From contig NZ_CP125098.1 of assembly GCF_030020805.1 (NCBI RefSeq), forward strand, positions 324,001 to 388,000: 64,000 nucleotides of DNA. Reading direction: 5' to 3'. Shown in pieces: positions 1 through 64,000 of this stretch; the first letter of the stretch is position 1, and each line of letters opens with the position of its first letter. A program made the position numbers and the translations under genes. The stretch is from Paenibacillus sp. RC67 (GTDB lineage: Bacteria > Bacillota > Bacilli > Paenibacillales > NBRC-103111). A model generated the notes under the pieces. The model was not told the origin of the DNA and searched no databases. It worked only from the letters and a program-made list of their open reading frames with translations.

Positions 1-271
1 TCGTGATGAGACGTTCCAAGCGGACTCGAGACGAATAACGTTGAAACATAACACCGGCAATAATCATAACTATGGCTTGGGGCAAGTACATGAAAGATAA
101 GAAGGAATTATCAAACCGACTTAAAAATAACGTATCGGAAGCTGTCTTCCCTATGGTTGAGGCGGATACCACACAAAATAAATAACTTAACAGCAATATG
201 ACTTTTATATACTCATCACGGTCTTCCTTAACCTGCGGGAATAACTTCAATATAGTCCCATAGACACCCAT
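1..271 (-). CDS. Partial membrane transporter, NTP/NDP-exchange or MFS-like (5' part only)
   Basis: The minus strand is open from an ATG at 271 off the left edge of the window. About 90 residues are visible. Two hydrophobic segments can be read, around VILLLSYLFCVV and AIVMIIAGVMF, separated by a KTASDTLFLSRF stretch. That arrangement (membrane helix, then a K-x(4)-LFLxxF stretch) resembles the first two helices of the Tlc/NTP-NDP exchange-like branch of major facilitator transporters, so a polytopic inner-membrane transporter is likely. The start is uncertain. The frame stays open upstream with a GTG at 334. A GAGGGAG sequence lies about 17 nt before the ATG, which is further than usual. The substrate cannot be told from this fragment. 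Confidence 0.55.
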   Translation of the reverse strand, partial: MGVYGTILKLFPQVKEDRDEYIKVILLLSYLFCVVSASTIGKTASDTLFLSRFDNSFLSFMYLPQAIVMIIAGVMFQRYSSRVRLERLIT

Positions 272-495
272 TCCCCAAAATACAACTCCCTCTTTACCTA
301 CCTGAATGAATAGATTATACCTAAAGATGTTCACCCTGTGTAACCATAAATAACATTTTATGTTTCAAATAAGTTCGCTTATTTTTATTTTCCCATTCAG
401 TCGGTTATTGTGGATGCAATTTGGAAAGCTAGTAATATCCAAATTTCGGGTACAGCATTTTCCCGATCGGCATGAAGGAGGGAGTAAGCTACGCA

Positions 496-840
496 ATGAT
501 ATCGCTTCTGTTGACTTTGAAACGTTTGATAAGCGGGTTGTGGAGAGCCTTCAAGCTGAAGAACTTCCAAGCCCTTTTCATATTGGTGCTGATTATGTTG
601 TTGTCCGGTACAATCTTCTATGTGAAGGAAGAAGGTCTTACAGTGCTTGATGCCATGTATTTTTGTGTAACTACGCTCAGTACAGTAGGGCATCCGACAT
701 TCGAGCCGCGCACAGCTTTGGGCAAAGTGTTTACGATGGCCTATATTATTGTTGGTACCGGATTGTTCCTGGGTTTGATAGGATATATTGCTTATGCGCT
801 GATAAAACAGCCAGAAGGGGAAAAACAGAAAAAAGAATAG
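496..840 (+). CDS. Small two-helix potassium channel-like protein with atypical selectivity filter
   Basis: The protein of 114 residues has two membrane helices (about residues 20-42 and 80-103) around a re-entrant pore loop, the layout of the bacterial two-transmembrane ion-channel family. The filter region reads TLSTVGHP. Ordinary K+ channels have TVGYG or TVGFG, so the last two filter residues are replaced by His-Pro. The C-terminus is short, charged and without an RCK domain. An in-frame ATG at 472 overlaps an AAGGAGGGAG ribosome site, so the ATG at 496, 11-13 nt downstream of it, is the better start. The next gene follows on the same strand. Family membership is fairly sure. Whether it conducts K+ is not. 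Confidence 0.7.
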   Translation: MISLLLTLKRLISGLWRAFKLKNFQALFILVLIMLLSGTIFYVKEEGLTVLDAMYFCVTTLSTVGHPTFEPRTALGKVFTMAYIIVGTGLFLGLIGYIAYALIKQPEGEKQKKE

Positions 841-967
841 GTCTTTATTTTGTTGAAAAAGGAGGAAATGAGGTATCTGTTGCAGAATTTTGGACTTAAG
901 TGATCAGGAGCACTGGTTTGACACTCTTCGCCTGGCTAAGCTACAACGAAAAGGATGTGATCTTGAA

Positions 968-1360
968 ATGGACAACTCCAAGTATGAAAAACACTATTCG
1001 GAGCAAGGGTTTTGGTCTAAGCTAAGGAAGTATGCTAAGGACGCTGGAGCAAAGGTGGTATACAGTGGGCTGCTCCTCTTTTATGCTCTGCAAAGTCCTA
1101 AGACACCGACGAAAGCTAAGATTCAGATCTATGGGGCACTCGGCTATCTGATTTTGCCTATTGATATTGTTCCTGATGTATTGCCTGTCGTTGGATATGT
1201 AGATGATTTGGGTGCCTTGATGTTAGCCATAGGTGCAGTAGCCGTGAACATAGACAGTTCCGCCAAACAAAAAGCGAAAGATAAACTAAAGGATTTCTTC
1301 GGTGAAGATGCGGCTAACAATCAGGACATTATTGATGTTGATGCACACATTGTAGAATAA
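968..1360 (+). CDS. YkvA-like DUF1232 membrane-associated protein
   Basis: The protein of 130 residues carries the DUF1232 signature: a hydrophobic stretch reading GALGYLILPIDIVPDVLPVV followed by GYVDDLGAL. These short proteins are common in Bacillota and many other bacteria, and their role is unknown. The frame is open from a TTG at 890, but the ATG at 968 has AAAGGATG about 10 nt upstream and removes an unconserved-looking N-terminus. A strong GGAGG site at 860 precedes only an 11-codon ORF (868-903), which may be a leftover or a tiny leader. No terminator separates this gene from the channel gene upstream, so the two may be co-transcribed. Confidence 0.8.
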   Translation: MDNSKYEKHYSEQGFWSKLRKYAKDAGAKVVYSGLLLFYALQSPKTPTKAKIQIYGALGYLILPIDIVPDVLPVVGYVDDLGALMLAIGAVAVNIDSSAKQKAKDKLKDFFGEDAANNQDIIDVDAHIVE

Positions 1361-1455
1361 AAGACGAGAACCATCGTGTTGCAGGTGTGGAGAAGAGGGG
1401 CGTGGATCTCTGCTTTGCCTGTACATAATCGGTTTTAGGTGAAAAAATATATGTA

Positions 1456-1464
1456 TGTTATAAT
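1456..1464 (+). promoter_or_regulatory. Extended -10 promoter for the small DNA-binding protein gene
   Basis: TGTTATAAT is an extended -10 element (TGnTATAAT). It lies 55 nt before the ATG at 1519, in a stretch with no other coding signal. No good -35 is seen, which is usual for extended -10 promoters. Confidence 0.5.
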
Positions 1465-1518
1465 AGAGGTATTCGGTCAAGAAAATCTATTGGCCAAGAT
1501 AAGAAAGGTAGCAGATCT

Positions 1519-1746
1519 ATGCATGGTTTCGAGGATTGGAATCTAAAAGCGAAGAAAACTTTTAATGCCACAAGTAATGAAGTTGTATTAACAGTAACAG
1601 AAGCAGGAAGTTTGTTGGGTCTTTCTAAAGACCAAATGAAAGCCTATGTAGATAAAAGCGGGCTAACTAAGGTTCCGATCATGAGAAGTGTTCATAGGTA
1701 CCTTTTATTGAAAAGTGAAATAGATGAGATAGTGAAAAATACATAA
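1519..1746 (+). CDS. Small helix-turn-helix (excisionase/MerR-like) DNA-binding protein
   Basis: The protein has 75 residues. Its centre reads VTEAGSLLGLSKDQMKAYVDKSG, the 'enter tissue, choose module' pattern of excisionase/MerR-type winged helices: T-x-x-E-A-x-x-L-L-G-x-S followed by a second helix. The C-terminus (HRYLLLKSEIDEIVK) matches the wing and last helix of that fold. A GAAAGGTAG ribosome site lies 12 nt before the ATG, an extended -10 promoter lies upstream, and a terminator follows directly, so it is a single-gene unit. The regulated target is not evident. No phage or plasmid genes are adjacent, so a recombination role is not supported. Confidence 0.65.
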   Translation: MHGFEDWNLKAKKTFNATSNEVVLTVTEAGSLLGLSKDQMKAYVDKSGLTKVPIMRSVHRYLLLKSEIDEIVKNT

Positions 1747-1764
1747 CTATTACATAGATAAGAC

Positions 1765-1789
1765 AAACACCGATGCGGTGTTTTTTTCT
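1765..1789 (+). terminator. Rho-independent terminator after the small HTH gene
   Basis: The stem AAACACCG/CGGTGTTT with a 3-nt loop is followed by a run of seven T. Confidence 0.85.
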
Positions 1790-1792
1790 TTT

Positions 1793-2050
1793 ATGGGCAA
1801 GGGTACGTTTAAAAACGTCGGAGATAAGAGCATTGAGTCGATAACGAAAGTGGAAGTGAAACTCGTTCTAGGCAACGATAGCGGGGATACTGCGGATATT
1901 GGTAAACAATATTTTGAGAATATTGAGCTTCACCTCGCACCAGGAGAAACTGGAGAAGCGACACTTGAATTCACGGATGTTCCTTATTACGAGGATGCAA
2001 CTCAATTTATCTCTGAAGAAGGCGATTGGGAATTCACGTACTTCGAATAA
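1793..2050 (+). pseudogene. Orphan protein fragment, FxLYD-like beta-sandwich
   Basis: An open frame of 85 residues from ATG 1793 reads like the middle and end of a small extracellular beta-sandwich: GTFKNVGDKSIESITKVEVK, then LAPGETGEATLEF. This 'new bonds, tail-end PGE' pattern resembles FxLYD-type domains. It begins immediately after the terminator of the previous gene, has no ribosome-binding site, no signal peptide and no promoter, and is followed by its own strong terminator. The simplest reading is the 3' remnant of a secreted or lipoprotein gene whose 5' part has been lost. A short translated gene is less likely. Confidence 0.45.
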
Positions 2051-2066
2051 ACGGATAGATAGCTTC

Positions 2067-2106
2067 AAAAAGGATCCGCAGCTTATGCTGCGGGTCCTTT
2101 TTTGCG
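2067..2106 (+). terminator. Strong terminator after the orphan fragment
   Basis: A long stem (AAAAGGATCCGCAGC with GCTGCGGGTCCTTTT, loop TTAT) is followed by T. The matching A-run on the left makes it able to work in both directions. Confidence 0.9.
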
Positions 2107-2235
2107 ATTAGGGTCGATTCCAGGGATTAGCAGAGAAAGGTCAGCATAACTTCCGCTGTGCAGTTTCTATCATTTTCGGGTCTATTAACCTAGCGCACAA
2201 GAATCGCTTTTATATATTAATTTCAATAGTTCAAA

Positions 2236-2244
2236 TGGTATAAT
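2236..2244 (+). promoter_or_regulatory. Extended -10 promoter of the sensor kinase operon
   Basis: TGGTATAAT matches an extended -10 element 137 nt upstream of the likely GTG start. The rest of 2107-2380 shows no gene. Confidence 0.45.
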
Positions 2245-2380
2245 AAATGTAATAGACTAACGGAATTTCCAGGGCATGATCTATTTTTTTATATGGTCTG
2301 AAGGACGATAAATAAGAAGACTAGTTCTTTAGTAACGAGAGTGGCCATTGCCACATATAGAACAGGGGAGTGCGGGCTTC

Positions 2381-5300
2381 GTGATAGAATTACCCGGTTA
2401 CCATACACTGCATTTAGTAAGTGATAATGGAGAGATCCAATTATATAGATTATTGCGTCATGAAGATGGGCTAAGCTTTATTGCCAAAACGACAAGCGAA
2501 CCATTCCCGCGACCTGCTATGGTGGCTGCATTTCAGTACGAGTATGCTATTCTTACAGGCTTGGATGCTTTGGGAACGTTAGAGGTGTACAGTCTTGAAT
2601 TCTATGCGAATCGGCCTATTATGCTCCTTAGGGATATGGGGGGTGTGACTCTCGAGCAACTATTACGCACGCGCACCAGTTCGTTAGAGCTTTCGGAATT
2701 GTTAATTATTGCAGCAGCTGCGGCTGACTGTCTTCTGCACATACATCATGCAAAAATTACACTAAAAGAAATAACTCCCTCCCAGCTATTTGTTAATCCG
2801 GATACATTAGAAGTGAAGTTTATTGATATTCGGATGTGTTCGACGAAGTCGGAACTAAGCCCTCTCTCTTTATTAACGGACCGTCCGGATTTTGTACTGC
2901 CTTACACATCACCGGAGCAAACAGGCAGAACAGGAATAACCCCCGACTATCGTTCGGACATCTATTCACTCGGTGTTACATTATATGAATGGTTGTCAGG
3001 TCACCTGCCCTTTAAGCTTCATGATGAACTAGATTCCGTATACCATCATCTTGCCAGTAAACCAGAGCCGCTTCATCACAGACTTCCTTCAATCCCTAAG
3101 GCGGTCTCCGACATCATCGGAAAATGTATGGAAAAAATGCCTGAGGAGAGGTATGTCAGTGTCTTCGGAATCAAGTCGGACCTAGAGGAATGTCTTGCCC
3201 GATTCAAGGCATCGGGTACAGTTGAAAGCTTTATGCTGGCAAGCCGAGATATCCCGGAGCGCTGGATCGTTCCAACTCATTTTTATGGCCGACGCTCAGA
3301 ACAAAGGGTTTTGCTCGAAGCGTTGAAGCGAGCTGCAGGTGGAGAAGCGGAGGTTTTATGGGTCTGCGGCAGCGGAGGAATTGGGAAAACAACCTTTGTA
3401 AAGGAAACCTTGAGAGGTTCTTTACTCGAAGGGTTTTGCGCTTGCGGAAAGTTTGACCCCAATGATACTGCGCGTCCTTATGAAATATGGATTCAAGCAA
3501 TGGATGAATTAGTGAGTCAACTGCTCACGGAAACCATGCTGCAAGCAGAAGTATGGAAGCTGCGTATTATCAACACACTGGAGGGTTACGGACAACTGCT
3601 GATTGAGCTAGTTCCTAAGCTGGAGCTGCTTATTGGGCCTCAGCCTGCCGTGCAGCAGCTGCCGCCGACAGAGGCCCAACGTCGTTTTCACCTTATCATG
3701 AACCGTTTTATTCAGTTATTTCTTGTGCAGGGGCGCCCTTTGGTTTTATTTTTTGATGACCTTCAGTGGGCAGATGAAGCCTCTCTGCAATATCTCGGGT
3801 ATCTTCTGGAGGACAGGGATACAAAGCATCTGCTCTTCGTTGGGACCTACCGGGATAGGGAGATTACGGGGCTGCACCCGTTCAATCGCCTAGAGAAGGA
3901 GCTTGCATCGAGGCACATACGATTAAGCACTATTCATTTACAATCGTTAGAAATAGCTGATATGAAACAGATGCTAAACGATGCTATGAGATACGAAACA
4001 GATGCAACAGATGAACTGGCTGAGGTATTGCTGAATAAGACGGAAGGAAACCCGTTCTTCCTCAAGCAGTTCCTGCAGGATTTGATGGACGGCGAGCAGG
4101 TTATCTTCGATGAAACGAACCGCAGCTGGCAGTGGAATGCCAAGCTTATTATCGAAATGGATGTTCCCGATAATGCCGCTGCTTACATGTCGGATAAATT
4201 AAAGCTTCTTCCTAACCGTACGGTTCATGCATTAGGTTGCGCTGCCTTTCTAGGCAGTCGTTTCGATTTGAAAATACTTGCCTCCGTCACAGGGATTCCA
4301 TTGGGTGAATTGTCTAACGTATTGGGAGTAGCGATGCGCGAGCGGCTGCTGCAGCCTGTCACTAGTAAGGACGGTATGCTGTACAAATTTCAGCATGACC
4401 GCATCCAACAGTCCGCCTATGCACTTATTCCGGAAGTGGAACGCCCCGACCTGCATTGGAGCATCGGTTTGTATCTGTCTCAACGGTTGGAGCAGGATGA
4501 AAATGATTCTATTTTCAATGCGGTGAATCACCTGAATGAGGCATGGGAGCACGCGAGTCGTGCGGATCAAAGACTGGAACTGGCCAAGCTTAATTTAAAG
4601 GCAGGCTTGAAGGCAAAGCAAGGGACCGCTTATGAGACGTCATTGAGATATTTGCGCCAAACAACCGCACTATTGGATGAGGAGAGCTGGCGCCGAGATT
4701 ATTCTTTAACTTTCCGTGCTTTCCGGGAACGGGCAGAGTCGGAATATCTATGCGCCCATTTTGATACAGCGAATGAGCTGTTTGATCTATTAATTCAGAA
4801 AGCAGAGACCAAGCTGGATAAAGCGCTTGTACTCACCATGAAGATTCAGCTGGAGTCAAGCCAAGATAACTATGCTGAGGTTATCTCCTTAGGCCGTGCT
4901 ACCTTGGAATTATTGAGTATTCGTCATCATTTCAATCCAAGCACGTTCCAGCTGACGGTTCAATGGTTAAAGCTGACTCGGAAAATTAGGAAGTATCCGT
5001 TCGAATCGTTGAGCCAGCTACCGCCTATGACCGATGAAGCACGCAAAATAGCTATGATCGCTTTGGTCCATACAGGCCATGCTTGTTTTTCTATTAATAA
5101 GAAGGGGTGGCTCGCCTCCTCGTTCACCATGGTTGAAATGACGCTGGATTATGGAATGACCCCGGAGGCTTCCATAGGATTCATAGGTTACGCTATGTAT
5201 TTATATTTTATATTTCATAAGCATGAAGAGGCATATAAGTGGGGCATGCTTGCGTGCAGCATATCAAGACCCTACCCGGCATTGTATGTTAAGACTTTGA

Positions 5301-7459
5301 CGTCATTTGCGTTATGCTGGGATAGTTGGCGGCAATATGATCCGAAGATGCTGGAGATTATGACCGAACATGCCGGCAAGGTAGGGCTGGAATCCGGCGA
5401 TTTGTGGCACGGGAATCAGAGTGTACTCATCAATGGCGGTCTGCTTCTGAATTTCGGTCATCCACTTGAGGATATCTATAACCGGCTGATTGCACACTCA
5501 GGGGATTTTCAACGGCATAATAACAGTCTCCATTGGAAGCAGGCCACCATCTTCGTCGCGCTTCTCTCCCGGTTGACGGGGAGCCGGGCAGCGGATGATC
5601 CATTCCTCATAGAGGATATTTATAAGGAGGACTTCGCAGCTTCCGTACACGGGGATGAATTTAACATGATTCAAGAGCTGGTCCATGTACTGGAATATTT
5701 GCCTGGCTATTTGTTCGGTCATTACCGTGAGGCAAACGAGGCTCTGGAGAAGACGGCTGCGATCGTTGAGGCGCGTAAGGATAACCATGAAAACAGCGGC
5801 TTACACATGTATCAATCTTTAGTCTGGGCACAGCTGTACGAGGAAGTCTCGGCTCAGGAACAAAAAGCATATTGGGTAAACATGGGCAAATGTTTAAAAA
5901 GGCTTAAGCGGCTCGCCATGCGATGCCCTAATAATCATTTGCATAAATATTTGCTGATTAAAGCAGAAATGGCACGGGTGGCGCGAAAGCATCGTCAAGT
6001 GGAGGAACTATACGAGCAATCGATTGAGGCTGCCCGCTTGTACGGGCATATTCATGATCTGGGAATAGCCGCCGAGTGCTATGGCAAATACGGCTTGCGT
6101 CAAGGCAAGCAGCAGCTCGCTAGAGTCTATATAACAGAAGCTTATGAGGCCTTCCATCAATGGGGTGCAAAGGCAAAAACAACGGATATGGAGCAAAAGT
6201 ACGGCCATTTGCTTCACATCAAACGAGAGTCGGGCCTTGAACGTGTCGATCCTCTTTCTATTGCGTTGTCTATGCAAGCTTTGTCGGGCGAAATGAAAAT
6301 GAATCGCTTACTGGAGAAACTGATGCGAATCATGCTTCATAATGCGGGGGCGGAATATGGGGCTATTATATTCAACCATGAGGGGCAATGGAGGGTTGAA
6401 GCTTACGGAACAGCGGAAGAGCAATGTATCGAATCCGTCCCGTTTGAAGAGGATTCCACTCTGGTTCCGGCGGCTATTGTCGGCTATGCGGCATTAACGC
6501 AGGAGGAAGTGGTGTTGAATAATGCGGCCCAAGAAGGAATGTTTACACGGAATCAGTATGTCAAAGACAAAGGATTAAAATCTGTGCTTTGCCTTCCGAT
6601 CATCCGTCATAACAAGCTGATATGTTTACTGTATATGGAGAATAAGTTGTCTTCCGGCGTATTTACACCGGAGAGGCTTGATGTGCTGAAGCTGCTGGGC
6701 TCCCAATGTGCCATCTCCATTGAAAATGCCAAGCTCTACTCGGGTATTCAAGACCTTAACAACAGGCTGGAGGATCAGGTAGAAAAAAGAACTCGAAGTC
6801 TGGAACAATCGATGCGCGAGACCTTCGCGGCACTGGTGGAAGTTTCCGTCTATGAGGAGCGGAATCGGATCGCCCACGATATTCATGATATCGTAGGGCA
6901 TACGCTGACTTCGACGCTGCTGCAGATTGAAGCGGGCAAAAGGCTGCTTCATAAGGATTTGGAAAGTGCCTCCACACGGCTTAAAGAAGCGCAGGACCTT
7001 GTTAGGCATAGTTTGAATGAAATCCGTGGATCGGTTCATATGTTAAAGGAAGATAAGTATGCTGATCTCGCATTAACGTTGAATCAACTGATTCGAGATG
7101 CGGAGCGGAATATGGGGGTTGTTATTCATTCGGCTATTCATGATCTTCCGGAGCTGACGACGGCTCAAAAGAAAATGATCTATCATGCGCTGCAGGAAGG
7201 CTTGACCAATGGAATCCGGCATGGCAGGAGTCAAGAGTTTCGCTTCAGTCTGGAGCTTGTTGGCTCCTTCTTACAATTCAGGCTCGAAGATCGTGGGGTA
7301 GGAGCCGATACTATATCTGTAGGGTTTGGCTTAAAAGCCATGAGAGAGCGCGCTGAACAACTGGGTGGCAGTTTAAGTATCGAATCTTGGCCTGACCAAG
7401 GCTGTTTGCTGAAGATCGAGCTGCCGCACCCGATGAGATTGAATGGGGATAGAATATGA
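2381..7459 (+). CDS. Giant hybrid sensor: kinase-like domain, AAA ATPase, GAF, NarX-type histidine kinase
   Basis: The protein has about 1690 residues. In order: a Ser/Thr-kinase-like domain (1-270), a P-loop ATPase with Walker A GSGGIGKTT near 330 and Walker B VLFFDDLQ near 459, a long helical repeat region (about 600-1290), a GAF domain (about 1305-1455), a HisKA_3 dimerisation helix with ERNRIAHDIHD (His about 1499), and a C-terminal HATPase. This is the architecture of the trifunctional kinase/ATPase/histidine-kinase family. The kinase part looks dead: the catalytic loop is LKEITPSQ (about 128-135) where HKDINPSN is usual, and DFG is replaced by DIR (about 149). The frame opens at a TTG at 2348, but GTG 2381 has AGGGGAG 10 nt upstream and gives the family-like MIELPGYH start. 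The stop overlaps the response regulator start (ATGA). The signal sensed is unknown. Confidence 0.9.
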   Translation: MIELPGYHTLHLVSDNGEIQLYRLLRHEDGLSFIAKTTSEPFPRPAMVAAFQYEYAILTGLDALGTLEVYSLEFYANRPIMLLRDMGGVTLEQLLRTRTSSLELSELLIIAAAAADCLLHIHHAKITLKEITPSQLFVNPDTLEVKFIDIRMCSTKSELSPLSLLTDRPDFVLPYTSPEQTGRTGITPDYRSDIYSLGVTLYEWLSGHLPFKLHDELDSVYHHLASKPEPLHHRLPSIPKAVSDIIGKCMEKMPEERYVSVFGIKSDLEECLARFKASGTVESFMLASRDIPERWIVPTHFYGRRSEQRVLLEALKRAAGGEAEVLWVCGSGGIGKTTFVKETLRGSLLEGFCACGKFDPNDTARPYEIWIQAMDELVSQLLTETMLQAEVWKLRIINTLEGYGQLLIELVPKLELLIGPQPAVQQLPPTEAQRRFHLIMNRFIQLFLVQGRPLVLFFDDLQWADEASLQYLGYLLEDRDTKHLLFVGTYRDREITGLHPFNRLEKELASRHIRLSTIHLQSLEIADMKQMLNDAMRYETDATDELAEVLLNKTEGNPFFLKQFLQDLMDGEQVIFDETNRSWQWNAKLIIEMDVPDNAAAYMSDKLKLLPNRTVHALGCAAFLGSRFDLKILASVTGIPLGELSNVLGVAMRERLLQPVTSKDGMLYKFQHDRIQQSAYALIPEVERPDLHWSIGLYLSQRLEQDENDSIFNAVNHLNEAWEHASRADQRLELAKLNLKAGLKAKQGTAYETSLRYLRQTTALLDEESWRRDYSLTFRAFRERAESEYLCAHFDTANELFDLLIQKAETKLDKALVLTMKIQLESSQDNYAEVISLGRATLELLSIRHHFNPSTFQLTVQWLKLTRKIRKYPFESLSQLPPMTDEARKIAMIALVHTGHACFSINKKGWLASSFTMVEMTLDYGMTPEASIGFIGYAMYLYFIFHKHEEAYKWGMLACSISRPYPALYVKTLTSFALCWDSWRQYDPKMLEIMTEHAGKVGLESGDLWHGNQSVLINGGLLLNFGHPLEDIYNRLIAHSGDFQRHNNSLHWKQATIFVALLSRLTGSRAADDPFLIEDIYKEDFAASVHGDEFNMIQELVHVLEYLPGYLFGHYREANEALEKTAAIVEARKDNHENSGLHMYQSLVWAQLYEEVSAQEQKAYWVNMGKCLKRLKRLAMRCPNNHLHKYLLIKAEMARVARKHRQVEELYEQSIEAARLYGHIHDLGIAAECYGKYGLRQGKQQLARVYITEAYEAFHQWGAKAKTTDMEQKYGHLLHIKRESGLERVDPLSIALSMQALSGEMKMNRLLEKLMRIMLHNAGAEYGAIIFNHEGQWRVEAYGTAEEQCIESVPFEEDSTLVPAAIVGYAALTQEEVVLNNAAQEGMFTRNQYVKDKGLKSVLCLPIIRHNKLICLLYMENKLSSGVFTPERLDVLKLLGSQCAISIENAKLYSGIQDLNNRLEDQVEKRTRSLEQSMRETFAALVEVSVYEERNRIAHDIHDIVGHTLTSTLLQIEAGKRLLHKDLESASTRLKEAQDLVRHSLNEIRGSVHMLKEDKYADLALTLNQLIRDAERNMGVVIHSAIHDLPELTTAQKKMIYHALQEGLTNGIRHGRSQEFRFSLELVGSFLQFRLEDRGVGADTISVGFGLKAMRERAEQLGGSLSIESWPDQGCLLKIELPHPMRLNGDRI

Positions 7460-8118
7460 GTAAGATAAGGATTGTCATCGCTGATGATCAGATGCTGACA
7501 CGGGAAGGGCTCAGAACCATTCTCGATTTGGAAGATGATATGGAAGTAGTTGGCGTTGCAAGGAATGGGTTGGAGGCTTGCGAATTGACGGAGGCATTGC
7601 AGCCGGATTTGGTATTGATGGATATTCAAATGCCCATGATGGATGGAATTGCTGCGTTGAAGCGCATCAAACGAAGCCAACCTCAAACCTACATTTTAAT
7701 TTTGACTACCTTTGTGAATGAAGATTATATTGTGGACGGGATGGCTAACGGGGCAAGCGGGTATATGTTGAAGGACATGGATGCAGATAAAATGATAGCA
7801 TCCATCCGGGATACAGTGACCGATCAGTTTATTTTGCCGGCTGCCGTGGCGGCCAAGCTGGCGCTGCATGCTAATAAGCTGATGGCAGTACAGGATTCTT
7901 GGCAGAACGCGGAGCTAAGAAAGCTGCCGACCATGAAGCTGACGGAGAGGGAAAATGAAATCGCACAGCTTATCATACAAGGGTTAAACAATCGCGAAAT
8001 CGCCGAATTCCTACAAATTGCCGAAGGTACGGCACGCAATTATATTAGTAACCTTTACGGAAAATTGGAGGTCAATGATAGGGCGCAAGCGATCATTCGT
8101 TTACATACGCTAGTATGA
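7456..8118 (+). CDS. NarL/FixJ-family response regulator
   Basis: The protein has 220 residues. The receiver domain has the acidic pocket (IADDQ), the phospho-acceptor Asp in LVLMDIQMPMMDG (residue 56), Thr in ILTTF and Lys in YMLKDMD. A LuxR-type helix-turn-helix sits at about 155-215 (LTERENEIAQLIIQGLNNRE). The start codon overlaps the stop of the giant histidine kinase by 4 nt, so the two are translationally coupled and form a cognate pair. HisKA_3 kinases normally pair with this regulator class, which agrees. Downstream lies a terminator and then the sortase cassette. Whether the regulator controls that cassette is not shown by the sequence. Confidence 0.95.
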   Translation: MSKIRIVIADDQMLTREGLRTILDLEDDMEVVGVARNGLEACELTEALQPDLVLMDIQMPMMDGIAALKRIKRSQPQTYILILTTFVNEDYIVDGMANGASGYMLKDMDADKMIASIRDTVTDQFILPAAVAAKLALHANKLMAVQDSWQNAELRKLPTMKLTERENEIAQLIIQGLNNREIAEFLQIAEGTARNYISNLYGKLEVNDRAQAIIRLHTLV

Positions 8119-8143
8119 TAGTTTATAGCTTCGGATAGAGATG

Positions 8144-8180
8144 AACCCGGTCCGTTATGAGGAGCGGGTTTCACTTTTTT
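8144..8180 (+). terminator. Terminator after the two-component operon
   Basis: AACCCG-GTCC pairs with GGA-CGGGTT through a small bulge, and TCACTTTTTT follows. Confidence 0.7.
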
Positions 8181-8203
8181 GACATACCAAAAAATTCCTT
8201 GGA

Positions 8204-8212
8204 TGCTATAAT
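8204..8212 (+). promoter_or_regulatory. Extended -10 promoter of the sortase gene
   Basis: TGCTATAAT is an extended -10 element 40 nt before the sortase ATG. A TTGACA at 8179 is 22 nt upstream, too far for a normal -35 and overlapping the terminator tail. Confidence 0.5.
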
Positions 8213-8252
8213 AATGAATGAGTAGATCAAAGCGTCATTGGAGGTAGGAGCC

Positions 8253-8963
8253 ATGAAGCTTAAAAAGACAATTTCCGTAGTGTGCATTGTCGTTGGAATT
8301 GGTGTAATGGCCTACCCGACGGTAAATGATCGTTATGAGAGCTATAAGCAGCAGCAGATTTTGAAGCAGTGGCAGGAAAGCTTGCAGTATATCGACCAGG
8401 TTGCTTCAGAGCCGGACCCGATAATCGATATATTGCCCACGCCTATTCCATTAAGTGCGGAAGCGTCGGTGGCCGAACCCAAGCCATTGAAGGCGGAGCC
8501 AACGCCGATGCCTACGCCAACGCCAATGCCTACGCCAACGCCAGTCCCTCTATCTATCGGGCAAAAAAATGTGGAAGGCATCCTCATTATCGATAAGATC
8601 AATTTGAAGCTTCCTATCATAAAGGATGCGACAGCAGCGAATCTGAAGCTGTCTGTTGCCAGTATTGCCAATACGGGCAAAGCAGGCAAAATCGGCAATT
8701 ATGCCATTGCAGGACACAGGAATTTAACATATGGAAAAAATTTCAACCGCCTAGATGAAATGTCGGAAGGCGATATCATAGAAGTGGATACAGGCAGCAA
8801 GCAGTACCGTTATAAAGTAGACAGCAAGCAGTATGTTCTCCCTGAGGAAGTGTGGGTGCTGAAAGGAAACGGCAAAGATCGGGAAATTACGCTAATTACT
8901 TGCCACCCTATGGAAAATCCGACACACCGCATCGTTGTTAAAGGAAAATTGATAGAAGAGTGA
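8253..8963 (+). CDS. Class D-like sortase
   Basis: This is a membrane-anchored transpeptidase of about 236 residues that would cleave a sorting motif and attach surface proteins to peptidoglycan. There is an N-terminal membrane anchor (residues 4-25), a Thr-Pro-rich linker (about 85-100, repeated PTPMPTP), then the sortase barrel. The catalytic His is in AGHRNL (about 155), the Cys in TLITCHP (about 217) and the Arg in HRIVVKG (about 226). This triad and the TLITC context fit class D enzymes. The frame begins at a TTG at 8238, but that codon overlaps the GGAGGT ribosome site, and the ATG at 8253 is correctly spaced. The LPVTG protein encoded at 10167 is the obvious nearby substrate. Confidence 0.9.
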   Translation: MKLKKTISVVCIVVGIGVMAYPTVNDRYESYKQQQILKQWQESLQYIDQVASEPDPIIDILPTPIPLSAEASVAEPKPLKAEPTPMPTPTPMPTPTPVPLSIGQKNVEGILIIDKINLKLPIIKDATAANLKLSVASIANTGKAGKIGNYAIAGHRNLTYGKNFNRLDEMSEGDIIEVDTGSKQYRYKVDSKQYVLPEEVWVLKGNGKDREITLITCHPMENPTHRIVVKGKLIEE

Positions 8964-9021
8964 GTATTTAGAACTAGTAGAGGAAATAAATGGTATGCTA
9001 TACTCATAGATAACTACATAG

Positions 9022-9127
9022 TTTTCGGTGCTTTCCACCGATAAAGGCAAATTCAGCGAAAGCTGAAGACGCAAAGCTATAGGGCCTTCCCTGGTAAATC
9101 TACCAGAATGGCAGCCAGTTACCGAAA
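9022..9127 (+). promoter_or_regulatory. Cyclic di-GMP-I (GEMM-I) riboswitch
   Basis: Several hallmark elements of the class I c-di-GMP aptamer occur in order. These are ATAAAGGCAAA, a first arm closed by a GAAA tetraloop (CAGC-GAAA-GCTG), the conserved GACGCAAAGCTATAGGGCC block, a second hairpin (CTGGTAAATCTACCAG), and GGCAGCCAGTTACCGA at the 3' side. The 5' TTCGGT pairs with the 3' ACCGAA to close the structure. The 5' side can also form a local hairpin CGGTG/CACCG, a plausible alternative state. The AAGGAG ribosome site of the transglutaminase gene lies directly against the 3' closing strand. Control of translation initiation is therefore possible. No intrinsic terminator is seen between aptamer and gene. 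Confidence 0.88.
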
Positions 9128-9136
9128 GGAGAGTTT

Positions 9137-9940
9137 ATGTTTCGTAAATTAGGAACATTGTTGCTGATTGCTGCGCTTTTTCTGACCACGGCGCCTAAAG
9201 ACATCCATGCAGATGCTGGACAACCTATCCTGGATAAAAGCTCTCTGAGCAGCGGAATCATTAAGGTCCATTATGCAGATTCAGATCATAAGGCCCTAGT
9301 TCGCGTAACCAAGGGAGATGTTCAAGTAGACTATAGCCTGGTGAACGGAGCATCCTATCCCCTTCAATGGGGTGACGGCAGCTACAATGTGCTGGTTGCG
9401 AAACTGATTTCCGACAACAAATATCAAGTCGTTTTACAAGAAAATATCGATGTGAAGAAGGTTAATGAGCAGGCTGTGTTCTTGCAGTCTATTTCCATTG
9501 CCAACTGGAATGAAACGACCAAAGCAGTGGTGGAAGCCAAGAAATTGACCGCTGCCGCTGCAACGGATGAAGATAAAGTAAAAGCGATTTATACCTTTTT
9601 GACGAAAAACTACAAATATATGGAGAGTAAAACGCAAACTGTAGAAGCAGGCTATATCCCTGACTTGGATGAGATTTACGATGAATCCGGCGGAATATGC
9701 TTTGACTATGCAGCTACATTCGCAGCAATGGCCAGAAGTGTAGGGATCCCAACCCGATTGGTTATGGGATACGAGGTCCATGCTCCCGATATGTATCATG
9801 CATGGAATCAAGTATTTCTAAAGGATTTGAACGAATGGGGCATTATCGACACCACCTATGATGCGTCTCGTGTACAAAACGGGCAACCAACAACTATGAT
9901 AAAAAACAGTGCCGATTATGTTGTTACTTGTATCTATTAA
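9137..9940 (+). CDS. Secreted transglutaminase-like protein under c-di-GMP riboswitch control
   Basis: The protein has 267 residues with a clear signal peptide (MFRKLGTLLLIAALFLTTAP). The catalytic triad of the transglutaminase-like fold can be read: Cys in GGICFDYA (188), His in YHAWNQ (221) and Asp in IIDTTYD (238). Members of this family act either as cysteine peptidases or in protein cross-linking, and the sequence does not tell which. The gene lies directly behind a c-di-GMP-I riboswitch, with AAAGGAGAG 7 nt before the ATG, between a sortase gene and a large LPVTG adhesin gene. A role in processing or cross-linking that adhesin, set by c-di-GMP, is an inference from position. Confidence 0.85.
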   Translation: MFRKLGTLLLIAALFLTTAPKDIHADAGQPILDKSSLSSGIIKVHYADSDHKALVRVTKGDVQVDYSLVNGASYPLQWGDGSYNVLVAKLISDNKYQVVLQENIDVKKVNEQAVFLQSISIANWNETTKAVVEAKKLTAAAATDEDKVKAIYTFLTKNYKYMESKTQTVEAGYIPDLDEIYDESGGICFDYAATFAAMARSVGIPTRLVMGYEVHAPDMYHAWNQVFLKDLNEWGIIDTTYDASRVQNGQPTTMIKNSADYVVTCIY

Positions 9941-9980
9941 GTAACAGCCATTCGCTTAGTTAGCGGGAATCGCAGCCTGA

Positions 9981-10019
9981 AGAATCTGCATTTGTGTTGA
10001 TATGCAGGTTCTTTTTTTT
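9981..10019 (+). terminator. Terminator between transglutaminase-like and adhesin genes
   Basis: AGAATCTGCAT pairs with ATGCAGGTTCT (one G-T wobble) and is followed by eight T. The adhesin therefore probably has its own promoter or depends on read-through. Confidence 0.8.
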
Positions 10020-10166
10020 GTGTTTAAGTATACGGTTTGCTGTTCAGAAATTATTCAGATCGGTGATTTACAATGACTCGGACAGTGAAATAATTTGGGT
10101 TATACAACTTGAAAGGGGGCGATAAGAGGGTTTCAATTCATAGTAGAATGGAGGAAGGAACCAGCC

Positions 10167-13100
10167 ATGTGGAGGAAAAAAACTAGTGCGCTGCTGATAG
10201 CTCTATTGTTTGTGATCCAGAGCCTGTCGGGAGTCGGTTATTTGACTCAGGCTTTTGCCGCAGGCACGATTACCAGCAACATCATCAACAGCGTAACCAT
10301 GACAGTTTACGACAAAGCGGGACAGGTCGTCACAGGTAATGTGTACGAGCAGGGCTCCAAAGTCCGATTGGACTACACCTGGTCTCTGCCGGATAACCAT
10401 GGTTACCACAGTGGGGATACCTTTGTCTTCACGCTGCCGCAAGCATTCCTGCTCTTCAATGATATCAGCGGGTCTTTATTGAACGGTGATGAAGAAATAG
10501 GAATGTTCAGTGTCAGCAAGGCCAGTCATCAAGTGCTCATGACCTTTAACAGCTACATTGAAAGTCATAGCCGAGTTCAGGGAATCCTTACCTTGAACAC
10601 ACAATTTGACATCACGACAGTAACAGGAAGCACGACGCAAATCATTAAGATTCCGATTCAATCCGGAGAACAGGTGTTTACTCTCACCTTTAAGCCTAAC
10701 ATTGCCTCGACCATCGGGAAAAGCGGTGCTGCACAAGGCTTCAATCCGAAGAACATTGATTGGACGGTAGATGTGAACAAATCGCTGGATTCCGTTCAAC
10801 AGGCGGTTGTCACCGACCCAATTCCTGTGGGCTTGGCGGTTCCGGTTACCATTGCCGTGTATAATCTGAATGTAAATCTCGACGGTACGGTATCCCAAGG
10901 CACCTTGGTGAACGCCGGAAAATACACAGTAGATACGGCAGGCAATGTTCTTAAAGTAAGCTTTACGGACAATCCTATTCAAAGCGCATACCGGATCCAG
11001 TATACTACTCCGATTACGGATGCTAATGCGGGATCGTTCGTCAATACCGCAAAGTTTGAAGGAAGCAACCAGCTCGCCTCCCAAGCTACGGCGACGGTGA
11101 CCATCCAGCGCTTAAGCGATCTGGGTAAACAAGCTTCCAAGTATGATCAGGCTACACAAACCATTGATTGGGCTATCCAATACAACTACAATGAGAAGTC
11201 GATCCCTCAGCCAGAGGCATTTTTAATGGATTCTTTCAATGATTCACAGGAGCTGATTGCTGGTTCGCTGCATGTATATCCAGCCGTTCTGGATGCTTCG
11301 GGTAAAGAAGCGCTAGGAGCAGAATTGCCTGCTTCGGAGTATACAGTCAGCCTTACCCCTGCGGCGTCAGGAAAAGCAGGCTTCAAGCTGCAGTTCAAGC
11401 ATGCGGTAACATCTGCATTCAAGATTACGTACCAAACGAAGGCTGTACACCGCGTTAATGACGATGCTACGGTAACGAACAATGTGTACTCAGGTACAGG
11501 AGCTACCACAGGTCCAGCCAAACAGGATATTAAGCAAGCGATTATCGTTAAAAATGTTGGATCCGTAGACTACACAGCCAGGACAGTGGCATGGAAACTT
11601 ACCATTAATGGCGATAGTCAGCCCATGAGCGGCGTTAAGGTAACGGACACCTTCCCTGCAAAAGGACTGCGTCTCATTCCAGATTCGCTGGTGGTGAAAG
11701 CCAATAACGGCGCGGTGATCCCGTCGACCCAATATGTTGTAGATCCCGCCATTCAGACGGATCAAGGGTTCATACTGACATGGAATGTCCCTATTACGGA
11801 ACCTGTCACGGTCAGCTACACAACGGAGTTCCATCCGGATTGGATCAGTCCGGCCGGAAGCACGACGAATTATACGAATCAAGCCCAGATCGATTGGATG
11901 GATGAAGCTTCCAACGTGAGGACGAAAACGGTGTCCGCTGTCTTCTCTCCAAGAAGTGAAGTGAAGCAGAACGGCTTCAAGAGCGGCTCCTATAATGCTT
12001 CCTCCAAAGAGATTACATGGACCGTGGGCGTCAATTACAACGGGAAGACACTTAAGAATGCCGTGGTTGAAGATAGTTTGGAATCGAAGCAGAAGCTGGT
12101 GGACGGCTCTCTTAAGCTGTACAACATGACCATTCCTGCGAATGGAAACGCAGTGAAGGGGACTGTAGTCGATAGCACTTATTACACCTATAAAATTGAT
12201 AACAGCAACAAGCTGGTCGTGACGTTCTTACAACCGATTTCGACTCCGTATTATGTTGTCTTCAACACTAGTCTGGATGGAGAACTGATAGGCAAGAATA
12301 TCGGCAATACAGCACAATTGTTGGATGGCGCGAATCCTGTTTCCACCAAGCTGACGGCTTCGGTAACGATCCCTCAAGGGGGAGAGTATGTTAACAAGAA
12401 CGGTACGCAGGCAGGAGACAAAATTGTTTGGACGATGTACATCAACCGCGGGCAATCGACTGTTGCCGATGCCAAAATCATCGACACGCCTACGGACAAT
12501 CAGCTATTGCTGCCGGATTCCTTTCACTTGTATGCCACGACCGTTGCAGCTAACGGAAGTTTGAACAAGGCGGCGGAGCTAGTCAAGGGAATGGATTATA
12601 CGATTGCGTTTCATACGGATTCTAACGGCAAGCAGTCGTTTGAGCTAAGCTTTAAGAAGGAGATCCGTTCGGCTTATATTTTGGAGTATCAATCCCTTAT
12701 CGTTGCCAAAGATCAAGAGACAGTGTCCAATAAAGTCAGCTTCAGTGGCAATAACGTAAGCACAGTGACCCAAGAAACGACGAAAGATATAATTGTCGGC
12801 GTCTCCGGCGGGTCGGGTTCAGGCAGCGGCAATGTTAGAGGAAAGCTGATCATTGAGAAAACGGATTCTGCCGATAGTCAGCTGCATTTAAGCGGAGCAA
12901 CGTTCGACTTATACCGGAAATCGGTTTCAGACCTTGTGTATTTGGACACGCGGACAACGGATGCAGCGGGTACGATTGAATTTATTAATCTGCCAGAGGG
13001 GGATTACGCGGTTAAGGAGACGACGGCCCCATTGGGATATGATCTGTCCACAATGATACATTATGTAACTATCAATTATACAAATAGTATCATAAGGCTG

Positions 13101-13676
13101 CCTATATCCAATGTGAAGACATCAACCCCACCGGTCACTCCACCCGTGGATCCTCCGGTAACACCACCTGTGAAGCCGCCAGTAGAACCACCGGTAACCC
13201 CGCCGGTGACTCCACCTGTAGAGCCGCCTGTGAAACCTCCGGTAACTCCACCGGTCACTCCTGGCGGGGGATCATCGGATTCGGATTCCGGCGATTCATC
13301 GGAACCGGTGAAGCGTCCGGAATCAACAGGGACTCAAGGATCCACCGGACCCGGATCGGGCACTGCGCCAGAAGCATCAGCGAAGCCTGATCCTGCACCA
13401 GCAGAGAAGCCAGGCACTGAACCTAAGCCCGAGCTTCCCGTAGAACAAGAAGTGCCGCCGATAGAAGGCAATATCAAGGTGCCTTTAGGAGGCCTTCCGT
13501 CTAGCGATAACCAACAGCAGGAGAATGGGAATGTAACGTTAGACCCGGATGGAGCACCTGTAGAAACACTTCCTGTAACCGGGGAAGCCAGTCATTTATA
13601 TATGCAGCTGACAGGCTTCTTATTGATTATCCTAGGCGCAGCATTAGGCCGGACAAGAGTGTTAAGAAACAAATAA
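10167..13676 (+). CDS. LPXTG-anchored adhesin with repeated collagen-binding-type domains and SpaA-like domain
   Basis: The protein has 1169 residues. A signal peptide ends near AFAAGT (about residue 32). Residues 35-880 form a series of beta-sandwich modules of the adhesin and 'collagen binding B-like' type. These repeat motifs such as 'IDWAIQYN', 'ITWTVGVNYN', 'VAWKLTIN' and 'IVWTMYIN', each followed by 'V-x-D-(T/S)-x-P/L'. A SpaA/Cna-B-like domain follows (about 890-980: ATFDLYRKS, LPEGDYAVKETTAPLGYD), which in related proteins carries an internal isopeptide bond. Then come a Pro-rich stalk (TPPV, EPPV, KPPV repeats, about 985-1030) and a sorting signal: LPVTG at 1135-1139, a hydrophobic helix and the basic tail RTRVLRNK. 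The likely anchoring enzyme is the sortase encoded 1.2 kb upstream. GGAGGAAGGA precedes the ATG. Confidence 0.92.
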   Translation: MWRKKTSALLIALLFVIQSLSGVGYLTQAFAAGTITSNIINSVTMTVYDKAGQVVTGNVYEQGSKVRLDYTWSLPDNHGYHSGDTFVFTLPQAFLLFNDISGSLLNGDEEIGMFSVSKASHQVLMTFNSYIESHSRVQGILTLNTQFDITTVTGSTTQIIKIPIQSGEQVFTLTFKPNIASTIGKSGAAQGFNPKNIDWTVDVNKSLDSVQQAVVTDPIPVGLAVPVTIAVYNLNVNLDGTVSQGTLVNAGKYTVDTAGNVLKVSFTDNPIQSAYRIQYTTPITDANAGSFVNTAKFEGSNQLASQATATVTIQRLSDLGKQASKYDQATQTIDWAIQYNYNEKSIPQPEAFLMDSFNDSQELIAGSLHVYPAVLDASGKEALGAELPASEYTVSLTPAASGKAGFKLQFKHAVTSAFKITYQTKAVHRVNDDATVTNNVYSGTGATTGPAKQDIKQAIIVKNVGSVDYTARTVAWKLTINGDSQPMSGVKVTDTFPAKGLRLIPDSLVVKANNGAVIPSTQYVVDPAIQTDQGFILTWNVPITEPVTVSYTTEFHPDWISPAGSTTNYTNQAQIDWMDEASNVRTKTVSAVFSPRSEVKQNGFKSGSYNASSKEITWTVGVNYNGKTLKNAVVEDSLESKQKLVDGSLKLYNMTIPANGNAVKGTVVDSTYYTYKIDNSNKLVVTFLQPISTPYYVVFNTSLDGELIGKNIGNTAQLLDGANPVSTKLTASVTIPQGGEYVNKNGTQAGDKIVWTMYINRGQSTVADAKIIDTPTDNQLLLPDSFHLYATTVAANGSLNKAAELVKGMDYTIAFHTDSNGKQSFELSFKKEIRSAYILEYQSLIVAKDQETVSNKVSFSGNNVSTVTQETTKDIIVGVSGGSGSGSGNVRGKLIIEKTDSADSQLHLSGATFDLYRKSVSDLVYLDTRTTDAAGTIEFINLPEGDYAVKETTAPLGYDLSTMIHYVTINYTNSIIRLPISNVKTSTPPVTPPVDPPVTPPVKPPVEPPVTPPVTPPVEPPVKPPVTPPVTPGGGSSDSDSGDSSEPVKRPESTGTQGSTGPGSGTAPEASAKPDPAPAEKPGTEPKPELPVEQEVPPIEGNIKVPLGGLPSSDNQQQENGNVTLDPDGAPVETLPVTGEASHLYMQLTGFLLIILGAALGRTRVLRNK
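13130..13262 (+). repeat. Proline-rich stalk repeats in the adhesin gene
   Basis: About 4-codon units of the type (T/E/K/D)-P-P-V are repeated eleven to twelve times in near-identical DNA. Such tracts can change length by slippage or recombination and set the distance of the adhesin from the wall. Confidence 0.85.
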
Positions 13677-13693
13677 AGGACTATGTACGACAA

Positions 13694-13783
13694 AGCCAGC
13701 TGCGTAAAGCTGGCTGGGGGAATCCCCCCGATGAAGAAGCGGCCATTTCCCTATAATTGACGGGAAATGGCCTTTATTTTTCT
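13694..13783 (+). terminator. Double hairpin terminator after the adhesin gene
   Basis: The first stem is AGCCAGC/GCTGGCT. The second and stronger is GGCCATTTCCC/GGGAAATGGCC followed by TTTATTTTT. Confidence 0.85.
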
Positions 13784-13784
13784 G

Positions 13785-13813
13785 TTGACAATCCCTATCC
13801 ATGAAGATACAAT
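13785..13813 (+). promoter_or_regulatory. SigA-type promoter of the siderophore import operon
   Basis: TTGACA (13785-13790) and TACAAT (13808-13813) are separated by 17 nt, close to the vegetative consensus. The Fur box follows at once. Confidence 0.8.
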
Positions 13814-13819
13814 CATTAA

Positions 13820-13834
13820 CGATAATGATTCTCA
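13820..13834 (+). promoter_or_regulatory. Fur box
   Basis: The 15-mer CGATAATGATTCTCA matches the Bacillus Fur consensus TGATAATNATTATCA at 12-13 positions. It lies across the expected transcription start, so iron-loaded Fur would block the operon. Confidence 0.8.
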
Positions 13835-13942
13835 TTTGCACAGTGTGGCATGTCCATTAGATGCATTTTTGCAAATACTCATTGCCTGAACAGTCTATAA
13901 GAAACGACCGACCAATATTAGGGAGCAAGGAAGGTAAATGAG

Positions 13943-14764
13943 ATGATCAGTGAAACCAAAGGGTTGTTTACCCAGAATTTAAATATAGCCTATGATGATC
14001 GATTGATCGTGAATGATTTAAATTTAACGATCCCTATCGGTAAGATTACGGCTCTAGTAGGTTCCAACGGCTCCGGCAAGTCCACCATTCTCAAAACGAT
14101 GGCGAGAATTACCCACCCTAAGAACGGACAAGTTTACTTAGATGGCAAGTCCATACATGAGCAAGCAACCAAAGTGGTAGCGAAGCAGCTCGCCATTTTA
14201 CCTCAGAACCCTACGGCACCGGATGGCTTGACGGTAAGCGAGCTTATTTCTTATGGAAGGTTCCCGCATCAGAAAGGCTTCGGTTCTCTTGGTAAGGAGG
14301 ACTGGGATGTAATTCAATGGTCACTTGAAATAACGGGGATGGCCGAGTTCGCGGATCGTCCGGTGGATCAGCTTTCCGGAGGTCAGCGTCAGCGTGCCTG
14401 GATTGCAATGGCTTTGGCGCAAAAGACAGAGATTCTGTTTCTCGACGAACCGACCACCTTCCTAGACATGGCGCATCAGCTGGAAGTATTAAAGCTGCTG
14501 CAGAAGTTAAATGCCGAAGAAGGTCGTACAATCGTTATGGTGGTTCATGATTTGAATCATGCCGCTCGCTACGCGCATCACATGGTTGCGATTCAACAAG
14601 GCCGGGTGGTGAGTGAGGGGACACCGGAGCAGGTTATGACCAAGGATGTTCTTCGTCAGGTGTTCGGGATCGAGGCAGACATTTTAACGGACCCTCGAAG
14701 CGGTGTTCCGCTCTGCCTACCCTTTGAGCTGTTTATTAAGAGTAAAGGAACTCTTACTTCATGA
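13943..14764 (+). CDS. Iron-siderophore ABC transporter, ATP-binding protein (FecE/FhuC type)
   Basis: The protein has 273 residues. Walker A is [10 protein letters not shown], the signature is [17 protein letters not shown], Walker B is [12 protein letters not shown] and the switch His is in [12 protein letters not shown]. The LDEPTTFLD followed by H-x-x-E/Q, and the overall length, are typical of the iron-chelate subclass. It energises two membrane permeases encoded directly downstream, and its stop overlaps the first permease's ATG by 4 nt. It is the first gene of a four-gene unit behind a Fur-controlled promoter. The substrate is probably a ferric siderophore. Hydroxamate or citrate-hydroxamate types are likely by family, but the exact compound cannot be read. 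Confidence 0.93.
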
Positions 14765-15804
14765 ATCCAGGCTTCTTACATAGGGTGTTTAAGAGTAATC
14801 GGACCCGTGTGAAGGGCTCGGTGTTTAGCGCTGTACTGCTACTAGCTATTATTGGACTGGCGCTTTCGATGTTTTTGGCTATCTCATTTGGTGCGAAGGA
14901 TATGACCATCGGGACCGTATGGACGGCTATTGCCAAGTATAATCCTGCTTTGACGACGCATCAGATCATTCATGAGCTGAGGCTTCCTAGAGTGATTGCA
15001 GCGGCTGTTATGGGTGCGGCCTTTGCGGTTGCGGGAGCGTTAATGCAGGGGGTTACACGTAACCCGTTAGCAGATGCGGGGATTCTTGGAGTCAACGCAG
15101 GAGCGACATTTATGGTGGCTTTAAGCTTCGCATTTTTTCCGAATGTACCGTATACCGCCTTGGTGCTGCTGTCATTTGCGGGAGCGTCCTTAAGCGCTCT
15201 TTTTATTTTTGCGCTTAGTTCTACAACGGCTGGAGGCTTGACACCCTTAAGGTTGACCATTGCTGGTGCTGTCGTTGCAGCCCTGCTGCACTCTCTCAGC
15301 TCCGGGGTCGCGATCTATTATCAATTAAGCCAGGATTTGGCCTATTGGTATGCAGGAGGCGTTGCCGGAGTCAAATGGTCACAATTGAAGCTATTGGTAC
15401 CGGTGATCACGATCACTATAGCTTGGGCACTGCTGATGAGCCGATCTCTTTCGTTAATCTCCCTGGGGGATGAGGTAGCTGCTAATCTTGGAGTTAGAAC
15501 GAAGCGGGTAAGAATATTGGCCATGATAGCGGCTTTGATTTTAGCGGGGGTCTCCGTATCGGCTGTAGGTGCAATCGGGTTTGTGGGCCTCGTGATTCCA
15601 CATATTTCGAGAAAGCTGGTAGGCGTCGATTACCGGTTCGTCATTCCGGTGTCTGCCGTATTAGGGGCGGTCCTGCTTGTTTTTGCTGATTTAGGAGCAC
15701 GGATGGTGAATCCGCCAAGAGAGTTGGCTATCGGCGTGATGGTTGCCCTCGTAGGTGTCCCTTTCTTCCTTTATCTTGCTCATAAAGAAAGGAGGAGCTT
15801 ATAG
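14761..15804 (+). CDS. Iron-siderophore ABC transporter permease (FecCD family), first subunit
   Basis: The protein has 347 residues and about ten hydrophobic helices. It carries the FecCD markers [40 protein letters not shown] and, near the C-terminus, [15 protein letters not shown], which contacts the ATPase. The ATG overlaps the stop of the ATPase gene. It forms a heterodimer with the next gene's product in the cytoplasmic membrane. Confidence 0.93.
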
Positions 15805-15807
15805 AGA

Positions 15808-16821
15808 ATGCAGCAAATGCACGCTAGAGAGAAAAAAGCGGCTGTCGTAGGCTTTGTATTAATCCTCATCTGTTTAAGTGCTGTAATTATTAGCTTAAAT
15901 ACGGGGACGATTCGGCTTTCTCCTTCAGCAGTTATACAAACGCTGGTTGGAAGGGGAAGTCCGGATGACACGATGGTGTTATTTGATTTTCGACTCCCTC
16001 GTATCTTGGTGACCATGCTGGCGGGAATCGGATTGGGCATATCCGGGGCGATTTTACAAGGATTGTCGCGCAACGCATTGGCGGATCCCGGTATTCTCGG
16101 TATTCATGCCGGTGCTTCGTTAGGCCTTATTGTTTTTGTCACCTATTTTAATACAATGACAGGTGCGATCTCACTGCTTATTCCATTGTTTACGTTTGCC
16201 GGAGGTATTGTAACAGCGCTCCTGATTGTTCTGTTGGCGTATGATCGTCAAAAAGGATGGCTGCCGGTACGCTTAATCTTAATCGGAATTGCGGTTTCGG
16301 CCGGTTTCAGCGCAGCTACGTTATTTTTGTCATTAAGTCTCGATGATAAAACGTATGTATTTGCCTCAAGATGGCTGATCGGCAATGTTTGGGGGAAGGA
16401 TTGGATTCATGTGTATGCATTACTTCCGTGGATCCTGTTAATTGCACCGTATGTGTTTAGTCAATCCAAATCTTTAAATGCCTTATCGCTAGGCGATGAC
16501 CTGGCTGTCGGGATTGGAGCTTCCGTACGAAGACAGCGTTTGGTGCTGCTGACTGCGGCTGTAGCTTTATCTTGCGCCAGCGTATCGATGGTGGGAGGAA
16601 TCGGATTTATCGGCTTGGTCGCGCCTCATCTGGCACGTCGTCTGGTAGGACCCATGCATCAGCATATTTTACCGATTTCAGGCTTGATAGGTCTTGTCAT
16701 CCTGGTCGTGGCCGACACGATCGGAAGATCCATTTTCCAGCCTAACGCGATTCCGGCGGGTGTTGTTGTTGCCGCTGTGGGTGCGCCGTATTTCCTTTAC
16801 TTACTTCGTAAAACCAAATAA
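15808..16821 (+). CDS. Iron-siderophore ABC transporter permease (FecCD family), second subunit
   Basis: The protein has 337 residues and the same fold as the preceding permease: FRLPRILVTMLAGIGLGISG, QGLSRNALADPGILGIHAGA and GGIGFIGLVAPHLARRL. It starts 3 nt after the previous stop, with GGAGGAG about 10 nt before its ATG, so the two are made together and probably pair 1:1. Confidence 0.93.
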   Translation: MQQMHAREKKAAVVGFVLILICLSAVIISLNTGTIRLSPSAVIQTLVGRGSPDDTMVLFDFRLPRILVTMLAGIGLGISGAILQGLSRNALADPGILGIHAGASLGLIVFVTYFNTMTGAISLLIPLFTFAGGIVTALLIVLLAYDRQKGWLPVRLILIGIAVSAGFSAATLFLSLSLDDKTYVFASRWLIGNVWGKDWIHVYALLPWILLIAPYVFSQSKSLNALSLGDDLAVGIGASVRRQRLVLLTAAVALSCASVSMVGGIGFIGLVAPHLARRLVGPMHQHILPISGLIGLVILVVADTIGRSIFQPNAIPAGVVVAAVGAPYFLYLLRKTK

Positions 16822-16841
16822 TAACCCATTGAGGAGACTTT

Positions 16842-17750
16842 ATGAAAAAGACACTATTGATATTCAGCTTAATTCTTAGTCTGATTTTGTCCGCGTGCGG
16901 CACCAATGCGCCACAACCAAGCAAGGAAGCGGGCGGAGATAAGCCGGCTGAGAATAAAGAACCGCGGATTGCATCGCTTTCCATTCATTTGACCAATCAT
17001 CTGCTAGCACTTGGCATTACGCCTGTTGGTTCCGTTGTGGGTGGGGATCTGAAAACCTTTTTACCTCACGTAGCGGATCGTCTAACAAATACGAAACAGC
17101 TTGGTGTTGCAACAGAGCCGGATATGGAAGCTTTGTTGGCGTTGAAGCCCGATGTCATTTACATCGACAAGCAATATGCCGGAGATATCGCTAAATATGA
17201 AAAAATTGCCAAAACCGTTTCCTTTGACCTAGATGAGGGAACATGGAGAGATACTTTACGAAAAGTTGCTAAGTTAGTCAACCGTGAGCAGCAGGCTGAG
17301 GATTTCCTCAAAGAAAATCAAGCTCAAGCAGAGCGCGTTAAGAAGCTGATTCAAAGCAAAATCGGTGACGGTACGGTCATGGCTGTCCGCGTAACGGCAA
17401 AAGAGCTGCGGGTGTTCGGATTCAGACGTCCGATGGGACCTATGCTGTTCGAGGACTTGGGATTGAAGCCGGCTAAAGGTGTCGAGAAGATCAGCAAAGA
17501 CAAATCTTATGAAGTGATCTCGCAAGAAGTGCTTCCTGATTATGATGCGGATGCCATCTTCGTCATCGTTAACAATGAAGATGGAGCGAAAAAGCTGTAT
17601 GCACAGCTGCAGTCCAGCCCAATCTGGCAGGGGCTTAAAGCGGTAAAAGCAAATCACATCTACCCTATTCCTGATCAACCGTGGTTGGATTACTCGGCAA
17701 TGGGGAACAAGATGTCTTTGGATAACGCAGAAAAAATCTTTTCCAAATAA
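16842..17750 (+). CDS. Iron-siderophore binding lipoprotein
   Basis: The protein has 302 residues. A lipoprotein signal peptide ends in the lipobox LILSACGT, so the mature protein would be anchored by the Cys to the outer face of the membrane. The remainder is a periplasmic-binding-protein fold of the cluster that takes iron chelates and cobalamin: RIASLSIHLTNHLLALGITP, then 'ALKPDVIYID'. A GAGGAG site precedes the ATG. It is the last gene of the Fur-boxed unit and is followed by a terminator. It resembles the YfiY/YfiZ/YfhA-type systems of Bacillus, but the specific siderophore is not established. Confidence 0.93.
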   Translation: MKKTLLIFSLILSLILSACGTNAPQPSKEAGGDKPAENKEPRIASLSIHLTNHLLALGITPVGSVVGGDLKTFLPHVADRLTNTKQLGVATEPDMEALLALKPDVIYIDKQYAGDIAKYEKIAKTVSFDLDEGTWRDTLRKVAKLVNREQQAEDFLKENQAQAERVKKLIQSKIGDGTVMAVRVTAKELRVFGFRRPMGPMLFEDLGLKPAKGVEKISKDKSYEVISQEVLPDYDADAIFVIVNNEDGAKKLYAQLQSSPIWQGLKAVKANHIYPIPDQPWLDYSAMGNKMSLDNAEKIFSK

Positions 17751-17762
17751 TTTCTAAGTAGG

Positions 17763-17787
17763 GGCACCCGATGGGGTGCCTTTTGTT
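17763..17787 (+). terminator. Terminator of the siderophore operon
   Basis: GGCACCC/GGGTGCC with a short loop is followed by TTTTGTT. Confidence 0.8.
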
Positions 17788-17907
17788 ATCTAAATGAGCA
17801 GCACAGTTTATACTCACGAAACTAGTGCTGTCATAAAAGCTACGCATTTCTGACTATAAATAGACAAATAGGATAGGTCTACCAGCCTATGGGGGTAAAT
17901 TGGTAAA

Positions 17908-17916
17908 TGTTATAAT
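17908..17916 (+). promoter_or_regulatory. Extended -10 promoter of the chemoreceptor gene
   Basis: TGTTATAAT lies 46 nt before the ATG at 17962. Confidence 0.5.
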
Positions 17917-17961
17917 AGTTTTTAAATCTTTTTGCTGCAAGATGTAGGAGGACGAACGGAT

Positions 17962-19683
17962 ATGAATCGTTTACTAACCATGATTTTGTCATTGTCTATT
18001 AGAGTGAAGCTGTTTTTACTTTCTATGGTCATCATAATTCCGTCTTTAGCTGTTATGGGGTACGAGGAAACCGTCAATCTGACGGCAGTGATCCAAGGCG
18101 AGGCGCTTGAGAAGGCGAGATCCGATTTGCAGACCGGACTTTCCATCATCGATATGAAATATCCGGGTAACTGGAGCATTAAAGACGGTAAGCTGTATAA
18201 AGGGGAGGCGCTGCTTAACGATAATAATGAAATTGTTGATAGAATCGGGACGCTGACGAATGGGGATACGGCTACTATTTTTCTGGGTGACACGCGAATA
18301 ACGACTAACGTTGTGGTCGATGGGGCACGTGCAGTGGGTACCCCAGCCTCTGAAGCCGTTACAGAAAAAGTGCTTAAACGGGGTGAAGTCTATGTCGGGC
18401 AAGCTAATGTTGTAGGGCATACATATCAGGCCGCTTATATGCCTATCAAGGACTCTAACGGAACTATCATTGGGATGTGGTATGTCGGGGCGCCTGATGC
18501 CAATGAGCGAATTCAACAAATCAAAAAAAATACTGCTATCCAAATAAGTATTCATGCAGCGATTATTATAGCAACTGCGCTTCTGTTGAATTTCTTGTTC
18601 ACTCTTGGGATTACATGGAGGATTCAAACCTCTGCTCGATTGCTGCGGCGGATAGCCGAGGGTGACCTCACCCATCCAGAAGTGCAGGTAAGGAGTCTTG
18701 ATGAAACGGGAGTATTATTAAAATCCCTCAATTTGATGACGAATCAGCTCAGGGTCATTTTATCCCAGGTAAGGGATACCTCTTTTCAAGCTGCAGCGTC
18801 TTCGGAAGCGTTGATTGCAAGCGCAGAGCAAACCTGCCAAGCATCGGAGCAAATCGTCACGGCGATTCAAGAGGTAGCTGCAGGCTCCGAAGAGCAAATG
18901 TCCAGTTGTACGGAGACGAACCAAGCCGCAACCGATATTTCCAATGGCATGAAGCGGGTATCTTCGTTAATGGTGAATATGACGGAGGTCACAGCAGTAG
19001 GAAGTGATAAAGCACAACTGGGGATACAGACCTCAGCTCTTACAATGGAGCAAATGAATCTTGTTAGTCAAACGGTCGGAGATGCAGCGGAAGTGATTCG
19101 TTCATTAGGAGATAAATCCAATGATATCGGTCAAATAGTTGAGGTTATTACCGGAATTGCGAATCAAACCAATATACTGGCTCTCAATGCCGCGATTGAA
19201 GCGACAAGAGCAGGGGAACATGGAAAAGGCTTTGCGGTAGTTGCCGACGAAGTGAGGAAGCTAGCTGAGCAAACAGGTCATGCCGCAGGGGAGATCCGGG
19301 GGCTCATCGAGCAAGTTCAAGCATATTCGCGTAAAGCGATTCAGTCTATGGATCAAGGAACCCATGTGGTCCAGGAAGGGATCCATCGGGTCAACCAATC
19401 GAGCGATGCATTCCAAGAAATTGGAGGTGCTATGAGGGATATTTCCTCCCAATCGCAAGAGGTTTCAATCATCATAGAACATATTCATGAACGCTATCAA
19501 AGTATGGTACAGTTGTTGGAGCAGGTTACGTTCATCGCAGAGCGAAATGCGGTCAATACACAAAATGTAGCCGCATCAGCCGAGGAACAAAATGCTTGCA
19601 TGGAAGAGGTTGCGTCTTCGGCCGAATCAGTAGGGCACACGGCGACGGAGCTGCGCTCCTTAATTCAATCGTTCAAGCTGTAG
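17962..19683 (+). CDS. Methyl-accepting chemotaxis protein with extracellular Cache-type sensor
   Basis: The protein has about 573 residues. A first membrane helix (about 10-33) is followed by an extracellular single-Cache-like domain (about 35-190: [35 protein letters not shown]), a second helix (about 200-220), a HAMP domain and a long coiled-coil signalling domain. The hairpin tip that binds CheA/CheW is nearly canonical ([38 protein letters not shown]). The frame opens at a TTG at 17932, but the ATG at 17962 has TAGGAGGA 9 nt upstream. The ligand is unknown. There are no chemotaxis genes beside it, so it is an orphan receptor. Confidence 0.93.
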
Positions 19684-19753
19684 GCGATGCTAACAACTGC
19701 TGGAGATCCTATGGTGGTATGAACGTTGTGTATGAGGTGAAGGAGGTTATCGA

Positions 19754-20632
19754 ATGGATATGAAACTACATTCTTTATTTCGACCGATACAAGCTAACGG
19801 AAGAAGACCTTCCAATCCATATAGGGAATGGCTGCCTTCACCTATTCTCCAACCGTATATCTCCTGTTACTGGGCTTCAGAGCCGCTCCTAACGGCTGAT
19901 AAAGCTAATGAAATGAATTCGCTATCCGTCGATCGAGTGATCCCGGATGGCTGCACCGATATTTTGTTTGAGCAGGATCTTAAGGGAAATAGTTATAGAA
20001 TCCGATATTGCGGGATATTCGATAGCCCATTCACCATTGTTTATGATACCGATCATCCCGTTCGCAAGCTGGGTGTCCGTTTTTTCCCCGGAGGTGCTCA
20101 TTTATTCTTGAAAGCATCTCTTTCGGAATTTACTAACCAGTTCTGTTCGTTAGATGCCATAGGAGTATGTGCAGAGGGGGAACTAGGGGAGCAAGTATTT
20201 GCGGAAAATACGATGGAAGCCAGAATTCGAATTATAGAACAGCATTTGATCAAGTTATTTCATGCAAGGAACACGGTAGAAGATCATCTGATGAAAAACC
20301 TGCTGTATCGCATCCTTGATGCCGGAGGGAACCTTCCGATCGCACGGCTAGCGGAGTCTGAATATATCAGCCCTCGACAAATGCACCGCAAATTTAACCA
20401 ATGGATCGGGCTCAGTCCCAAAAGGTTTAGCGAAATTATTCGCTTCCAGACAGTGGTCAGAGATATTCGCCAAAGACAATATAGCGATTGGTCCATGGCT
20501 GCACTGCAGCACGGTTTTTTTGATCAAGCACATTTGAACCATGAGTTTAAACGATTTTACGGGGAAACGCCTTCAGCAGCGGCAGAAGAATATCGCAGCA
20601 TGTCCGTTTTATACAATACCTCTCCAATCTGA
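19754..20632 (+). CDS. AraC-family transcriptional regulator with DUF6597-like sensor domain
   Basis: The protein has 292 residues. The N-terminal half (about 25-170) has the pattern seen in AraC regulators with a DUF6597-like domain: PSPILQPYISCYWASE, RVIPDGCTDILFE, KLGVRFFPGGAHLFL. The C-terminal AraC helix-turn-helix pair covers about 185-285 (YISPRQMHRKFNQWIGLSPK, FFDQAHLNHEFKRFYGETP). AAGGAGG lies 7 nt before the ATG. The following gene on the same strand encodes an SRPBCC protein. A second AraC regulator of this type near 25 kb is also adjacent to an SRPBCC gene, so the pairing is unlikely to be accidental. Confidence 0.88.
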   Translation: MDMKLHSLFRPIQANGRRPSNPYREWLPSPILQPYISCYWASEPLLTADKANEMNSLSVDRVIPDGCTDILFEQDLKGNSYRIRYCGIFDSPFTIVYDTDHPVRKLGVRFFPGGAHLFLKASLSEFTNQFCSLDAIGVCAEGELGEQVFAENTMEARIRIIEQHLIKLFHARNTVEDHLMKNLLYRILDAGGNLPIARLAESEYISPRQMHRKFNQWIGLSPKRFSEIIRFQTVVRDIRQRQYSDWSMAALQHGFFDQAHLNHEFKRFYGETPSAAAEEYRSMSVLYNTSPI

Positions 20633-20696
20633 GAGGGTAGAATAAAACTACGATGACAGTTTCATTATCACTTTGTATGAAAGGGAGAATGGTGAC

Positions 20697-21107
20697 ATGG
20701 CTGCAATATATCATTCACAAACACTGAGCGTGACAATACAACACGAGCCTGGGCAGGTGTACGAATACGTGCACAACTTGAGTAACTTTCCTGAATGGGC
20801 GACCTCCTTTTGTCTTTCGATTCGAGAGTCAGGGGAACGATGGATTATGGAGACGCCGGAAGGACAAGCAACCATACGTTTTGTGGCAAAGAACAACTAC
20901 GGTGTGCTGGACCATTACGTAGGCACATTGTCAGGTGACGAAATTTTGGTGTCGATGCGTGTTGTTGCAAATGGCTCTGGCAGCGAGGTGCTGTTTACGG
21001 CATTTCAACTGCCGGGAATGTCGGATGAGAAGTTTGCGGAAGATCAGGGTATGGTTTGGCGAGATATGGAAACGTTGAAAAGGGTGTTAGAAGGCCGGGT
21101 AGACTGA
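20697..21107 (+). CDS. SRPBCC (START-like) family protein
   Basis: The protein has 136 residues. It begins with an SRPBCC-like strand-helix pattern (TLSVTIQHEPGQVYEYVHNL, then SNFPEWATSF) and ends with the long C-terminal helix (GMVWRDMETLKRVLEG) that closes the hydrophobic pocket. Such proteins bind small hydrophobic ligands. The ligand here is unknown. The frame extends to a TTG at 20673, but the ATG at 20697 has AAGGGAG about 10 nt upstream. It lies 64 nt after the AraC-type regulator, probably in the same transcript. Confidence 0.75.
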   Translation: MAAIYHSQTLSVTIQHEPGQVYEYVHNLSNFPEWATSFCLSIRESGERWIMETPEGQATIRFVAKNNYGVLDHYVGTLSGDEILVSMRVVANGSGSEVLFTAFQLPGMSDEKFAEDQGMVWRDMETLKRVLEGRVD

Positions 21108-21135
21108 GGAGTACCGAGGGGCTCCTTCAGATTAG

Positions 21136-21268
21136 TTGAGAAACTGGTGGAGATCCAGATGCATATGCATATGTGGCATTTCGGTGGGATATCCCCCTCC
21201 AGCCGCTGCCGCTCCTAGAGGGGACACCCCACCTATCGCCATATTTTCTGTAATAATAGGTTTCTCAA
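21136..21268. repeat. Dispersed palindromic element, copy 1
   Basis: This 133-bp element has terminal inverted repeats TTGAGAAAC/GTTTCTCAA and an inner palindrome GGTGGGATATCCCC...GGGGACACCCCACC. It is related to the sequences at 26851, 61839 and 63561. It lies between two hairpin-like copies of GGAGTACC (21108 and 21276), the right one being a real terminator. It contains no ORF and so looks like a MITE or REP-type non-autonomous element. Confidence 0.7.
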
Positions 21269-21274
21269 CAACGC

Positions 21275-21302
21275 AGGAGTACCCAATCGGTACTCCTTTT
21301 TC
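21275..21302 (+). terminator. Terminator downstream of palindromic copy 1
   Basis: AGGAGTACC/GGTACTCCT with a 5-nt loop is followed by TTTTT. The rest of 21303-21477 shows only the leader of the next gene. Confidence 0.85.
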
Positions 21303-21477
21303 TATTTAATAGGAAAGTACCTCTATAAAGTTCACGAAGAGTTCCCATTCACCCCAATGGAATAATCTAACTACCTCGACAAGTATCGACACTATTTGCG
21401 GAAATGTGATATCATTTAGATCTTGATAAAGTGGTAACGTAATAAAGCAAAAATAGTAAAAGGTGGTTCACATTTGT

Positions 21478-22266
21478 ATGAAACGTTTAGCAGCTATGGC
21501 ATTAGTCATCACCGCAGCAGTATCTATCTTTACCGGATGCTCCGGCGCGAAAGATTCTTCTTCCGCTTCTGGGGACAGCAAAAAAATAGTAATTGGTATT
21601 GACGATAAATTCGCTCCGTTAGGTTTTAGGGATGAGAAGAATGAAATCGTCGGTTTTGATATTGACTATGCGAAAGCGGCAGTGGAGAAGATGGGTTCCA
21701 CAGCTGTATTTCAGCCTATTGATTGGAAAACCAAAGAATCGGAGCTGAGCAGCGGCCGGATCGATCTGATTTGGAACGGTTACACCATTACCGATGAGCG
21801 TAAATCCAAAGTGTTGTTCACTAAGCCGTATCTGAAAAACGCACAAGTGGTTGTGACTTTGGCCAAATCGAATCTCTCTAAGCTGGATGATCTGACTGGC
21901 AAAGTCGTAGGACTTCAATCCCTTTCCTCTGCATCAGATGCTTTGAATGAAAGCCCGATCAAATCCAAGGTTAAAAATGCAACGGAATACTCAGACAACG
22001 TTCTGGCGCTTAATGATCTGAAGATCGGCCGTGTCGATGCAGTCGTTATCGATGAAGTTGTCATTAATTACTACATGTCCAAGGAAAAAGGCACCTTCAA
22101 GCTGATGAATGAATCGCTGGCGCCTGAAGAATACGGAATTGGCGTGAAAAAAGGCAACGAGGCACTGCTTCAGAAGCTGCAAAAGGCGCTGGATGATATG
22201 AATCAAGACGGCACTGCGGCGAAGATCTCGCAAAAATGGTTTGGTGAAGATAAAGTATTGAAGTAA
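21478..22266 (+). CDS. Amino-acid ABC transporter substrate-binding lipoprotein
   Basis: The protein has about 262 residues. A lipoprotein signal peptide ends with FTGCSG. The rest is a family-3 solute-binding protein: KIVIGIDDKFAPLGFRDEKN, EIVGFDIDYAKAAVEKMG, RIDLIWNGYTITDERK. These bind polar amino acids or related compounds such as cystine. A GTG at 21463 is in frame, but the ATG at 21478 places the basic MKR correctly before the hydrophobic core and has AGGTGG about 11 nt upstream. The permease and ATPase follow. The exact amino acid is not known. Confidence 0.9.
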   Translation: MKRLAAMALVITAAVSIFTGCSGAKDSSSASGDSKKIVIGIDDKFAPLGFRDEKNEIVGFDIDYAKAAVEKMGSTAVFQPIDWKTKESELSSGRIDLIWNGYTITDERKSKVLFTKPYLKNAQVVVTLAKSNLSKLDDLTGKVVGLQSLSSASDALNESPIKSKVKNATEYSDNVLALNDLKIGRVDAVVIDEVVINYYMSKEKGTFKLMNESLAPEEYGIGVKKGNEALLQKLQKALDDMNQDGTAAKISQKWFGEDKVLK

Positions 22267-22288
22267 TTGAACGGATGAAGATAAGCGG

Positions 22289-22325
22289 ACGGGTTTCTTC
22301 TTGTGGAAATCCCGTTTTGCTTTTT
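22289..22325 (+). terminator. Intercistronic hairpin/attenuator
   Basis: CGGGTTTC pairs with GGAAATCCCG and is followed by TTTTGCTTTTT, between the binding-protein gene and the permease gene. Such hairpins usually make the binding protein more abundant than the membrane parts. Confidence 0.6.
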
Positions 22326-22338
22326 GGGGGAGTTTTCT

Positions 22339-22998
22339 ATGTCTTTAGATAAATGGATTTCGATGGTTAAGCCTATGCTGGAAGGCGCCCAAATGACGGT
22401 CCTTCTATTTCTGATTGCCATCGTTATATCAATTCCGTTTGGTTTCTTGCTCACGCTGGCAGTCAAAAGCAGCAGCAAGACGTTATCCGGGTTCGCCCAC
22501 GCTTATATCTATATCATGCGTGGCACGCCGCTGCTGCTGCAGCTTTTGGTCATTTGCTTCGGGTTGCCGATGCTGCCGGGAATCGGTGAATATTTGGTGC
22601 TCGATCGTTTTACCGCGGCTTGCGTCGGGTTTATTTTGAATTATGCGGCTTATTTCGCGGAGATTTTCCGCGGCGGTCTGCTGGCTATCGATAAGGGGCA
22701 ATATGAGGCTTCCCAGGTGCTGGGGTTCAGCAAGTGGCAGACTTTGACGCGAATCATCCTGCCTCAAATGTTTCGGGTCGTCCTGCCTTCGGTGTCTAAT
22801 GAATCGATTACGCTCATCAAGGATACTGCGCTCCTGTATGCCGTAGCGGTTCCGGACCTGCTGCACTATGCCCAGACGGTGGTGAATCGTGACTTCACGA
22901 TTGTACCTTTCTTCGTAGCGGGTATCATCTATTTGATCATGACGTTGTTGTTAACCGCATTGTTCAAATGGCTGGAAAGAAGATTTAAATTTGAATAA
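22339..22998 (+). CDS. Amino-acid ABC transporter permease
   Basis: The protein has 219 residues and five hydrophobic helices. It carries the HEQ-subfamily markers [14 protein letters not shown] and, in the ATPase-contacting loop, [22 protein letters not shown]. The frame opens at a GTG at 22303 inside the preceding hairpin. The ATG at 22339 has GGGGGAG about 7 nt upstream and is preferred. It works with the neighbouring binding protein and ATPase. Confidence 0.93.
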
Positions 22999-23012
22999 AA
23001 GGACTGGCTGAT

Positions 23013-23759
23013 GTGGCTATCATAGAAGTAACCAATCTTACAAAATCCTACGGCACACTGGACGTGCTGAAGCAAATGTCGTTTGAGGTCAATAAGAACG
23101 ATGTCGTGGCAGTCATCGGCCCTTCCGGATCGGGTAAAAGTACTATGCTCCGAAGTCTTGTCCATCTCGAGCAAATCAATGGCGGCACCATCACGATAAA
23201 CGGGGAGATGCTTGTAGAGAACGGGGTGTACTCCAAGCCTCAGGACATTAAGCGGATAACGGCCAAGATGGGTATGGTATTTCAGCATTTCAATCTATTT
23301 CCGCATCTCACCGTTAAGCAGAATTTGGAGCTTGCTCCGAAAGTTGTTAAAGGCGAATCGGCTGCAGACATCGGAAGACGCAGCTCGGAGCTGCTGGCTA
23401 AGGTCGGTCTATCCGGACGGGAGGCACAATACCCTTCCAAGCTTTCCGGCGGGCAAAAGCAGCGCGTTGCAATTGCCCGGGCTTTAATGATGAACCCGGA
23501 CATTCTGTTGTTCGACGAGCCTACTTCTGCTTTGGACCCTGAGCTGACGGGTGAGGTGCTGCAGGTAATGAAGAAGCTGGCCGAAGAACACATGACCATG
23601 ATCGTTGTAACTCACGAAATGGGGTTTGCCAAAGAAGTGGCTAACCGCGTGATGTTCATCGATCAGGGAGAAATCATCGAGTCGGGTTCGCCTCAGCAGA
23701 TCTTCACGATTCCGCAGTTCGACCGAACAAGGGCGTTTTTGAACCATAGCCTGAAGTAA
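23013..23759 (+). CDS. Amino-acid ABC transporter ATP-binding protein
   Basis: The protein has 248 residues. Walker A is GPSGSGKST, the signature is [15 protein letters not shown], Walker B is [15 protein letters not shown] and the switch His is in VVTHEMGFA, a typical polar amino-acid subclass (GlnQ-like) set. It starts with GTG 14 nt after the permease stop, with AAAGGA upstream. The genes for binding protein, permease and ATPase form one operon closed by the terminator that follows. Confidence 0.93.
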
Positions 23760-23774
23760 CCATAAAGTTGAAAA

Positions 23775-23804
23775 AAAGCACGGACCTCAAGGTCGGTGCT
23801 TTTT
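23775..23804 (+). terminator. Terminator of the amino-acid importer operon
   Basis: AAAGCACGGACC/GGTCGGTGCTTT with loop TCAA and a following T-run. The A-run on the left lets it also serve the aldo/keto reductase gene converging from the right. Confidence 0.88.
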
Positions 23805-23832
23805 CTATCCTCGAATGAGTTAATATGTAAAT

Positions 23833-24768
23833 CTAATCTCTGAAAATATGATCGATCTTCTCGATTTCTTCTTGGGTTAGCTGCACATCTAACGCTTTTA
23901 AATTGTTGATGACTTGCTCCGGACGTTTGGCTCCGGGAATAAGCACATCGATAGATGGGCGGGTCAAGTACCAAGCGAGAACGACATGGGCGACTTCAGC
24001 CTGCTTACCGTTGGCGATTTCGCGAAGCTGCTCCACCTTGTCCAGATTGCGAATATAGGCCTCACCCTGGAACAATGGGTTTCTGGAGCGGCCATCCTCA
24101 AATGTTGAATCCTTAGTATATCTACCGCCCAACAAACCGGATGCCAGTGGGAAATAAGGAACGAACGAAATATGACGCTCTACGGTGTAGGGCAGGATAG
24201 CTTCCTCTACTCCCCGTCGGAACAGATTGTATTCGGACTGGAGCACATCGACTTGTCCTTTGGCGTTAGCTTCAGTAAGCTGCTCAATAGAAAAGTTAGA
24301 AACGCCGATAGCGCGGATTTTGCCTTCGGCTTTGAGCTGCTGTAATGCGCCAACAGCTTCATCCTTTGGTGTCGTTTTATCAGGAAAATGAATATAAAAC
24401 AAGTCGATATAATCGGTCTGCAGACGCTTCAAGCTGCTATGTACCGATTCTATTAGGAATGCCGGAGAATTATCAATCTCGACCTTGCCGTCGACAAACT
24501 TATGTGCGGCTTTGGTTGCAATGACGGTGTCCTGACGCTTACCGGTTTCTTTCAATACTTCCCCGATCAGCTGCTCCGATCGTTCCGGGCCGTAAATAAA
24601 TGCGGTATCTATGAAGTTAATGCCATGCGCTAATGCGGTTCGAACGACTTCTTTGCCGGTGTCGTCATTCAAATGAGGAAACAGATTATGCCCGCCAACA
24701 GCGTTGGCTCCAAGCCCAATACGGTTTACATATAAGTCCGTTTTACCGATACGTGTTTGCTCACCCAT
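23833..24768 (-). CDS. Aldo/keto reductase
   Basis: This is an NAD(P)H-dependent oxidoreductase with a TIM barrel, about 311 residues. The catalytic tetrad can be read: Asp and Tyr in [11 protein letters not shown], Lys in TVIATKAAH, His in DLFYIHFPD. Near the end [12 protein letters not shown] matches the cofactor-phosphate loop. Of two ATGs, the one at 24780 touches the AAAGGAG ribosome site, so the one at 24768 is the likely start. It is transcribed towards the amino-acid importer operon and follows the AraC gene on the same strand after 73 nt, so the regulator may act on it. The substrate is unknown. Confidence 0.9.
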
Positions 24769-24840
24769 ACAATAAGTCATCTCCTTTATTTGGCATACTT
24801 TAATTATATACCTATTTAAGCCGATAGGAAATTAAGAATA

Positions 24841-25635
24841 TTAAGCTTGTTTTGTGTAGGCTTCGGGTGTTTTGCCAACAGTAGCTTTGAAGTCTTTGAT
24901 GAAATGGGACTGGTCGTAATAGCCGAGCTTCAGAGAAAGCTCCAGCAGATCCAGTTGATGGCCTCTATCCATAGCCTCCGCTGCGTTTTGGAGCCGATAC
25001 AGCTTGATAACGGTTTTGGGGCTAAGACCAACGTATTGCTCGAACAATCGCTGCAGCTTCCTTATGTTTATGGAGAAGCATTCCGTGACTTGATCCACCT
25101 TGGTGAACTCGCGCTCCCCCGCAATCCGATCGATGATTTGATTAATCAGAATGATATTCTCATCCCGTTCGGGCAGCTTCGGCCGAATGAGGCTTTCGAC
25201 AAACTCAACCATTTTTGTTTCTTCGGTCTGGGATAAGATCAACTCTTCTGCAGTCCTAGCTTCAATACCCAATAGGTCATAAATTTCCATAGGACGCTGG
25301 AGAAGCTCGGAAACCGATTGTTGAATAAACGGATAAAAGCCACCGGGCTTGAATTTGGCTCCTACCACACATCCTTTATCTTGAAGGAGAATAGAGTAAG
25401 TTTGTTTGGCAGCTCCATAGACGGCTGATTTGCCGGGCTCGAAGATGAGATTGACGCAAGGGTTCGGAACCACACTCTGCAAATAAGGCTCTTGCCCTGT
25501 TAAATCCCAGCTGACGATCCAAAAATGCTTGACGAAGAAGCCGATATCTTCAGAAGGTGTGTATCGGTTGAGATGATACTTGGCTTGATCTAAATTCAGA
25601 ATACCCATACTGGGCTTGGGAATGTGCTGAGTCAT
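24841..25635 (-). CDS. AraC-family transcriptional regulator with DUF6597-like sensor domain (second copy)
   Basis: The protein has 264 residues. Residues 15-160 show the DUF6597-like pattern (SEDIGFFVKHFWIVSW, SVVPNPCVNLIFE, VVGAKFKPGGFYPFI). The C-terminal double helix-turn-helix follows (SINIRKLQRLFEQYVGLSPK, YYDQSHFIKDFKATVGKTPE). AGGAGGA precedes the ATG. It is divergent from an SRPBCC gene that starts 130 nt away, and upstream of the aldo/keto reductase on its own strand. Both are candidate targets. Confidence 0.88.
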   Translation of the reverse strand: MTQHIPKPSMGILNLDQAKYHLNRYTPSEDIGFFVKHFWIVSWDLTGQEPYLQSVVPNPCVNLIFEPGKSAVYGAAKQTYSILLQDKGCVVGAKFKPGGFYPFIQQSVSELLQRPMEIYDLLGIEARTAEELILSQTEETKMVEFVESLIRPKLPERDENIILINQIIDRIAGEREFTKVDQVTECFSINIRKLQRLFEQYVGLSPKTVIKLYRLQNAAEAMDRGHQLDLLELSLKLGYYDQSHFIKDFKATVGKTPEAYTKQA

Positions 25636-25765
25636 GAATGCTTCCTCCTGCTCATATTAGGTCATAAGAATGAAGGGTCCTGCTGTCGCGTTTTTACAAT
25701 ACTTGGTTGACGGGACAAGCTATAGTTACATTAAAGCACATTACTTGGAATAAAGGAGTGGGATA

Positions 25766-26215
25766 ATGGAACTGAAATACGAATTTTATATTGGAGCTGC
25801 AACTGAACAAGTCTGGGAGATTCTTGTGACACCAGAAGGAACACGAAAGATTTTTTTTGGCAGTGAGCTGCAATCGACTTTTCAAGTGGGGGAACCGTTC
25901 CAATATGTAGGTCCTGGTAATGATGGGGATGAGACCGTTCATGTTTACGGCACCATATTGGCCTATGAACCGAACCGTTTGTTGAGCTGCCTCGAACACC
26001 CAGGTCCATCTTACTATCCGAATCATGCAGAGTTGGAGTCGAGGATTACGATGACGCTGGAAACGGTCGGGGAATGCACGAAGCTGACCTTAGTCAACGA
26101 TCAATGGAGCGACAATCATCCGTCGATTTCAAATACGTCGAATAGCTGGTGGATGATCTTGAGCAATATCAAGACATTAGCTGAAACAGGGAAAACTTTA
26201 AATTTAGGCTGGTAG
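25766..26215 (+). CDS. SRPBCC (AHSA1-type) family protein
   Basis: The protein has 149 residues and a classical START-like pattern: ELKYEFYIGAATEQVWEILV, TPEGTRKIFFGSEL, YVGPGNDGDETVHVYGTIL, then ESRITMTLETVGECTKLTLV and a C-terminal helix WWMILSNIKTLAETG. It belongs to the AHSA1-like branch often paired with small regulators in Bacillota. AAAGGAG precedes the ATG. It is divergent from the AraC-type regulator and probably controlled by it. The ligand is unknown. Confidence 0.82.
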   Translation: MELKYEFYIGAATEQVWEILVTPEGTRKIFFGSELQSTFQVGEPFQYVGPGNDGDETVHVYGTILAYEPNRLLSCLEHPGPSYYPNHAELESRITMTLETVGECTKLTLVNDQWSDNHPSISNTSNSWWMILSNIKTLAETGKTLNLGW

Positions 26216-26234
26216 ACAAGCCGTATTCATTGTA

Positions 26235-26266
26235 GAGAAGGACGTCCTTAGGGGCGTTCTTTTCTC
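26235..26266 (+). terminator. Terminator after the SRPBCC gene
   Basis: GAGAAGGACGTCC pairs with GGGCGTTCTTTTCTC, with a T-rich tail. Confidence 0.7.
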
Positions 26267-26329
26267 ATTATACAATTTGGGAAGCCACGGAAAAAGCTGT
26301 ATTTAGAATAAAGAGGGGAAGGCTGTCGA

Positions 26330-26473
26330 GTGGAAAAACGCGTTAATGCGGTGAAGGAGTTAATAACGACGAGAATAGGGCAGGAAGTTTTCGTCTTGAT
26401 GGTTTTGTCCCCATATGATCAAGAAATAAGGGGAAATATCGGGTGTAGGGTGCTTGTATCCGGTTTTTCATGA
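26330..26473 (+). CDS. Possible small protein, 47 residues
   Basis: From GTG 26330 the frame reads 47 residues, opening with MEKRVNAVKELITTRIGQEV and ending with an in-frame TGA. GAGGGGAAGG lies about 8 nt before the GTG, which is a fair ribosome site, and the composition is protein-like. No family is recognised, and it lies in a stretch without other genes. It could still be chance. Confidence 0.35.
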   Translation: MEKRVNAVKELITTRIGQEVFVLMVLSPYDQEIRGNIGCRVLVSGFS

Positions 26474-26545
26474 AAAATCCGGTTTGATATACTTAATATA
26501 AACAAACAAACTAGAGAAACCACAAAACCAGGGAGCTGACTGAAG

Positions 26546-26722
26546 TTGAATCATGAGGAGCTGTTAGGACGTCGGAGTGAAATTTTGAAACGCCATATCG
26601 GGAATTTGGTTAATAAAAATAACCAGCATGGCTTGAGCGAGCAAGAATCCATTTTTCTAAAGGATATGGTCAAAGAATTTCACCGAAACAAATACGAATT
26701 GAATGCCAGCCGAAAAAAATAA
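26546..26722 (+). CDS. Small conserved-looking hypothetical protein, 58 residues
   Basis: A TTG-started frame of 58 codons reads as a charged helical protein, beginning MNHEELLGRRSEILKRHIGN and ending HRNKYELNASRKK. It has GGGAG about 10 nt before the start, a TATACT-like -10 (near 26490) upstream and a strong terminator 20 nt downstream, so it has all parts of a one-gene unit. No family is recognised. The amphipathic, lysine-rich pattern suggests a small cytoplasmic protein. Confidence 0.7.
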   Translation: MNHEELLGRRSEILKRHIGNLVNKNNQHGLSEQESIFLKDMVKEFHRNKYELNASRKK

Positions 26723-26741
26723 CTCTTGTTCCTATAGCAGG

Positions 26742-26778
26742 GAGCCTGACCGCATGAAGCGTCAGGTTCTTTTTTTTT
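26742..26778 (+). terminator. Terminator after the 58-residue protein
   Basis: GAGCCTGAC/GTCAGGTTC (one wobble) with an 8-nt loop is followed by nine T. Confidence 0.88.
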
Positions 26779-26850
26779 AGTGAGAGTAAAAAAACCTTTG
26801 GATAACGGCGGTTTTCCCAGCACGTATGTCTGGTGGGCAGCTTCCGGGGG

Positions 26851-26988
26851 TTGTCAAGAAGATAAAAACAAATGGGGAAAAATGGACTAGGTATCCCGGT
26901 GGGATAACCCCTTCAGGCCCGCTTCGCTCCTCCAGGGGATACCCCACCTCCCACCTTATCCATTTTTCAGTGTATTGGATTTCTCAAG
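26851..26988. repeat. Dispersed palindromic element, copy 2
   Basis: The inner palindrome GGTGGGATAACCCC...GGGGATACCCCACC is nearly identical to copy 1. The outer arms pair (GGAAAAATGGA with TCCATTTTTC). The right end is ATTTCTCAA as in copy 1, the left end TTGTCAAGAA is degenerate. It lies between the terminator at 26742 and the 3' end of the minus-strand ATPase gene. Confidence 0.68.
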
Positions 26989-26996
26989 TATGGCAA

Positions 26997-28097
26997 TCAA
27001 TCACTCAAAACCGTGAACTCGGAAATCTCCTGCAAAATACGCTCGCGAATGCGGTCCACGACCCGGAAATCCATAGCCTGAACATAAATCTGCTCCAGTT
27101 GATCATGAAAGGACTTCGCCTCAGCCAAATGCTGCGTGGACTGCTTCATTTGAGAAGTATACCGCTCTTTGATACCGCTTAGCACCTCTGCGTTGGCTTC
27201 ATCTGTTCCCGGCTTGATGCAGCGAAGGTACATATCGACGATATCGTCCCCGGCCCGTTCCGGAAAATATTCATGCGGAGCCGTGCTGTCGAATATAGCG
27301 AAACCGAGCTCCCGAACGATGATCATGTCGAGACTGTTCGGATCGAAGCCGCAGTGATAAATTTCGATGTCGAAGCCGCGCTCGATAGCTGTAGCTGCAA
27401 GCTTTTTCAGCATAGTCGATTTGCCGGAGCCGGGACGGCCTTTGAGGAAGAAGCGCCGTGGTAAGCCTTCCGTCAGATTGGGGACAAAATCGACGGCTCC
27501 AGCAGGCGTAGCCGCGCCGAGAAACCGATGGTCCACCCGACTTAGCTTCTCCAGCTTGAGGTCACCGAACAAAATATCTTTATATTCATCGGTCAGCTCA
27601 TCGGCCGCAGCGAAATCCATCGTCTCAAAATATACAGCCTCCCACTCGTCATGAATACGGAGCGCTTCAGCGAAGCCAGCGTAAGCACGTTCATAGGCTT
27701 GCTTAATTTGATAGTTCAAAGCCCCTATAGAATCGCGCTGCTCATTCAGTTCGGCTGCATTCCAAGCCTCGCCAAGATTAACGTACTGCTCTACTGCACC
27801 GGGCAGTTTAGGTTCAATGACGTGAGGAGCCGTTCCGTCGACAATGCCGATCTTAAGAGCTGGAACGATCAGTCCGTCCAATGAATCGCTGTCCGAGGCG
27901 CAATGTATGAAAAGAATGTCGTGCCCATTGTTAGCCAAGTGATCGCCGATGTAGCGAATCAAGCTGGACTTTCCAGTCCCGGGCCCGCCTTTCAAAATAT
28001 AAATACGATCCAATCCTTGCAATGAAGAGTCAAAAAGACTCGTGAAGCCGTGGGCTGTATTACCGCCTGCAAAAAAGTTTTTGACGTTTCCTGTCAT
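26997..28097 (-). CDS. Tandem P-loop ATPase (PRK06851-like)
   Basis: The protein has 366 residues and two P-loop NTPase modules: GGPGTGKSS near residue 38 and GRPGSGKST near 218. Each is followed by a similar stretch (DILFIHCASDSDSLDGLIVP in the first, DIEIYHCGFDPNSLDMIIV in the second). The protein is therefore an internal duplication. Linkers of coiled-coil type lie after each module. This matches the uncharacterised PRK06851-like family of spore-forming Bacillota, for which no biochemical role is known to me. The frame begins at an ATG at 28142, but the ATG at 28097 has AAAGGTG upstream and starts right before the P-loop module. It is divergent from a FadR-type regulator. Confidence 0.75.
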   Translation of the reverse strand: MTGNVKNFFAGGNTAHGFTSLFDSSLQGLDRIYILKGGPGTGKSSLIRYIGDHLANNGHDILFIHCASDSDSLDGLIVPALKIGIVDGTAPHVIEPKLPGAVEQYVNLGEAWNAAELNEQRDSIGALNYQIKQAYERAYAGFAEALRIHDEWEAVYFETMDFAAADELTDEYKDILFGDLKLEKLSRVDHRFLGAATPAGAVDFVPNLTEGLPRRFFLKGRPGSGKSTMLKKLAATAIERGFDIEIYHCGFDPNSLDMIIVRELGFAIFDSTAPHEYFPERAGDDIVDMYLRCIKPGTDEANAEVLSGIKERYTSQMKQSTQHLAEAKSFHDQLEQIYVQAMDFRVVDRIRERILQEISEFTVLSD

Positions 28098-28278
28098 TTC
28101 GGACACACCTTTCTGGGCTAATGTCATGGTTGCATAGTTCATCGTATTATCGACCTTTTGAAAAGGTGCGACTAATTTGCGTTAGGCGCAAAATAAGTAG
28201 GGTTCTTTTCCCAATTATTATTGCTATAATGAACTAAAAACCTGCTGTCCAAGGGAGAAGGAAGGGAAGAGCTGACGC

Positions 28279-28950
28279 ATGAAAAAAATTAATAAACTCA
28301 GGATGCATGAAATGGTTGCCGATGAGTTGAAGGCATTCATCCGAGAACGGGATCTGAAGCAGGGCGACAAGCTTCCTTCTGCCGATGCCATTATGAAGCT
28401 CCTGGGAGTCGGCCGTTCCTCGCTGCGGGAAGCGCTCCGTTATCTCGAAGCGACCGATGTGGTCGAAGTCGTAAACGGCAAGGGAATCTATGTGAAGGAA
28501 GCAGGGCACTACCAGATGTCTGCCAAAATCAAAATCGAAGATGAAAAGTCGGCTCTGCTGCAGCTAATGGAAGTGCGAAGGGCACTGGAGGTGCTTGCAG
28601 TACAACTAGCGGCAGAGCGCTCAACGCCAGAGCAAATGGAGGAAATGCGGTATTATCTCCACGAAATTGAAGTAACGGAAGGGCCCGGCAGCTCGGTAGC
28701 GGATATGAAGTTTCATCAGGCGATTTATAAGGCTGCAGGCAATCCGATTTTGCAAAGCTTGGTTGAATCCGTCTGGGAGTTGTTCGCGGTATTCTGGAAT
28801 GCCCCTCTCGGGCGACAAGAAATATTTAATGATAGTTTTCCCTTTCATCAGACTTTATTCGACGCGATTGTGGAGCGGAATCCGACAAAAGCTTGTGAAG
28901 AACTCAATAAACTGATGAACAGCATGGAGCAAGCAATTCGCAATGTATAA
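28279..28950 (+). CDS. GntR-family (FadR subfamily) transcriptional regulator
   Basis: The protein has 223 residues. An N-terminal winged helix (about 8-75) has the GntR pattern GDKLPSADAIMKLLGVGRSS. A C-terminal all-helical FCD effector domain (about 85-215) has LMEVRRALEVLAVQLAAERS, DMKFHQAIYKAAGNP and FHQTLFDAIVERNP, with His residues that bind a metal in many members. AAGGGAAGAG precedes the ATG. It lies upstream of a carbohydrate ABC operon on the same strand, after a 489-bp gap that holds candidate operators. Its effector would be the transported compound or a product of it. Confidence 0.9.
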   Translation: MKKINKLRMHEMVADELKAFIRERDLKQGDKLPSADAIMKLLGVGRSSLREALRYLEATDVVEVVNGKGIYVKEAGHYQMSAKIKIEDEKSALLQLMEVRRALEVLAVQLAAERSTPEQMEEMRYYLHEIEVTEGPGSSVADMKFHQAIYKAAGNPILQSLVESVWELFAVFWNAPLGRQEIFNDSFPFHQTLFDAIVERNPTKACEELNKLMNSMEQAIRNV

Positions 28951-29439
28951 TACATGTTAATTTAAATTACATCAACATTCTACAAAATTCGATAAAACGC
29001 TTACAATGCATAAAACCGAGTTAAGAAACATAACAAATCCCTATTGACTTCGTCCAATCCCCATATTATGATTTGGATAATTAGCCCGCCTTAACCTGTC
29101 ATACAGGTATATAGGTGTCGCTGGACAAGAACCTTTTTACCACATAGGACAGTCTGAGTTCACTGAAGCGTTATCGTAATGAAGAACATTCCTATTGGCG
29201 ATAAAACCAACCATTGAACGCGGTCACACTTCTATGAAAATACATCGATAGAGGTTTTCTCATAACCTACTAGACGTCCTTGCATACGAAGGATAGCAAT
29301 CTATAAGCACTGCTATCATACAGGTATACAGGTAGTAAATCACATGGGCAAGAGCTTCCGTAATACACGTATTGGCAGCGGGGGACTATATCAGACTCAA
29401 GTCTTGTATAGAAAATAAACCATAGTGGAGGTTGGTAGT
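28951..29439 (+). promoter_or_regulatory. Long leader with candidate FadR-type operators
   Basis: The 489-bp gap holds no gene that I can support. It has a palindrome ACCTGTCATACAGGT (29094-29108) overlapping the first of two near-direct repeats, CATACAGGTATATAGGTG (29100-29117) and CATACAGGTATACAGGTA (29317-29334). A repeated 18-mer in the control region of a GntR-linked operon is a plausible operator pair. No riboswitch or T-box motif was recognised. Confidence 0.4.
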
Positions 29440-30762
29440 GTGAAGGGGACAAAACGATGGGTGGCCGTTTCACTGATTCCGGTTTTGGCGGCGGGCACAT
29501 TAAGCGGTTGCTCTAGCAGCGATACGAAGGGATCGACGGATGGGGGCGCTAGCTCCGGAACCGTCACATTGAAAATGATTGAAAGCTTAACCAGTCCTGC
29601 CCGAACGGATGTCATTAAGAAAATGATCGCCAGCTTCGAATCCGCAAACCCCAACATCAAGGTAGAACTCATCTCTCCTCCACTGGAAAGCGCAGATAAT
29701 AAAATATCCACTATGCTCGCGGCCAAGGAAGATCTCGACGTACTGGAAGTACGTGACGTAACCGTGAAGCAGTTCGTCACTAACAAATGGATTGCCGATT
29801 TAACCCCTTATACATCCTCTTGGAGCAACTACAAAGACCTCAATGCCAACTCAATTGCTATGGCCAACTATATCGACCAAAAGCCCTATTACATCCCTTA
29901 TGGACTTTATCAGAAAATGCTGTTTTACCGAAAAGACTGGTTCGATCAAAAAGGTCTGACCCCACCAAAAACGTGGGAGGACTTGAGTAAAGCTGCCAAA
30001 ACGCTGACGGATCCAGCGAACAATCGCTTCGGCTATTCGTTCCGTGGAGGTTCCGGTGCGGACGGCTATATCGTCGATCTTCTCCGCGATTACAACGGGA
30101 AAAATGTGAATACGGATGATACGATGTTCCTAAAAAGCGGCGCAACCATCTTCAGTACCCCGGAAGCGAAGCAGGGGATGCAGCTGTACGTGAGCTTGTA
30201 CAAGGACGGTTCACCGAAGGATTCCGTGAACTGGGCATTTGCGGAGCAGGTCCAAGGGTTCGTATCCGGAGCTACCGCAATGCTCATTCAGGACCCTGAC
30301 ACTATTGATCCCGTGAAGCAAAAGCTGAAGGAGGGCACCTGGGCTACCGCACCGATGCCGACAGGTCCTACTGGGGCTTCGCACTATAAGGTAGGAGCTG
30401 CAGGCTGGGGAGTGACGTCCTATTCCAAACATCCGAAGGAAGCGTGGAAGCTGATTGAATTCATCTCCAGTCCGGAGCAAAATGCCGTGTTCACCAAAGT
30501 AGCGGGTGTCATTCCGATTCATAACAGCGCGTCCGTTGATAAATATTTCAAGGAAGGTGCTTATAAGCCTTATATCGACATGGCGAACGATACGGCCCAT
30601 TACATACCGTATAAGCCCGAAACGGATTATAAAGGCTTCGGTGAATGGCGAAATGTCGTCCAGCAGGACGCTCAGGCGATCCTTCTCGGAAAAATGTCGA
30701 TCGACGACGCTTTGAAAAAGTGGGATGCCTACTGGGTGAATGAGAAAAAGCAGGGGAAATAA
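29440..30762 (+). CDS. Carbohydrate ABC transporter substrate-binding lipoprotein (family 1)
   Basis: The protein has about 440 residues. A lipoprotein signal ends with LSGCSSS. The mature part is a family-1 solute-binding protein (TLKMIESLTSPARTDVIKK, FESANPNIKVELIS, VKVAAGWGVTSYSKHPKEAW-like C-terminal helix region, 'EQNAVFTKVAGVIPI'). These proteins bind oligosaccharides, polyols or sugar conjugates. The frame opens at GTG 29425, but the GTG at 29440 has GGAGG 8 nt upstream. It is followed after 67 nt by two permease genes, with no ATPase gene, as usual when a shared MsmX-like ATPase serves. Confidence 0.9.
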   Translation: MKGTKRWVAVSLIPVLAAGTLSGCSSSDTKGSTDGGASSGTVTLKMIESLTSPARTDVIKKMIASFESANPNIKVELISPPLESADNKISTMLAAKEDLDVLEVRDVTVKQFVTNKWIADLTPYTSSWSNYKDLNANSIAMANYIDQKPYYIPYGLYQKMLFYRKDWFDQKGLTPPKTWEDLSKAAKTLTDPANNRFGYSFRGGSGADGYIVDLLRDYNGKNVNTDDTMFLKSGATIFSTPEAKQGMQLYVSLYKDGSPKDSVNWAFAEQVQGFVSGATAMLIQDPDTIDPVKQKLKEGTWATAPMPTGPTGASHYKVGAAGWGVTSYSKHPKEAWKLIEFISSPEQNAVFTKVAGVIPIHNSASVDKYFKEGAYKPYIDMANDTAHYIPYKPETDYKGFGEWRNVVQQDAQAILLGKMSIDDALKKWDAYWVNEKKQGK

Positions 30763-30829
30763 GCCAGTCCAATTGAACGACGGGTAGACCTCGTGCTGCC
30801 CGTCACCTCTATTATGGGAGGGACCTCAG

Positions 30830-31762
30830 ATGAAACCACGTGTTGCACAGCCGTTACGGGAGGGGGGAAGGCCGTTTCGGCTCAATCGTACGCAGACCTT
30901 TATTTTCCTATGCTTGCTTCCCACATTGCTCCTCGTCTTCGGATTTACCTACTTTCCTATTCTTAGAGGCATCAATGTAGCCTTCCAAAATTACTCGCTC
31001 TTTAACTTAACTGATGTCCATTATGTAGGGTTCAAAAATTTCCAAACCGTGCTGGGAGCCGCCCAGTTCAAGACGATAGTCGTTAATACGGTCATGTGGG
31101 TGGTCATCTCGCTCGTCCTGCAGTTTCTGATCGGGTTCATGATGGCGCTGTTGATGCGCAGAAGCTTCCCGGGGCGCGGTATCTATCAAGGCTTTGTCTT
31201 TTATTCCTGGGCATTGTCCGGATTTCTCATCGGCATCATATGGCGTTGGCTGTTTAACGGTCAGATCGGCGTCATTAACGACCTTCTGCTGAAGCTTGGT
31301 CTCATTACGGAACGCATCGGCTTTCTATCGGATCCGAATTGGGCTATGTTCTCCGTTATCGTTGCGAACATTTGGTACGGAGTAGCGTTCTTCGCCATAA
31401 TGCTGCTGGCCGCCTTGCAATCGGTTCCCTCTGAGCTGTACGAAGCAGCGGAGATGGATGGGGCGAGCAGCTTCAATCAGCTGTTTCAGGTCACCATTCC
31501 GTACATCATGCCTACGATTATTTCCACAACGGCGCTGCGAGTCATTTGGATTTTCAATTTCCCCGATCTGATCTATGGGATGACCAACGGCGGACCAGCT
31601 GGGTCCACCCATATATTGACGACTTACATGCTGGATAAAATTATTTTCGCCGGTGACTACGGGCAGGCGAGCGCCATCGGTATCATCTGTATCGCCGTTC
31701 TGCTGCTGTTTACGACCTTTTATCTGTTTGCAACGAAAGCGGAAAAAGCAGGTGATTTCTAA
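30830..31762 (+). CDS. Carbohydrate ABC transporter permease (MalF type)
   Basis: The protein has 310 residues and six hydrophobic helices. The ATPase-coupling loop reads YEAAEMDGASSFNQLFQVTIPYIMP, the EAA motif. GGGAGGGA precedes the ATG. It forms the membrane channel with the next gene's product, and its stop overlaps that gene's ATG by one base. Confidence 0.92.
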   Translation: MKPRVAQPLREGGRPFRLNRTQTFIFLCLLPTLLLVFGFTYFPILRGINVAFQNYSLFNLTDVHYVGFKNFQTVLGAAQFKTIVVNTVMWVVISLVLQFLIGFMMALLMRRSFPGRGIYQGFVFYSWALSGFLIGIIWRWLFNGQIGVINDLLLKLGLITERIGFLSDPNWAMFSVIVANIWYGVAFFAIMLLAALQSVPSELYEAAEMDGASSFNQLFQVTIPYIMPTIISTTALRVIWIFNFPDLIYGMTNGGPAGSTHILTTYMLDKIIFAGDYGQASAIGIICIAVLLLFTTFYLFATKAEKAGDF

Positions 31763-32598
31763 TGAACAGACGAATGACTTTACCCGGAAAAGTAGGCAAA
31801 ACCGTTGTTCTTGCCGTGTATTTGCTGTTCATGGTGTTTCCGTTATATTGGATGGTCATTACGTCCTTGAAGCCTCGAAACGAAATTTTCACACTGCCTC
31901 TCCAATATTGGCCGAAGCACTTTTCATTAGAAAATTATGTGCAAATTTTTAAAATATCGAAATTCCATATTTACATCGGCAACAGCCTTGTGGTTTCGCT
32001 CATTTCAGCAGCCATCGTGCTGGTTGTGACCATTTTGAGCGGCTATGTTCTGGCGCGGTTTACGTTCAGCGGTAGCCGTCAGCTGATGCTTGCTTTTTTC
32101 ATTACGCAAATGGTGCCATTGTTCATTGGCTTCAGTACCTTGTATTGGATGATGTCCAGGATGGGGCTTCTGAATAAGCAGGGGGCTCTGATTCTCATGT
32201 ACACGGTCGGCTTGGTTCCCTTCTGTACGATTATGCTGAGAGGATTTTTTCAGCGCATTCCGGCAAGTCTGGAGGAAGCGGCTATGGTGGACGGCTGCTC
32301 AAGAATGAGCGCTTTGTTCCGGGTTATCGTTCCGATTATGATGCCGGGCATATCGGCTACGTTTATTTTTGCCTTCGTGCAGAACTGGAACGAGCTGTTC
32401 ATGGCCATTATGTTCATCGATAAGGAGAGCTCGAAGACGCTGCCTGTCGCCATGAATTCGTTCATCACCAAGTTCGACATCGATTGGGGCTCTATGTCTG
32501 CCGCAACCGTGCTGTCCGTCATTCCGACAGTCATCCTGTTCGCAATTTGCCAGCGGTTCATCGTGGAAGGCTTGACGCAGGGAGCGGTGAAAGGGTAG
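31762..32598 (+). CDS. Carbohydrate ABC transporter permease (MalG type)
   Basis: The protein has 278 residues and six helices. The EAA loop reads LEEAAMVDGCSRMSALFRVI followed by VPIMMPG, and the C-terminus FIVEGLTQGAVKG is the typical MalG-type end. The ATG overlaps the previous stop. A PLP-enzyme gene follows after 33 nt on the same strand. Confidence 0.92.
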   Translation: MNRRMTLPGKVGKTVVLAVYLLFMVFPLYWMVITSLKPRNEIFTLPLQYWPKHFSLENYVQIFKISKFHIYIGNSLVVSLISAAIVLVVTILSGYVLARFTFSGSRQLMLAFFITQMVPLFIGFSTLYWMMSRMGLLNKQGALILMYTVGLVPFCTIMLRGFFQRIPASLEEAAMVDGCSRMSALFRVIVPIMMPGISATFIFAFVQNWNELFMAIMFIDKESSKTLPVAMNSFITKFDIDWGSMSAATVLSVIPTVILFAICQRFIVEGLTQGAVKG

Positions 32599-32631
32599 TG
32601 CAGTGACAAAACCATTGGAAGGGGAATTCCC

Positions 32632-33831
32632 GTGGACTCTAACCAAATAAGGATGGAAGACGAGGATAACGTTCCTCGACGTGCTGTCGATCCGAGCACG
32701 CGAGTGGCTCATGATCCACATGACGATGAGCATCAAGGTGCTGTCGTGATGCCCATTTACCAGAACAGCTTATTCACCTTCTCTACCTATGAAGAATTCG
32801 ATCGGGCCATGACGGGGAATGGCGATATCCCAGTATATTCGCGCGGACATAATCCGACCGTACAGCAGTTGGAAGTACGCTTAGCTGCTCTTCAAGGAGG
32901 AGAGAAGGCGAGGTGCTTCGCATCGGGAATGGCCGCTATTTCGACGGCGATCATGGCGCATGTTCGGTCGGGGGATCACGTCATATGTGTAAATCAAGCC
33001 TATGGCCCGACACGGGAGCTGCTGAGCGTGTTCCTGACGCAATACGGGGTGGAGACGACCTTTGTCGATGGAACGTCTATGGATGCCTTTCAAGCGGCGG
33101 TGCGGTCCAATACACGGGTGATGTATCTGGAAAGCCCGACAACGCAAACGTTCCGGCTTCAGGATCTGCGCGCTTGCGCGGAGCTGGCACGTAGCATTGG
33201 AGCGGTGACGATTATTGATAATACATGGGCTACGCCCTGCTATCAAAATCCGTTCGAGTTCGGCATCGACCTTGTACTGCATTCCATCAGCAAATATATC
33301 GGAGGCCACAGCGATATTATCGGAGGTGTACTGATCGGGAGTGAAGAAACGATCAGTCGAATCAATCGCAGCGAGTACTTGCTGCTTGGCGGCGTGATGA
33401 CGCCGCACTCGGCGTCCCTGACCATGCGAGGCTTGCGGACGCTGCCCTTGCGGATGGAGAAGCTGGAGCAGAACGGACTCACGGTAGCGCGACATTTGGA
33501 GCAGCTACCTTTTGTAAGGAAGGTTAACCATCCAGGACTTGCTTCGCACCCACAGCACGAGCTGGCGAAGCAGCAGATGCACGGCTCCAGCAGTCTGTTC
33601 TCCTTCGAGACCGACCTGCCGCCTGAGGAAATGAAGGCGTGGGCCGGCAGGCTCGGCTATTTCCGGATCGGTGTGAGCTGGGGAGGGTATGAGAGTCTGG
33701 TTACTGTGGGCCGGTCGGTTCCCGGCTACGAATCCATACAAGGCTCCATAGTTAGGCTGTATATCGGGTTGGAGCATCCTCAGGTGCTGATAGAGGATAT
33801 CATGCAGGCTAGTCATGGGTTGGACATTTAA
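32632..33831 (+). CDS. Cys/Met-metabolism PLP-dependent enzyme (cystathionine gamma-synthase/lyase-like)
   Basis: The protein has 399 residues and the fold of trans-sulfuration enzymes. The PLP Lys is in LHSISKYIGGHSD, the phosphate-binding region is FASGMAAISTAIMAH, and an SPTT stretch (YLESPTTQTF) and IDNTWATPC are as in MetC/MetB/MGL relatives. The C-terminus SWGGYESLV is also typical. It acts on C-S bonds of cysteine or methionine derivatives, by lyase or synthase chemistry. It starts with GTG after GGAAGGGG, or at an ATG at 32653. Its place as the last gene of a sugar-type ABC operon is unusual and hints that the imported substrate carries sulfur or an amino acid. That is inference. Confidence 0.85.
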   Translation: MDSNQIRMEDEDNVPRRAVDPSTRVAHDPHDDEHQGAVVMPIYQNSLFTFSTYEEFDRAMTGNGDIPVYSRGHNPTVQQLEVRLAALQGGEKARCFASGMAAISTAIMAHVRSGDHVICVNQAYGPTRELLSVFLTQYGVETTFVDGTSMDAFQAAVRSNTRVMYLESPTTQTFRLQDLRACAELARSIGAVTIIDNTWATPCYQNPFEFGIDLVLHSISKYIGGHSDIIGGVLIGSEETISRINRSEYLLLGGVMTPHSASLTMRGLRTLPLRMEKLEQNGLTVARHLEQLPFVRKVNHPGLASHPQHELAKQQMHGSSSLFSFETDLPPEEMKAWAGRLGYFRIGVSWGGYESLVTVGRSVPGYESIQGSIVRLYIGLEHPQVLIEDIMQASHGLDI

Positions 33832-33912
33832 AAGGGGAAGGGGATTCGGCTTGGATTCAGTCAATAAATGACTAACCAGATTAATGTATGGACGATTAAT
33901 GGAAATATACCG

Positions 33913-33955
33913 AAAAGGCTGTTCCCTATTCCAGATGAGTAGGACAGCCTTTTTG
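33913..33955 (+). terminator. Terminator after the PLP-enzyme operon
   Basis: AAAAGGCTGTTC pairs with GGACAGCCTTTTT. The A-run makes it work for the converging minus-strand gene too. Confidence 0.85.
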
Positions 33956-33982
33956 CGTTATACAGTAAACGAGATATCTTCC

Positions 33983-34390
33983 TTACAGAGCCCTCATACG
34001 ATTGTTCCTTGGATTATGTTCGACTTCCGCAAGCCCTAATGCCTCCATCAAAGGAGGGACGTACATGCCGAATCTGCCACGAAACCCTTTTTTTAAACCG
34101 TACCAACCGCCTAGCGGGTTTTCAGGAGAACGCCCCCAAGCTTCAACCGTACCTTCTTTTGCTGGTTTCTGTTCATCAGCGCTTCCTAGTTCAATCCAGT
34201 CTCCATGCTTCTTTAGCATAGCGTATAGGTCGTCTATGCAGCGATAGTCGTAATGCAAGACGGTTTTACCTACTATGCACACGATAATGGCTTGGCCATT
34301 TTTTTCATCCTTATACATTTCATATTCGGAGGTTTGAGGAGGTGTCTTTAACTTCCATGGATTTTCTTTGGTCCCCTTTGCTGTCGACAT
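33983..34390 (-). CDS. Hypothetical cytoplasmic protein, 135 residues
   Basis: No family is recognised with certainty. The frame is open from 34513, but the ATG at 34390 has AAAGGGG about 8 nt upstream and gives a plausible N-terminus (MSTAKGTKENPWKLKTPP). The body has KDEKNGQAIIVCIVGKTVLHYDYRCIDDLYAMLKK then GSADEQKP and a Gly/Arg-rich tail (GGWYGLKKGFRGRFGMYVPP). There is no signal peptide or membrane helix. The protein looks like a small globular protein with a compact beta-helix pattern. It stands alone between two terminators. Confidence 0.65.
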   Translation of the reverse strand: MSTAKGTKENPWKLKTPPQTSEYEMYKDEKNGQAIIVCIVGKTVLHYDYRCIDDLYAMLKKHGDWIELGSADEQKPAKEGTVEAWGRSPENPLGGWYGLKKGFRGRFGMYVPPLMEALGLAEVEHNPRNNRMRAL

Positions 34391-34494
34391 ATCAGTACCC
34401 CTTTGGTTTTTATTTTTTATCCACGGGTACAGCATATCACAAAGAGGTGTTGGAGTCCGACTGACATCAACACACAGGGAGGTAGCAGTATAAA

Positions 34495-34531
34495 ACAAAA
34501 AAACATCGCCCAATCGGTCGATGTTTTTTTG
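34495..34531 (+). terminator. Bidirectional-looking terminator
   Basis: The stem AAACATCG/CGATGTTT with flanking A and T runs lies upstream of the minus-strand hypothetical gene's start, so it probably ends plus-strand read-through. Confidence 0.6.
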
Positions 34532-34721
34532 TAATCTAAGAATTTCATGTGGAATGACCAGTATACCTTTCCATCAGCTTCTGTTCTGCTATATCATCCG
34601 ACAAATATCGACCAAATTATAGTAATTTCCCTATGTATCTATTAAAATGGATTTGCATAATAGGGAATTCCTCCCACGGAATACAGATCATACATCGACG
34701 ATTATAGGAGAGAGAAGCTTG

Positions 34722-36167
34722 ATGATAGAGAGAAAGAAGAGTAGGCAGCATAGCATAGCAGCAGCTGTACTAGGGATCAGCCTTATTTTTGGTAGTACAC
34801 ATGCAGTTTCAGGAGCTGCTTCCGATTCCACACCGGTAAACAAGGAAATTGTCTACCCGTATCAGGAGTATTCGTATGAATTGATGTCGGAGGAGATGAA
34901 TAAGCTGGCTGCTGTTTATCCTGGATTAATCGAAGTGAAATCGATCGGGACGACTGACTTTGGGAGGGACATTAAAGCCGTCAAACTGGGTAAAGGGGAA
35001 GCCTCCGTCCTCATTGACGGGTCTCAGCATGCCAGGGAATGGATGGGGACCAATCTCATTCTCTATATGATTGACCGCTATGCTTATGCCTACGAAAATA
35101 ATATGAAATACGATAAATATGTTGTTCGCGATTTGCTGGATCACTGCTCGATCTGGTTTGTTCCAATGGTGAATCCGGACGGCGTGACCCTTCAGCAGAA
35201 AGGGCTGGATGCTTTTCCGGAATATTATCGTGATTATATGCTCAGCATGAACGGCGGGAGTGATAATTTTAAACGCTGGAAGGCGAATGCGAGCGGGATC
35301 GATATTAATCGGCAGTATCCTGCCATGTGGACAGGCATTGTCAATTCTCCCAAGTATCCGATGTTCAAGAATTATAAAGGCTCCGAGCCTGCGGAAACCG
35401 CAGAAGCAACTAGCATGATCCATTTTACATATCAGATCGACCCGGAAATCGCCTTTTCCTACCACACCTCCGGCGAAGTGTTATATTGGTATTTCAACAC
35501 GGCACCCGAACATATGGCTAGGGACAAGAAGATGGCAGACAGCATCAGCGCAATGACAGGATACAGTCAAGTTAAACCGGTCAAAGATCCTTCGGGCGGT
35601 GGCTTCACCGATTGGTTTATCGCGCAATTCGGACGACCTGGGTTTACAGCGGAATTAGGACCGTACCAAGAAGAAACCGAGCTGCCGCTCTGGACCTTCA
35701 CCGACATATGGAGCGAGAATCAGAATATCGGGTTATACTTGGCTTCGGAAGGGTATAAGCTGTGGCAGGAGCGCTATCCAATGGAGATGGTCGAGGAAAA
35801 CATTCAGCTGCTGGAGCCGGTACAGCTCTATAATCGGCCCAATGAGTCGTTTCCGGTTGGGGGAGAGCTGGGCAAGGGGAACGTGAAATCCGATGCTCAT
35901 CTTGGGGATTGGTATCGTGTCCCTACTTGGCTTGGTCCGAAGTGGATACGGCTGAATCATACCCCGTTCTTAAAAGGATATAGCAAAAAAATGGAGGAGC
36001 GTATAAGCTTAAGTAGTTCAACGTCCATTTATAAATATCCGATTGAGGAGAATCCTGTACGGCTTGGCGATTTGAATCCACAGGAAGTGCAGGCTTTGGA
36101 GCGCTGGAACGGCTGGATATTAATTCGGACGTGGTTAGGTGACGGTTGGATTCAGCAGCAGAAGTAG
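34722..36167 (+). CDS. Secreted M14 zinc carboxypeptidase with C-terminal SH3-like module
   Basis: The protein has about 481 residues. A signal peptide (AAAVLGISLIFGSTHAVSGA) is followed by an M14 domain. The zinc site is read as HARE in DGSQHAREWMG. Substrate and catalytic markers follow: MVNPDGV, IDINRQYP, FSYHTSGEVLYW and the catalytic Glu in FTAELGPY. This class removes C-terminal residues, and in Bacillota often acts on gamma-D-Glu-diaminopimelate peptides. The last about 100 residues hold two Trp-rich repeats (YRVPTWLGPKWIRL and LIRTWLGDGWIQQ) that recur in the next gene. The frame opens at 34647, but ATG 34722 has TAGGAGAGAG 9 nt upstream and gives a correct signal peptide. Confidence 0.88.
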   Translation: MIERKKSRQHSIAAAVLGISLIFGSTHAVSGAASDSTPVNKEIVYPYQEYSYELMSEEMNKLAAVYPGLIEVKSIGTTDFGRDIKAVKLGKGEASVLIDGSQHAREWMGTNLILYMIDRYAYAYENNMKYDKYVVRDLLDHCSIWFVPMVNPDGVTLQQKGLDAFPEYYRDYMLSMNGGSDNFKRWKANASGIDINRQYPAMWTGIVNSPKYPMFKNYKGSEPAETAEATSMIHFTYQIDPEIAFSYHTSGEVLYWYFNTAPEHMARDKKMADSISAMTGYSQVKPVKDPSGGGFTDWFIAQFGRPGFTAELGPYQEETELPLWTFTDIWSENQNIGLYLASEGYKLWQERYPMEMVEENIQLLEPVQLYNRPNESFPVGGELGKGNVKSDAHLGDWYRVPTWLGPKWIRLNHTPFLKGYSKKMEERISLSSSTSIYKYPIEENPVRLGDLNPQEVQALERWNGWILIRTWLGDGWIQQQK

Positions 36168-36230
36168 CTATTTATACGAAATATGCGAGGGTATATTGAA
36201 AGATAGAAAGATCTAAAGAGGAGGGAAGGC

Positions 36231-37353
36231 ATGACAGCTATTTTTCGCAGTAAAATGAGCTTTATTGTTCTAGCGACTGTGCTTTTGATCAGTGGTTGGT
36301 TGGGGGGCAAAGCCAGTCAGCGCCAAGACGCCTAACGAACAAGTCGTTTGCTTGGATCCGGGCCATCAGCTGTATGGCAACAATGCTCTGGAGCCAGCTT
36401 CTCCGGATTCGAATGAAATGAAGGCAAAGGTGACTTCGGGAACTAGGGGAGTCAAGACAAAGAAACCGGAATATGTCCTGACTTTGGAGGCTTCCCTGCA
36501 GTTGAAGGACAAGCTCGAGAAGCTAGGCTATGAGGTAGTTATGACCCGGGAAACCCATGAGGTGGACATTTCCAACATAGAGCGGGCACAGAAGTGCAAC
36601 GACGTCCAAGCGGATTTGGCAGTACGAATCCATGCGGATGGAGATAACTCTCCGAAAGCTCAAGGCATCTCCGTGCTGTACCCGGCATCGAGCAAGGGAA
36701 ATCAAGCATGGGTTGCCCAAAGCAAGGATGCGGCAGGCGTAATCCTGAACGAAGCGATAGCTGCAACAGGAGCCGTATCCAGAGGCGTTGTTCCGCGTTC
36801 GGATTTGACCGGCTTCAATTGGTCGACCGTTCCTTCCGTTCTAATAGAGATGGGCTTTATGACGAACCCAGAAGAAGATCAGAAATTATCTGATGCGGAT
36901 TATATGAATCGATTAACTAACGGTATTACCGCAGGTATCAATCAGGTATTGTCTTCCCTAGCTGACGAACCGGAAGTAGAAGGGCAGTCTCAAGTGTACT
37001 TGGGGGCGAACAGCCAATTGTTCGATTTCTCGAATGGAAAAATGATCCGTACCCAAGTAGCCCTTTCTCCGCAAATCGTGCAGCTTTCCGCTGCAAAAGG
37101 CAGCTGGGGCAAAGTGAGCACCTGGATTGGAGATAAATGGGTCTATCTCGGACAGGAGGCCTTCCCTGTAAAGCTTGTAGACAAACAAGCCATGCTTTCC
37201 GAGGACACTCCTTTCTATAGAAGTCCCTCAGATACGAACTCGGCAGGGCGGCTAACTGCACAGAACATAAATGTACACGCACAGTGGAACGACTGGTATT
37301 TAATAGAAACGTGGATGGGGAGCATGTGGATTTCCATAGGGAACGCAAGCTGA
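36231..37353 (+). pseudogene. N-acetylmuramoyl-L-alanine amidase (Amidase_3) with G-tract frameshift in the signal peptide
   Basis: This is a secreted cell-wall hydrolase that cuts the amide between N-acetylmuramic acid and L-alanine. The catalytic zinc residues are readable: His in VVCLDPGHQLY, His in VRIHADGD, and the Glu in PSVLIEMGFMTNPEED. The C-terminal Trp-rich repeats (VSTWIGDKWVYL, LIETWMGSMWISIG) match those of the carboxypeptidase upstream. The enzyme ORF has no good start: its first codon would be a GTG at 36292 without a signal peptide. In another frame, an ATG at 36231 behind GAGGAGGGAAGG encodes a perfect signal peptide that stops after 34 codons. Dropping one G from the GGGGGG run at 36302-36307 joins them to end in PVSA before KTPNE. 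The sequence as given is therefore frameshifted. Confidence 0.8.
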
Positions 37354-37370
37354 ATCTTGAATGGATTATG

Positions 37371-37399
37371 GAGGAGTCACCTAAGTGGCTCCTTCTTTA
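37371..37399 (+). terminator. Terminator after the amidase gene
   Basis: GGAGTCAC/GTGGCTCC with loop CTAA is followed by TTCTTT. Confidence 0.8.
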
Positions 37400-37501
37400 T
37401 ATCCACGGCTTATTTGCTGATAAAATTAAAAAGATTTACTGGTGAGCGGTTACCTTTTTCCTTCGTCTGCGTTGTTATTGGTGTGAAAGGAGGAGCCATG
37501 A

Positions 37502-38011
37502 TTGAAACGGTCCTTTGCCCTCGTCTATGATGGATTTTTTAATGATCTATATCGTTATGTTTACAGTAAAGTAGGCAACAAGTGGGACACCGATGATCTG
37601 GTCAGCGAAATTTTTCGCAAAGCCTTTGAAAAATATGAATCATTACAAGAACCGTCGAATGCCAAAGCATGGCTCTTCACGATTGCACGCAATACAATCA
37701 TCGACTTTTATCGAAGAAAGAAGGATGCTCTGGCGGGAGAGGCCATGGAATGGATTGCTTCACCGGAATCATTGGAGGGTGAGGTCGAGCAGGAAGAAGA
37801 GCTGGCGTGTTTGCAAAAGGTGCTGGCTTTTTTACCGGAGGATGAACGGGAGCTGGTTAAGCTCAAATATTTTGCAGGGCTCAGGCATCGCGAGATCGGG
37901 GAGGTCTTTAGCAAATCCGAAGAGGTTATTAAGATGCGTGCTTTCCGGTTGTTGAAGAAGATGAGTGTCCTTGTCAAAAACTGTCTGGAAGGTGTGAAAC
38001 GAAATGGATGA
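37502..38011 (+). CDS. ECF-type RNA polymerase sigma factor
   Basis: The protein has 169 residues. Region 2 lies at about 10-80 (FALVYDGFFNDLYRYVYSKV, DDLVSEIFRKAFEKYES, AWLFTIARNTIIDFYRR) and region 4 at about 105-160 (LPEDERELVKLKYFAGLRHR, EIGEVFSKSEEVIKMRAFRLLKK). It recruits RNA polymerase to an alternative promoter set. An ATG at 37498 opens a different, 10-codon frame. The TTG at 37502 has AAAGGAGG 8-9 nt upstream and is the real start. The anti-sigma gene overlaps its end by 8 nt, so synthesis is coupled. Confidence 0.9.
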   Translation: MKRSFALVYDGFFNDLYRYVYSKVGNKWDTDDLVSEIFRKAFEKYESLQEPSNAKAWLFTIARNTIIDFYRRKKDALAGEAMEWIASPESLEGEVEQEEELACLQKVLAFLPEDERELVKLKYFAGLRHREIGEVFSKSEEVIKMRAFRLLKKMSVLVKNCLEGVKRNG

Positions 38012-40004
38012 TAGCCGGATAGAACAATCGTTGCGCACTCTGAAGGACCGTATACCGGTAAATGAGGAGCTGAAGCAGCGACTCAAGCAAGAATTAGTGA
38101 AGCCCCGAAAACGGTTTGCCCTGCGTAAATGGGGTATCTTTGCTGCGGCAGCGGCTTTGCTTATCGGTGTGGGCGTTTTTACACTTCAAGGTCCCACTGG
38201 TATCCATAGTGTATCTGCCCAATCGCTTCAGGTGCAAAATCAAATATCGTTCGTCGATATCGGCTCGGGCAGTCCGCTGGACTTTTCAGAATATAAAGAT
38301 ACGATTTATATCCCCATTGCAGGAAAAGGGTTGTTCGCCTATGACAGCCAAGGGTTTCATCAACTGCTTAAACGTGAAGTAAGCAGTGCCAAAATCAACT
38401 CAAACGGCAAACAGCTGATCATTGCGGCAGACGGTTCTTTAGCCGTCTATGATCTGTCCTCCAAGCAGTACCGTGAGGTGCTTCGCAGTCAGAATGATAC
38501 CTATTATGAGCAACCGTCGTGGAAGGACGACCATACCATCCTGTATGTGAAAAGGGTAACGGAACCCGCTGGGGATCATGGATTTACGTTCAAAGAATCC
38601 GGGATCTATGAGCTGAATCTTACCAATCTGCAAAGCAAAAAACTGGGAGAGGGGTCCGCCCCCTCCTATGCCAATAAAGAAAATGCCATAGTCTTTGAGA
38701 AAAGGGTAGGGGATGAGCCGCAAATCGTTCGCAAAGAGTTAAAAGGCGGAGAAGAAACCGTCATAGATAACGGACGGTTCCCGTCTGTATCACCTGGAGG
38801 CGAATATATCGCCTATGTGAAAACGGAAGAAAACAACCGGGAGCTGAAGCCGGGAGCTTCTGTTCAAGAGCGTGTAGACCAAGTGTGGATCGCTGATTTG
38901 AATGGACAAACGAAGCGGTCGATTACCTATAATACTCCCAGTAAGTTGGTGTCCGAGCAGGAGTGGTTGAACAACCTGGAACCTGTGGATGTCCCACAGA
39001 TGCTCGTTCATTCCGGTCTGTTTAGCTACTATAATCCGGTCTGGAGTACGAAGTCGGATAGCTTGTATGTGCTGAAGGACAGGAACAATGAGGGACAAGG
39101 AATGAGCGTGATGCGCATTGATCTCTCCAGCAAATCCCTGCAGACCGAGGAGGTCGTGAGAGCCTTTAACCAGGCGGCTATTCTCCGTGATGATCTTTTT
39201 CTCCGCAGCCTTTTGGCAGGAAATCAGAAATGGGTGACAACATCCAATCCGCAACAAGTTAGCTTCTCAATTATCGGGAGCGGGACGGAGGATAATAAGC
39301 CATACGTTGATGTGGAGCAAAATAGAGCTTACACAGCAAATCCGGACTACTCTGTCGGTTATACCCGATATTATCTGATCCCCTCCAATAAAGGATATCT
39401 TATTGACCATATGGATAATATGCCTGGAGGAATAGATACCCTTGTTGGTGAGCAGAGGGATGGCACCATTGCCATAGAGGGGACGAACACGAAGCAGGAG
39501 ACGTTATTCTCCAATGCATCGATTCCGGAAAAGCTCCGGCCTGCCGGGAAATTCCGCATTGCTTCATTGGCGTACTTGACGAAGCAAAAGCAGGTTGTTT
39601 TTACGCTTCAAGCCCTGCAAGATCCATCTCAGCATCAACGATCCTCGGTGAAGGTCATTAAATACGATCTGGGTAGCAAGTCGTTCGAGGAGATTGCTGA
39701 TATCCAAGCGATAGCAGGTTGGAGCAATGTAGCTGTGGAGAGCCTTATCGTTTCGCCTGATGGACGTTACGCAGCGCTGGATCTTCTGTCGGACGATGAG
39801 TCGAGTGCTGGGTCCCATGTCTTATTGTTAGATATGGTGAAAAAGGCGAGTATACCGCTTGAAGAGCGGATAGTTGATACGGCAATTGAGGGAACGCATA
39901 CCTACTATTGGGAGGGCAGCAAGCTGCATTTCATGCTGAGCAGCAGTGGCCAAAAGCTTCATTATGTATGGAACGCATCAACCAAAACAATAGGTCGTCC
40001 TTAA
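38004..40004 (+). CDS. Membrane-anchored anti-sigma factor candidate with extracellular beta-propeller-like domain
   Basis: The protein has 666 residues. The first 45 residues are charged and cytoplasmic-like (MDDSRIEQSLRTLKDRIPVN). A membrane helix follows (GIFAAAAALLIGVGVFTL, about 47-66). The remaining 590 residues are extracellular and built of repeated short beta-strands with patterns such as FPSVSPGGEYIAYVKTEENN, VWIADLNGQTKRSITY and LIVSPDGRYAALDLLSD, as in WD40-like and TolB-like propellers. Overlap with the upstream sigma gene makes it the cognate anti-sigma factor, a common layout. The large propeller would be the sensor. Its ligand is unknown. A terminator follows. Confidence 0.78.
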   Translation: MDDSRIEQSLRTLKDRIPVNEELKQRLKQELVKPRKRFALRKWGIFAAAAALLIGVGVFTLQGPTGIHSVSAQSLQVQNQISFVDIGSGSPLDFSEYKDTIYIPIAGKGLFAYDSQGFHQLLKREVSSAKINSNGKQLIIAADGSLAVYDLSSKQYREVLRSQNDTYYEQPSWKDDHTILYVKRVTEPAGDHGFTFKESGIYELNLTNLQSKKLGEGSAPSYANKENAIVFEKRVGDEPQIVRKELKGGEETVIDNGRFPSVSPGGEYIAYVKTEENNRELKPGASVQERVDQVWIADLNGQTKRSITYNTPSKLVSEQEWLNNLEPVDVPQMLVHSGLFSYYNPVWSTKSDSLYVLKDRNNEGQGMSVMRIDLSSKSLQTEEVVRAFNQAAILRDDLFLRSLLAGNQKWVTTSNPQQVSFSIIGSGTEDNKPYVDVEQNRAYTANPDYSVGYTRYYLIPSNKGYLIDHMDNMPGGIDTLVGEQRDGTIAIEGTNTKQETLFSNASIPEKLRPAGKFRIASLAYLTKQKQVVFTLQALQDPSQHQRSSVKVIKYDLGSKSFEEIADIQAIAGWSNVAVESLIVSPDGRYAALDLLSDDESSAGSHVLLLDMVKKASIPLEERIVDTAIEGTHTYYWEGSKLHFMLSSSGQKLHYVWNASTKTIGRP

Positions 40005-40016
40005 AAGGAAACGGCA

Positions 40017-40054
40017 GGGGAGTCAACCGTTAACAGCGGTGTGGCTCCCTTTGT
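40017..40054 (+). terminator. Terminator of the sigma/anti-sigma operon
   Basis: GGGAGTC-CCG pairs with CGG-GGCTCCC (with small internal loops), then TTTGTT. Confidence 0.7.
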
Positions 40055-40090
40055 TCGCTATATAGGGTTATTTCAAAGGGTCATCGAATA

Positions 40091-40243
40091 CTACCGACGC
40101 TGCTGAGGGGCTCTTTTGGCTTTGGAGCACTTCAAGCAATACCGCTTGCCGTAGGCTCTTGCGTAGGCGACGATTTTGCGGATCATCGATTTATCCGGAA
40201 CTTTGGTGAATGGGCAAGGATCGGGGCAGGTATTCACTTCCAA
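40091..40243 (-). CDS. Small Cys-rich, zinc-ribbon-like ORF, probably 5'-truncated
   Basis: On the minus strand a frame ends at TAG 40091-40093 and reads CPDPCPFTKVPDKSMIRKIV, then AYARAYGKRYCLKCSKAKRAPQQRR. The C-x3-C and C-x2-C pairs, separated by a helical basic stretch, are the kind of ligands a small zinc site uses. Codon use is protein-like. Possible starts are a TTG at 40243 and a GTG at 40237, but neither has a ribosome-binding site. The reading frame continues into the sbnA-like gene without a real start. The 5' end may therefore be missing, at the same point where the sbnA-like gene is truncated. No family is named. Confidence 0.5.
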   Translation of the reverse strand: MEVNTCPDPCPFTKVPDKSMIRKIVAYARAYGKRYCLKCSKAKRAPQQRR

Positions 40244-41125
40244 GTGTTCGGAAAGATGGAGTGGATGAACCCTGCAGGCAGCGCCAAGGATAGGCCGGCG
40301 CTCTTCATGCTGCGCGAGGCTTTACGACGCGGTGAGATTACAACAGATAGCGTTGTAATCGAATCCAGCTCGGGCAATCTGGCGATAAGCCTTGCGCAAT
40401 TGTGCTGCTATTTGGGGCTGCGCTTTATTTGTGTTGTGGACCCCCGAACGACAGAGCAGCATAAGCAAATCATTCGTGCTTTTCACGGTGAAATCGATTT
40501 GGTGACAGAGCCGGACCGGGAGACTGGCGAATTTTTGCCTGCACGGCTGAGAAGAGTGGGGGAGCTGCTGCGGCAAATACCGAACAGCTATTGGACGAAT
40601 CAGTATGGGAACCCGGATAATTACCGCGCTCATGCCGAAACGACGATGACAGAAATCGGCGAGCAGCTCGGACCCATCGATTATTTATTTTGCGGTGTCA
40701 GCTCGTGTGGAACGATTCGGGGCTGTATGGAATACATCCGCAGCCGACAATGGTCAACGCGAATCATTGCGGTAGACGCAGAGGGAAGTATCATTTTCGG
40801 AGGAGTGAAGGGTCCCCGAAAATTCCCCGGTCTTGGATCCGGTATTACGCCCGCTTTGCATCGTTCTGATGTTGCTGACCTTGTCATGTATGTGTCCGAC
40901 AGGGAATGTGTCCAGGGCTGCCGCGACTTGGTCCGTCAGGAAGCCATTCTGGCTGGGGCATCCTCCGGCGGGGTCATAGCGGCTATCCGTCGATTAAGCG
41001 GCAGCATTCCCGAAGATGCGGTATGTGCTGCGATATTGCCGGATCGGGGCGAACGGTATCTGAACACCATTTATAATGATGAATGGGTAAGACAAGAGCT
41101 AGGCTTCGATCCGAGCTCGTTCTAG
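40244..41125 (+). pseudogene. SbnA-like O-phosphoserine/PLP-dependent synthase, N-terminally truncated
   Basis: The sequence reads as the SbnA branch of the cysteine-synthase fold, which with SbnB makes L-2,3-diaminopropionate. The PLP lysine is in NPAGSAKDRP, the substrate loop ESSSGNLAISLA follows, then WTNQYGNPDNYRAH, a Gly-rich GVSSCGTIRGC and the C-terminal AILPDRGERYLN. Family members begin about 30-32 residues earlier with an N-terminal helix and a G-(N/Q)-T-P-(L/M) motif. Here that part is absent. Upstream of GTG 40244 the frame stays open but without any family-like sequence, start codon or ribosome site. The missing N-terminus carries part of the active site entrance, so the product is likely inactive. 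Confidence 0.75.
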
Positions 41126-41136
41126 GAGGGCATAGC

Positions 41137-41910
41137 ATGATTTATTTGCATGACGGTCATATTCGCGAGACGGGGATGGACTGGAACGAATTGATCGGAG
41201 TAATTGAAGAAGTCATCAAAGTGAAAGAGAGCGGTCAAAGTGCGCATCCGTTGAAGCCGTATTTACGGTTTCCTGATGAGCCTGCCAATAGGATTATAGC
41301 AATGCCGGCTTACGTAGGAGGGGACTTCAACATTGCAGGCATCAAGTGGATTGCGAGCTTTCCCGGCAACCGGAGTCGTGGGCTGCCGCGTGCGCATAAT
41401 ACGATCTTGTTGAACGATGTCTCCACCGGGGAGCCGCTTGCTTTCTTTTACAGCGGGATGCTGAATGCTATTAGAACGGCTGCCGTTAGTGGTGTCATGC
41501 TTCGTGCTTATTTAGCATCACGGAGGTTGGATGAGCTGCGTGTAGGCATTATCGGTTGGGGGCCGATCGGAAGATTGCATCTGGAGATGTGCGAGCAGCT
41601 GCTTGGTGACAAGCTGAAGCATGTTACCTTGTATGACATTAATGGAATTGAACCCGGCACGGTACCCGCAAGACTTCGAGAGATCACAACCTTTGCGGAG
41701 GATTGGCGAACGGTCTACCATAATTCTAATGTATTGGCGACCTGCACTGTTGCGGCTGACAGGTATATCGATGAGGCCCCGAAACCAGGGGTATTGCTAG
41801 AGCCGATCTACTTCAATCCGATGGGATTGGCCCTATTTGACATCGGTATTGCGGATCATTATTTACGCGAGGCGCTTCATCGTAGAATTGGAATAAATCT
41901 GGAAATCTAA
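41137..41910 (+). pseudogene. SbnB-like N-((2S)-2-amino-2-carboxyethyl)-L-glutamate dehydrogenase with internal deletion
   Basis: The protein has 257 residues, whereas SbnB is about 330-340. The N-terminus (MIYLHDGHIRETGMDWNELI), LRFPDEPANRIIAMPAYVGG, the NAD-binding region (VGIIGWGPIGRLHLEM) and the C-terminus (YFNPMGLALFDIGIADHYL) are family-like. After 'YIDEAPKPGVLL' it jumps straight to 'EPIYFNPMG'. The roughly 65-70 residues that normally lie between (the catalytic second-domain part with the VVDDW stretch) are missing, with the frame kept. AGGAGGG lies 6 nt before the ATG, 12 nt after the sbnA-like stop. Together with the truncated sbnA neighbour this marks a decaying diaminopropionate pathway. 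Confidence 0.78.
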
Positions 41911-41936
41911 ATGTAGACAAGGATGGAACCTATAGG

Positions 41937-42021
41937 GTTGCCGTAACGCAAAAATGGAAGGAGCTGCTGCGCTAGCCGAGCGCTTAGCTTTGTCCAATTT
42001 CGTTATTGGCAACATTTTTTT
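41937..42021 (+). terminator. Long imperfect hairpin with T-run after the sbnB-like gene
   Basis: GTTGCCGTAACG pairs with CGTTATTGGCAAC across about 76 bp (with AAAATGGA/TCCAATTT inside), then nine T. It works as a terminator, but the stem is much longer than needed and may be a former mobile palindrome. Confidence 0.65.
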
Positions 42022-42124
42022 TTACAACAAGTGGTCAATAGGTATATTATTAAGATAGTAATATTTTTTGGATACAATTCTAACTACTCCTATAGGATAA
42101 AAAAATACGAAATGGAGGGGCAGC

Positions 42125-42502
42125 ATGTTCAATTCTCAAAGAAATCGTCAATGGATCATCCTGGTTTGGTTTGTCGTATGCTTAGTTGTGTTCCCATTAA
42201 CCCCTCCCATCTCACAAAACCTTACATTTGAAGAAAATGTATTAAGCCAGTTTAACGAAACGCCGGCTTTTATGCGGGTCGCGCCCGAATCTTCCAAGAT
42301 TACCGTTCCGGTACTCCTTCCCCCTGTACCCTGGTATGAAAAAGAGCCAAGTCCCGATCCATGCTACCCGCTTTTGATTGTCACCTTTTTTATATTTTTA
42401 CATTCCAAAATACCTAAGCTGTTAAAAAGGGTTGTACTCGCGCCACTGAAATACACCTCGGATTACGTGGTAGTTACTTATTCAAACCTGATAACCAAGT
42501 AG
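42125..42502 (+). CDS. Hypothetical membrane protein, 125 residues
   Basis: The protein is not recognised. It has an N-terminal hydrophobic helix (WIILVWFVVCLVVFPLTPP, about 10-28) that may be a signal anchor, a Pro-rich loop (VPVLLPPVPWYEKEPSPDPC) and a second helix (YPLLIVTFFIFLHS), ending in a basic, aromatic tail (PLKYTSDYVVVTYSNLITK). GGAGGGGC lies 6-7 nt before the ATG, so it is very likely translated. It precedes the YitT-like gene by 31 nt on the same strand and may be co-transcribed. Confidence 0.65.
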   Translation: MFNSQRNRQWIILVWFVVCLVVFPLTPPISQNLTFEENVLSQFNETPAFMRVAPESSKITVPVLLPPVPWYEKEPSPDPCYPLLIVTFFIFLHSKIPKLLKRVVLAPLKYTSDYVVVTYSNLITK

Positions 42503-42533
42503 GAATGAATAAGTGTAAGAAGAGGGGATTTCA

Positions 42534-43430
42534 ATGACTAATATTCCGTTATCACAAGAACAAATCGCTGCTCAGCATCAAAAAGTAACACGGACTAAAT
42601 TCTTTCGTAGAATCTTGTTAATGATCTTTGGATCAGCGTTATTCTCTATGGGACTCGAAATTTTTCTCGTTCCTAACAATATTATTGACGGCGGTATTGT
42701 AGGTATTTCGATTATTTTATCGCACCTGCTTCATATTCCGTTAGGAATCTTTCTGGTTCTGCTCAATTTGCCTTTTCTCATGATCGGCTACAAGCAGATT
42801 GGGAAAACCTTTGCTATATCGACGTTATTTTCTGTCCTTGTTATGTCAATTGGCAGCTCGCTCCTGCATTCGATTAAACCGTTCACTATGGACCCGCTGC
42901 TGGCGGCCGTGTTCGGAGGCGTTATTCTTGGTATTGGCGTGGGCTTGGTTATTCGTTCGGGCGGATCGCTTGACGGTACCGAGATCGTAGCTATTCTGTT
43001 CAGTAAAAAAACGCCATTCTCTGTAGGCGAAATCGTTATGTTCTTCAACCTGTTTATTCTTAGCAGCGCCGGCTTCGTCTTCGGCTGGGATCACGCGATG
43101 TATTCTCTTATTGCTTACTTCGTTGCTTATAAAATGCTCGATATCACGATCGAAGGCTTGGATCAATCCAAATCGGTATGGATCATCAGTGACGAATCGG
43201 AAAAAATCGGACAAGCTATCACCTTCCGGCTTGGCCGCGGCGTAACGTATTTGAAGGGAGAGGGCGCATTTAGCGGGGACGACAAAAAGGTCATCTTCAG
43301 CGTCATCACCCGTCTGGAGGAAGCGAAGCTTAAATCTATTGTGGATGAGCACGACCCGAATGCATTTCTCGCTATCGGCAACATTCATGATGTGAAGGGC
43401 GGACGCTTTAAGAAAAAGGATATTCACTAA
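42534..43430 (+). CDS. YitT-family membrane protein
   Basis: The protein has 298 residues. The N-terminal half has about five hydrophobic helices of the YitT_membrane domain (FGSALFSMGLEIFLVPNN, IIDGGIVGISIILSHLLHIPLG, IRSGGSLDGTEIVAILF). The C-terminal DUF2179 domain (about 205-290) reads VWIISDESEKIGQAITFRLG, RGVTYLKGEGAFSGDDKKV and LKSIVDEHDPNAFLAIGNIH. The family is widespread in Bacillota, with suggested but unproven transport functions. A good GAGGGGA site lies before the ATG. Confidence 0.9.
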   Translation: MTNIPLSQEQIAAQHQKVTRTKFFRRILLMIFGSALFSMGLEIFLVPNNIIDGGIVGISIILSHLLHIPLGIFLVLLNLPFLMIGYKQIGKTFAISTLFSVLVMSIGSSLLHSIKPFTMDPLLAAVFGGVILGIGVGLVIRSGGSLDGTEIVAILFSKKTPFSVGEIVMFFNLFILSSAGFVFGWDHAMYSLIAYFVAYKMLDITIEGLDQSKSVWIISDESEKIGQAITFRLGRGVTYLKGEGAFSGDDKKVIFSVITRLEEAKLKSIVDEHDPNAFLAIGNIHDVKGGRFKKKDIH

Positions 43431-43436
43431 AAAACA

Positions 43437-43478
43437 AGGCAGCTCCAGGAGGTTATTTAGCCTCAGGGCTGCCTTTTT
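43437..43478 (+). terminator. Terminator between converging YitT-like and aminopeptidase genes
   Basis: AAGGCAGC-CC pairs with GG-GCTGCCTT, with an inner AGGAGG/CCTC stem and a T-run. Confidence 0.85.
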
Positions 43479-43508
43479 CATATAGAGAATGGGAAGGTGG
43501 ACCAATCG

Positions 43509-44258
43509 TTAATCCTGCGCTGTTAAAATAAGCGGCCCATTGGCAGTAATTGCAACTGTATGCTCATATTGTGCCGATAAGCTGCCGTCCACCGTTCTCG
43601 CTGTCCAGTCGTTAGCATCCATCATGGCATGCCAGCCTCCGGTGTTGATCATCGGCTCGATGGTAATGATCATGCCTTCCTTTAAGCGAAGACCTGTTCC
43701 TGGTTTCCCAAAGTGGGGAACCTGCGGGTCCTCATGCAAGGTGGGTCCGACGCCATGTCCGCAAAAGTCTCTAACCACTGAGAAGCCCGTCGGCTCTACG
43801 AACGATTGGATCGCATGACCGATATCGCCGAGACGGTTTCCGACCAGTGCCTGCTCAATGCCTTTATACATCGATTGTTGAGTAATCTCCATTAATCGAC
43901 GGGCCTCTTCCGAGATGGTGCCTACCGCATAGGTCCAGGCTGAATCGGCCAGACTACCGTTCAAATTAATCACAAAGTCAATGGTGACAATATCGCCGTC
44001 CTGCAGCGGACGCTCATTCGGAAATCCGTGACAAATCTCGTCGTTGATCGAGGCACAGGTGGCGTAGCGATAGCCATTGAATCCTTTCTGCTCCGGTGTT
44101 GCTCCGATTTGAGCCATGAAACGCTCTGCGAAAGCATCGATTTGCAGTGTGGTCATTCCTGGACGGATGATCTTGGCGATCTCCTTGTGCAGCGCAGCAA
44201 CTTGTTTGCCTGCTTCATGCATCATGCGGATTTCTTGTTCTGTTTTTATCGTTATCAT
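43509..44258 (-). CDS. map: Methionine aminopeptidase, type I
   Basis: This cobalt/manganese-type enzyme removes the initiator Met from new proteins, about 250 residues. All metal ligands of the family can be read: Asp in VTIDFVIN, Asp in LADSAWT, His in CGHGVGPTLHEDP, Glu in ITIEPMIN, Glu in YEHTVAIT. The substrate-pocket His is in INDEICHGFP. The frame begins at an ATG at 44333, but the ATG at 44258 has AAAGGAG about 8 nt upstream. It lies 26 nt after the stop of a TetR regulator gene, apparently in one operon under a palindromic operator. A house-keeping map is normally inside the ribosomal-protein operon, so this is probably an additional, regulated copy. Confidence 0.9.
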   Translation of the reverse strand: MITIKTEQEIRMMHEAGKQVAALHKEIAKIIRPGMTTLQIDAFAERFMAQIGATPEQKGFNGYRYATCASINDEICHGFPNERPLQDGDIVTIDFVINLNGSLADSAWTYAVGTISEEARRLMEITQQSMYKGIEQALVGNRLGDIGHAIQSFVEPTGFSVVRDFCGHGVGPTLHEDPQVPHFGKPGTGLRLKEGMIITIEPMINTGGWHAMMDANDWTARTVDGSLSAQYEHTVAITANGPLILTAQD

Positions 44259-44284
44259 GTTTTTTCTCCTTTGGGGTAAGGCTT

Positions 44285-44905
44285 TTAAGCCTGCAGTCCT
44301 TTGAATAACACGGTGGTGACATCGCGTATCCATTCATCACGGTTTGTAGAGCTGGAGCTGTCTTTATTGCCAATATAAGTGCCCGTTGCACCGATTAATG
44401 CAGCGAAAAATACAGAAACCGTTGTGCTGGGCTGCATGGCTGCGATTTGTCCCAAACGGATCCCTTCCTCCACTGCCTCCAGAACAGGCTTATACAGACG
44501 AGCGTGAAAATCAGCTAGCAGCCTATCGTTATAATAAACAACAATGGGTTCGGAATGAAACCAGTTTTTAAACAAAATATAACCAAAGGGCTGCCTCAGC
44601 CAGCTTTCTAATTGTAGAGCTGCGTATTGCTCTAGCCGCACTAACGGGGGCTCCGATGATTGCATCGTCTTAGCAGTAACGAGAGCGGCTTCTTCAAATG
44701 CCTCAAGCAGCAAATCCTCAACCAGATGGAGCTTATTATTATAGTAGTGGTACACCGTCCCCCGGCCTAATCCGGCCTTTCGGGCGATATCGCCCATCTC
44801 CATCTGCATGCCTTTCTCAAGATAAACTTCCACGGCGGTGTTTCGGATTTGAGCAATCCGCTGCTTCCGGATCGCATCGTTTTGTTCAACAGTTCGAGGT
44901 GTCAA
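44285..44905 (-). CDS. TetR-family transcriptional regulator
   Basis: The protein has about 206 residues. The N-terminal helix-turn-helix (about 10-55) reads RIAQIRNTAVEVYLEKGMQM then MGDIARKAGLGRGTVYHYYN, a classic TetR pattern. The rest is a helical ligand-binding domain. The frame opens at an ATG at 44929, but the TTG at 44905 has AGGAGGA 6 nt upstream, while the ATG would sit over the operator. It is the first gene of the tetR-map unit. A perfect palindrome in front suggests self-repression. Confidence 0.85.
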   Translation of the reverse strand: MTPRTVEQNDAIRKQRIAQIRNTAVEVYLEKGMQMEMGDIARKAGLGRGTVYHYYNNKLHLVEDLLLEAFEEAALVTAKTMQSSEPPLVRLEQYAALQLESWLRQPFGYILFKNWFHSEPIVVYYNDRLLADFHARLYKPVLEAVEEGIRLGQIAAMQPSTTVSVFFAALIGATGTYIGNKDSSSSTNRDEWIRDVTTVLFKGLQA

Positions 44906-44924
44906 AAGCGATCCTCCTATTTTA

Positions 44925-44940
44925 GACATTCATGAATGTC
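44925..44940. promoter_or_regulatory. TetR operator palindrome
   Basis: GACATTCATGAATGTC is a perfect 16-bp palindrome inside a wider TTTTAGA...TCTAAAA repeat, 20 nt before the TetR start codon. It is the natural self-binding site. The rest of 44941-45219 shows no further motif that I can support apart from an AT-rich promoter-like area. Confidence 0.6.
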
Positions 44941-45219
44941 GATCTAAAATCATTTTCATTATATATCCATGATCAGGAAAGCACAACTGACTTCAAATAT
45001 AAAAAAATTTGTCACATGACAAAAGTGATGACAACGCTCACTACAAAACAAATTTCTTTTGATTTATATTAGTAGTTCGAATAAATCAGCTGCACAAAAA
45101 TGTGTTGAATTTAACATTTTATGTGAGTAATTTGTAAGTAAATAGCGAGAAAAGTATGATAATCTTATAGATAATGGACCTATTTGTATAATCTTGTTGT
45201 CGAAAAGGGAGGGGATGGT

Positions 45220-47037
45220 ATGAAATATAGCATTGTTTTGTTGGTTCAACATGCGGAGCTGGCAGAGGCATGTATTGCAAGAATCGAACAGTACACTGGC
45301 GGGGCGTATGAGATCATTGCTATTAATGACGGAGGGGGAGATATTGTAACACGAGTTTTGGAAAGAACCAAAGTACATCACGTTCTGACAAACCATACCA
45401 GGCTTGGTGTTGCAGCTAGTTATAATCAGGGCGCAGCGATTGCAGCAGGGGAACGGCTGGTTTTCATAAGAGACCATATTGGGGTCTCTGAGCAATGGCT
45501 ATTTCATTTGTCAGATTGTCTGGATAACCATCCTGACGCGGCTATGGTAGGTCCAATGAGTAATGATGTCAGTGGAATGCAAAGGCTCCCTATCCCGTGT
45601 GAAACCATGATGCAGTTGGACAGGACCGCTAGGGCAATGATATTGACCCAATCGGGCTGTTCTCAAAAAGTGACTCGTCTGCTCAGCCATCTTCTTCTAA
45701 TGCGCAAAGAGGTCTTGGAGCGGTTGGGTGGCTTTGACGAGCGATTCGGTCTGGAAACGTATGAGGACGATGATCTCTGCTATCGGGCGCTTCAAGCTGG
45801 TTACAGTCTGTATATCGCGCAAGATTGCTTCGTTCGGTACACATCGCCCCCATCTTTATTTCCAGAGGAACCGAATTGGTATTCATCGCAGTTGACAAGA
45901 AACCAAGCAATAGCACAGGAAAAATGGGGACTTGATGTGACTGAGGCCCTAATGAAGTGGACCTATCCGGTTACGGTGAGCTTGTGCATGATCGTCAAAA
46001 ATGAGGAACAAACGCTGGACCGCTGCTTATCAAGCGTCAAAGGGCTGGTCGACGAGATCATCATAGTGGATACGGGTTCGGAAGACAGGACCAAAGAAAT
46101 TGCCGGACGCTATACAGATCGTTTGTTTGATTTTACCTGGGTCCATGATTTTGCGAGAGCAAGGAACTATGCGTTCAGTCAAGCTACTCAGGATTATATC
46201 TTATGGCTCGACGCGGACGATGTAGTACAACCGCACGATGCGGAGAAGCTGCAAAGGCTGCTATCCGCGGTTCAATGGGATACAGATGCAGTTTCGATGA
46301 ACTACAATATTGCGTTTAACGAATACGGCCAAGTGACCGTAAGCTCACGCAGAAACCGGCTGGTCAAACGGGAAAAAAGATTCCAATGGATCGGTCCCGT
46401 TCATGAGTACTTGAATGTGTACGGCAATATTGTTGCATCCGATATTAGCATTACCCATGACAGGCTGCATAAGAACTCTTCACGAAATTTGAACATTTAT
46501 GAAACAAGGCTTGCCGCAGGAGAAGCGTTCAATGCCCGTGATTTATATTATTTTGCCAACGAACTGGCGGATCATGAGCAGTGGGAGCGGGCCATTGAAC
46601 AGTATGAACAGTTTCTTAAACATACCGACGGGTGGGTAGAGGACAAGATTAGGGCCTGTGGCCGGATGGCGGATAGCTTCCACAACCTCGGGAATATACA
46701 GGAGGCCAAGTCACAAGCGCTTCAATCGTTTGTATACGGTCTGCCGAAGGCAGAGAACTGCTGTAGGCTTGGATTTTATTGCTTGTCAGAGGAACGGTAC
46801 GAAGAAGCTGTTTTTTGGTACAAGCTTGCTGTGGATACTCCGAAGCCGGACATGACTAACGCTATTATCGATCATGATTGCTGGACGTGGCTGCCGCATT
46901 TGCAGTTGTGTGTCTGCTATGACCGGCTAGGTAAGAAGGAATTGGCCAATCAGCATAATGAAATAGCTATGAAATTCATTCCTAACGATAGTCGGGTGCT
47001 TGCTAACAAGCGATATTTTGAAACGGTTTTATCATAA
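45220..47037 (+). CDS. Two-domain family 2 glycosyltransferase with TPR-like tail
   Basis: The protein has 605 residues. The first GT-A domain (1-235) reads YSIVLLVQHAELAEACIARI with GGFDERFGLETYEDDDLCY, and the second (about 250-410) is typical of the SunS/YfnE type (VSLCMIVKNEEQTLDRCLSSV, IIIVDTGSEDRTKEIA, YILWLDADDVV, GPVHEYLN). The C-terminus (about 430-600) has tetratricopeptide-like helices (WERAIEQYEQFLKHTDGW). The frame opens at 45184, but ATG 45220 has AGGGAGGGGA upstream. It is followed 17 nt later by a collagen-like surface protein gene, so it is the candidate enzyme that adds sugars to the Thr residues of that protein's GXT repeats. That is inference from context. Confidence 0.85.
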   Translation: MKYSIVLLVQHAELAEACIARIEQYTGGAYEIIAINDGGGDIVTRVLERTKVHHVLTNHTRLGVAASYNQGAAIAAGERLVFIRDHIGVSEQWLFHLSDCLDNHPDAAMVGPMSNDVSGMQRLPIPCETMMQLDRTARAMILTQSGCSQKVTRLLSHLLLMRKEVLERLGGFDERFGLETYEDDDLCYRALQAGYSLYIAQDCFVRYTSPPSLFPEEPNWYSSQLTRNQAIAQEKWGLDVTEALMKWTYPVTVSLCMIVKNEEQTLDRCLSSVKGLVDEIIIVDTGSEDRTKEIAGRYTDRLFDFTWVHDFARARNYAFSQATQDYILWLDADDVVQPHDAEKLQRLLSAVQWDTDAVSMNYNIAFNEYGQVTVSSRRNRLVKREKRFQWIGPVHEYLNVYGNIVASDISITHDRLHKNSSRNLNIYETRLAAGEAFNARDLYYFANELADHEQWERAIEQYEQFLKHTDGWVEDKIRACGRMADSFHNLGNIQEAKSQALQSFVYGLPKAENCCRLGFYCLSEERYEEAVFWYKLAVDTPKPDMTNAIIDHDCWTWLPHLQLCVCYDRLGKKELANQHNEIAMKFIPNDSRVLANKRYFETVLS

Positions 47038-47054
47038 ATTAAGGAGGGCTCGTT

Positions 47055-48947
47055 GTGAAAGAAAAGAAACACGCACTTATATTGAAATCATCTATGGCGT
47101 TTTTGGTAGTTAGTCAGTTTGCGAATACTTTGCCGTTATTGGATTTGTCTAAGCCGGGGGTAGCTCACGCTGCCGCTTTTCCTGATGTAGACACATCCTC
47201 ATGGGCCTATAAATCGATTGCCAAAGTCAAAGCTCTTGGGCTTATTGTAGGGGATCAAACGGGCAGGTTCAATCCGGATAGTCCCGTCAGTCATCAGGAG
47301 GCGATCGTCATGGCGCTTCGTTTTTTGGGCTATGAAGAGGCACCGGATAAAGCAGGCAGCCCTCCTTTCGCGGTAGAGCAATGGGCCAACAATTGGGCAT
47401 GGCTTGCCATAGATAAAGGGCTGCTTGTAGCAGGTGAAGATGCGGGCGCATCAGGAGCTAGTTGGGGAACGCAGGCGGCCAGTCGCGAATGGATAACCCG
47501 GCTCGTCATTCGTGCTATGGGCAAGCAGACGGATGCGGCGGCTATGTCCAAAGCTTCGGTACCTTTTGCCGATGCTGGATCTTTATCGGATTGGTCGGTA
47601 GGATTCGTCAACGCTGCCCTGCAGCTAAAGGTGATCAGCGGGTTTCCGGATCAAACGTTTAAACCCAAAGAGCTTGTAACGAGAGCACAGCTGGCAACGA
47701 TTTTGAGCAACGCTGAAGCTATTGCTAATCAGCTTCCTGAAAGGGTAACGAAAGGGCAGTTTGTAGAAATGGCCGGAAGTACGTTAACGATAACGGATAA
47801 GTCGGGAAAAAAAGTCCTCTTTACGATGCATCCTGATAGCGTCATATACAACGATAAAGGACCTGTATCCTCCTTGAAGGCTGGACAAGCCGTTACGGTT
47901 GTACATAGCGGCAATACGGCTTATTTTGTAGAGGTAGAAGCTGTTCAACAGCAAACAGAGGTTCAACAGGGCGAGAAAGGAGAAAAAGGCGATAAGGGTG
48001 ACAAAGGGGACAAAGGAGATAAAGGCGATGCCGGCGAGAAAGGAGAAAAAGGAGATAGAGGCTCTTCTGGAGGTGCAGGTCCTGTGGGTCCGGCAGGAGC
48101 TGATGGTACCGTTGGTATGACAGGAGCCACTGGAGCGACCGGAGCTACGGGCGCTACAGGACCAGCGGGAACGGATGGCGCTGTAGGACCGGCAGGCCCT
48201 ACCGGAGAACAGGGCATTCAAGGTGTAACGGGGGCAACTGGGGCAACGGGTGCAGTAGGACCGGCCGGAGCGACAGGAGCACAAGGCATTCAAGGTGTAA
48301 CCGGAGCGGTGGGAGCAACAGGAGCTGTAGGAGCAACCGGGGTAACGGGACCAACAGGCCCGACCGGAGCTCAGGGCCCTCAGGGTATCCAAGGCATCCA
48401 GGGTATTACAGGACCAACGGGAGCGACAGGAGCAGGAGTAACCGGAGCAACAGGCCCGACCGGAGCTCAGGGCCCTCAGGGCGTCCAAGGCATCCAGGGT
48501 ATTACAGGTCCAACGGGAGCCACTGGTGCAACGGGAACAGCTGGAGGGATTGCCTCATTCGGATTTGCTGCCAATACTTCAGGCTCGGTTATTGCTGTTA
48601 TATTGGGCGGGACGGACATTCCGTTGCCTAACAACCAGAATGTAGAAGGGATTACCGTGAATGGGTCGAACACGGTATTCACTGTGACAGAGACAGGCTT
48701 GTACTATATCAATTACAATATTAATCTGACAGCTGCACTGTTAGCCAGCTCAAGAATCACAGTGAACGGCACATCCGTGAAGGCAAGTGAACTCAATCCA
48801 GTCACATCTCAGTCCCAGTATAATTCTAGCGTGGTCGTCTCGTTAACCGCAGGGGATACCATCAAGCTTCAGCTATATGGTTTATTGGGCGCGGCGACAT
48901 TAACTTCGGGTGGCGGAGCCCAGCTGGCAATCATTAAATTGAAGTGA
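47055..48947 (+). CDS. SLH-anchored collagen-like surface protein with BclA-type C-terminal domain
   Basis: The protein has 630 residues. A signal peptide ([18 protein letters not shown]) is followed by three SLH domains (about 40-225: [54 protein letters not shown]), which bind secondary cell-wall polymers. A small beta-domain (about 235-300) precedes a collagen-like G-x-y stretch (about 306-495), first charged ([10 protein letters not shown]), then rich in GAT/GPT triplets. The last about 130 residues ([36 protein letters not shown]) resemble the trimerising TNF-like C-domain of BclA. It starts with GTG after AAGGAGGG. The gene order glycosyltransferase, collagen protein, RCC1 protein suggests a glycosylated fibre on the cell or spore surface. 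Confidence 0.92.
47971..48540 (+). repeat. Collagen-like triplet repeat tract
   Basis: Roughly 190 residues of G-x-y triplets are encoded by degenerate 9-bp-type units. Within them a stretch of about 100 bp (48349-48440) is repeated almost exactly at 48451-48530, a recent-looking duplication that can shorten or lengthen the fibre. Confidence 0.85.
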
Positions 48948-49010
48948 CGCCGTTAAAAGCACCTGGAACACTAAATGGAAATTCCAAATAGAGAGGTGAT
49001 CCTCAGATTT

Positions 49011-50681
49011 ATGAAGCACAGAAATCGAAAAACGATGGCCATTTTCATGGGCGGTCTTCTCTTGTGCGGTGCTCCTGTGGCCTTTGCGGATTTTGGATCT
49101 CTAAATTGGGTCGGTCCGAATCTGGATGGCCTGAGCGCTTCGGCTGCAATGGATTCGCCCATAGCACCGTATAATGTATTGTCTTCTCCGTCAACTGCCG
49201 CAAATGACAGATTGTACGCTGTTGTAGGTACAGGAAGGTCCGTTACCCGAGTGACTTATAATGTCTATACCCCGATAGAGGTGATACCTGCGGAAAAATT
49301 AGCCGTAACAACAGCAGTATACCCGTCGATGCCCCTTACCACTTTAGCTACGGGAGAGAGACATTCGCTGGCTGTAAGTCAGGATGGCAGTGTGTGGTCA
49401 TGGGGGAGCAGCACAGGAGCACAAGGTGGCGATGGCAAATCCTCACTAACGAGTCCTATGAAGGTCTCCGGTCTAAGAGATATCCGATCCGTCAGCGCCA
49501 AAGGAATTCATAGCCTTGCTTTGCAAGCCAATGGTCAGGTATGGGCCTGGGGAAATAACAGCTTCGGCCAGCTTGGCACCGGAAGCGAAGAAAGTCATTC
49601 CGGCCCTGTAGTTGTCTTGGATAATGTGGCCGCTATTGCCAGTGGAACAGTACATAGTGTGGCACTCAAAAAGGATGGGACAGTATGGACCTGGGGCTAT
49701 AATGTATCCGGACAATTGGGAGATGGGACAACCGCCACTCGTTGGAATCCAGTACAGGTCAGTGGTTTGAATCATGTAACAGCTATTTCGTCTTCCGGAT
49801 CCTCTACCCTCGCGTTGAAAGACGACGGGACGGTATGGGCGTGGGGAGATAATTACGCAGGACAACTGGGTGATGGGACGAAGGATAATCGCAGCATACC
49901 TGTACAAGTATCTGTTTTAACTAATGTTTATGCGATTGCATCTGGCGGCTATCACAGCATGGCACTCCAAAGCGACGGAAGCGTGTGGACATGGGGAGAC
50001 AATCGTTACGGGCAATTGGGCGATGGAACGACTACCGGTCGGTTAAAGCCTGAACGCATAGCAGGACTGGATAACGTGAGCATGCTGGCAGGAGGGTTGT
50101 TTCATAGCTTGGCGATCCGAAAGGACGGAACCGTATGGTCCTGGGGGAATAACCAATTCGGGCAGTTGGGCGACGGAACCACGATCAATAAATCCTTGCC
50201 CGTGAAGGTTCGTACGATCGACGATGCACGCACCATTGATGCAGGCACTTACTCCAGTGCTGCGAAGAGCGAACAAGGAAAGTACTTCATGTGGGGTGAG
50301 AACAGCTCCGGTCAGTTGGGCAATGGAACGACCAGCCCTTCAAGAATTCCGATCACCGTAGTAGACCTTAATGGTGACGATCGAGATACAACGTCTCCGA
50401 CTGCACCAGAGAATGTGACTGTTACAGGCATAAGCACGAATTTGATTTGTATCGCTTGGACAGATGCTACAGATAATGTCGGAGTAGCAGGCTATGACGT
50501 CTATAGAGATAACGTCAAGATAGGAAGCAGCCCAACAACCAGCTATATTGACAAAGGACTTAATGCGTCAACGAGCTATGTTTATACGGTGAGAGCGAAA
50601 GACGGTGCAGGAAACACATCGGCTCCCGGCAACGCCATTACAGCTGCAACTTTGGTCGAAGTGGATGCGCTCCAGCGCTAA
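49011..50681 (+). CDS. Secreted RCC1-repeat protein with fibronectin type III domain
   Basis: The protein has about 556 residues. A signal peptide (MAIFMGGLLLCGAPVAFA) is followed by an RCC1-like propeller of about seven blades (about 110-440) with the repeated signature 'HSxALxxDGTVWxWGxNxxGQLGDGT'. An FN3 domain ends the protein (about 460-550: VTVTGISTNLICIAWTDATD, SYVYTVRAKDGAGNTSAPGN). RCC1 propellers bind proteins or carbohydrates in other settings, and here the target is extracellular and unknown. There is no anchor sequence, so it may be released or bound to the collagen-like protein encoded 63 nt upstream. The frame opens at 48975; the ATG at 49011 gives the best signal peptide. Confidence 0.85.
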   Translation: MKHRNRKTMAIFMGGLLLCGAPVAFADFGSLNWVGPNLDGLSASAAMDSPIAPYNVLSSPSTAANDRLYAVVGTGRSVTRVTYNVYTPIEVIPAEKLAVTTAVYPSMPLTTLATGERHSLAVSQDGSVWSWGSSTGAQGGDGKSSLTSPMKVSGLRDIRSVSAKGIHSLALQANGQVWAWGNNSFGQLGTGSEESHSGPVVVLDNVAAIASGTVHSVALKKDGTVWTWGYNVSGQLGDGTTATRWNPVQVSGLNHVTAISSSGSSTLALKDDGTVWAWGDNYAGQLGDGTKDNRSIPVQVSVLTNVYAIASGGYHSMALQSDGSVWTWGDNRYGQLGDGTTTGRLKPERIAGLDNVSMLAGGLFHSLAIRKDGTVWSWGNNQFGQLGDGTTINKSLPVKVRTIDDARTIDAGTYSSAAKSEQGKYFMWGENSSGQLGNGTTSPSRIPITVVDLNGDDRDTTSPTAPENVTVTGISTNLICIAWTDATDNVGVAGYDVYRDNVKIGSSPTTSYIDKGLNASTSYVYTVRAKDGAGNTSAPGNAITAATLVEVDALQR

Positions 50682-50715
50682 TGCTTGGATTTAAAAGGTA
50701 TTCGTAAATACATCT

Positions 50716-50766
50716 AAAAAACCATAGGAGCCGGCCTCTCTTGCAGAGAACGCTTCTATGGTTTTA
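50716..50766 (+). terminator. Terminator between converging RCC1 and pectinesterase genes
   Basis: AAAACCATAG-AGC pairs with GC-TTCTATGGTTTT through an irregular loop, with a T-run. Confidence 0.8.
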
Positions 50767-50771
50767 TCTTT

Positions 50772-51776
50772 TTAATCAACGGAAATCGGATTCCAGCTGT
50801 CTTCACCTGCGAGTACCTGCTGGATCGAGTAAGACGGAGCCTCTTCCTCAGTCAGTTTCTTGGACCAAGCTACTCTTTGCTCCGACGAAGCCCCTGGCCC
50901 TTTGCAGTCATACTCACAGAAAACGGTTGTCGACTCACTCTCCGGCTTATTCCAGTTATCCCAGCCTGCCGCGATAATATGCTCGCCCATCCAGCAGTGT
51001 AGGAAGGCCGCTTTGGCATAGTTCCTCCAAGGTCTGCCGAGATAGACGGATTGTGCCGGGGCATCGCTGGTTAGACGGCAATCGTGAAACACGTAACCGA
51101 AACGAACCTCTTCCGGAGTAGAAGGAGCGGTAAGCCATCCGTGAATAGAATCGGCAGGGAACTCCTTCGCATCCTCTTCTCCTAATCGCCGTTTGGAGAA
51201 GATCTCACATTGGTTGAACACGGCCGTTGCCGATCCGAATATGAAATCGACATCCCCCTCCAGATAGCATTGCTCGTAGTACTGCCGTACATTTCTACGA
51301 GGATACCCTTCGCGAGGGCCGCCAAAATGAGCCCTTTGCATAGGAGCGGGCGGTAAAGGCCCAGTAAATAGCGTATCCTGATGACCGATAAATCGGCAGT
51401 TTTTGAACGTGACCCGATCTCCATCCACGTAAGCGGCCAATGCTTGACCCACAAGCGAGCCTCGTCCTGCTGAATTTTCAAACGTAATCCGTTCAGCCGT
51501 GAAATCGTCGGCACCGACGAAGAAAGAATAGGAGTTGAAGGTTTCATAGGATTCTCCGGTAGGAAATGTTTTTCTGGCATAATCGTCAAACGTAAGAATC
51601 GTATGCTCCAGGCTTTCTCCAACCAGACTGACACGGGGCTTCTCTACATGAATTTTTTCTTTATAGACTCCATTTTTTATGTAAATGACGACTCGCTCGC
51701 GCTGGTCGTTTGGAATTTGATCGAGCGCTTCTTGGACTGTGAGGAAATCTCCGCTGCCGTCAGATGCTACTATCAT
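50772..51776 (-). CDS. Pectin methylesterase (CE8)
   Basis: The protein has about 334 residues and a right-handed beta-helix. The family's motifs are all present: GSGDFLTVQEALDQIP at the N-terminus, FIGHQDTLF (with the substrate Gln and Asp), GDVDFIFGSATAVF with the catalytic Asp, and SVYLGRPWR with the catalytic Arg. It removes methyl groups from pectin. No signal peptide is seen, so it would act inside the cell on imported oligogalacturonides. The frame begins at an ATG at 51824, but the ATG at 51776 has AAAGGAG upstream. It lies near the pectin-type lyase/importer locus at 53-62 kb, though separate from it. Confidence 0.92.
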   Translation of the reverse strand: MIVASDGSGDFLTVQEALDQIPNDQRERVVIYIKNGVYKEKIHVEKPRVSLVGESLEHTILTFDDYARKTFPTGESYETFNSYSFFVGADDFTAERITFENSAGRGSLVGQALAAYVDGDRVTFKNCRFIGHQDTLFTGPLPPAPMQRAHFGGPREGYPRRNVRQYYEQCYLEGDVDFIFGSATAVFNQCEIFSKRRLGEEDAKEFPADSIHGWLTAPSTPEEVRFGYVFHDCRLTSDAPAQSVYLGRPWRNYAKAAFLHCWMGEHIIAAGWDNWNKPESESTTVFCEYDCKGPGASSEQRVAWSKKLTEEEAPSYSIQQVLAGEDSWNPISVD

Positions 51777-52009
51777 AGAAGCCAAACTCTCCTTTTTTAT
51801 ATAAAAATAATAAATGTTATGCATCCAGTTTACCAGAAAGAACGTAAATACTATAGACGTATTCGTGGAGACCGACAGGCGAAGCGAACCTGAAGGAACT
51901 TAGGTGAATTTATTTTGGCTCAAAAGGATCCTGAGCTTCAGATGGCATTGCTATTACGGTTTTCCTTGCTGTACACTAAGAAAGAGAGTACTTGAATGGG
52001 GATGAATCG

Positions 52010-53014
52010 ATGGACAATATGAGGCGCTTTTTCGCAAATTTAACGGTACGACGATTTTCCATTCTCGCGGTAGTATGCTTACTGCTGTTTAGTATCAGAG
52101 ATATGCTGAACCTGGTACTGTTAACCTTTTTGATCGCTTATGTCATGCACAGCCTGCAGCAAGCCGTGTCCAAGCGAATAAGCAAGTATGTTGTGGTGAA
52201 CAGCAAGGTCATTATCATCCTGTTATATTTGATTTTCGTTACTATGATTGTTTTTGCGTTGATTCATTATATACCAAAGGTGTTTATTCAGATTAAGCAA
52301 TTAAAAGATATTTTGGTTGCATTTACTAATCTGCCAGCGCCGGAGGACGAATTTTCAAGGTACATTTACAAAACCCTGAAGGACCTGAATTTACAAGCTT
52401 ATGTCAAGCAAGGCTTTGAATACGTGCTCCGAATCAGCAACTGGGGAACAACCTTCGTCTTGTCCTTAATATTGAGCCTTGTGTTTATTCTTGAAAAAAG
52501 TCGTATTATTACGTTCACTTCCAAGCTGAAAGAAAGTAAATTGTCCTGGCTGTATGAGGAGTTGGAGTATTTCGGCAAAAAATTCATTTTGTCCTTCGGC
52601 AAGGTGATTGAAGCGCAGCTTCTGATTGCTATCTGCAACACCGTATTTACAGTGATCGGACTGTGGATTCTCGGTTTCCCTTATCTATTTGCCTTGTCGA
52701 TCATGATCTTCATGCTGAGCCTGGTTCCTGTTGTCGGCTTTGTAGTGTCACTGCTTCCTTTATGCTTGATCGGGTATAATATCGGCGGGTTGGTGATGAT
52801 TGTCTATGTCGTTGCCATGATCGCAGTACTGCATGTGCTGGAAGGGTATTTATTGAATCCGAAGCTCATGTCATCCAAGATGAATCTTCCGATGTTCTAT
52901 ACATTTGTAGTTCTCGTGTTTTCTGAGCATTACTTGGGGGTATGGGGGTTAATTCTAGGGATTCCGGTTTTCGTCTTCCTGCTAGATATATTGGATGTCG
53001 ATACCAAGAACTAA
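52010..53014 (+). CDS. AI-2E/PerM-family permease
   Basis: The protein has about 335 residues and eight hydrophobic helices. The family markers are LLFSIRDMLNLVLLTFLIAY near the start, the long amphipathic loop (VFIQIKQLKDILVAFTNLP), and the C-terminal GLILGIPVFVFLLDILDV after KMNLPMFYTFVVLVF. Members move small molecules or ions, and a few export autoinducer-2. The function here is unknown. The start is either a TTG at 51992 or the ATG at 52010, which has GGGGAT about 8 nt upstream. It stands alone between two terminators. Confidence 0.85.
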   Translation: MDNMRRFFANLTVRRFSILAVVCLLLFSIRDMLNLVLLTFLIAYVMHSLQQAVSKRISKYVVVNSKVIIILLYLIFVTMIVFALIHYIPKVFIQIKQLKDILVAFTNLPAPEDEFSRYIYKTLKDLNLQAYVKQGFEYVLRISNWGTTFVLSLILSLVFILEKSRIITFTSKLKESKLSWLYEELEYFGKKFILSFGKVIEAQLLIAICNTVFTVIGLWILGFPYLFALSIMIFMLSLVPVVGFVVSLLPLCLIGYNIGGLVMIVYVVAMIAVLHVLEGYLLNPKLMSSKMNLPMFYTFVVLVFSEHYLGVWGLILGIPVFVFLLDILDVDTKN

Positions 53015-53046
53015 GGTAAGTCGAGAGAAGCATTCATATAAAAATA

Positions 53047-53090
53047 AAAAAGGCAATCCGGGAGCTTCGCTCATGCCGGACTGCCTTTTT
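53047..53090 (+). terminator. Bidirectional terminator after the permease gene
   Basis: AAAAAGGCA-TCCGG pairs with CCGGA-TGCCTTTTT. It also closes the minus-strand pectin operon. Confidence 0.88.
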
Positions 53091-53160
53091 GGATTGCAAA
53101 ATCAAAGCCTTTTCGTGGTCTGACGAACTTAATGTTATGGCAGATGCTTTGTATAAAGAC

Positions 53161-55083
53161 TTACTTCGCTTCCGGTGCCTTTGCGATGTTCTGTACCGCG
53201 TTATCGCCTAAGCGTTCTTTAAGTTGCTGCAAATACAGACTGCGCGGCTCCACATGCTGGCCGTACCGATCCCAGAAGCCGTCCTGACGGGGACGCAGGT
53301 CGTGCTGGTTCGGAAGAAACGGACGCTCTTGCTTTCCAATGTGGCCGATAGCGTAATTTTGAGCTGTGGGTGGCTGCTGTACCGTCAGAACACCTTCCGT
53401 ATTCCACGTTACATAGTTGGCTCCGGCCCAGCCATGGCCGCTTCCCATCCATCCACGGTCACGGATGTAAATGGGTGAGCTAACGTTATCGTACAAGCCA
53501 CCGACAGACCAACGGTGATGAGGCTCGCTGGCATTGAAGTCAATTCGCGACTCGCTGTCCAGGAACACGTTTGGTCCGGACACCTTGGCATCGAAGACGA
53601 AGGCATGGCGGGCTGTCTCGGTGTCGCAGCGCTGTATGAGCGACAGCTGTCCTGTCACATGGAAGCAGTACCGGCGTCCGCCAGTAATGATGCTGACCAT
53701 GTCGCGGACCGTACAGTCTTGGACGGTCACCCATTTGGCGTAGCGGTCTATGGTTACAAGAGAGTGTTCCAAATGATAACCGGTCACATCGCGAATCCAA
53801 GCGTTTTTGACAAAGTTCAGCGTGACGAAGTTCACGATATGAGATTCGTCTGCACAATAAGTCGTATTGCCGGGCCTTGCATCCACTTGCGTGTCCGTTA
53901 TTTCCGGATCAAAATCAGAGTCGATCCTTAAGTTCTCAAGACCTACCTGTTCGATTCGCCCCTTATCGTCATAAGGGAATAGTCTCCCTCCACCCCAGCG
54001 GGCTTCAATTGCGTTCGTAATCGGAGCATCGATAGTGACGACATTTCCCTCAATGCCCTTGATGACACGGTCGAATAGGAGCTCGAACGGTGCCCACTGC
54101 TTCGTACCGCCAGCATTCGGTCGAGGTGTGATCGTATCCATATCAATTGCGCTGATCCAATCAGCGTTGCCGTATCGAAGGACGGCGATAGTATCGCCTA
54201 CCGAGAAGCCACTGGCATCGGCGACGTGAAAGGTTCTTGAGCCGGAAGGGACATACAGATCCGTGATGTCCGTGCCTTTCTCTTCCATAAGATTAGGAGT
54301 GCTGCCAAGCACCTGAAGCAGATCCCGCTTGATTGCGCCGGTACCATGAAGAATGGTCCCGTCTTCGCCTTGTCCTTCACCACGAAGCACGACGCCACTC
54401 TCGCGTATGTACAAAGTGCCTGCGATCCGATAGGTACCTCTCTGCAGCAGCAGCGCACCGCGTAAGCCATCTTTGCCGATCGGCATACAGGATAATTCGT
54501 CAATAGCTTGTTGAATGCGAGCCGTATCGTCGCCCTCAGCTGAAGCGGGACTCAGAACCAAACGAACTTGTGCATCAGGTATTGGAACGCCGCCACCCAT
54601 ATAACCACAATTGGAAAAGTCGGCTATTCGATTCCCTTTATAATCAGGGACATAAGTCATGCAGCCGTTCACATCCAGAAAGGCAATCTGGCTTTGTTCG
54701 GGGGACAGACTGTCCTTATCCATCACCATAAAGGTGAAGCAGTCATATAACGAAGCAGCTTCGGTCGTATGGAGCCGAATGCGGATTTCATACAGACCAT
54801 CAGCAAGCTGTGCAGCATGCAATACAATAAGCTGTTCATCTCCTGCTGCAATCGAGGTCTCGGATACGGAGTCCAATATTCGGGAATTCGACGAGCTGAC
54901 CAGCTCAACAGTCAACTGAATATCAGCATGTGCTTGAACTCGTACTGCAGGTGGCTGGGAGCCTGACGGAAGCACCGCTGGTTGGCCGATCTGCTGCGTG
55001 AGGGTCGTGTGTTCCAATGTCCAATCTGCGATTCCGGGTGCGGCTACATCTGCATGGAATGATGGGTTGGCTTCGTTAACCAT
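53161..55083 (-). CDS. Right-handed beta-helix protein, pectate-lyase-superfamily-like
   Basis: The protein has 640 residues. The N-terminus (20-130) is an Ig-like beta-domain (VQAHADIQLTVELVSSSNS). From about 190 the pectate-lyase-3 signature appears (DDTARIQQAIDELSCMPIGK, LLLQRGTYRIAGTLYIRESG, VVLRGEGQGEDGTILHGTG). Parallel beta-helix coils follow (VTIDRYAKWVTVQDCTVRDM, HAFVFDAKVSGPNVFLDSES). There is no signal peptide, so an intracellular polysaccharide-degrading role is likely. Catalytic residues cannot be assigned without an alignment. It is the last gene of the importer/two-component operon, which fits breakdown of imported pectin- or rhamnogalacturonan-type fragments. The exact lyase or hydrolase activity is unknown. 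Confidence 0.75.
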   Translation of the reverse strand: MVNEANPSFHADVAAPGIADWTLEHTTLTQQIGQPAVLPSGSQPPAVRVQAHADIQLTVELVSSSNSRILDSVSETSIAAGDEQLIVLHAAQLADGLYEIRIRLHTTEAASLYDCFTFMVMDKDSLSPEQSQIAFLDVNGCMTYVPDYKGNRIADFSNCGYMGGGVPIPDAQVRLVLSPASAEGDDTARIQQAIDELSCMPIGKDGLRGALLLQRGTYRIAGTLYIRESGVVLRGEGQGEDGTILHGTGAIKRDLLQVLGSTPNLMEEKGTDITDLYVPSGSRTFHVADASGFSVGDTIAVLRYGNADWISAIDMDTITPRPNAGGTKQWAPFELLFDRVIKGIEGNVVTIDAPITNAIEARWGGGRLFPYDDKGRIEQVGLENLRIDSDFDPEITDTQVDARPGNTTYCADESHIVNFVTLNFVKNAWIRDVTGYHLEHSLVTIDRYAKWVTVQDCTVRDMVSIITGGRRYCFHVTGQLSLIQRCDTETARHAFVFDAKVSGPNVFLDSESRIDFNASEPHHRWSVGGLYDNVSSPIYIRDRGWMGSGHGWAGANYVTWNTEGVLTVQQPPTAQNYAIGHIGKQERPFLPNQHDLRPRQDGFWDRYGQHVEPRSLYLQQLKERLGDNAVQNIAKAPEAK

Positions 55084-55128
55084 TCGTACACTTCCTTTTC
55101 ATCAAAATAATAAGATGTCAAAGCGGTC

Positions 55129-56961
55129 TTACAATGGGAACTGCATGTGAACAAAAGCTCCCCCTTGGGGGCTGTTGCCGATCTCGATGCCTGGGCCAGC
55201 TGCGTGATAACGCATCCTCAGCCGATATTGAATGTTCAAAAGCCCAATGCGCTGAAAATCGGTATAATCCGACTCGGCGTGAGCCAACTGATCGCGGAGA
55301 TCCTGCAAGCGCTGTTCGGTGAAGCCTGCCCCGTTGTCTGTAACGATTACTCCGAGGGTTCCCTGCTCCGTCCGCTGGACGACAATGCTTAAGCTAAGCT
55401 GCTTCACGTTCTTCTCAAAGCCGTGTCGTACAGCATTTTCGGCAATGGGTTGAAGGATGACCTTCAAGCAGGGGGTATCCAGACAAGCTTCATCGACCTG
55501 CAGTGTGTAATCGAAAGCATCGCCGTAACGGATTTGAATAATCTGCAAGTAACGCTTTAAATGCTGCACTTCATCCCGAACGGTAACATCCGTATGCCGG
55601 TAGTTGGCTGTATACCGAAACATATGGGCAAGCGATATCGTGATGCTTTCAATTTCATAGTGCCGAATTTGGGTAGCCATGGAATTAATAATTTCTAATG
55701 TATTATACAGGAAATGGGAATCGATTTGGGACTGTAGTGAAAAAAGTACCGCTTGCTGCTCCGCAAGCTTCGATTCGGACAATCGCTTAATATGCTGCTG
55801 AAGATCAGATAGCATCACGTTATAGGACTGGGCTAGTGTTGAAATTTCATCCTCGCCTTCAATCGTTATTGGAACGTCGATCTGCCCGCGGCCCGTCTGC
55901 TTCATGAACTGCTTCAGCTTGCTAATTCGACGGGTGATGGACGAGGAGACGAAGATGATAAATAGTACCGAAAGCACCATACAAATCGCTGCTGTGGAAA
56001 TAATGATCCGGCGAATATCGACGACGCTTCCTGCCACCTCGACATAAGGAATGACAATGACCGATTTCCAATCGGTACCCTCGATAGATTGATACACGAC
56101 AATCTCGTTGGAACCTGGAATAATAAAAGAACCTCCCGGTGTATCCTTCATTCGGCTTCGAATGGAATGATCCAACGGTGTCAACAGCTTATCCCGTTGC
56201 GGATGAGCAACAATGAGCCCGCTCGAATTGATGATGAAGCCAACACCGCTTTTTCCGATATTGATCTCGTTAAGGATGCTTTGCATCAAATCGGGCTTAA
56301 TATCGATTTTGATGTAGGTGACTCCATTAAAACCTACACGCTTCACGATGCTGACGATCGGCAGCCGCATTGGGTTTAATGCCGAATCTACGTAATTAGA
56401 AGTGATGTCGGACAAGTAAGTTACCTTCTGCATCGGATTGATCTGGTTGAACCAAGGCTCTTGGCCCATCGTATAACCGGGGCGAATCCCTGCATCCGTC
56501 GTGAAATACGCCTGATTGCCAGAAACATGGTACAGCATGACCGATAACAGCTCCGGATGCGTATTGGTGAACGGCTTAATATAGTCAGACTCCAGCACGT
56601 AGAAGGGAACGACCGACTCAGGCTTACGCCCGATACTGAGGTTACTCCAGGATTGAAGCTGCTCGCTCGATCCCAACGTAAAAAGGAACCGCTCGTATTC
56701 CTGCAAATAGCGAACCAGGTTCAAATTAGCCTGCTTTAAAATAAGGCTGCTGAACTGCATATCGTCCTGCTGAATTTTGCTCGAGGTTTCTCGCACCGTG
56801 AAGATGCCGATCAGGAGTAAGTTGGCAAAGACGACGAGAACGAAAATGGAGACCAGCTTCCATTTGAACGAGGTTTTCCACCTGGACCATAGAGGCTCCA
56901 AAAGGGAGATAGGGCGAGCCAAGCGAGCCTTGCAGGTCTTTTTAACCGTGTTCGTATCCAT
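55129..56961 (-). CDS. YesM-type sensor histidine kinase
   Basis: The protein has 610 residues. Two membrane helices flank a large extracellular Cache-like domain (about 65-300: DAGIRPGYTMGQEPWFNQIN). A HAMP domain follows, then the His_kinase domain with the phospho-acceptor His in SQIDSHFLYNTLEIINSMA, and a HATPase with AENAVRHGFEKN and VTDNGAGF. It belongs to the class that senses extracellular sugars together with AraC-type regulators. Its ATG overlaps the stop of the response-regulator gene by one base. It probably detects the substrate imported by the neighbouring ABC system. Confidence 0.93.
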   Translation of the reverse strand: MDTNTVKKTCKARLARPISLLEPLWSRWKTSFKWKLVSIFVLVVFANLLLIGIFTVRETSSKIQQDDMQFSSLILKQANLNLVRYLQEYERFLFTLGSSEQLQSWSNLSIGRKPESVVPFYVLESDYIKPFTNTHPELLSVMLYHVSGNQAYFTTDAGIRPGYTMGQEPWFNQINPMQKVTYLSDITSNYVDSALNPMRLPIVSIVKRVGFNGVTYIKIDIKPDLMQSILNEINIGKSGVGFIINSSGLIVAHPQRDKLLTPLDHSIRSRMKDTPGGSFIIPGSNEIVVYQSIEGTDWKSVIVIPYVEVAGSVVDIRRIIISTAAICMVLSVLFIIFVSSSITRRISKLKQFMKQTGRGQIDVPITIEGEDEISTLAQSYNVMLSDLQQHIKRLSESKLAEQQAVLFSLQSQIDSHFLYNTLEIINSMATQIRHYEIESITISLAHMFRYTANYRHTDVTVRDEVQHLKRYLQIIQIRYGDAFDYTLQVDEACLDTPCLKVILQPIAENAVRHGFEKNVKQLSLSIVVQRTEQGTLGVIVTDNGAGFTEQRLQDLRDQLAHAESDYTDFQRIGLLNIQYRLRMRYHAAGPGIEIGNSPQGGAFVHMQFPL

Positions 56962-58064
56962 TAAGCCTCAGCGACCATGCCCATTCGTTTTCGATACTCC
57001 TTAGGCGTAATGCCGCAAAAGTCCTTGAATATTTTAGCGAAATGCTCGCTGTTCTCGTAACCTACCTGATGGGCAACCTCGTATATTTTTTGCTGTTGAT
57101 CGAGCAGTAATCGCTTGGCGTTGTTCATGCGGACCTCCGTTAAAAACCCCAGAAGGGTCGAGCCTGTATGCTGCTTGAACAGAACGGCCAAATAAGACCG
57201 ACTGATCGGAATCAGGTCGGCCAGCTCCGATGCGTTGACCTTTTCGTAGAAATGCTGCTCTATGTAGGTCTTCACTTGCATGACGATCTTTGCGTATTCT
57301 GAGGGCTGATCTTTCTTGCTCTGCTCGATGAGTTGAAGCACACTTTGCTCAAGACGCATAACGGCAGCCAATCGAAAGTAAAATCGCTTGTCTTGGTGAG
57401 GCATACCACTTTTGACGTACCCTAATTGTTGGTCGGTAATGCTACACAGATCAGGGATCACAAGTCGGGCTTCTTTAGCGATCATATCAATCCAAGCCTC
57501 GGATAGCGGACTGAGCAGGTAGTAATCGCTTCCCGACCATTGTTCCATAGCAAGCAGCGTGTCCATTACCAAAAGCGGGTATTTATCTGACTGTTGGGTC
57601 CGAATCAGGTCTACCCACTTGGTCATAATTTCATGGGAATGATTCAATTGCTCGGCCAGTAATTTGTGGGCATGATCTGTCCGCTCTTTGCGCAGCTCGC
57701 TTTTAGCTGTTTCAAGCGCTTGTCGTAAGGCGCTCCGTTCGACCGGCTTCAGAATATAATCTGTTACATGAAGAGCGAGAGCGGATTTAGCATAGCTGAA
57801 ATCGTCATAACTGCTGACGATGATACATTTCATCCATGGATAGGACTGATTGATTTGGTTAATGAGCTCGAGGCCGTCCATCATAGGCATGCGAATATCG
57901 GTGATACAGATGTCCGCATAATGGGTCTCAAGCCACTTAAGCGCCTCCTCCCCGTCTGAGGCTTCCCCGCTGATTCTCAGCGTCTCCTCACCGCACTGTT
58001 CAATTTTAGCAATAAGTCCGGATCGGATAGGAAGCTCGTCTTCGACAACTAAGATGCGCAGCAT
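56961..58064 (-). CDS. YesN-type AraC-family response regulator
   Basis: The protein has 367 residues. The receiver domain starts with LVVEDELPIRSGL and has the phospho-acceptor Asp in DICITDIRMPMMDG and Lys in TDYILKPVER. The C-terminal AraC double helix-turn-helix (about 265-365) reads ADLIPISRSYLAVLFKQHTG and VGYENSEHFAKIFKDFCGIT. It is encoded directly before the YesM-type kinase and after the ABC permease genes, so it most likely activates the import/degradation operon in response to substrate. Confidence 0.93.
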   Translation of the reverse strand: MLRILVVEDELPIRSGLIAKIEQCGEETLRISGEASDGEEALKWLETHYADICITDIRMPMMDGLELINQINQSYPWMKCIIVSSYDDFSYAKSALALHVTDYILKPVERSALRQALETAKSELRKERTDHAHKLLAEQLNHSHEIMTKWVDLIRTQQSDKYPLLVMDTLLAMEQWSGSDYYLLSPLSEAWIDMIAKEARLVIPDLCSITDQQLGYVKSGMPHQDKRFYFRLAAVMRLEQSVLQLIEQSKKDQPSEYAKIVMQVKTYIEQHFYEKVNASELADLIPISRSYLAVLFKQHTGSTLLGFLTEVRMNNAKRLLLDQQQKIYEVAHQVGYENSEHFAKIFKDFCGITPKEYRKRMGMVAEA

Positions 58065-58182
58065 GCTGTCTCCTCACATTCAGTTAAGCTAGGAATTTTG
58101 TCATACCTTAGATCTTACAATGGGAAGTCGGTAAAGCTCAATAGGGTAAATTATTGTCCTATGTGTATATTTGTCTTGCCGG

Positions 58183-59079
58183 TCACCCTTTGATAGAACC
58201 GATCATAACGCCACGAACGAAATGTCTTTGGACGAACGGATACATAATCATCAGCGGTAAGCTGGAAAAAATAATGAGTGAATACTTCAACAGCTCGTTC
58301 AAATACAGCCGTTGATTCTGGTCAGCAATACTAGTTGTCAATGTATCGGAGGTATTCATCATTAAAATTTCCCGTAAATAGATTTGAAGGGGAAATAGGC
58401 TTTTATTATTCAAATAAATGAGAGGGCTAAAAAATTCATTCCAATGCTCTACCGCGTAGAACAACGTAATAACGGCAATAATCGCACCGGATACCGGCAG
58501 TACGATGCTGATAAGGAAGCGGAAGTTGCTGCAGCCGTCCATTTTGGCCGAGTCCAGCAGCTCATCAGGAATGTTCGACCGGAAAAAGGTCATCGTCATA
58601 ATCACATTGAACATGCTCATCGCATTAGGAATGAGCAGCGCCCAGCGGGTGTTCAGCATGCCCAGTTCTTTGACCAGCAAGTAGGAGGGGATAAGTCCGC
58701 CTGAGAAAATAAGTGTGAAGGCGAATACCATCATAATGAACTTACGTCCGGCAAAATCTTTACGAGACAGCGGATAGGCTGCCGCTATGGTCATAGCTAC
58801 GTTGATAAGGGTACCGACGACCATGTAGAAAATACTGTTGGAATATCCGATCCAGACTGCTTTGTATTCCACGACGGCCTTGTAGCCTTGCAGACCGAAA
58901 TCGACGGGATACAGCCATACTTTACCTGCAACGAGAGCCTCCGGCGAACTGAAGGAAGCGCTCAGCGTATACAGGATCGGATATAGCACCAGTAAGAAAA
59001 TTAGGAAAGTAAATGCGTAGTTGAACCAGTTGAACAGCTTGTCGCCGCCTGTTTCGCGAATTAATCGATTTTCAATCAT
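58183..59079 (-). CDS. Sugar ABC transporter permease (LplC-like)
   Basis: The protein has 298 residues and six helices. The EAA loop reads ELLDSAKMDGCSNFRFLISI then VLPVSG, and the C-terminus FVQRHFVRGVMIGSIKG is the standard end of LplC-type permeases. GGAGGG precedes the ATG. It pairs with the following LplB-like subunit in one membrane channel. Confidence 0.93.
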   Translation of the reverse strand: MIENRLIRETGGDKLFNWFNYAFTFLIFLLVLYPILYTLSASFSSPEALVAGKVWLYPVDFGLQGYKAVVEYKAVWIGYSNSIFYMVVGTLINVAMTIAAAYPLSRKDFAGRKFIMMVFAFTLIFSGGLIPSYLLVKELGMLNTRWALLIPNAMSMFNVIMTMTFFRSNIPDELLDSAKMDGCSNFRFLISIVLPVSGAIIAVITLFYAVEHWNEFFSPLIYLNNKSLFPLQIYLREILMMNTSDTLTTSIADQNQRLYLNELLKYSLIIFSSLPLMIMYPFVQRHFVRGVMIGSIKG

Positions 59080-59103
59080 GTATCAGCCCTCCGTGGATGA
59101 TAA

Positions 59104-60021
59104 TTACCATAAGCTTGTATCGTTCACTTTTTTGGCGATTCGGTTGGCCGCAATAATCAGCACGAGACCGATTAACGATTTGAACAGGCCAATGGCCGTC
59201 GCATAAGAATAATTGGGCATCCCTGTAATGAACCCGGTCTTGTAAACGTACGTGTCGATGACCTCGGAAGCGTCCACGTTCATTGGATTTTGCAGCAGCA
59301 GCACCTTCTGGAAGCCGACGGTCATGATTTTACCGAACTCAAGAATCAAGAGCATGACAATGGTCGGCAAAATGCCAGGAATGTCAATGTGACGAATGCG
59401 CTGCATTTTGCTGGCGCCATCTACAATAGCCGCCTCATGAAGCTGTGGATCAACGGAAGAAAGGGCGGCCAGATAAATAATCGAGCCCCAGCCAATATTT
59501 TGCCAGACACCGGACCAGACGTAGAGTGATTTGAAATAAGCGGGCTCACCAAGCACATTGATCTTATGTCCGACGACAAACTCAATAAGTCTGGACAGGA
59601 CGCCTGTCATGGGGGAGAACAGCTGCATGACAATGCCGACCAGCACGACCACGGAGATAAAGTGGGGAGCATAGGTGACGAGCTGTACGGCTCTTTTATA
59701 CCGCTCGCGTCGAATATAGTTAAGGCACAAGGCCAAGACGATGGGAGCCGGGAAGCCAATTAACAGGTTGTACAGGTTAATGAGCAGCGTATTTCGGATG
59801 ACCAGCTTGAAATCATAGGAGTTGAAAAAGCGCTGGAAATGATCAAAGCCGATCCAGGGGCTTCCCCAAATGCCTTTCATGACACTGTAGTTTTTAAATG
59901 CAATTTGCAGGCCGAGCATAGGAACATAGTGAAACGTAATGACATAAGCGAACGGAATGAGAATCAGTGCGTAGAGCTGCCAGTTTTCTAAAATTTGTTT
60001 GCGTTTTGCCGAGATCATCAT
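59104..60021 (-). CDS. Sugar ABC transporter permease (LplB-like)
   Basis: The protein has 305 residues and six helices. LplB-type markers are FHYVPMLGLQIAFKNYSVMK, GIWGSPWIGFDHFQRFF and the EAA loop PQLHEAAIVDGASKMQRIRH. It starts with ATG-ATG behind AAAGGAAGG. It lies 24 nt upstream of the LplC-like gene and downstream of the binding lipoprotein gene. Confidence 0.93.
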   Translation of the reverse strand: MMISAKRKQILENWQLYALILIPFAYVITFHYVPMLGLQIAFKNYSVMKGIWGSPWIGFDHFQRFFNSYDFKLVIRNTLLINLYNLLIGFPAPIVLALCLNYIRRERYKRAVQLVTYAPHFISVVVLVGIVMQLFSPMTGVLSRLIEFVVGHKINVLGEPAYFKSLYVWSGVWQNIGWGSIIYLAALSSVDPQLHEAAIVDGASKMQRIRHIDIPGILPTIVMLLILEFGKIMTVGFQKVLLLQNPMNVDASEVIDTYVYKTGFITGMPNYSYATAIGLFKSLIGLVLIIAANRIAKKVNDTSLW

Positions 60022-60121
60022 AACCTTCCTTTCTTATCTGCGGATGAAAAGGGCGGACCCGGGCACCGCAGCAGCCTGTGCTGACGAAACCCGGGTCCTG
60101 CCGGTGCTCGCTCATGGAGTT

Positions 60122-61756
60122 TTATTTTTTCGTTTTGTCATAGTTGGATTGCAAAATTTGGAGATACTGCTGCAAGCCGGCATTGTCCAGCTCTTTCAAA
60201 TATTTATCCCAATCCTTGTCGATATCCAGATTGCCTGTAATGAACTTCAGCATGAACTGCTGTACCGTATTCTGGATGTTTTTGGTGACATCGCCGTATT
60301 TGGTTAAGTGGTCACCGGACATGAACATGAACGGAACGCGCTTGTCTGGAGCTGCATAAGGCTTATAGTATTTGTTTGTAATATCGAGAAGCTTCGCTTC
60401 CAGCTGGCTGTCCTTAGTTACAACACCGCCTTCTTGTACATCCCGCGCTGTAAATCTTGCTGCGGTTTGTCCCCAACGGATGTTGGTTTTCGTTCCGAAC
60501 GGTACAATCGGTTCTACCAGAGCCTGCTTGCCGTTCAAGCCCATCACGCCTTCGGCAGGACGCTTCCAGCCTGTGCCTTCTTTCCCCCAGCTGGAGGTCG
60601 TACCCTCTTGGATACCGACTCTTTCGTCATACAGCCAATCGAGCCAGCGGATGGCTGCAATCGGGTCCTTTGCGTCCTTCGTAATGACGAAGGCGCCTGG
60701 AATTGGAGCGAAGCCGCGATCGTAGCCGAAGCGCTCTCCGTTCGGACCTGCCAGAACAGGAACCGGGACATAATCCTTGTAACGGCCGCTAGGTCCGTTG
60801 TCTATCGTGAATTGTCCCCAGTAAAGCGCTGTTGCTGCTCCCAGCCTTGAGCCAGCGGGATCTTCCGCGAGCGCGGTGAGCGCTTTACGGTCTTGAATGA
60901 ATGATTCTGGCTGGAGGAGGCCTTCCTGCACCAATTTGCGCATATAGAGCAGGCCGTTCTTATAACCAGGCTTCGAGGCAGAGAATTCTACTTTGCCGTT
61001 GTTCAATTCAACATAATTGCCTTTTTCATAATAGACAAAAGATTGCATAAGGAACGCGTCAGGCTCATTGTTAGCTGCATTGGCTCCCGCTAGCGGTACG
61101 GCCTTCGGATCCATCTGTTTAAATGCTTTCAATACATTGTAAAATTCATCTGTCGTTGTAGGCACTTGGAGTCCGAGCTTGTCCAACCAGGCCTTATTGA
61201 TCCACATCTTCTTCGGCATCGTGGAGTGGACGACTTCTCCGACATTAGGAATGCCGTAGATGTTGCCGTCTTGAGCATACATGTATTGCTTGACGTAAGG
61301 CGCTTCCTCCATAACCTTCTTGATATGAGGAGCATATTTGTCGATCAGCTCATTCAGAGGCTGGAAGACCCCTTGAGAACCGAGGGCAACGAGCTGGCTA
61401 GCTGAAATTCCCGCGTTCATGAATACATCAGGCAAATCTCCGCCTGCGATCGTCACTTGAAGCTTCTCTTCCTTCGCCGACTGCGGAACAACGGTCCAGT
61501 CGACGTGAATATTCGTTTTATCCTCGTAAAATTTGGTGAAATCGTTCGTTGTTAAGTCCTCAATGTTCGGATCACCCACGACGTATACTTTCATCGTTTC
61601 TTTATTTTTTACAATCGGGAACGTTCCAGGTGCTGTAAGATTGTCGGTTGCGGCTTTGTTATCGGCGCCGCCTTTGCTGTCTCCGCCACAGCCGGTCAAA
61701 GCAGCGGTCATGCCGAGCGCAACCGCAAGCGATGCAGGAATGATTTTCTTATTCAA
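60122..61756 (-). CDS. Sugar ABC transporter substrate-binding lipoprotein (LplA-like)
   Basis: The protein has about 544 residues. A lipoprotein signal ends in AALTGCGGDS. It is an LplA-type large binding protein (VTIAGGDLPDVFMNAGISAS, YGIPNVGEVVHSTMPKKMWI, PNGERFGYDRGFAPIPGAFV). Members bind complex oligosaccharides such as rhamnogalacturonan or alginate-like fragments. The frame begins at an ATG at 61777, but the TTG at 61756 has GGGGGAG 7-8 nt upstream. The lipoprotein, LplB and LplC genes come first in the operon, then the regulators and the beta-helix enzyme. A cre-like site lies in front. No ATPase gene is present, so a shared MsmX-like ATPase is expected. Confidence 0.93.
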   Translation of the reverse strand: MNKKIIPASLAVALGMTAALTGCGGDSKGGADNKAATDNLTAPGTFPIVKNKETMKVYVVGDPNIEDLTTNDFTKFYEDKTNIHVDWTVVPQSAKEEKLQVTIAGGDLPDVFMNAGISASQLVALGSQGVFQPLNELIDKYAPHIKKVMEEAPYVKQYMYAQDGNIYGIPNVGEVVHSTMPKKMWINKAWLDKLGLQVPTTTDEFYNVLKAFKQMDPKAVPLAGANAANNEPDAFLMQSFVYYEKGNYVELNNGKVEFSASKPGYKNGLLYMRKLVQEGLLQPESFIQDRKALTALAEDPAGSRLGAATALYWGQFTIDNGPSGRYKDYVPVPVLAGPNGERFGYDRGFAPIPGAFVITKDAKDPIAAIRWLDWLYDERVGIQEGTTSSWGKEGTGWKRPAEGVMGLNGKQALVEPIVPFGTKTNIRWGQTAARFTARDVQEGGVVTKDSQLEAKLLDITNKYYKPYAAPDKRVPFMFMSGDHLTKYGDVTKNIQNTVQQFMLKFITGNLDIDKDWDKYLKELDNAGLQQYLQILQSNYDKTKK

Positions 61757-61812
61757 AGCAATTCTCCCCCTATACATACCAGTTTCATCTGTATAGGTTT
61801 ATTATGTTGGAC

Positions 61813-61826
61813 AGAAAGCGTCATCA
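61813..61826 (-). promoter_or_regulatory. Candidate cre (catabolite control) site
   Basis: AGAAAGCGTCATCA resembles the CcpA consensus TGWNANCGNTNWCA, with the AAAGCG core. It lies about 57-70 nt upstream of the lipoprotein start, so CcpA repression during growth on a better sugar is plausible. The match is imperfect. Confidence 0.4.
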
Positions 61827-61838
61827 CAATGAGGCGAT

Positions 61839-61910
61839 TGTCTAAAAACCATAGTGATTGTTTTAGATTCCAGTGGGGTATGCCCCTCAGGCCGCTATTG
61901 AAACCTGCGA
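61839..61910. repeat. Dispersed palindromic element, partial copy 3
   Basis: The sequence CCAGTGGGGTATGCCCCTCA followed by GGCCGCTATTGAAACCTGCG is nearly the reverse complement of the core of copy 4 (63561-63669). A half-end TTGTCTAAAAAC lies on the left. The other end is lost, so this is a decayed or half element between divergent genes. Confidence 0.6.
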
Positions 61911-62041
61911 GTTTAATTAAAATTAAAATGATAAATGAAAGTTAACTCATCGGTGAACCAACAGGGATTCCATGGATTTTTGAGGAATAGTTAGAGTAAA
62001 GATTTGCAAGTATCATGCAGCATAATGGAGGAGAGCAAAGG

Positions 62042-62773
62042 ATGACGACTCAATTCGCATTGGTTACAGGCGCGGATCGCGGAGTAGGATTAGGCTTGGT
62101 TCAAGAGCTTCTCGGACAGGGCTTCACTGTTTTTGCAGGAAGGTATGCAGCCTCGGAGGGGCCTCTGCAGCAGCTGAAAGACTTACATAAGAACAATCTT
62201 CATCTAGTGGATTTGGATATTTCTAATGCAGAGAGTGTTAGAGCGGCGGCGTCTTGGGTGGGAGAGTATACGGAGCGCATCGACCTTCTGATTAACAATG
62301 CAGGAATACTTGGTGATATTGAGGCAACCGTATTGGATGAGCTGGACTATGCGGAAATGCAGGAGGTGTTTAATGTCAATGCGTTGGGGACTTTGAGGGT
62401 AACGCAAGCTTTCCTGCCTATGCTGCTGCACAGCGAGCGTAAGCTGTTGGCCAATATTTCTTCTGAGGCGGGCAGCATCGGAAGCTGCACCCGTCATAAT
62501 TGGTACGCCTATTGCATGTCTAAAGCTGCGTTAAATATGCAGTCAGCACTCATCTACAATCAGTTCAAGAGCCAAGGTCTGAAGCTGCTTGTCCTGCATC
62601 CAGGGTATGTTCAGAGCTACATGCATGGGGAGCTAAATACGAAGGCATCTCTCACGGTAGAGCAGGCGGCTTCCAATATTGTACGTACTATTAATAATTA
62701 TGATTCCTATGAGCCGGTCGATGGTAAGCCGCCTTACATCCATACGGCAACCGGAGAACGATTGGTGTGGTAA
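62042..62773 (+). CDS. Short-chain dehydrogenase/reductase
   Basis: The protein has about 243 residues and a Rossmann fold. The cofactor motif is TGADRGVGLG, NAG is present in LLINNAGILG, and the catalytic Ser, Tyr and Lys are in NISSEAGSIG and WYAYCMSKAALNM. This is the classical SDR set, with NAD(P) as cofactor. The frame opens at 62015, but the ATG at 62042 has GGAGGAGAGCAAAGG upstream. It is followed by a ThuA-like gene 70 nt later on the same strand. The substrate is unknown. Confidence 0.9.
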   Translation: MTTQFALVTGADRGVGLGLVQELLGQGFTVFAGRYAASEGPLQQLKDLHKNNLHLVDLDISNAESVRAAASWVGEYTERIDLLINNAGILGDIEATVLDELDYAEMQEVFNVNALGTLRVTQAFLPMLLHSERKLLANISSEAGSIGSCTRHNWYAYCMSKAALNMQSALIYNQFKSQGLKLLVLHPGYVQSYMHGELNTKASLTVEQAASNIVRTINNYDSYEPVDGKPPYIHTATGERLVW

Positions 62774-62843
62774 TGGTTTCAACCTGGTTCCCGCAAGCTG
62801 GATTAGTAAAGAAACTCATGATAAGGGAGGGGCATCAATCCAC

Positions 62844-63506
62844 ATGACAGCAGTTCAAAGACAATCACGGCAGGCCATGGTTCTAGGCGATATAGAGAAA
62901 ATGATCTATCATCCTTTGGATCGTATTCAGCAGGATCTGAATGAAATGCTCGGGGAGCACTTTACTGTAACCTTCACCGAGGATTACGAAGTGATGCGGA
63001 AGGAGCAAATCACTGACACTGGGGTGTTCGTATCCTACACCGATAAGTGGGACGGACCCGTAACGGATGAACAAGCCGACGGCTTAATTAACTACGTGGT
63101 TGAAGGTGGCGGCCTCGTCGTACTGCACACGGGTGTATCCTTTAGCGCCCATGCGAAGCTGCTTGAGCTTATCGGAGCACGCTTCACCGGTCATCCTCCC
63201 TATCAATCCCTCGAATTCGAGCCATTGAAGAAGGAATCGGGTGACTTGCATCCGATTGTACAGGAGCTGCAGCCTTTTCATTCGGAGGACGAACCTTACC
63301 GGTATGCTTTTGTCGAAGGGGTAGAAAAGCAGGTCATTCTCCACTATTCTCTCGATGGAGAAACCTACCCGGCAGCTTGGGTGCGCCACATTGGAAAAGG
63401 ACGGATGGTGTCACTGATGCCTGGACATAACTCTAATTCTTTGCAGCATCCCGAGGTACGTAAGCTTATTCTGACAAGCTGCCTCTGGGCAGCGGGAAGA
63501 ATTTAG
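62844..63506 (+). CDS. ThuA-like domain protein
   Basis: The protein has 220 residues. A class-I-glutamine-amidotransferase-like fold of the ThuA (trehalose utilisation) type can be read: DTGVFVSYTDKWDGPVTDEQ, ADGLINYVVEGGGLVVLHTG, EDEPYRYAFVEGVEK and PAAWVRHIGKGRMVSLMPGH. Members occur in sugar-conversion clusters, and their chemistry is not well known. The frame opens at 62679 inside the SDR gene in another frame, but the ATG at 62844 has AGGGAGGGG 12 nt upstream. It follows the SDR gene on the same strand and may form a two-gene unit with it. Confidence 0.82.
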   Translation: MTAVQRQSRQAMVLGDIEKMIYHPLDRIQQDLNEMLGEHFTVTFTEDYEVMRKEQITDTGVFVSYTDKWDGPVTDEQADGLINYVVEGGGLVVLHTGVSFSAHAKLLELIGARFTGHPPYQSLEFEPLKKESGDLHPIVQELQPFHSEDEPYRYAFVEGVEKQVILHYSLDGETYPAAWVRHIGKGRMVSLMPGHNSNSLQHPEVRKLILTSCLWAAGRI

Positions 63507-63560
63507 CTAGAAGGGTTAGGATAAAGCAATGTGGCTTCTCTAAATCGAAAAGCCTGGGTT

Positions 63561-63669
63561 TGTCGAGAACCCTTTTTTCGGGAAATATGGACGGGTTTCA
63601 ACAGCGGCTGGAGGGGCATACCCCACTGGACTATACAAGAATATTTCAAGTTCTACAGGTTTCTCGACA
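63561..63669. repeat. Dispersed palindromic element, copy 4
   Basis: This 109-bp element has clean terminal inverted repeats TGTCGAGAACC and GGTTTCTCGACA and an inner core GGCTGGAGGGGCATACCCCACT. It sits between two related hairpins, GGCTTCTCTAAAT... (63532) on the left and GAGGCTCTCTAAAT... (63674, a true terminator) on the right. No ORF is present. Confidence 0.72.
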
Positions 63670-63673
63670 CTCT

Positions 63674-63705
63674 GAGGCTCTCTAAATAGAGAAGCCTCTT
63701 TTTTT
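63674..63705 (+). terminator. Terminator after the ThuA-like gene
   Basis: GAGGCTCTCT/AGAGAAGCCTC with loop AAAT is followed by seven T. Confidence 0.85.
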
Positions 63706-63735
63706 AACAGTATAGAATTGATAAGTTTCGGGGCT

Positions 63736-63794
63736 CCCCACAAAGTACCTGAATCAGCTTCGAAGCCAAGGCCCCACTTTGTGGGGTTATTTTA
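63736..63794 (+). terminator. Second hairpin with T-rich tail
   Basis: CCCCACAAAG pairs with CTTTGTGGGG across a loop of about 30 nt. The short inner CCCCACTTTGTGGGG stem followed by TTATTTT could work alone. The rest of 63795-63956 contains nothing that I can support. Confidence 0.6.
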
Positions 63795-63972
63795 TGCTTC
63801 TTCGACTTCATCCCGTCCTAGGTCAGAGTGCTTCCCCGTCTTAGGGCTAGGATACAAAACCGTCGCCGGTCCGTTTTGCCGGACGCTAATTCCTACTACA
63901 ATAAAGACATGAAGAACAGAGGTTAACTTGAACAACCAACCTAACGACAACCAATGAAAAGGAGTACCTGAC

Positions 63973-64000
63973 ATGAATAAATTATTTCGTTCCACTTCGA
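63973..64000 (+). CDS. Start of a gene running off the window edge
   Basis: AAAAGGAG at 63957-63964 is followed 8 nt later by ATG and nine codons beginning MNKLFRSTS before the window ends. The site quality suggests a real gene, but nothing can be said about its product. Confidence 0.55.

What the first reader, a model, noticed from the sequence alone, without database searches (positions are those of the whole stretch)
8253..13676. Surface-display cassette: sortase, c-di-GMP-I riboswitch, transglutaminase-like protein, LPVTG adhesin
Seen: a class D-like sortase gene, a GEMM-I aptamer lying against the ribosome site of a secreted transglutaminase-like gene, and a 1169-residue LPVTG adhesin, all in one strand and order. 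Known: c-di-GMP controls adhesion in other bacteria by regulating proteases that release adhesins (for example LapG and its adhesin, and the riboswitch-controlled PPEP-1 of Clostridioides difficile). Inference: here the second messenger sets the level of an enzyme that processes or cross-links the adhesin anchored by the neighbouring sortase. I know of no described system with this exact gene set.
Basis: partly seen in the sequence, partly recalled or inferred. Interest (0 to 1): 0.75.

Follow-up and report, generated by a model that had tools for sequence, protein, structure and literature searches.

The report
Riboswitch-gated release of surface adhesins
In a bacterium of the Paenibacillus family, a riboswitch for the signal molecule c-di-GMP lies directly against the start of a gene for a secreted transglutaminase-fold enzyme, between the genes for a sortase and a sortase-anchored adhesin; the RNA is predicted to shut the enzyme off when the signal is high, and the enzyme would likely cut adhesins loose at a short motif near their anchor that tracks the enzyme in the genomes sampled from this family, a way of controlling attachment that can now be tested directly.

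Summary
In detail: a c-di-GMP-I aptamer (78 bits) ends 1 nt before the Shine-Dalgarno sequence (SD) of a secreted transglutaminase-like (TGL) gene, between a sortase and an LPVTG collagen-binding-type adhesin. The pair is old: 79 of 80 named TGL loci (Bacilli, Clostridia) have the aptamer. (1) Nucleotides just 5' of the aptamer pair with the ribosome site just 3' of it, covarying over 75 loci; P1 would bring them together, so the switch is predicted OFF. Six LPxTG genes in six other TGL genomes have an aptamer of predicted ON type. (2) LPxTG proteins of TGL genomes share a juxta-anchor motif, [DE]-E-[IV]-P-L-G: a matrix trained on Clostridia finds it in 32 of 36 proteins of TGL genomes and 0 of 14 of TGL-less genomes of the family. 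Nine TGL-less genomes keep sortase and adhesin but lack aptamer and motif. I infer a cysteine protease that releases adhesins when c-di-GMP falls: the logic of C. difficile PPEP-1/CD2831 with a LapG-like fold. Ligand binding, cleavage and release are untested; kinship leaves 2-3 independent changes. Tandem riboswitches before such genes are already a row in a 2025 survey; I found no functional account.

The parts
8253..8963 (+). sortase (PF04203), 236 aa, N-terminal membrane segment and Pro-rich linker, LITCHP active-site stretch
   Evidence: class unresolved
9025..9030 (+). P0 hairpin 5' arm (TCGGTG), predicted ON-state partner of 9036-9041
9030..9036 (+). anti-SD element GCTTTCC, pairs with 9128-9134 in the predicted OFF state
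9036..9041 (+). P0 hairpin 3' arm (CACCGA); overlaps the 5' strand of P1
9036..9126 (+). c-di-GMP-I riboswitch aptamer (RF01051)
   Evidence: 78.2 bits, E 1.1e-13
9039..9044 (+). P1 5' strand CGATAA
   Evidence: read from the sequence, (P1 is not in the Rfam consensus)
9119..9124 (+). P1 3' strand TTACCG
9128..9134 (+). Shine-Dalgarno region GGAGAGT, 1 nt after the aptamer
9137..9940 (+). secreted transglutaminase-like protein, 267 aa, PF01841; C188, H221, D238 invariant in 43 aligned sequences
9698..9700 (+). codon of the predicted catalytic Cys188
9797..9799 (+). codon of the predicted catalytic His221
9848..9850 (+). codon of the predicted catalytic Asp238
9980..10019 (+). terminator-like hairpin with T-run after the TGL gene, so the adhesin is probably a separate transcript
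   Evidence: read by eye; its loop is too long for the rule, which does not list it
10167..13676 (+). LPVTG adhesin, 1169 aa: signal peptide (by eye), Big_8, 5 Collagen_bind stretches, SpaA, Pro-rich stalk, anchor
13476..13493 (+). juxta-anchor motif KVPLGG (residues 1104-1109), predicted TGL site
   Evidence: (score 7.3; highest TGL-less score there 3.5)
13569..13583 (+). sortase signal LPVTG (residues 1135-1139)

Best explanation
A c-di-GMP-I aptamer abuts the ribosome site of a secreted transglutaminase-fold enzyme gene and is predicted to block its translation when c-di-GMP is high, so the enzyme would be made when c-di-GMP falls and would then likely act as a cysteine protease that cuts LPxTG adhesins at a conserved motif just outside their cell-wall anchor and releases them. 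Steps shown by sequence or computation: the aptamer; its position 1 nt from the SD; the conserved, covarying complementarity between the stretch 5' of the aptamer and the ribosome site 3' of it; an alternative hairpin (P0) that ties up both the anti-SD and the P1 5' strand; the invariant C-H-D residues and the transglutaminase/LapG-like fold of the model; the motif [DE]-E-[IV]-P-L-G near the anchor; the joint absence of aptamer, TGL and motif in relatives that keep sortase and adhesin. Steps inferred: c-di-GMP binding, the OFF sign, protease rather than ligase activity, cleavage at the motif, and release of the adhesin.
Against: No biochemistry. The motif p-values ignore kinship and include near-copies: the TGL-less rows need 3 changes on the sortase tree, 2 forced by supported branches. 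A loose regular expression in a class-wide clostridial sample gave 3 of 8 (TGL+) against 3 of 15 (TGL-), p 0.33. 7 of 33 and 4 of 36 LPxTG proteins of TGL genomes score below 7. The folding model pairs anti-SD with SD even when P1 is forbidden (mean SD unpaired 0.18 against 0.14 with P1 forced; lower by more than 0.2 in 6 of 75), so the sign rests on competition with P0; free minus forced exceeds 0.2 in 41 of 75 and is below -0.2 in 6. The adhesin in the window has no riboswitch of its own, and of 22 leader stretches of LPxTG genes fetched from other TGL genomes only 2 had an aptamer. The fold is shared with true transglutaminases and cannot tell protease from ligase.
Confidence: 0.62

Rival explanations
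1. The TGL is a true transglutaminase (or amide ligase) that cross-links adhesins to each other, to the wall or to a surface, and c-di-GMP tunes how firmly they are held.
Against: The predicted OFF sign would make the glue when cells should let go; some adhesin genes carry predicted ON switches. The shared motif has no conserved Gln or Lys.
Confidence: 0.12
2. The motif is not the substrate site: it is a stalk or sortase-associated feature of some adhesin lineages, and TGL acts elsewhere; aptamer, TGL and motif travel together by descent.
For: Only 2-3 independent changes can be counted; some motif copies flank a shared small domain.
Against: The motif sits in otherwise unlike LPxTG proteins (Cna-type, ~250-aa proteins, Pro/Thr-rich ones) and in unlinked genes of TGL genomes, while related adhesins with a related sortase lack it when TGL is absent.
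Confidence: 0.15
3. The TGL is a wall peptidase that frees adhesins by cutting the peptidoglycan peptide or isopeptide to which they are anchored, as pseudomurein endoisopeptidases do in archaea.
Against: It would not need a protein motif, and would not explain joint absence of motif and TGL.
Confidence: 0.06
4. The riboswitch is an ON switch: c-di-GMP exposes the ribosome site and TGL helps build adhesion, for example by maturing the adhesin.
For: The folding model alone does not fix the sign: anti-SD pairs with SD with or without P1.
Against: P1 and the anti-SD:SD helix are contiguous and would support each other; P0 competes with both. In tandem leaders the upstream aptamer is flanked by a complementary pair followed by a T-run, as a ligand-stabilised terminator would be (by eye).
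Confidence: 0.1

Closest known systems
PPEP-1/ZmpI (CD2830) with CD2831 and CD3246, Clostridioides difficile (PMC4591827 and PMC6447587, passages read)
   Same: Secreted protease under a repressing c-di-GMP-I riboswitch, sortase-anchored collagen-binding adhesin next door, protease sites in the region near the anchor, adhesin under an activating c-di-GMP switch.
   Different: PPEP-1 is a zinc metalloprotease cutting NPP sites; here a transglutaminase-fold enzyme with a predicted E-[IV]-P-L-G site, predicted translational control, and the sortase gene in the cassette. The window's adhesin has no riboswitch of its own, though six LPxTG genes in six other TGL genomes do (ON type predicted).
LapG/LapA, Pseudomonas (PMC3032545, passages and start of abstract)
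   Same: Transglutaminase-like cysteine protease with C-H-D triad; falling c-di-GMP leads to loss of the adhesin from the surface.
   Different: LapG is a separate family (DUF920 in the paper; here PF01841) and I recall that it is held back by the receptor LapD after translation; here control is by RNA and the adhesin is sortase-anchored.
Contiguous c-di-GMP-I riboswitches upstream of COG1305 transglutaminase-like genes in Bacillota (PMC12452182, table row seen in passages)
   Same: Same broad gene family and aptamer class, listed by enrichment (1.08E-34).
   Different: In the passages seen only a statistical row: tandem arrangement, no sign, substrate, neighbours or function.
Bc2 RNA and collagen adhesin Cap/CbpA of Bacillus thuringiensis (PMC4933901, PMC7423583, starts of abstracts in a search listing)
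   Same: c-di-GMP riboswitch in front of a collagen-binding surface protein gene.
   Different: The switch is on the adhesin itself; no TGL in the text seen.

Membership tests
c-di-GMP-I riboswitch (RF01051) | covariance-model score above gathering cut-off | tested here: met
   78.2 bits against 35
c-di-GMP-I riboswitch (RF01051) | binds c-di-GMP and changes expression | not testable with these tools
   needs in-line probing and reporters
transglutaminase-like superfamily (PF01841) | Pfam cut-off and C-H-D residues | tested here: met
   76.5 bits against 23; C188, H221, D238 invariant in 43 sequences
LapG family (BTLCP, Peptidase_C93/DUF920) | match to its own Pfam family | tested here: not met
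LapG family (BTLCP, Peptidase_C93/DUF920) | held by a LapD-type c-di-GMP receptor | not tested
   no search for LapD was made
PPEP zinc metalloproteases | metalloprotease domain | tested here: not met
   the Pfam scan shows transglutaminase-type domains only; NCBIfam gives no model over its cut-off
PPEP-1/CD2831-type reciprocal c-di-GMP release system | protease gene under a repressing c-di-GMP-I switch | tested here: inconclusive
   aptamer met; OFF sign predicted from pairing and covariation, not measured
PPEP-1/CD2831-type reciprocal c-di-GMP release system | adhesin under an activating c-di-GMP switch | tested here: not met
   no aptamer before the adhesin in the window; predicted ON type in L086, L093, L096, L097, G029, G044
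PPEP-1/CD2831-type reciprocal c-di-GMP release system | protease sites near the adhesin anchor | tested here: inconclusive
   motif tracks TGL; cleavage untested
class D sortase (NF033746) | NCBIfam cut-off | tested here: not met
   57.1 bits against 165
Cna-type collagen-binding LPxTG adhesin | Collagen_bind domains and sorting signal | tested here: met
   PF05737 259 bits, five stretches; LPVTG, hydrophobic segment, charged tail
true transglutaminase (cross-linking) | Gln-Lys isopeptide formation | not testable with these tools
   needs an assay; no conserved Gln or Lys in the motif

The most novel reading that the evidence does not exclude
A widespread, previously unrecognised Gram-positive counterpart of the Lap system: c-di-GMP riboswitches hold back a transglutaminase-fold protease in Bacilli and Clostridia; when the signal falls the enzyme is translated, secreted and cuts every LPxTG protein that carries the juxta-anchor code [DE]-E-[IV]-P-L-G, linked or not, so that a six-residue motif marks which surface proteins are shed on dispersal.
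Probability: 0.55. Interest if true: 0.88.

Novelty: new variant of a known kind. Interest (0 to 1): 0.78.

Why it matters
How Gram-positive bacteria other than C. difficile undo covalent, sortase-made attachment is, as far as I know, mostly open. Here one gene cassette gives a named enzyme, a predicted substrate code readable from sequence, and a predicted signal and direction, found at about 80 named loci in Bacilli and Clostridia. If right, it shows the same control logic (low c-di-GMP frees adhesins) reached with a third combination of parts, and it makes biofilm dispersal in Bacillota directly testable with two purified proteins. It would also give a new site-specific protease.

Tried and rejected

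Rows dropped before counts: fetched matches without an LPxTG-type signal by the stated rule were not counted (several are marked so); rows with LPNTA, LPNTS or NPKTG signals listed are not among the 33 and 10. In one search, 75 of 81 leaders could be parsed; L047, L053, L066, L068, L073 and L095 were not used. The 36 and 14 are the proteins fetched and passing the rule, not all matches; matches used before were not repeated, but near-copies of some remain. TGL+ means a full-length match: E below 1e-40, below 1e-55, below 1e-60.

Full report
WHAT IS THERE. The four parts exist at the stated places on the + strand. Rfam's c-di-GMP-I model hits 9036-9126 with 78.2 bits (E 1.1e-13), the only Rfam match of the window at the gathering cut-off. 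The TGL start codon is at 9137 and its SD begins at 9128. The TGL protein has a PF01841 domain; the sortase gene a PF04203 domain; the 1169-residue protein has Big_8, five stretches of Collagen_bind, SpaA and an LPVTG signal. The sortase class is not settled. The genome (7.96 Mb, unnamed) holds eight c-di-GMP-I aptamers and three sortases.

THE CONSERVED UNIT. The TGL protein has full-length relatives across Paenibacillus and in more distant Bacilli and Clostridia. In a 43-sequence alignment Cys188, His221 and Asp238 are invariant. Of 59 genomes searched, this one included, 17 have a full-length match. The 16 of them outside this genome, and three named loci (L050-L052), each have a c-di-GMP-I or c-di-GMP-I-GGC aptamer before the gene by Rfam itself: 19 of 19. 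With a model built from those, 79 of 80 named loci have one within 900 nt upstream; the exception, L053, is a metagenome contig, and the hit of L066 is cut by the contig end. The six loci of the other TGL family of these genomes (~390 aa) have none. In the 80 loci a sortase is present in 55 and an LPxTG gene in 49; among the 48 loci with 5 kb on both sides, 38 and 37.

HOW THE SWITCH LIKELY WORKS. In the 75 leaders that could be parsed the aptamer ends at or next to the ribosome site, and in most the stretch directly 5' of the aptamer is complementary to that site: CUUUCC or CUUUUC to GGGGAG or GGAGAG in many; GAUAAAGCU to AGUUUUAUC in L076 and its kin; GAAUAGUAGACU to GGAGUGUUGUUC in L069 and L089. 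Own partners pair better than swapped ones (-8.46 against -6.6 kcal/mol; permutation p 5e-5) and than shuffled ones (-5.2); the permutation does not correct for kinship. These two stretches flank P1 (CGAUAA/UUACCG), which the ligand is expected to stabilise (recalled for this riboswitch class), so ligand binding should bring them together and hide the SD. In many loci a hairpin P0 holds the anti-SD and the P1 5' strand (segment z<-1 in 46 of 75). For the window the free fold leaves the SD unpaired with probability 0.55, and forcing P1 lowers this to 0.003 at a cost of 3.8 kcal/mol. Over 75 loci, free minus forced is above 0.2 in 41 and below -0.2 in 6. Against this reading, forbidding P1 alone does not free the SD in the model (mean 0.18 against 0.14). 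In several of the 16 tandem leaders printed the upstream aptamer is flanked, by eye, by a complementary pair followed by a T-run, as a ligand-stabilised terminator would be. Predicted sign: OFF.

SOME ADHESINS ARE PREDICTED ON. Six LPxTG genes in six TGL genomes have their own c-di-GMP-I aptamer, whose 3' end lies in the 5' arm of a terminator hairpin, so ligand binding should prevent termination: L086, L093, L096, the L097 gene at 5669, and one each in G029 and G044. A second aptamer in L097 (2418-2499) also has such a hairpin but its link to the next LPxTG frame is doubtful. In L103 the adhesin has two c-di-GMP-II aptamers and one c-di-GMP-I, without such a terminator, and in L081 no such terminator was found either. 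Of 22 leader stretches of LPxTG genes fetched from other TGL genomes, two had an aptamer (20, two). The window's adhesin has none.

THE MOTIF. LPxTG proteins next to the TGL, otherwise unlike each other, share a short stretch just N-terminal of the anchor: KVPLGG in the window, IFDEEVPLGAAQ in L103, IPDEEIPGGPKI in L108. A 12-residue matrix from 22 of 23 clostridial neighbours (consensus I-[DP]-[DE]-[EN]-E-[IV]-P-L-G-[PG]) was tested on Bacilli. First set: 26 of 33 LPxTG proteins of TGL genomes score 7.3 or more and 7 score 5.0 or less; TGL-less genomes 0 of 10, maximum 3.5. New set, sites frozen: 32 of 36 against 0 of 14 at 7 (Fisher p 3e-9); the highest TGL-less score is 6.2, and two of the four TGL-positive misses look by eye like variant copies. 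Motif-bearing proteins also lie far from the TGL gene (in G016, G029, G044, G057), while the second sortase cassette of this genome lacks the motif and has no aptamer. Nine TGL-less genomes (G014, G019, G032, G035, G283, G289, G300, G307, G327) keep the sortase-adhesin pair but in the stretches fetched have no TGL, no aptamer and no motif. On a sortase tree these TGL-less rows need three changes, two forced by supported branches, and lie among TGL-bearing rows; so the p-values overstate independence. A loose expression in a clostridial class sample was not significant.

COMPARISON. C. difficile has this logic: ZmpI/PPEP-1 is repressed through a c-di-GMP-I riboswitch, its neighbour CD2831 is activated through a c-di-GMP-II riboswitch, and the protease cuts CD2831 and CD3246 near the anchor (PMC4591827, PMC6447587; passages). 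LapG is described as a transglutaminase-like cysteine protease with a C-H-D triad, required for cleavage of LapA (PMC3032545; passages). A 2025 survey lists contiguous c-di-GMP-I riboswitches before COG1305 transglutaminase-like genes in Bacillota (PMC12452182; passages). Four papers in the held library contain c-di-GMP, riboswitch and transglutaminase together; I read passages of three, none of which describes this system, and saw the fourth (PMC6890996, Vibrio) only in the listing. I file it as a new variant of the riboswitch-controlled adhesin-release kind, not as a member of the LapG or PPEP families.

CONFIDENCE. Aptamer-TGL pairing: near certain as genome anatomy. OFF sign: about 0.85. 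TGL acts on the motif: about 0.75. Protease that releases adhesins: about 0.62 jointly.

Noticed in passing
G000:C1:3216000-3228000 (locus L181): A second sortase-LPxTG cassette (1854-aa protein, LPLTG) in the same genome, with no c-di-GMP riboswitch, no TGL and no motif; useful internal control.
   Followed up: yes
window 2348-8118: A 1703-aa Ser/Thr kinase + AAA + GAF + histidine kinase fusion with a NarL-type response regulator lies directly upstream of the cassette.
   Followed up: no
window 13943-17750: ABC transporter set beginning with an ATPase (PF00005) just downstream; the next ORFs look by eye like FecCD-type iron-siderophore permeases and a binding protein.
   Followed up: no
   Followed up: partly
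L103:4317-4798 (Anaerovirgula multivorans): One c-di-GMP-I-GGC and two tandem c-di-GMP-II aptamers before one LPxTG adhesin gene, with two more c-di-GMP-I before the TGL gene.
   Followed up: partly
L097:2418-2499 (Acidaminobacter hydrogenoformans): A further c-di-GMP-I aptamer with an overlapping terminator hairpin about 0.5 kb before another LPxTG reading frame; a second, similar hairpin lies near 3066-3120.
   Followed up: partly
L049:768-850 (Paenibacillus methanolicus): Weak c-di-GMP-I match (37.7 bits by model R1) followed by a strong terminator hairpin, before an 887-aa reading frame whose end looks by eye like an EAL domain; possible feedback.
   Followed up: no
L069:7975-8059, L082:7099-7189, L110:9141-9225: A further aptamer roughly 0.7 to 2.8 kb upstream of the TGL match, followed in L069 and L110 by a similar leader and a short reading frame that I did not identify.
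   Followed up: no
G000, eight places listed: Eight c-di-GMP-I aptamers in this genome; the genes after the other seven were not worked out.
   Followed up: no
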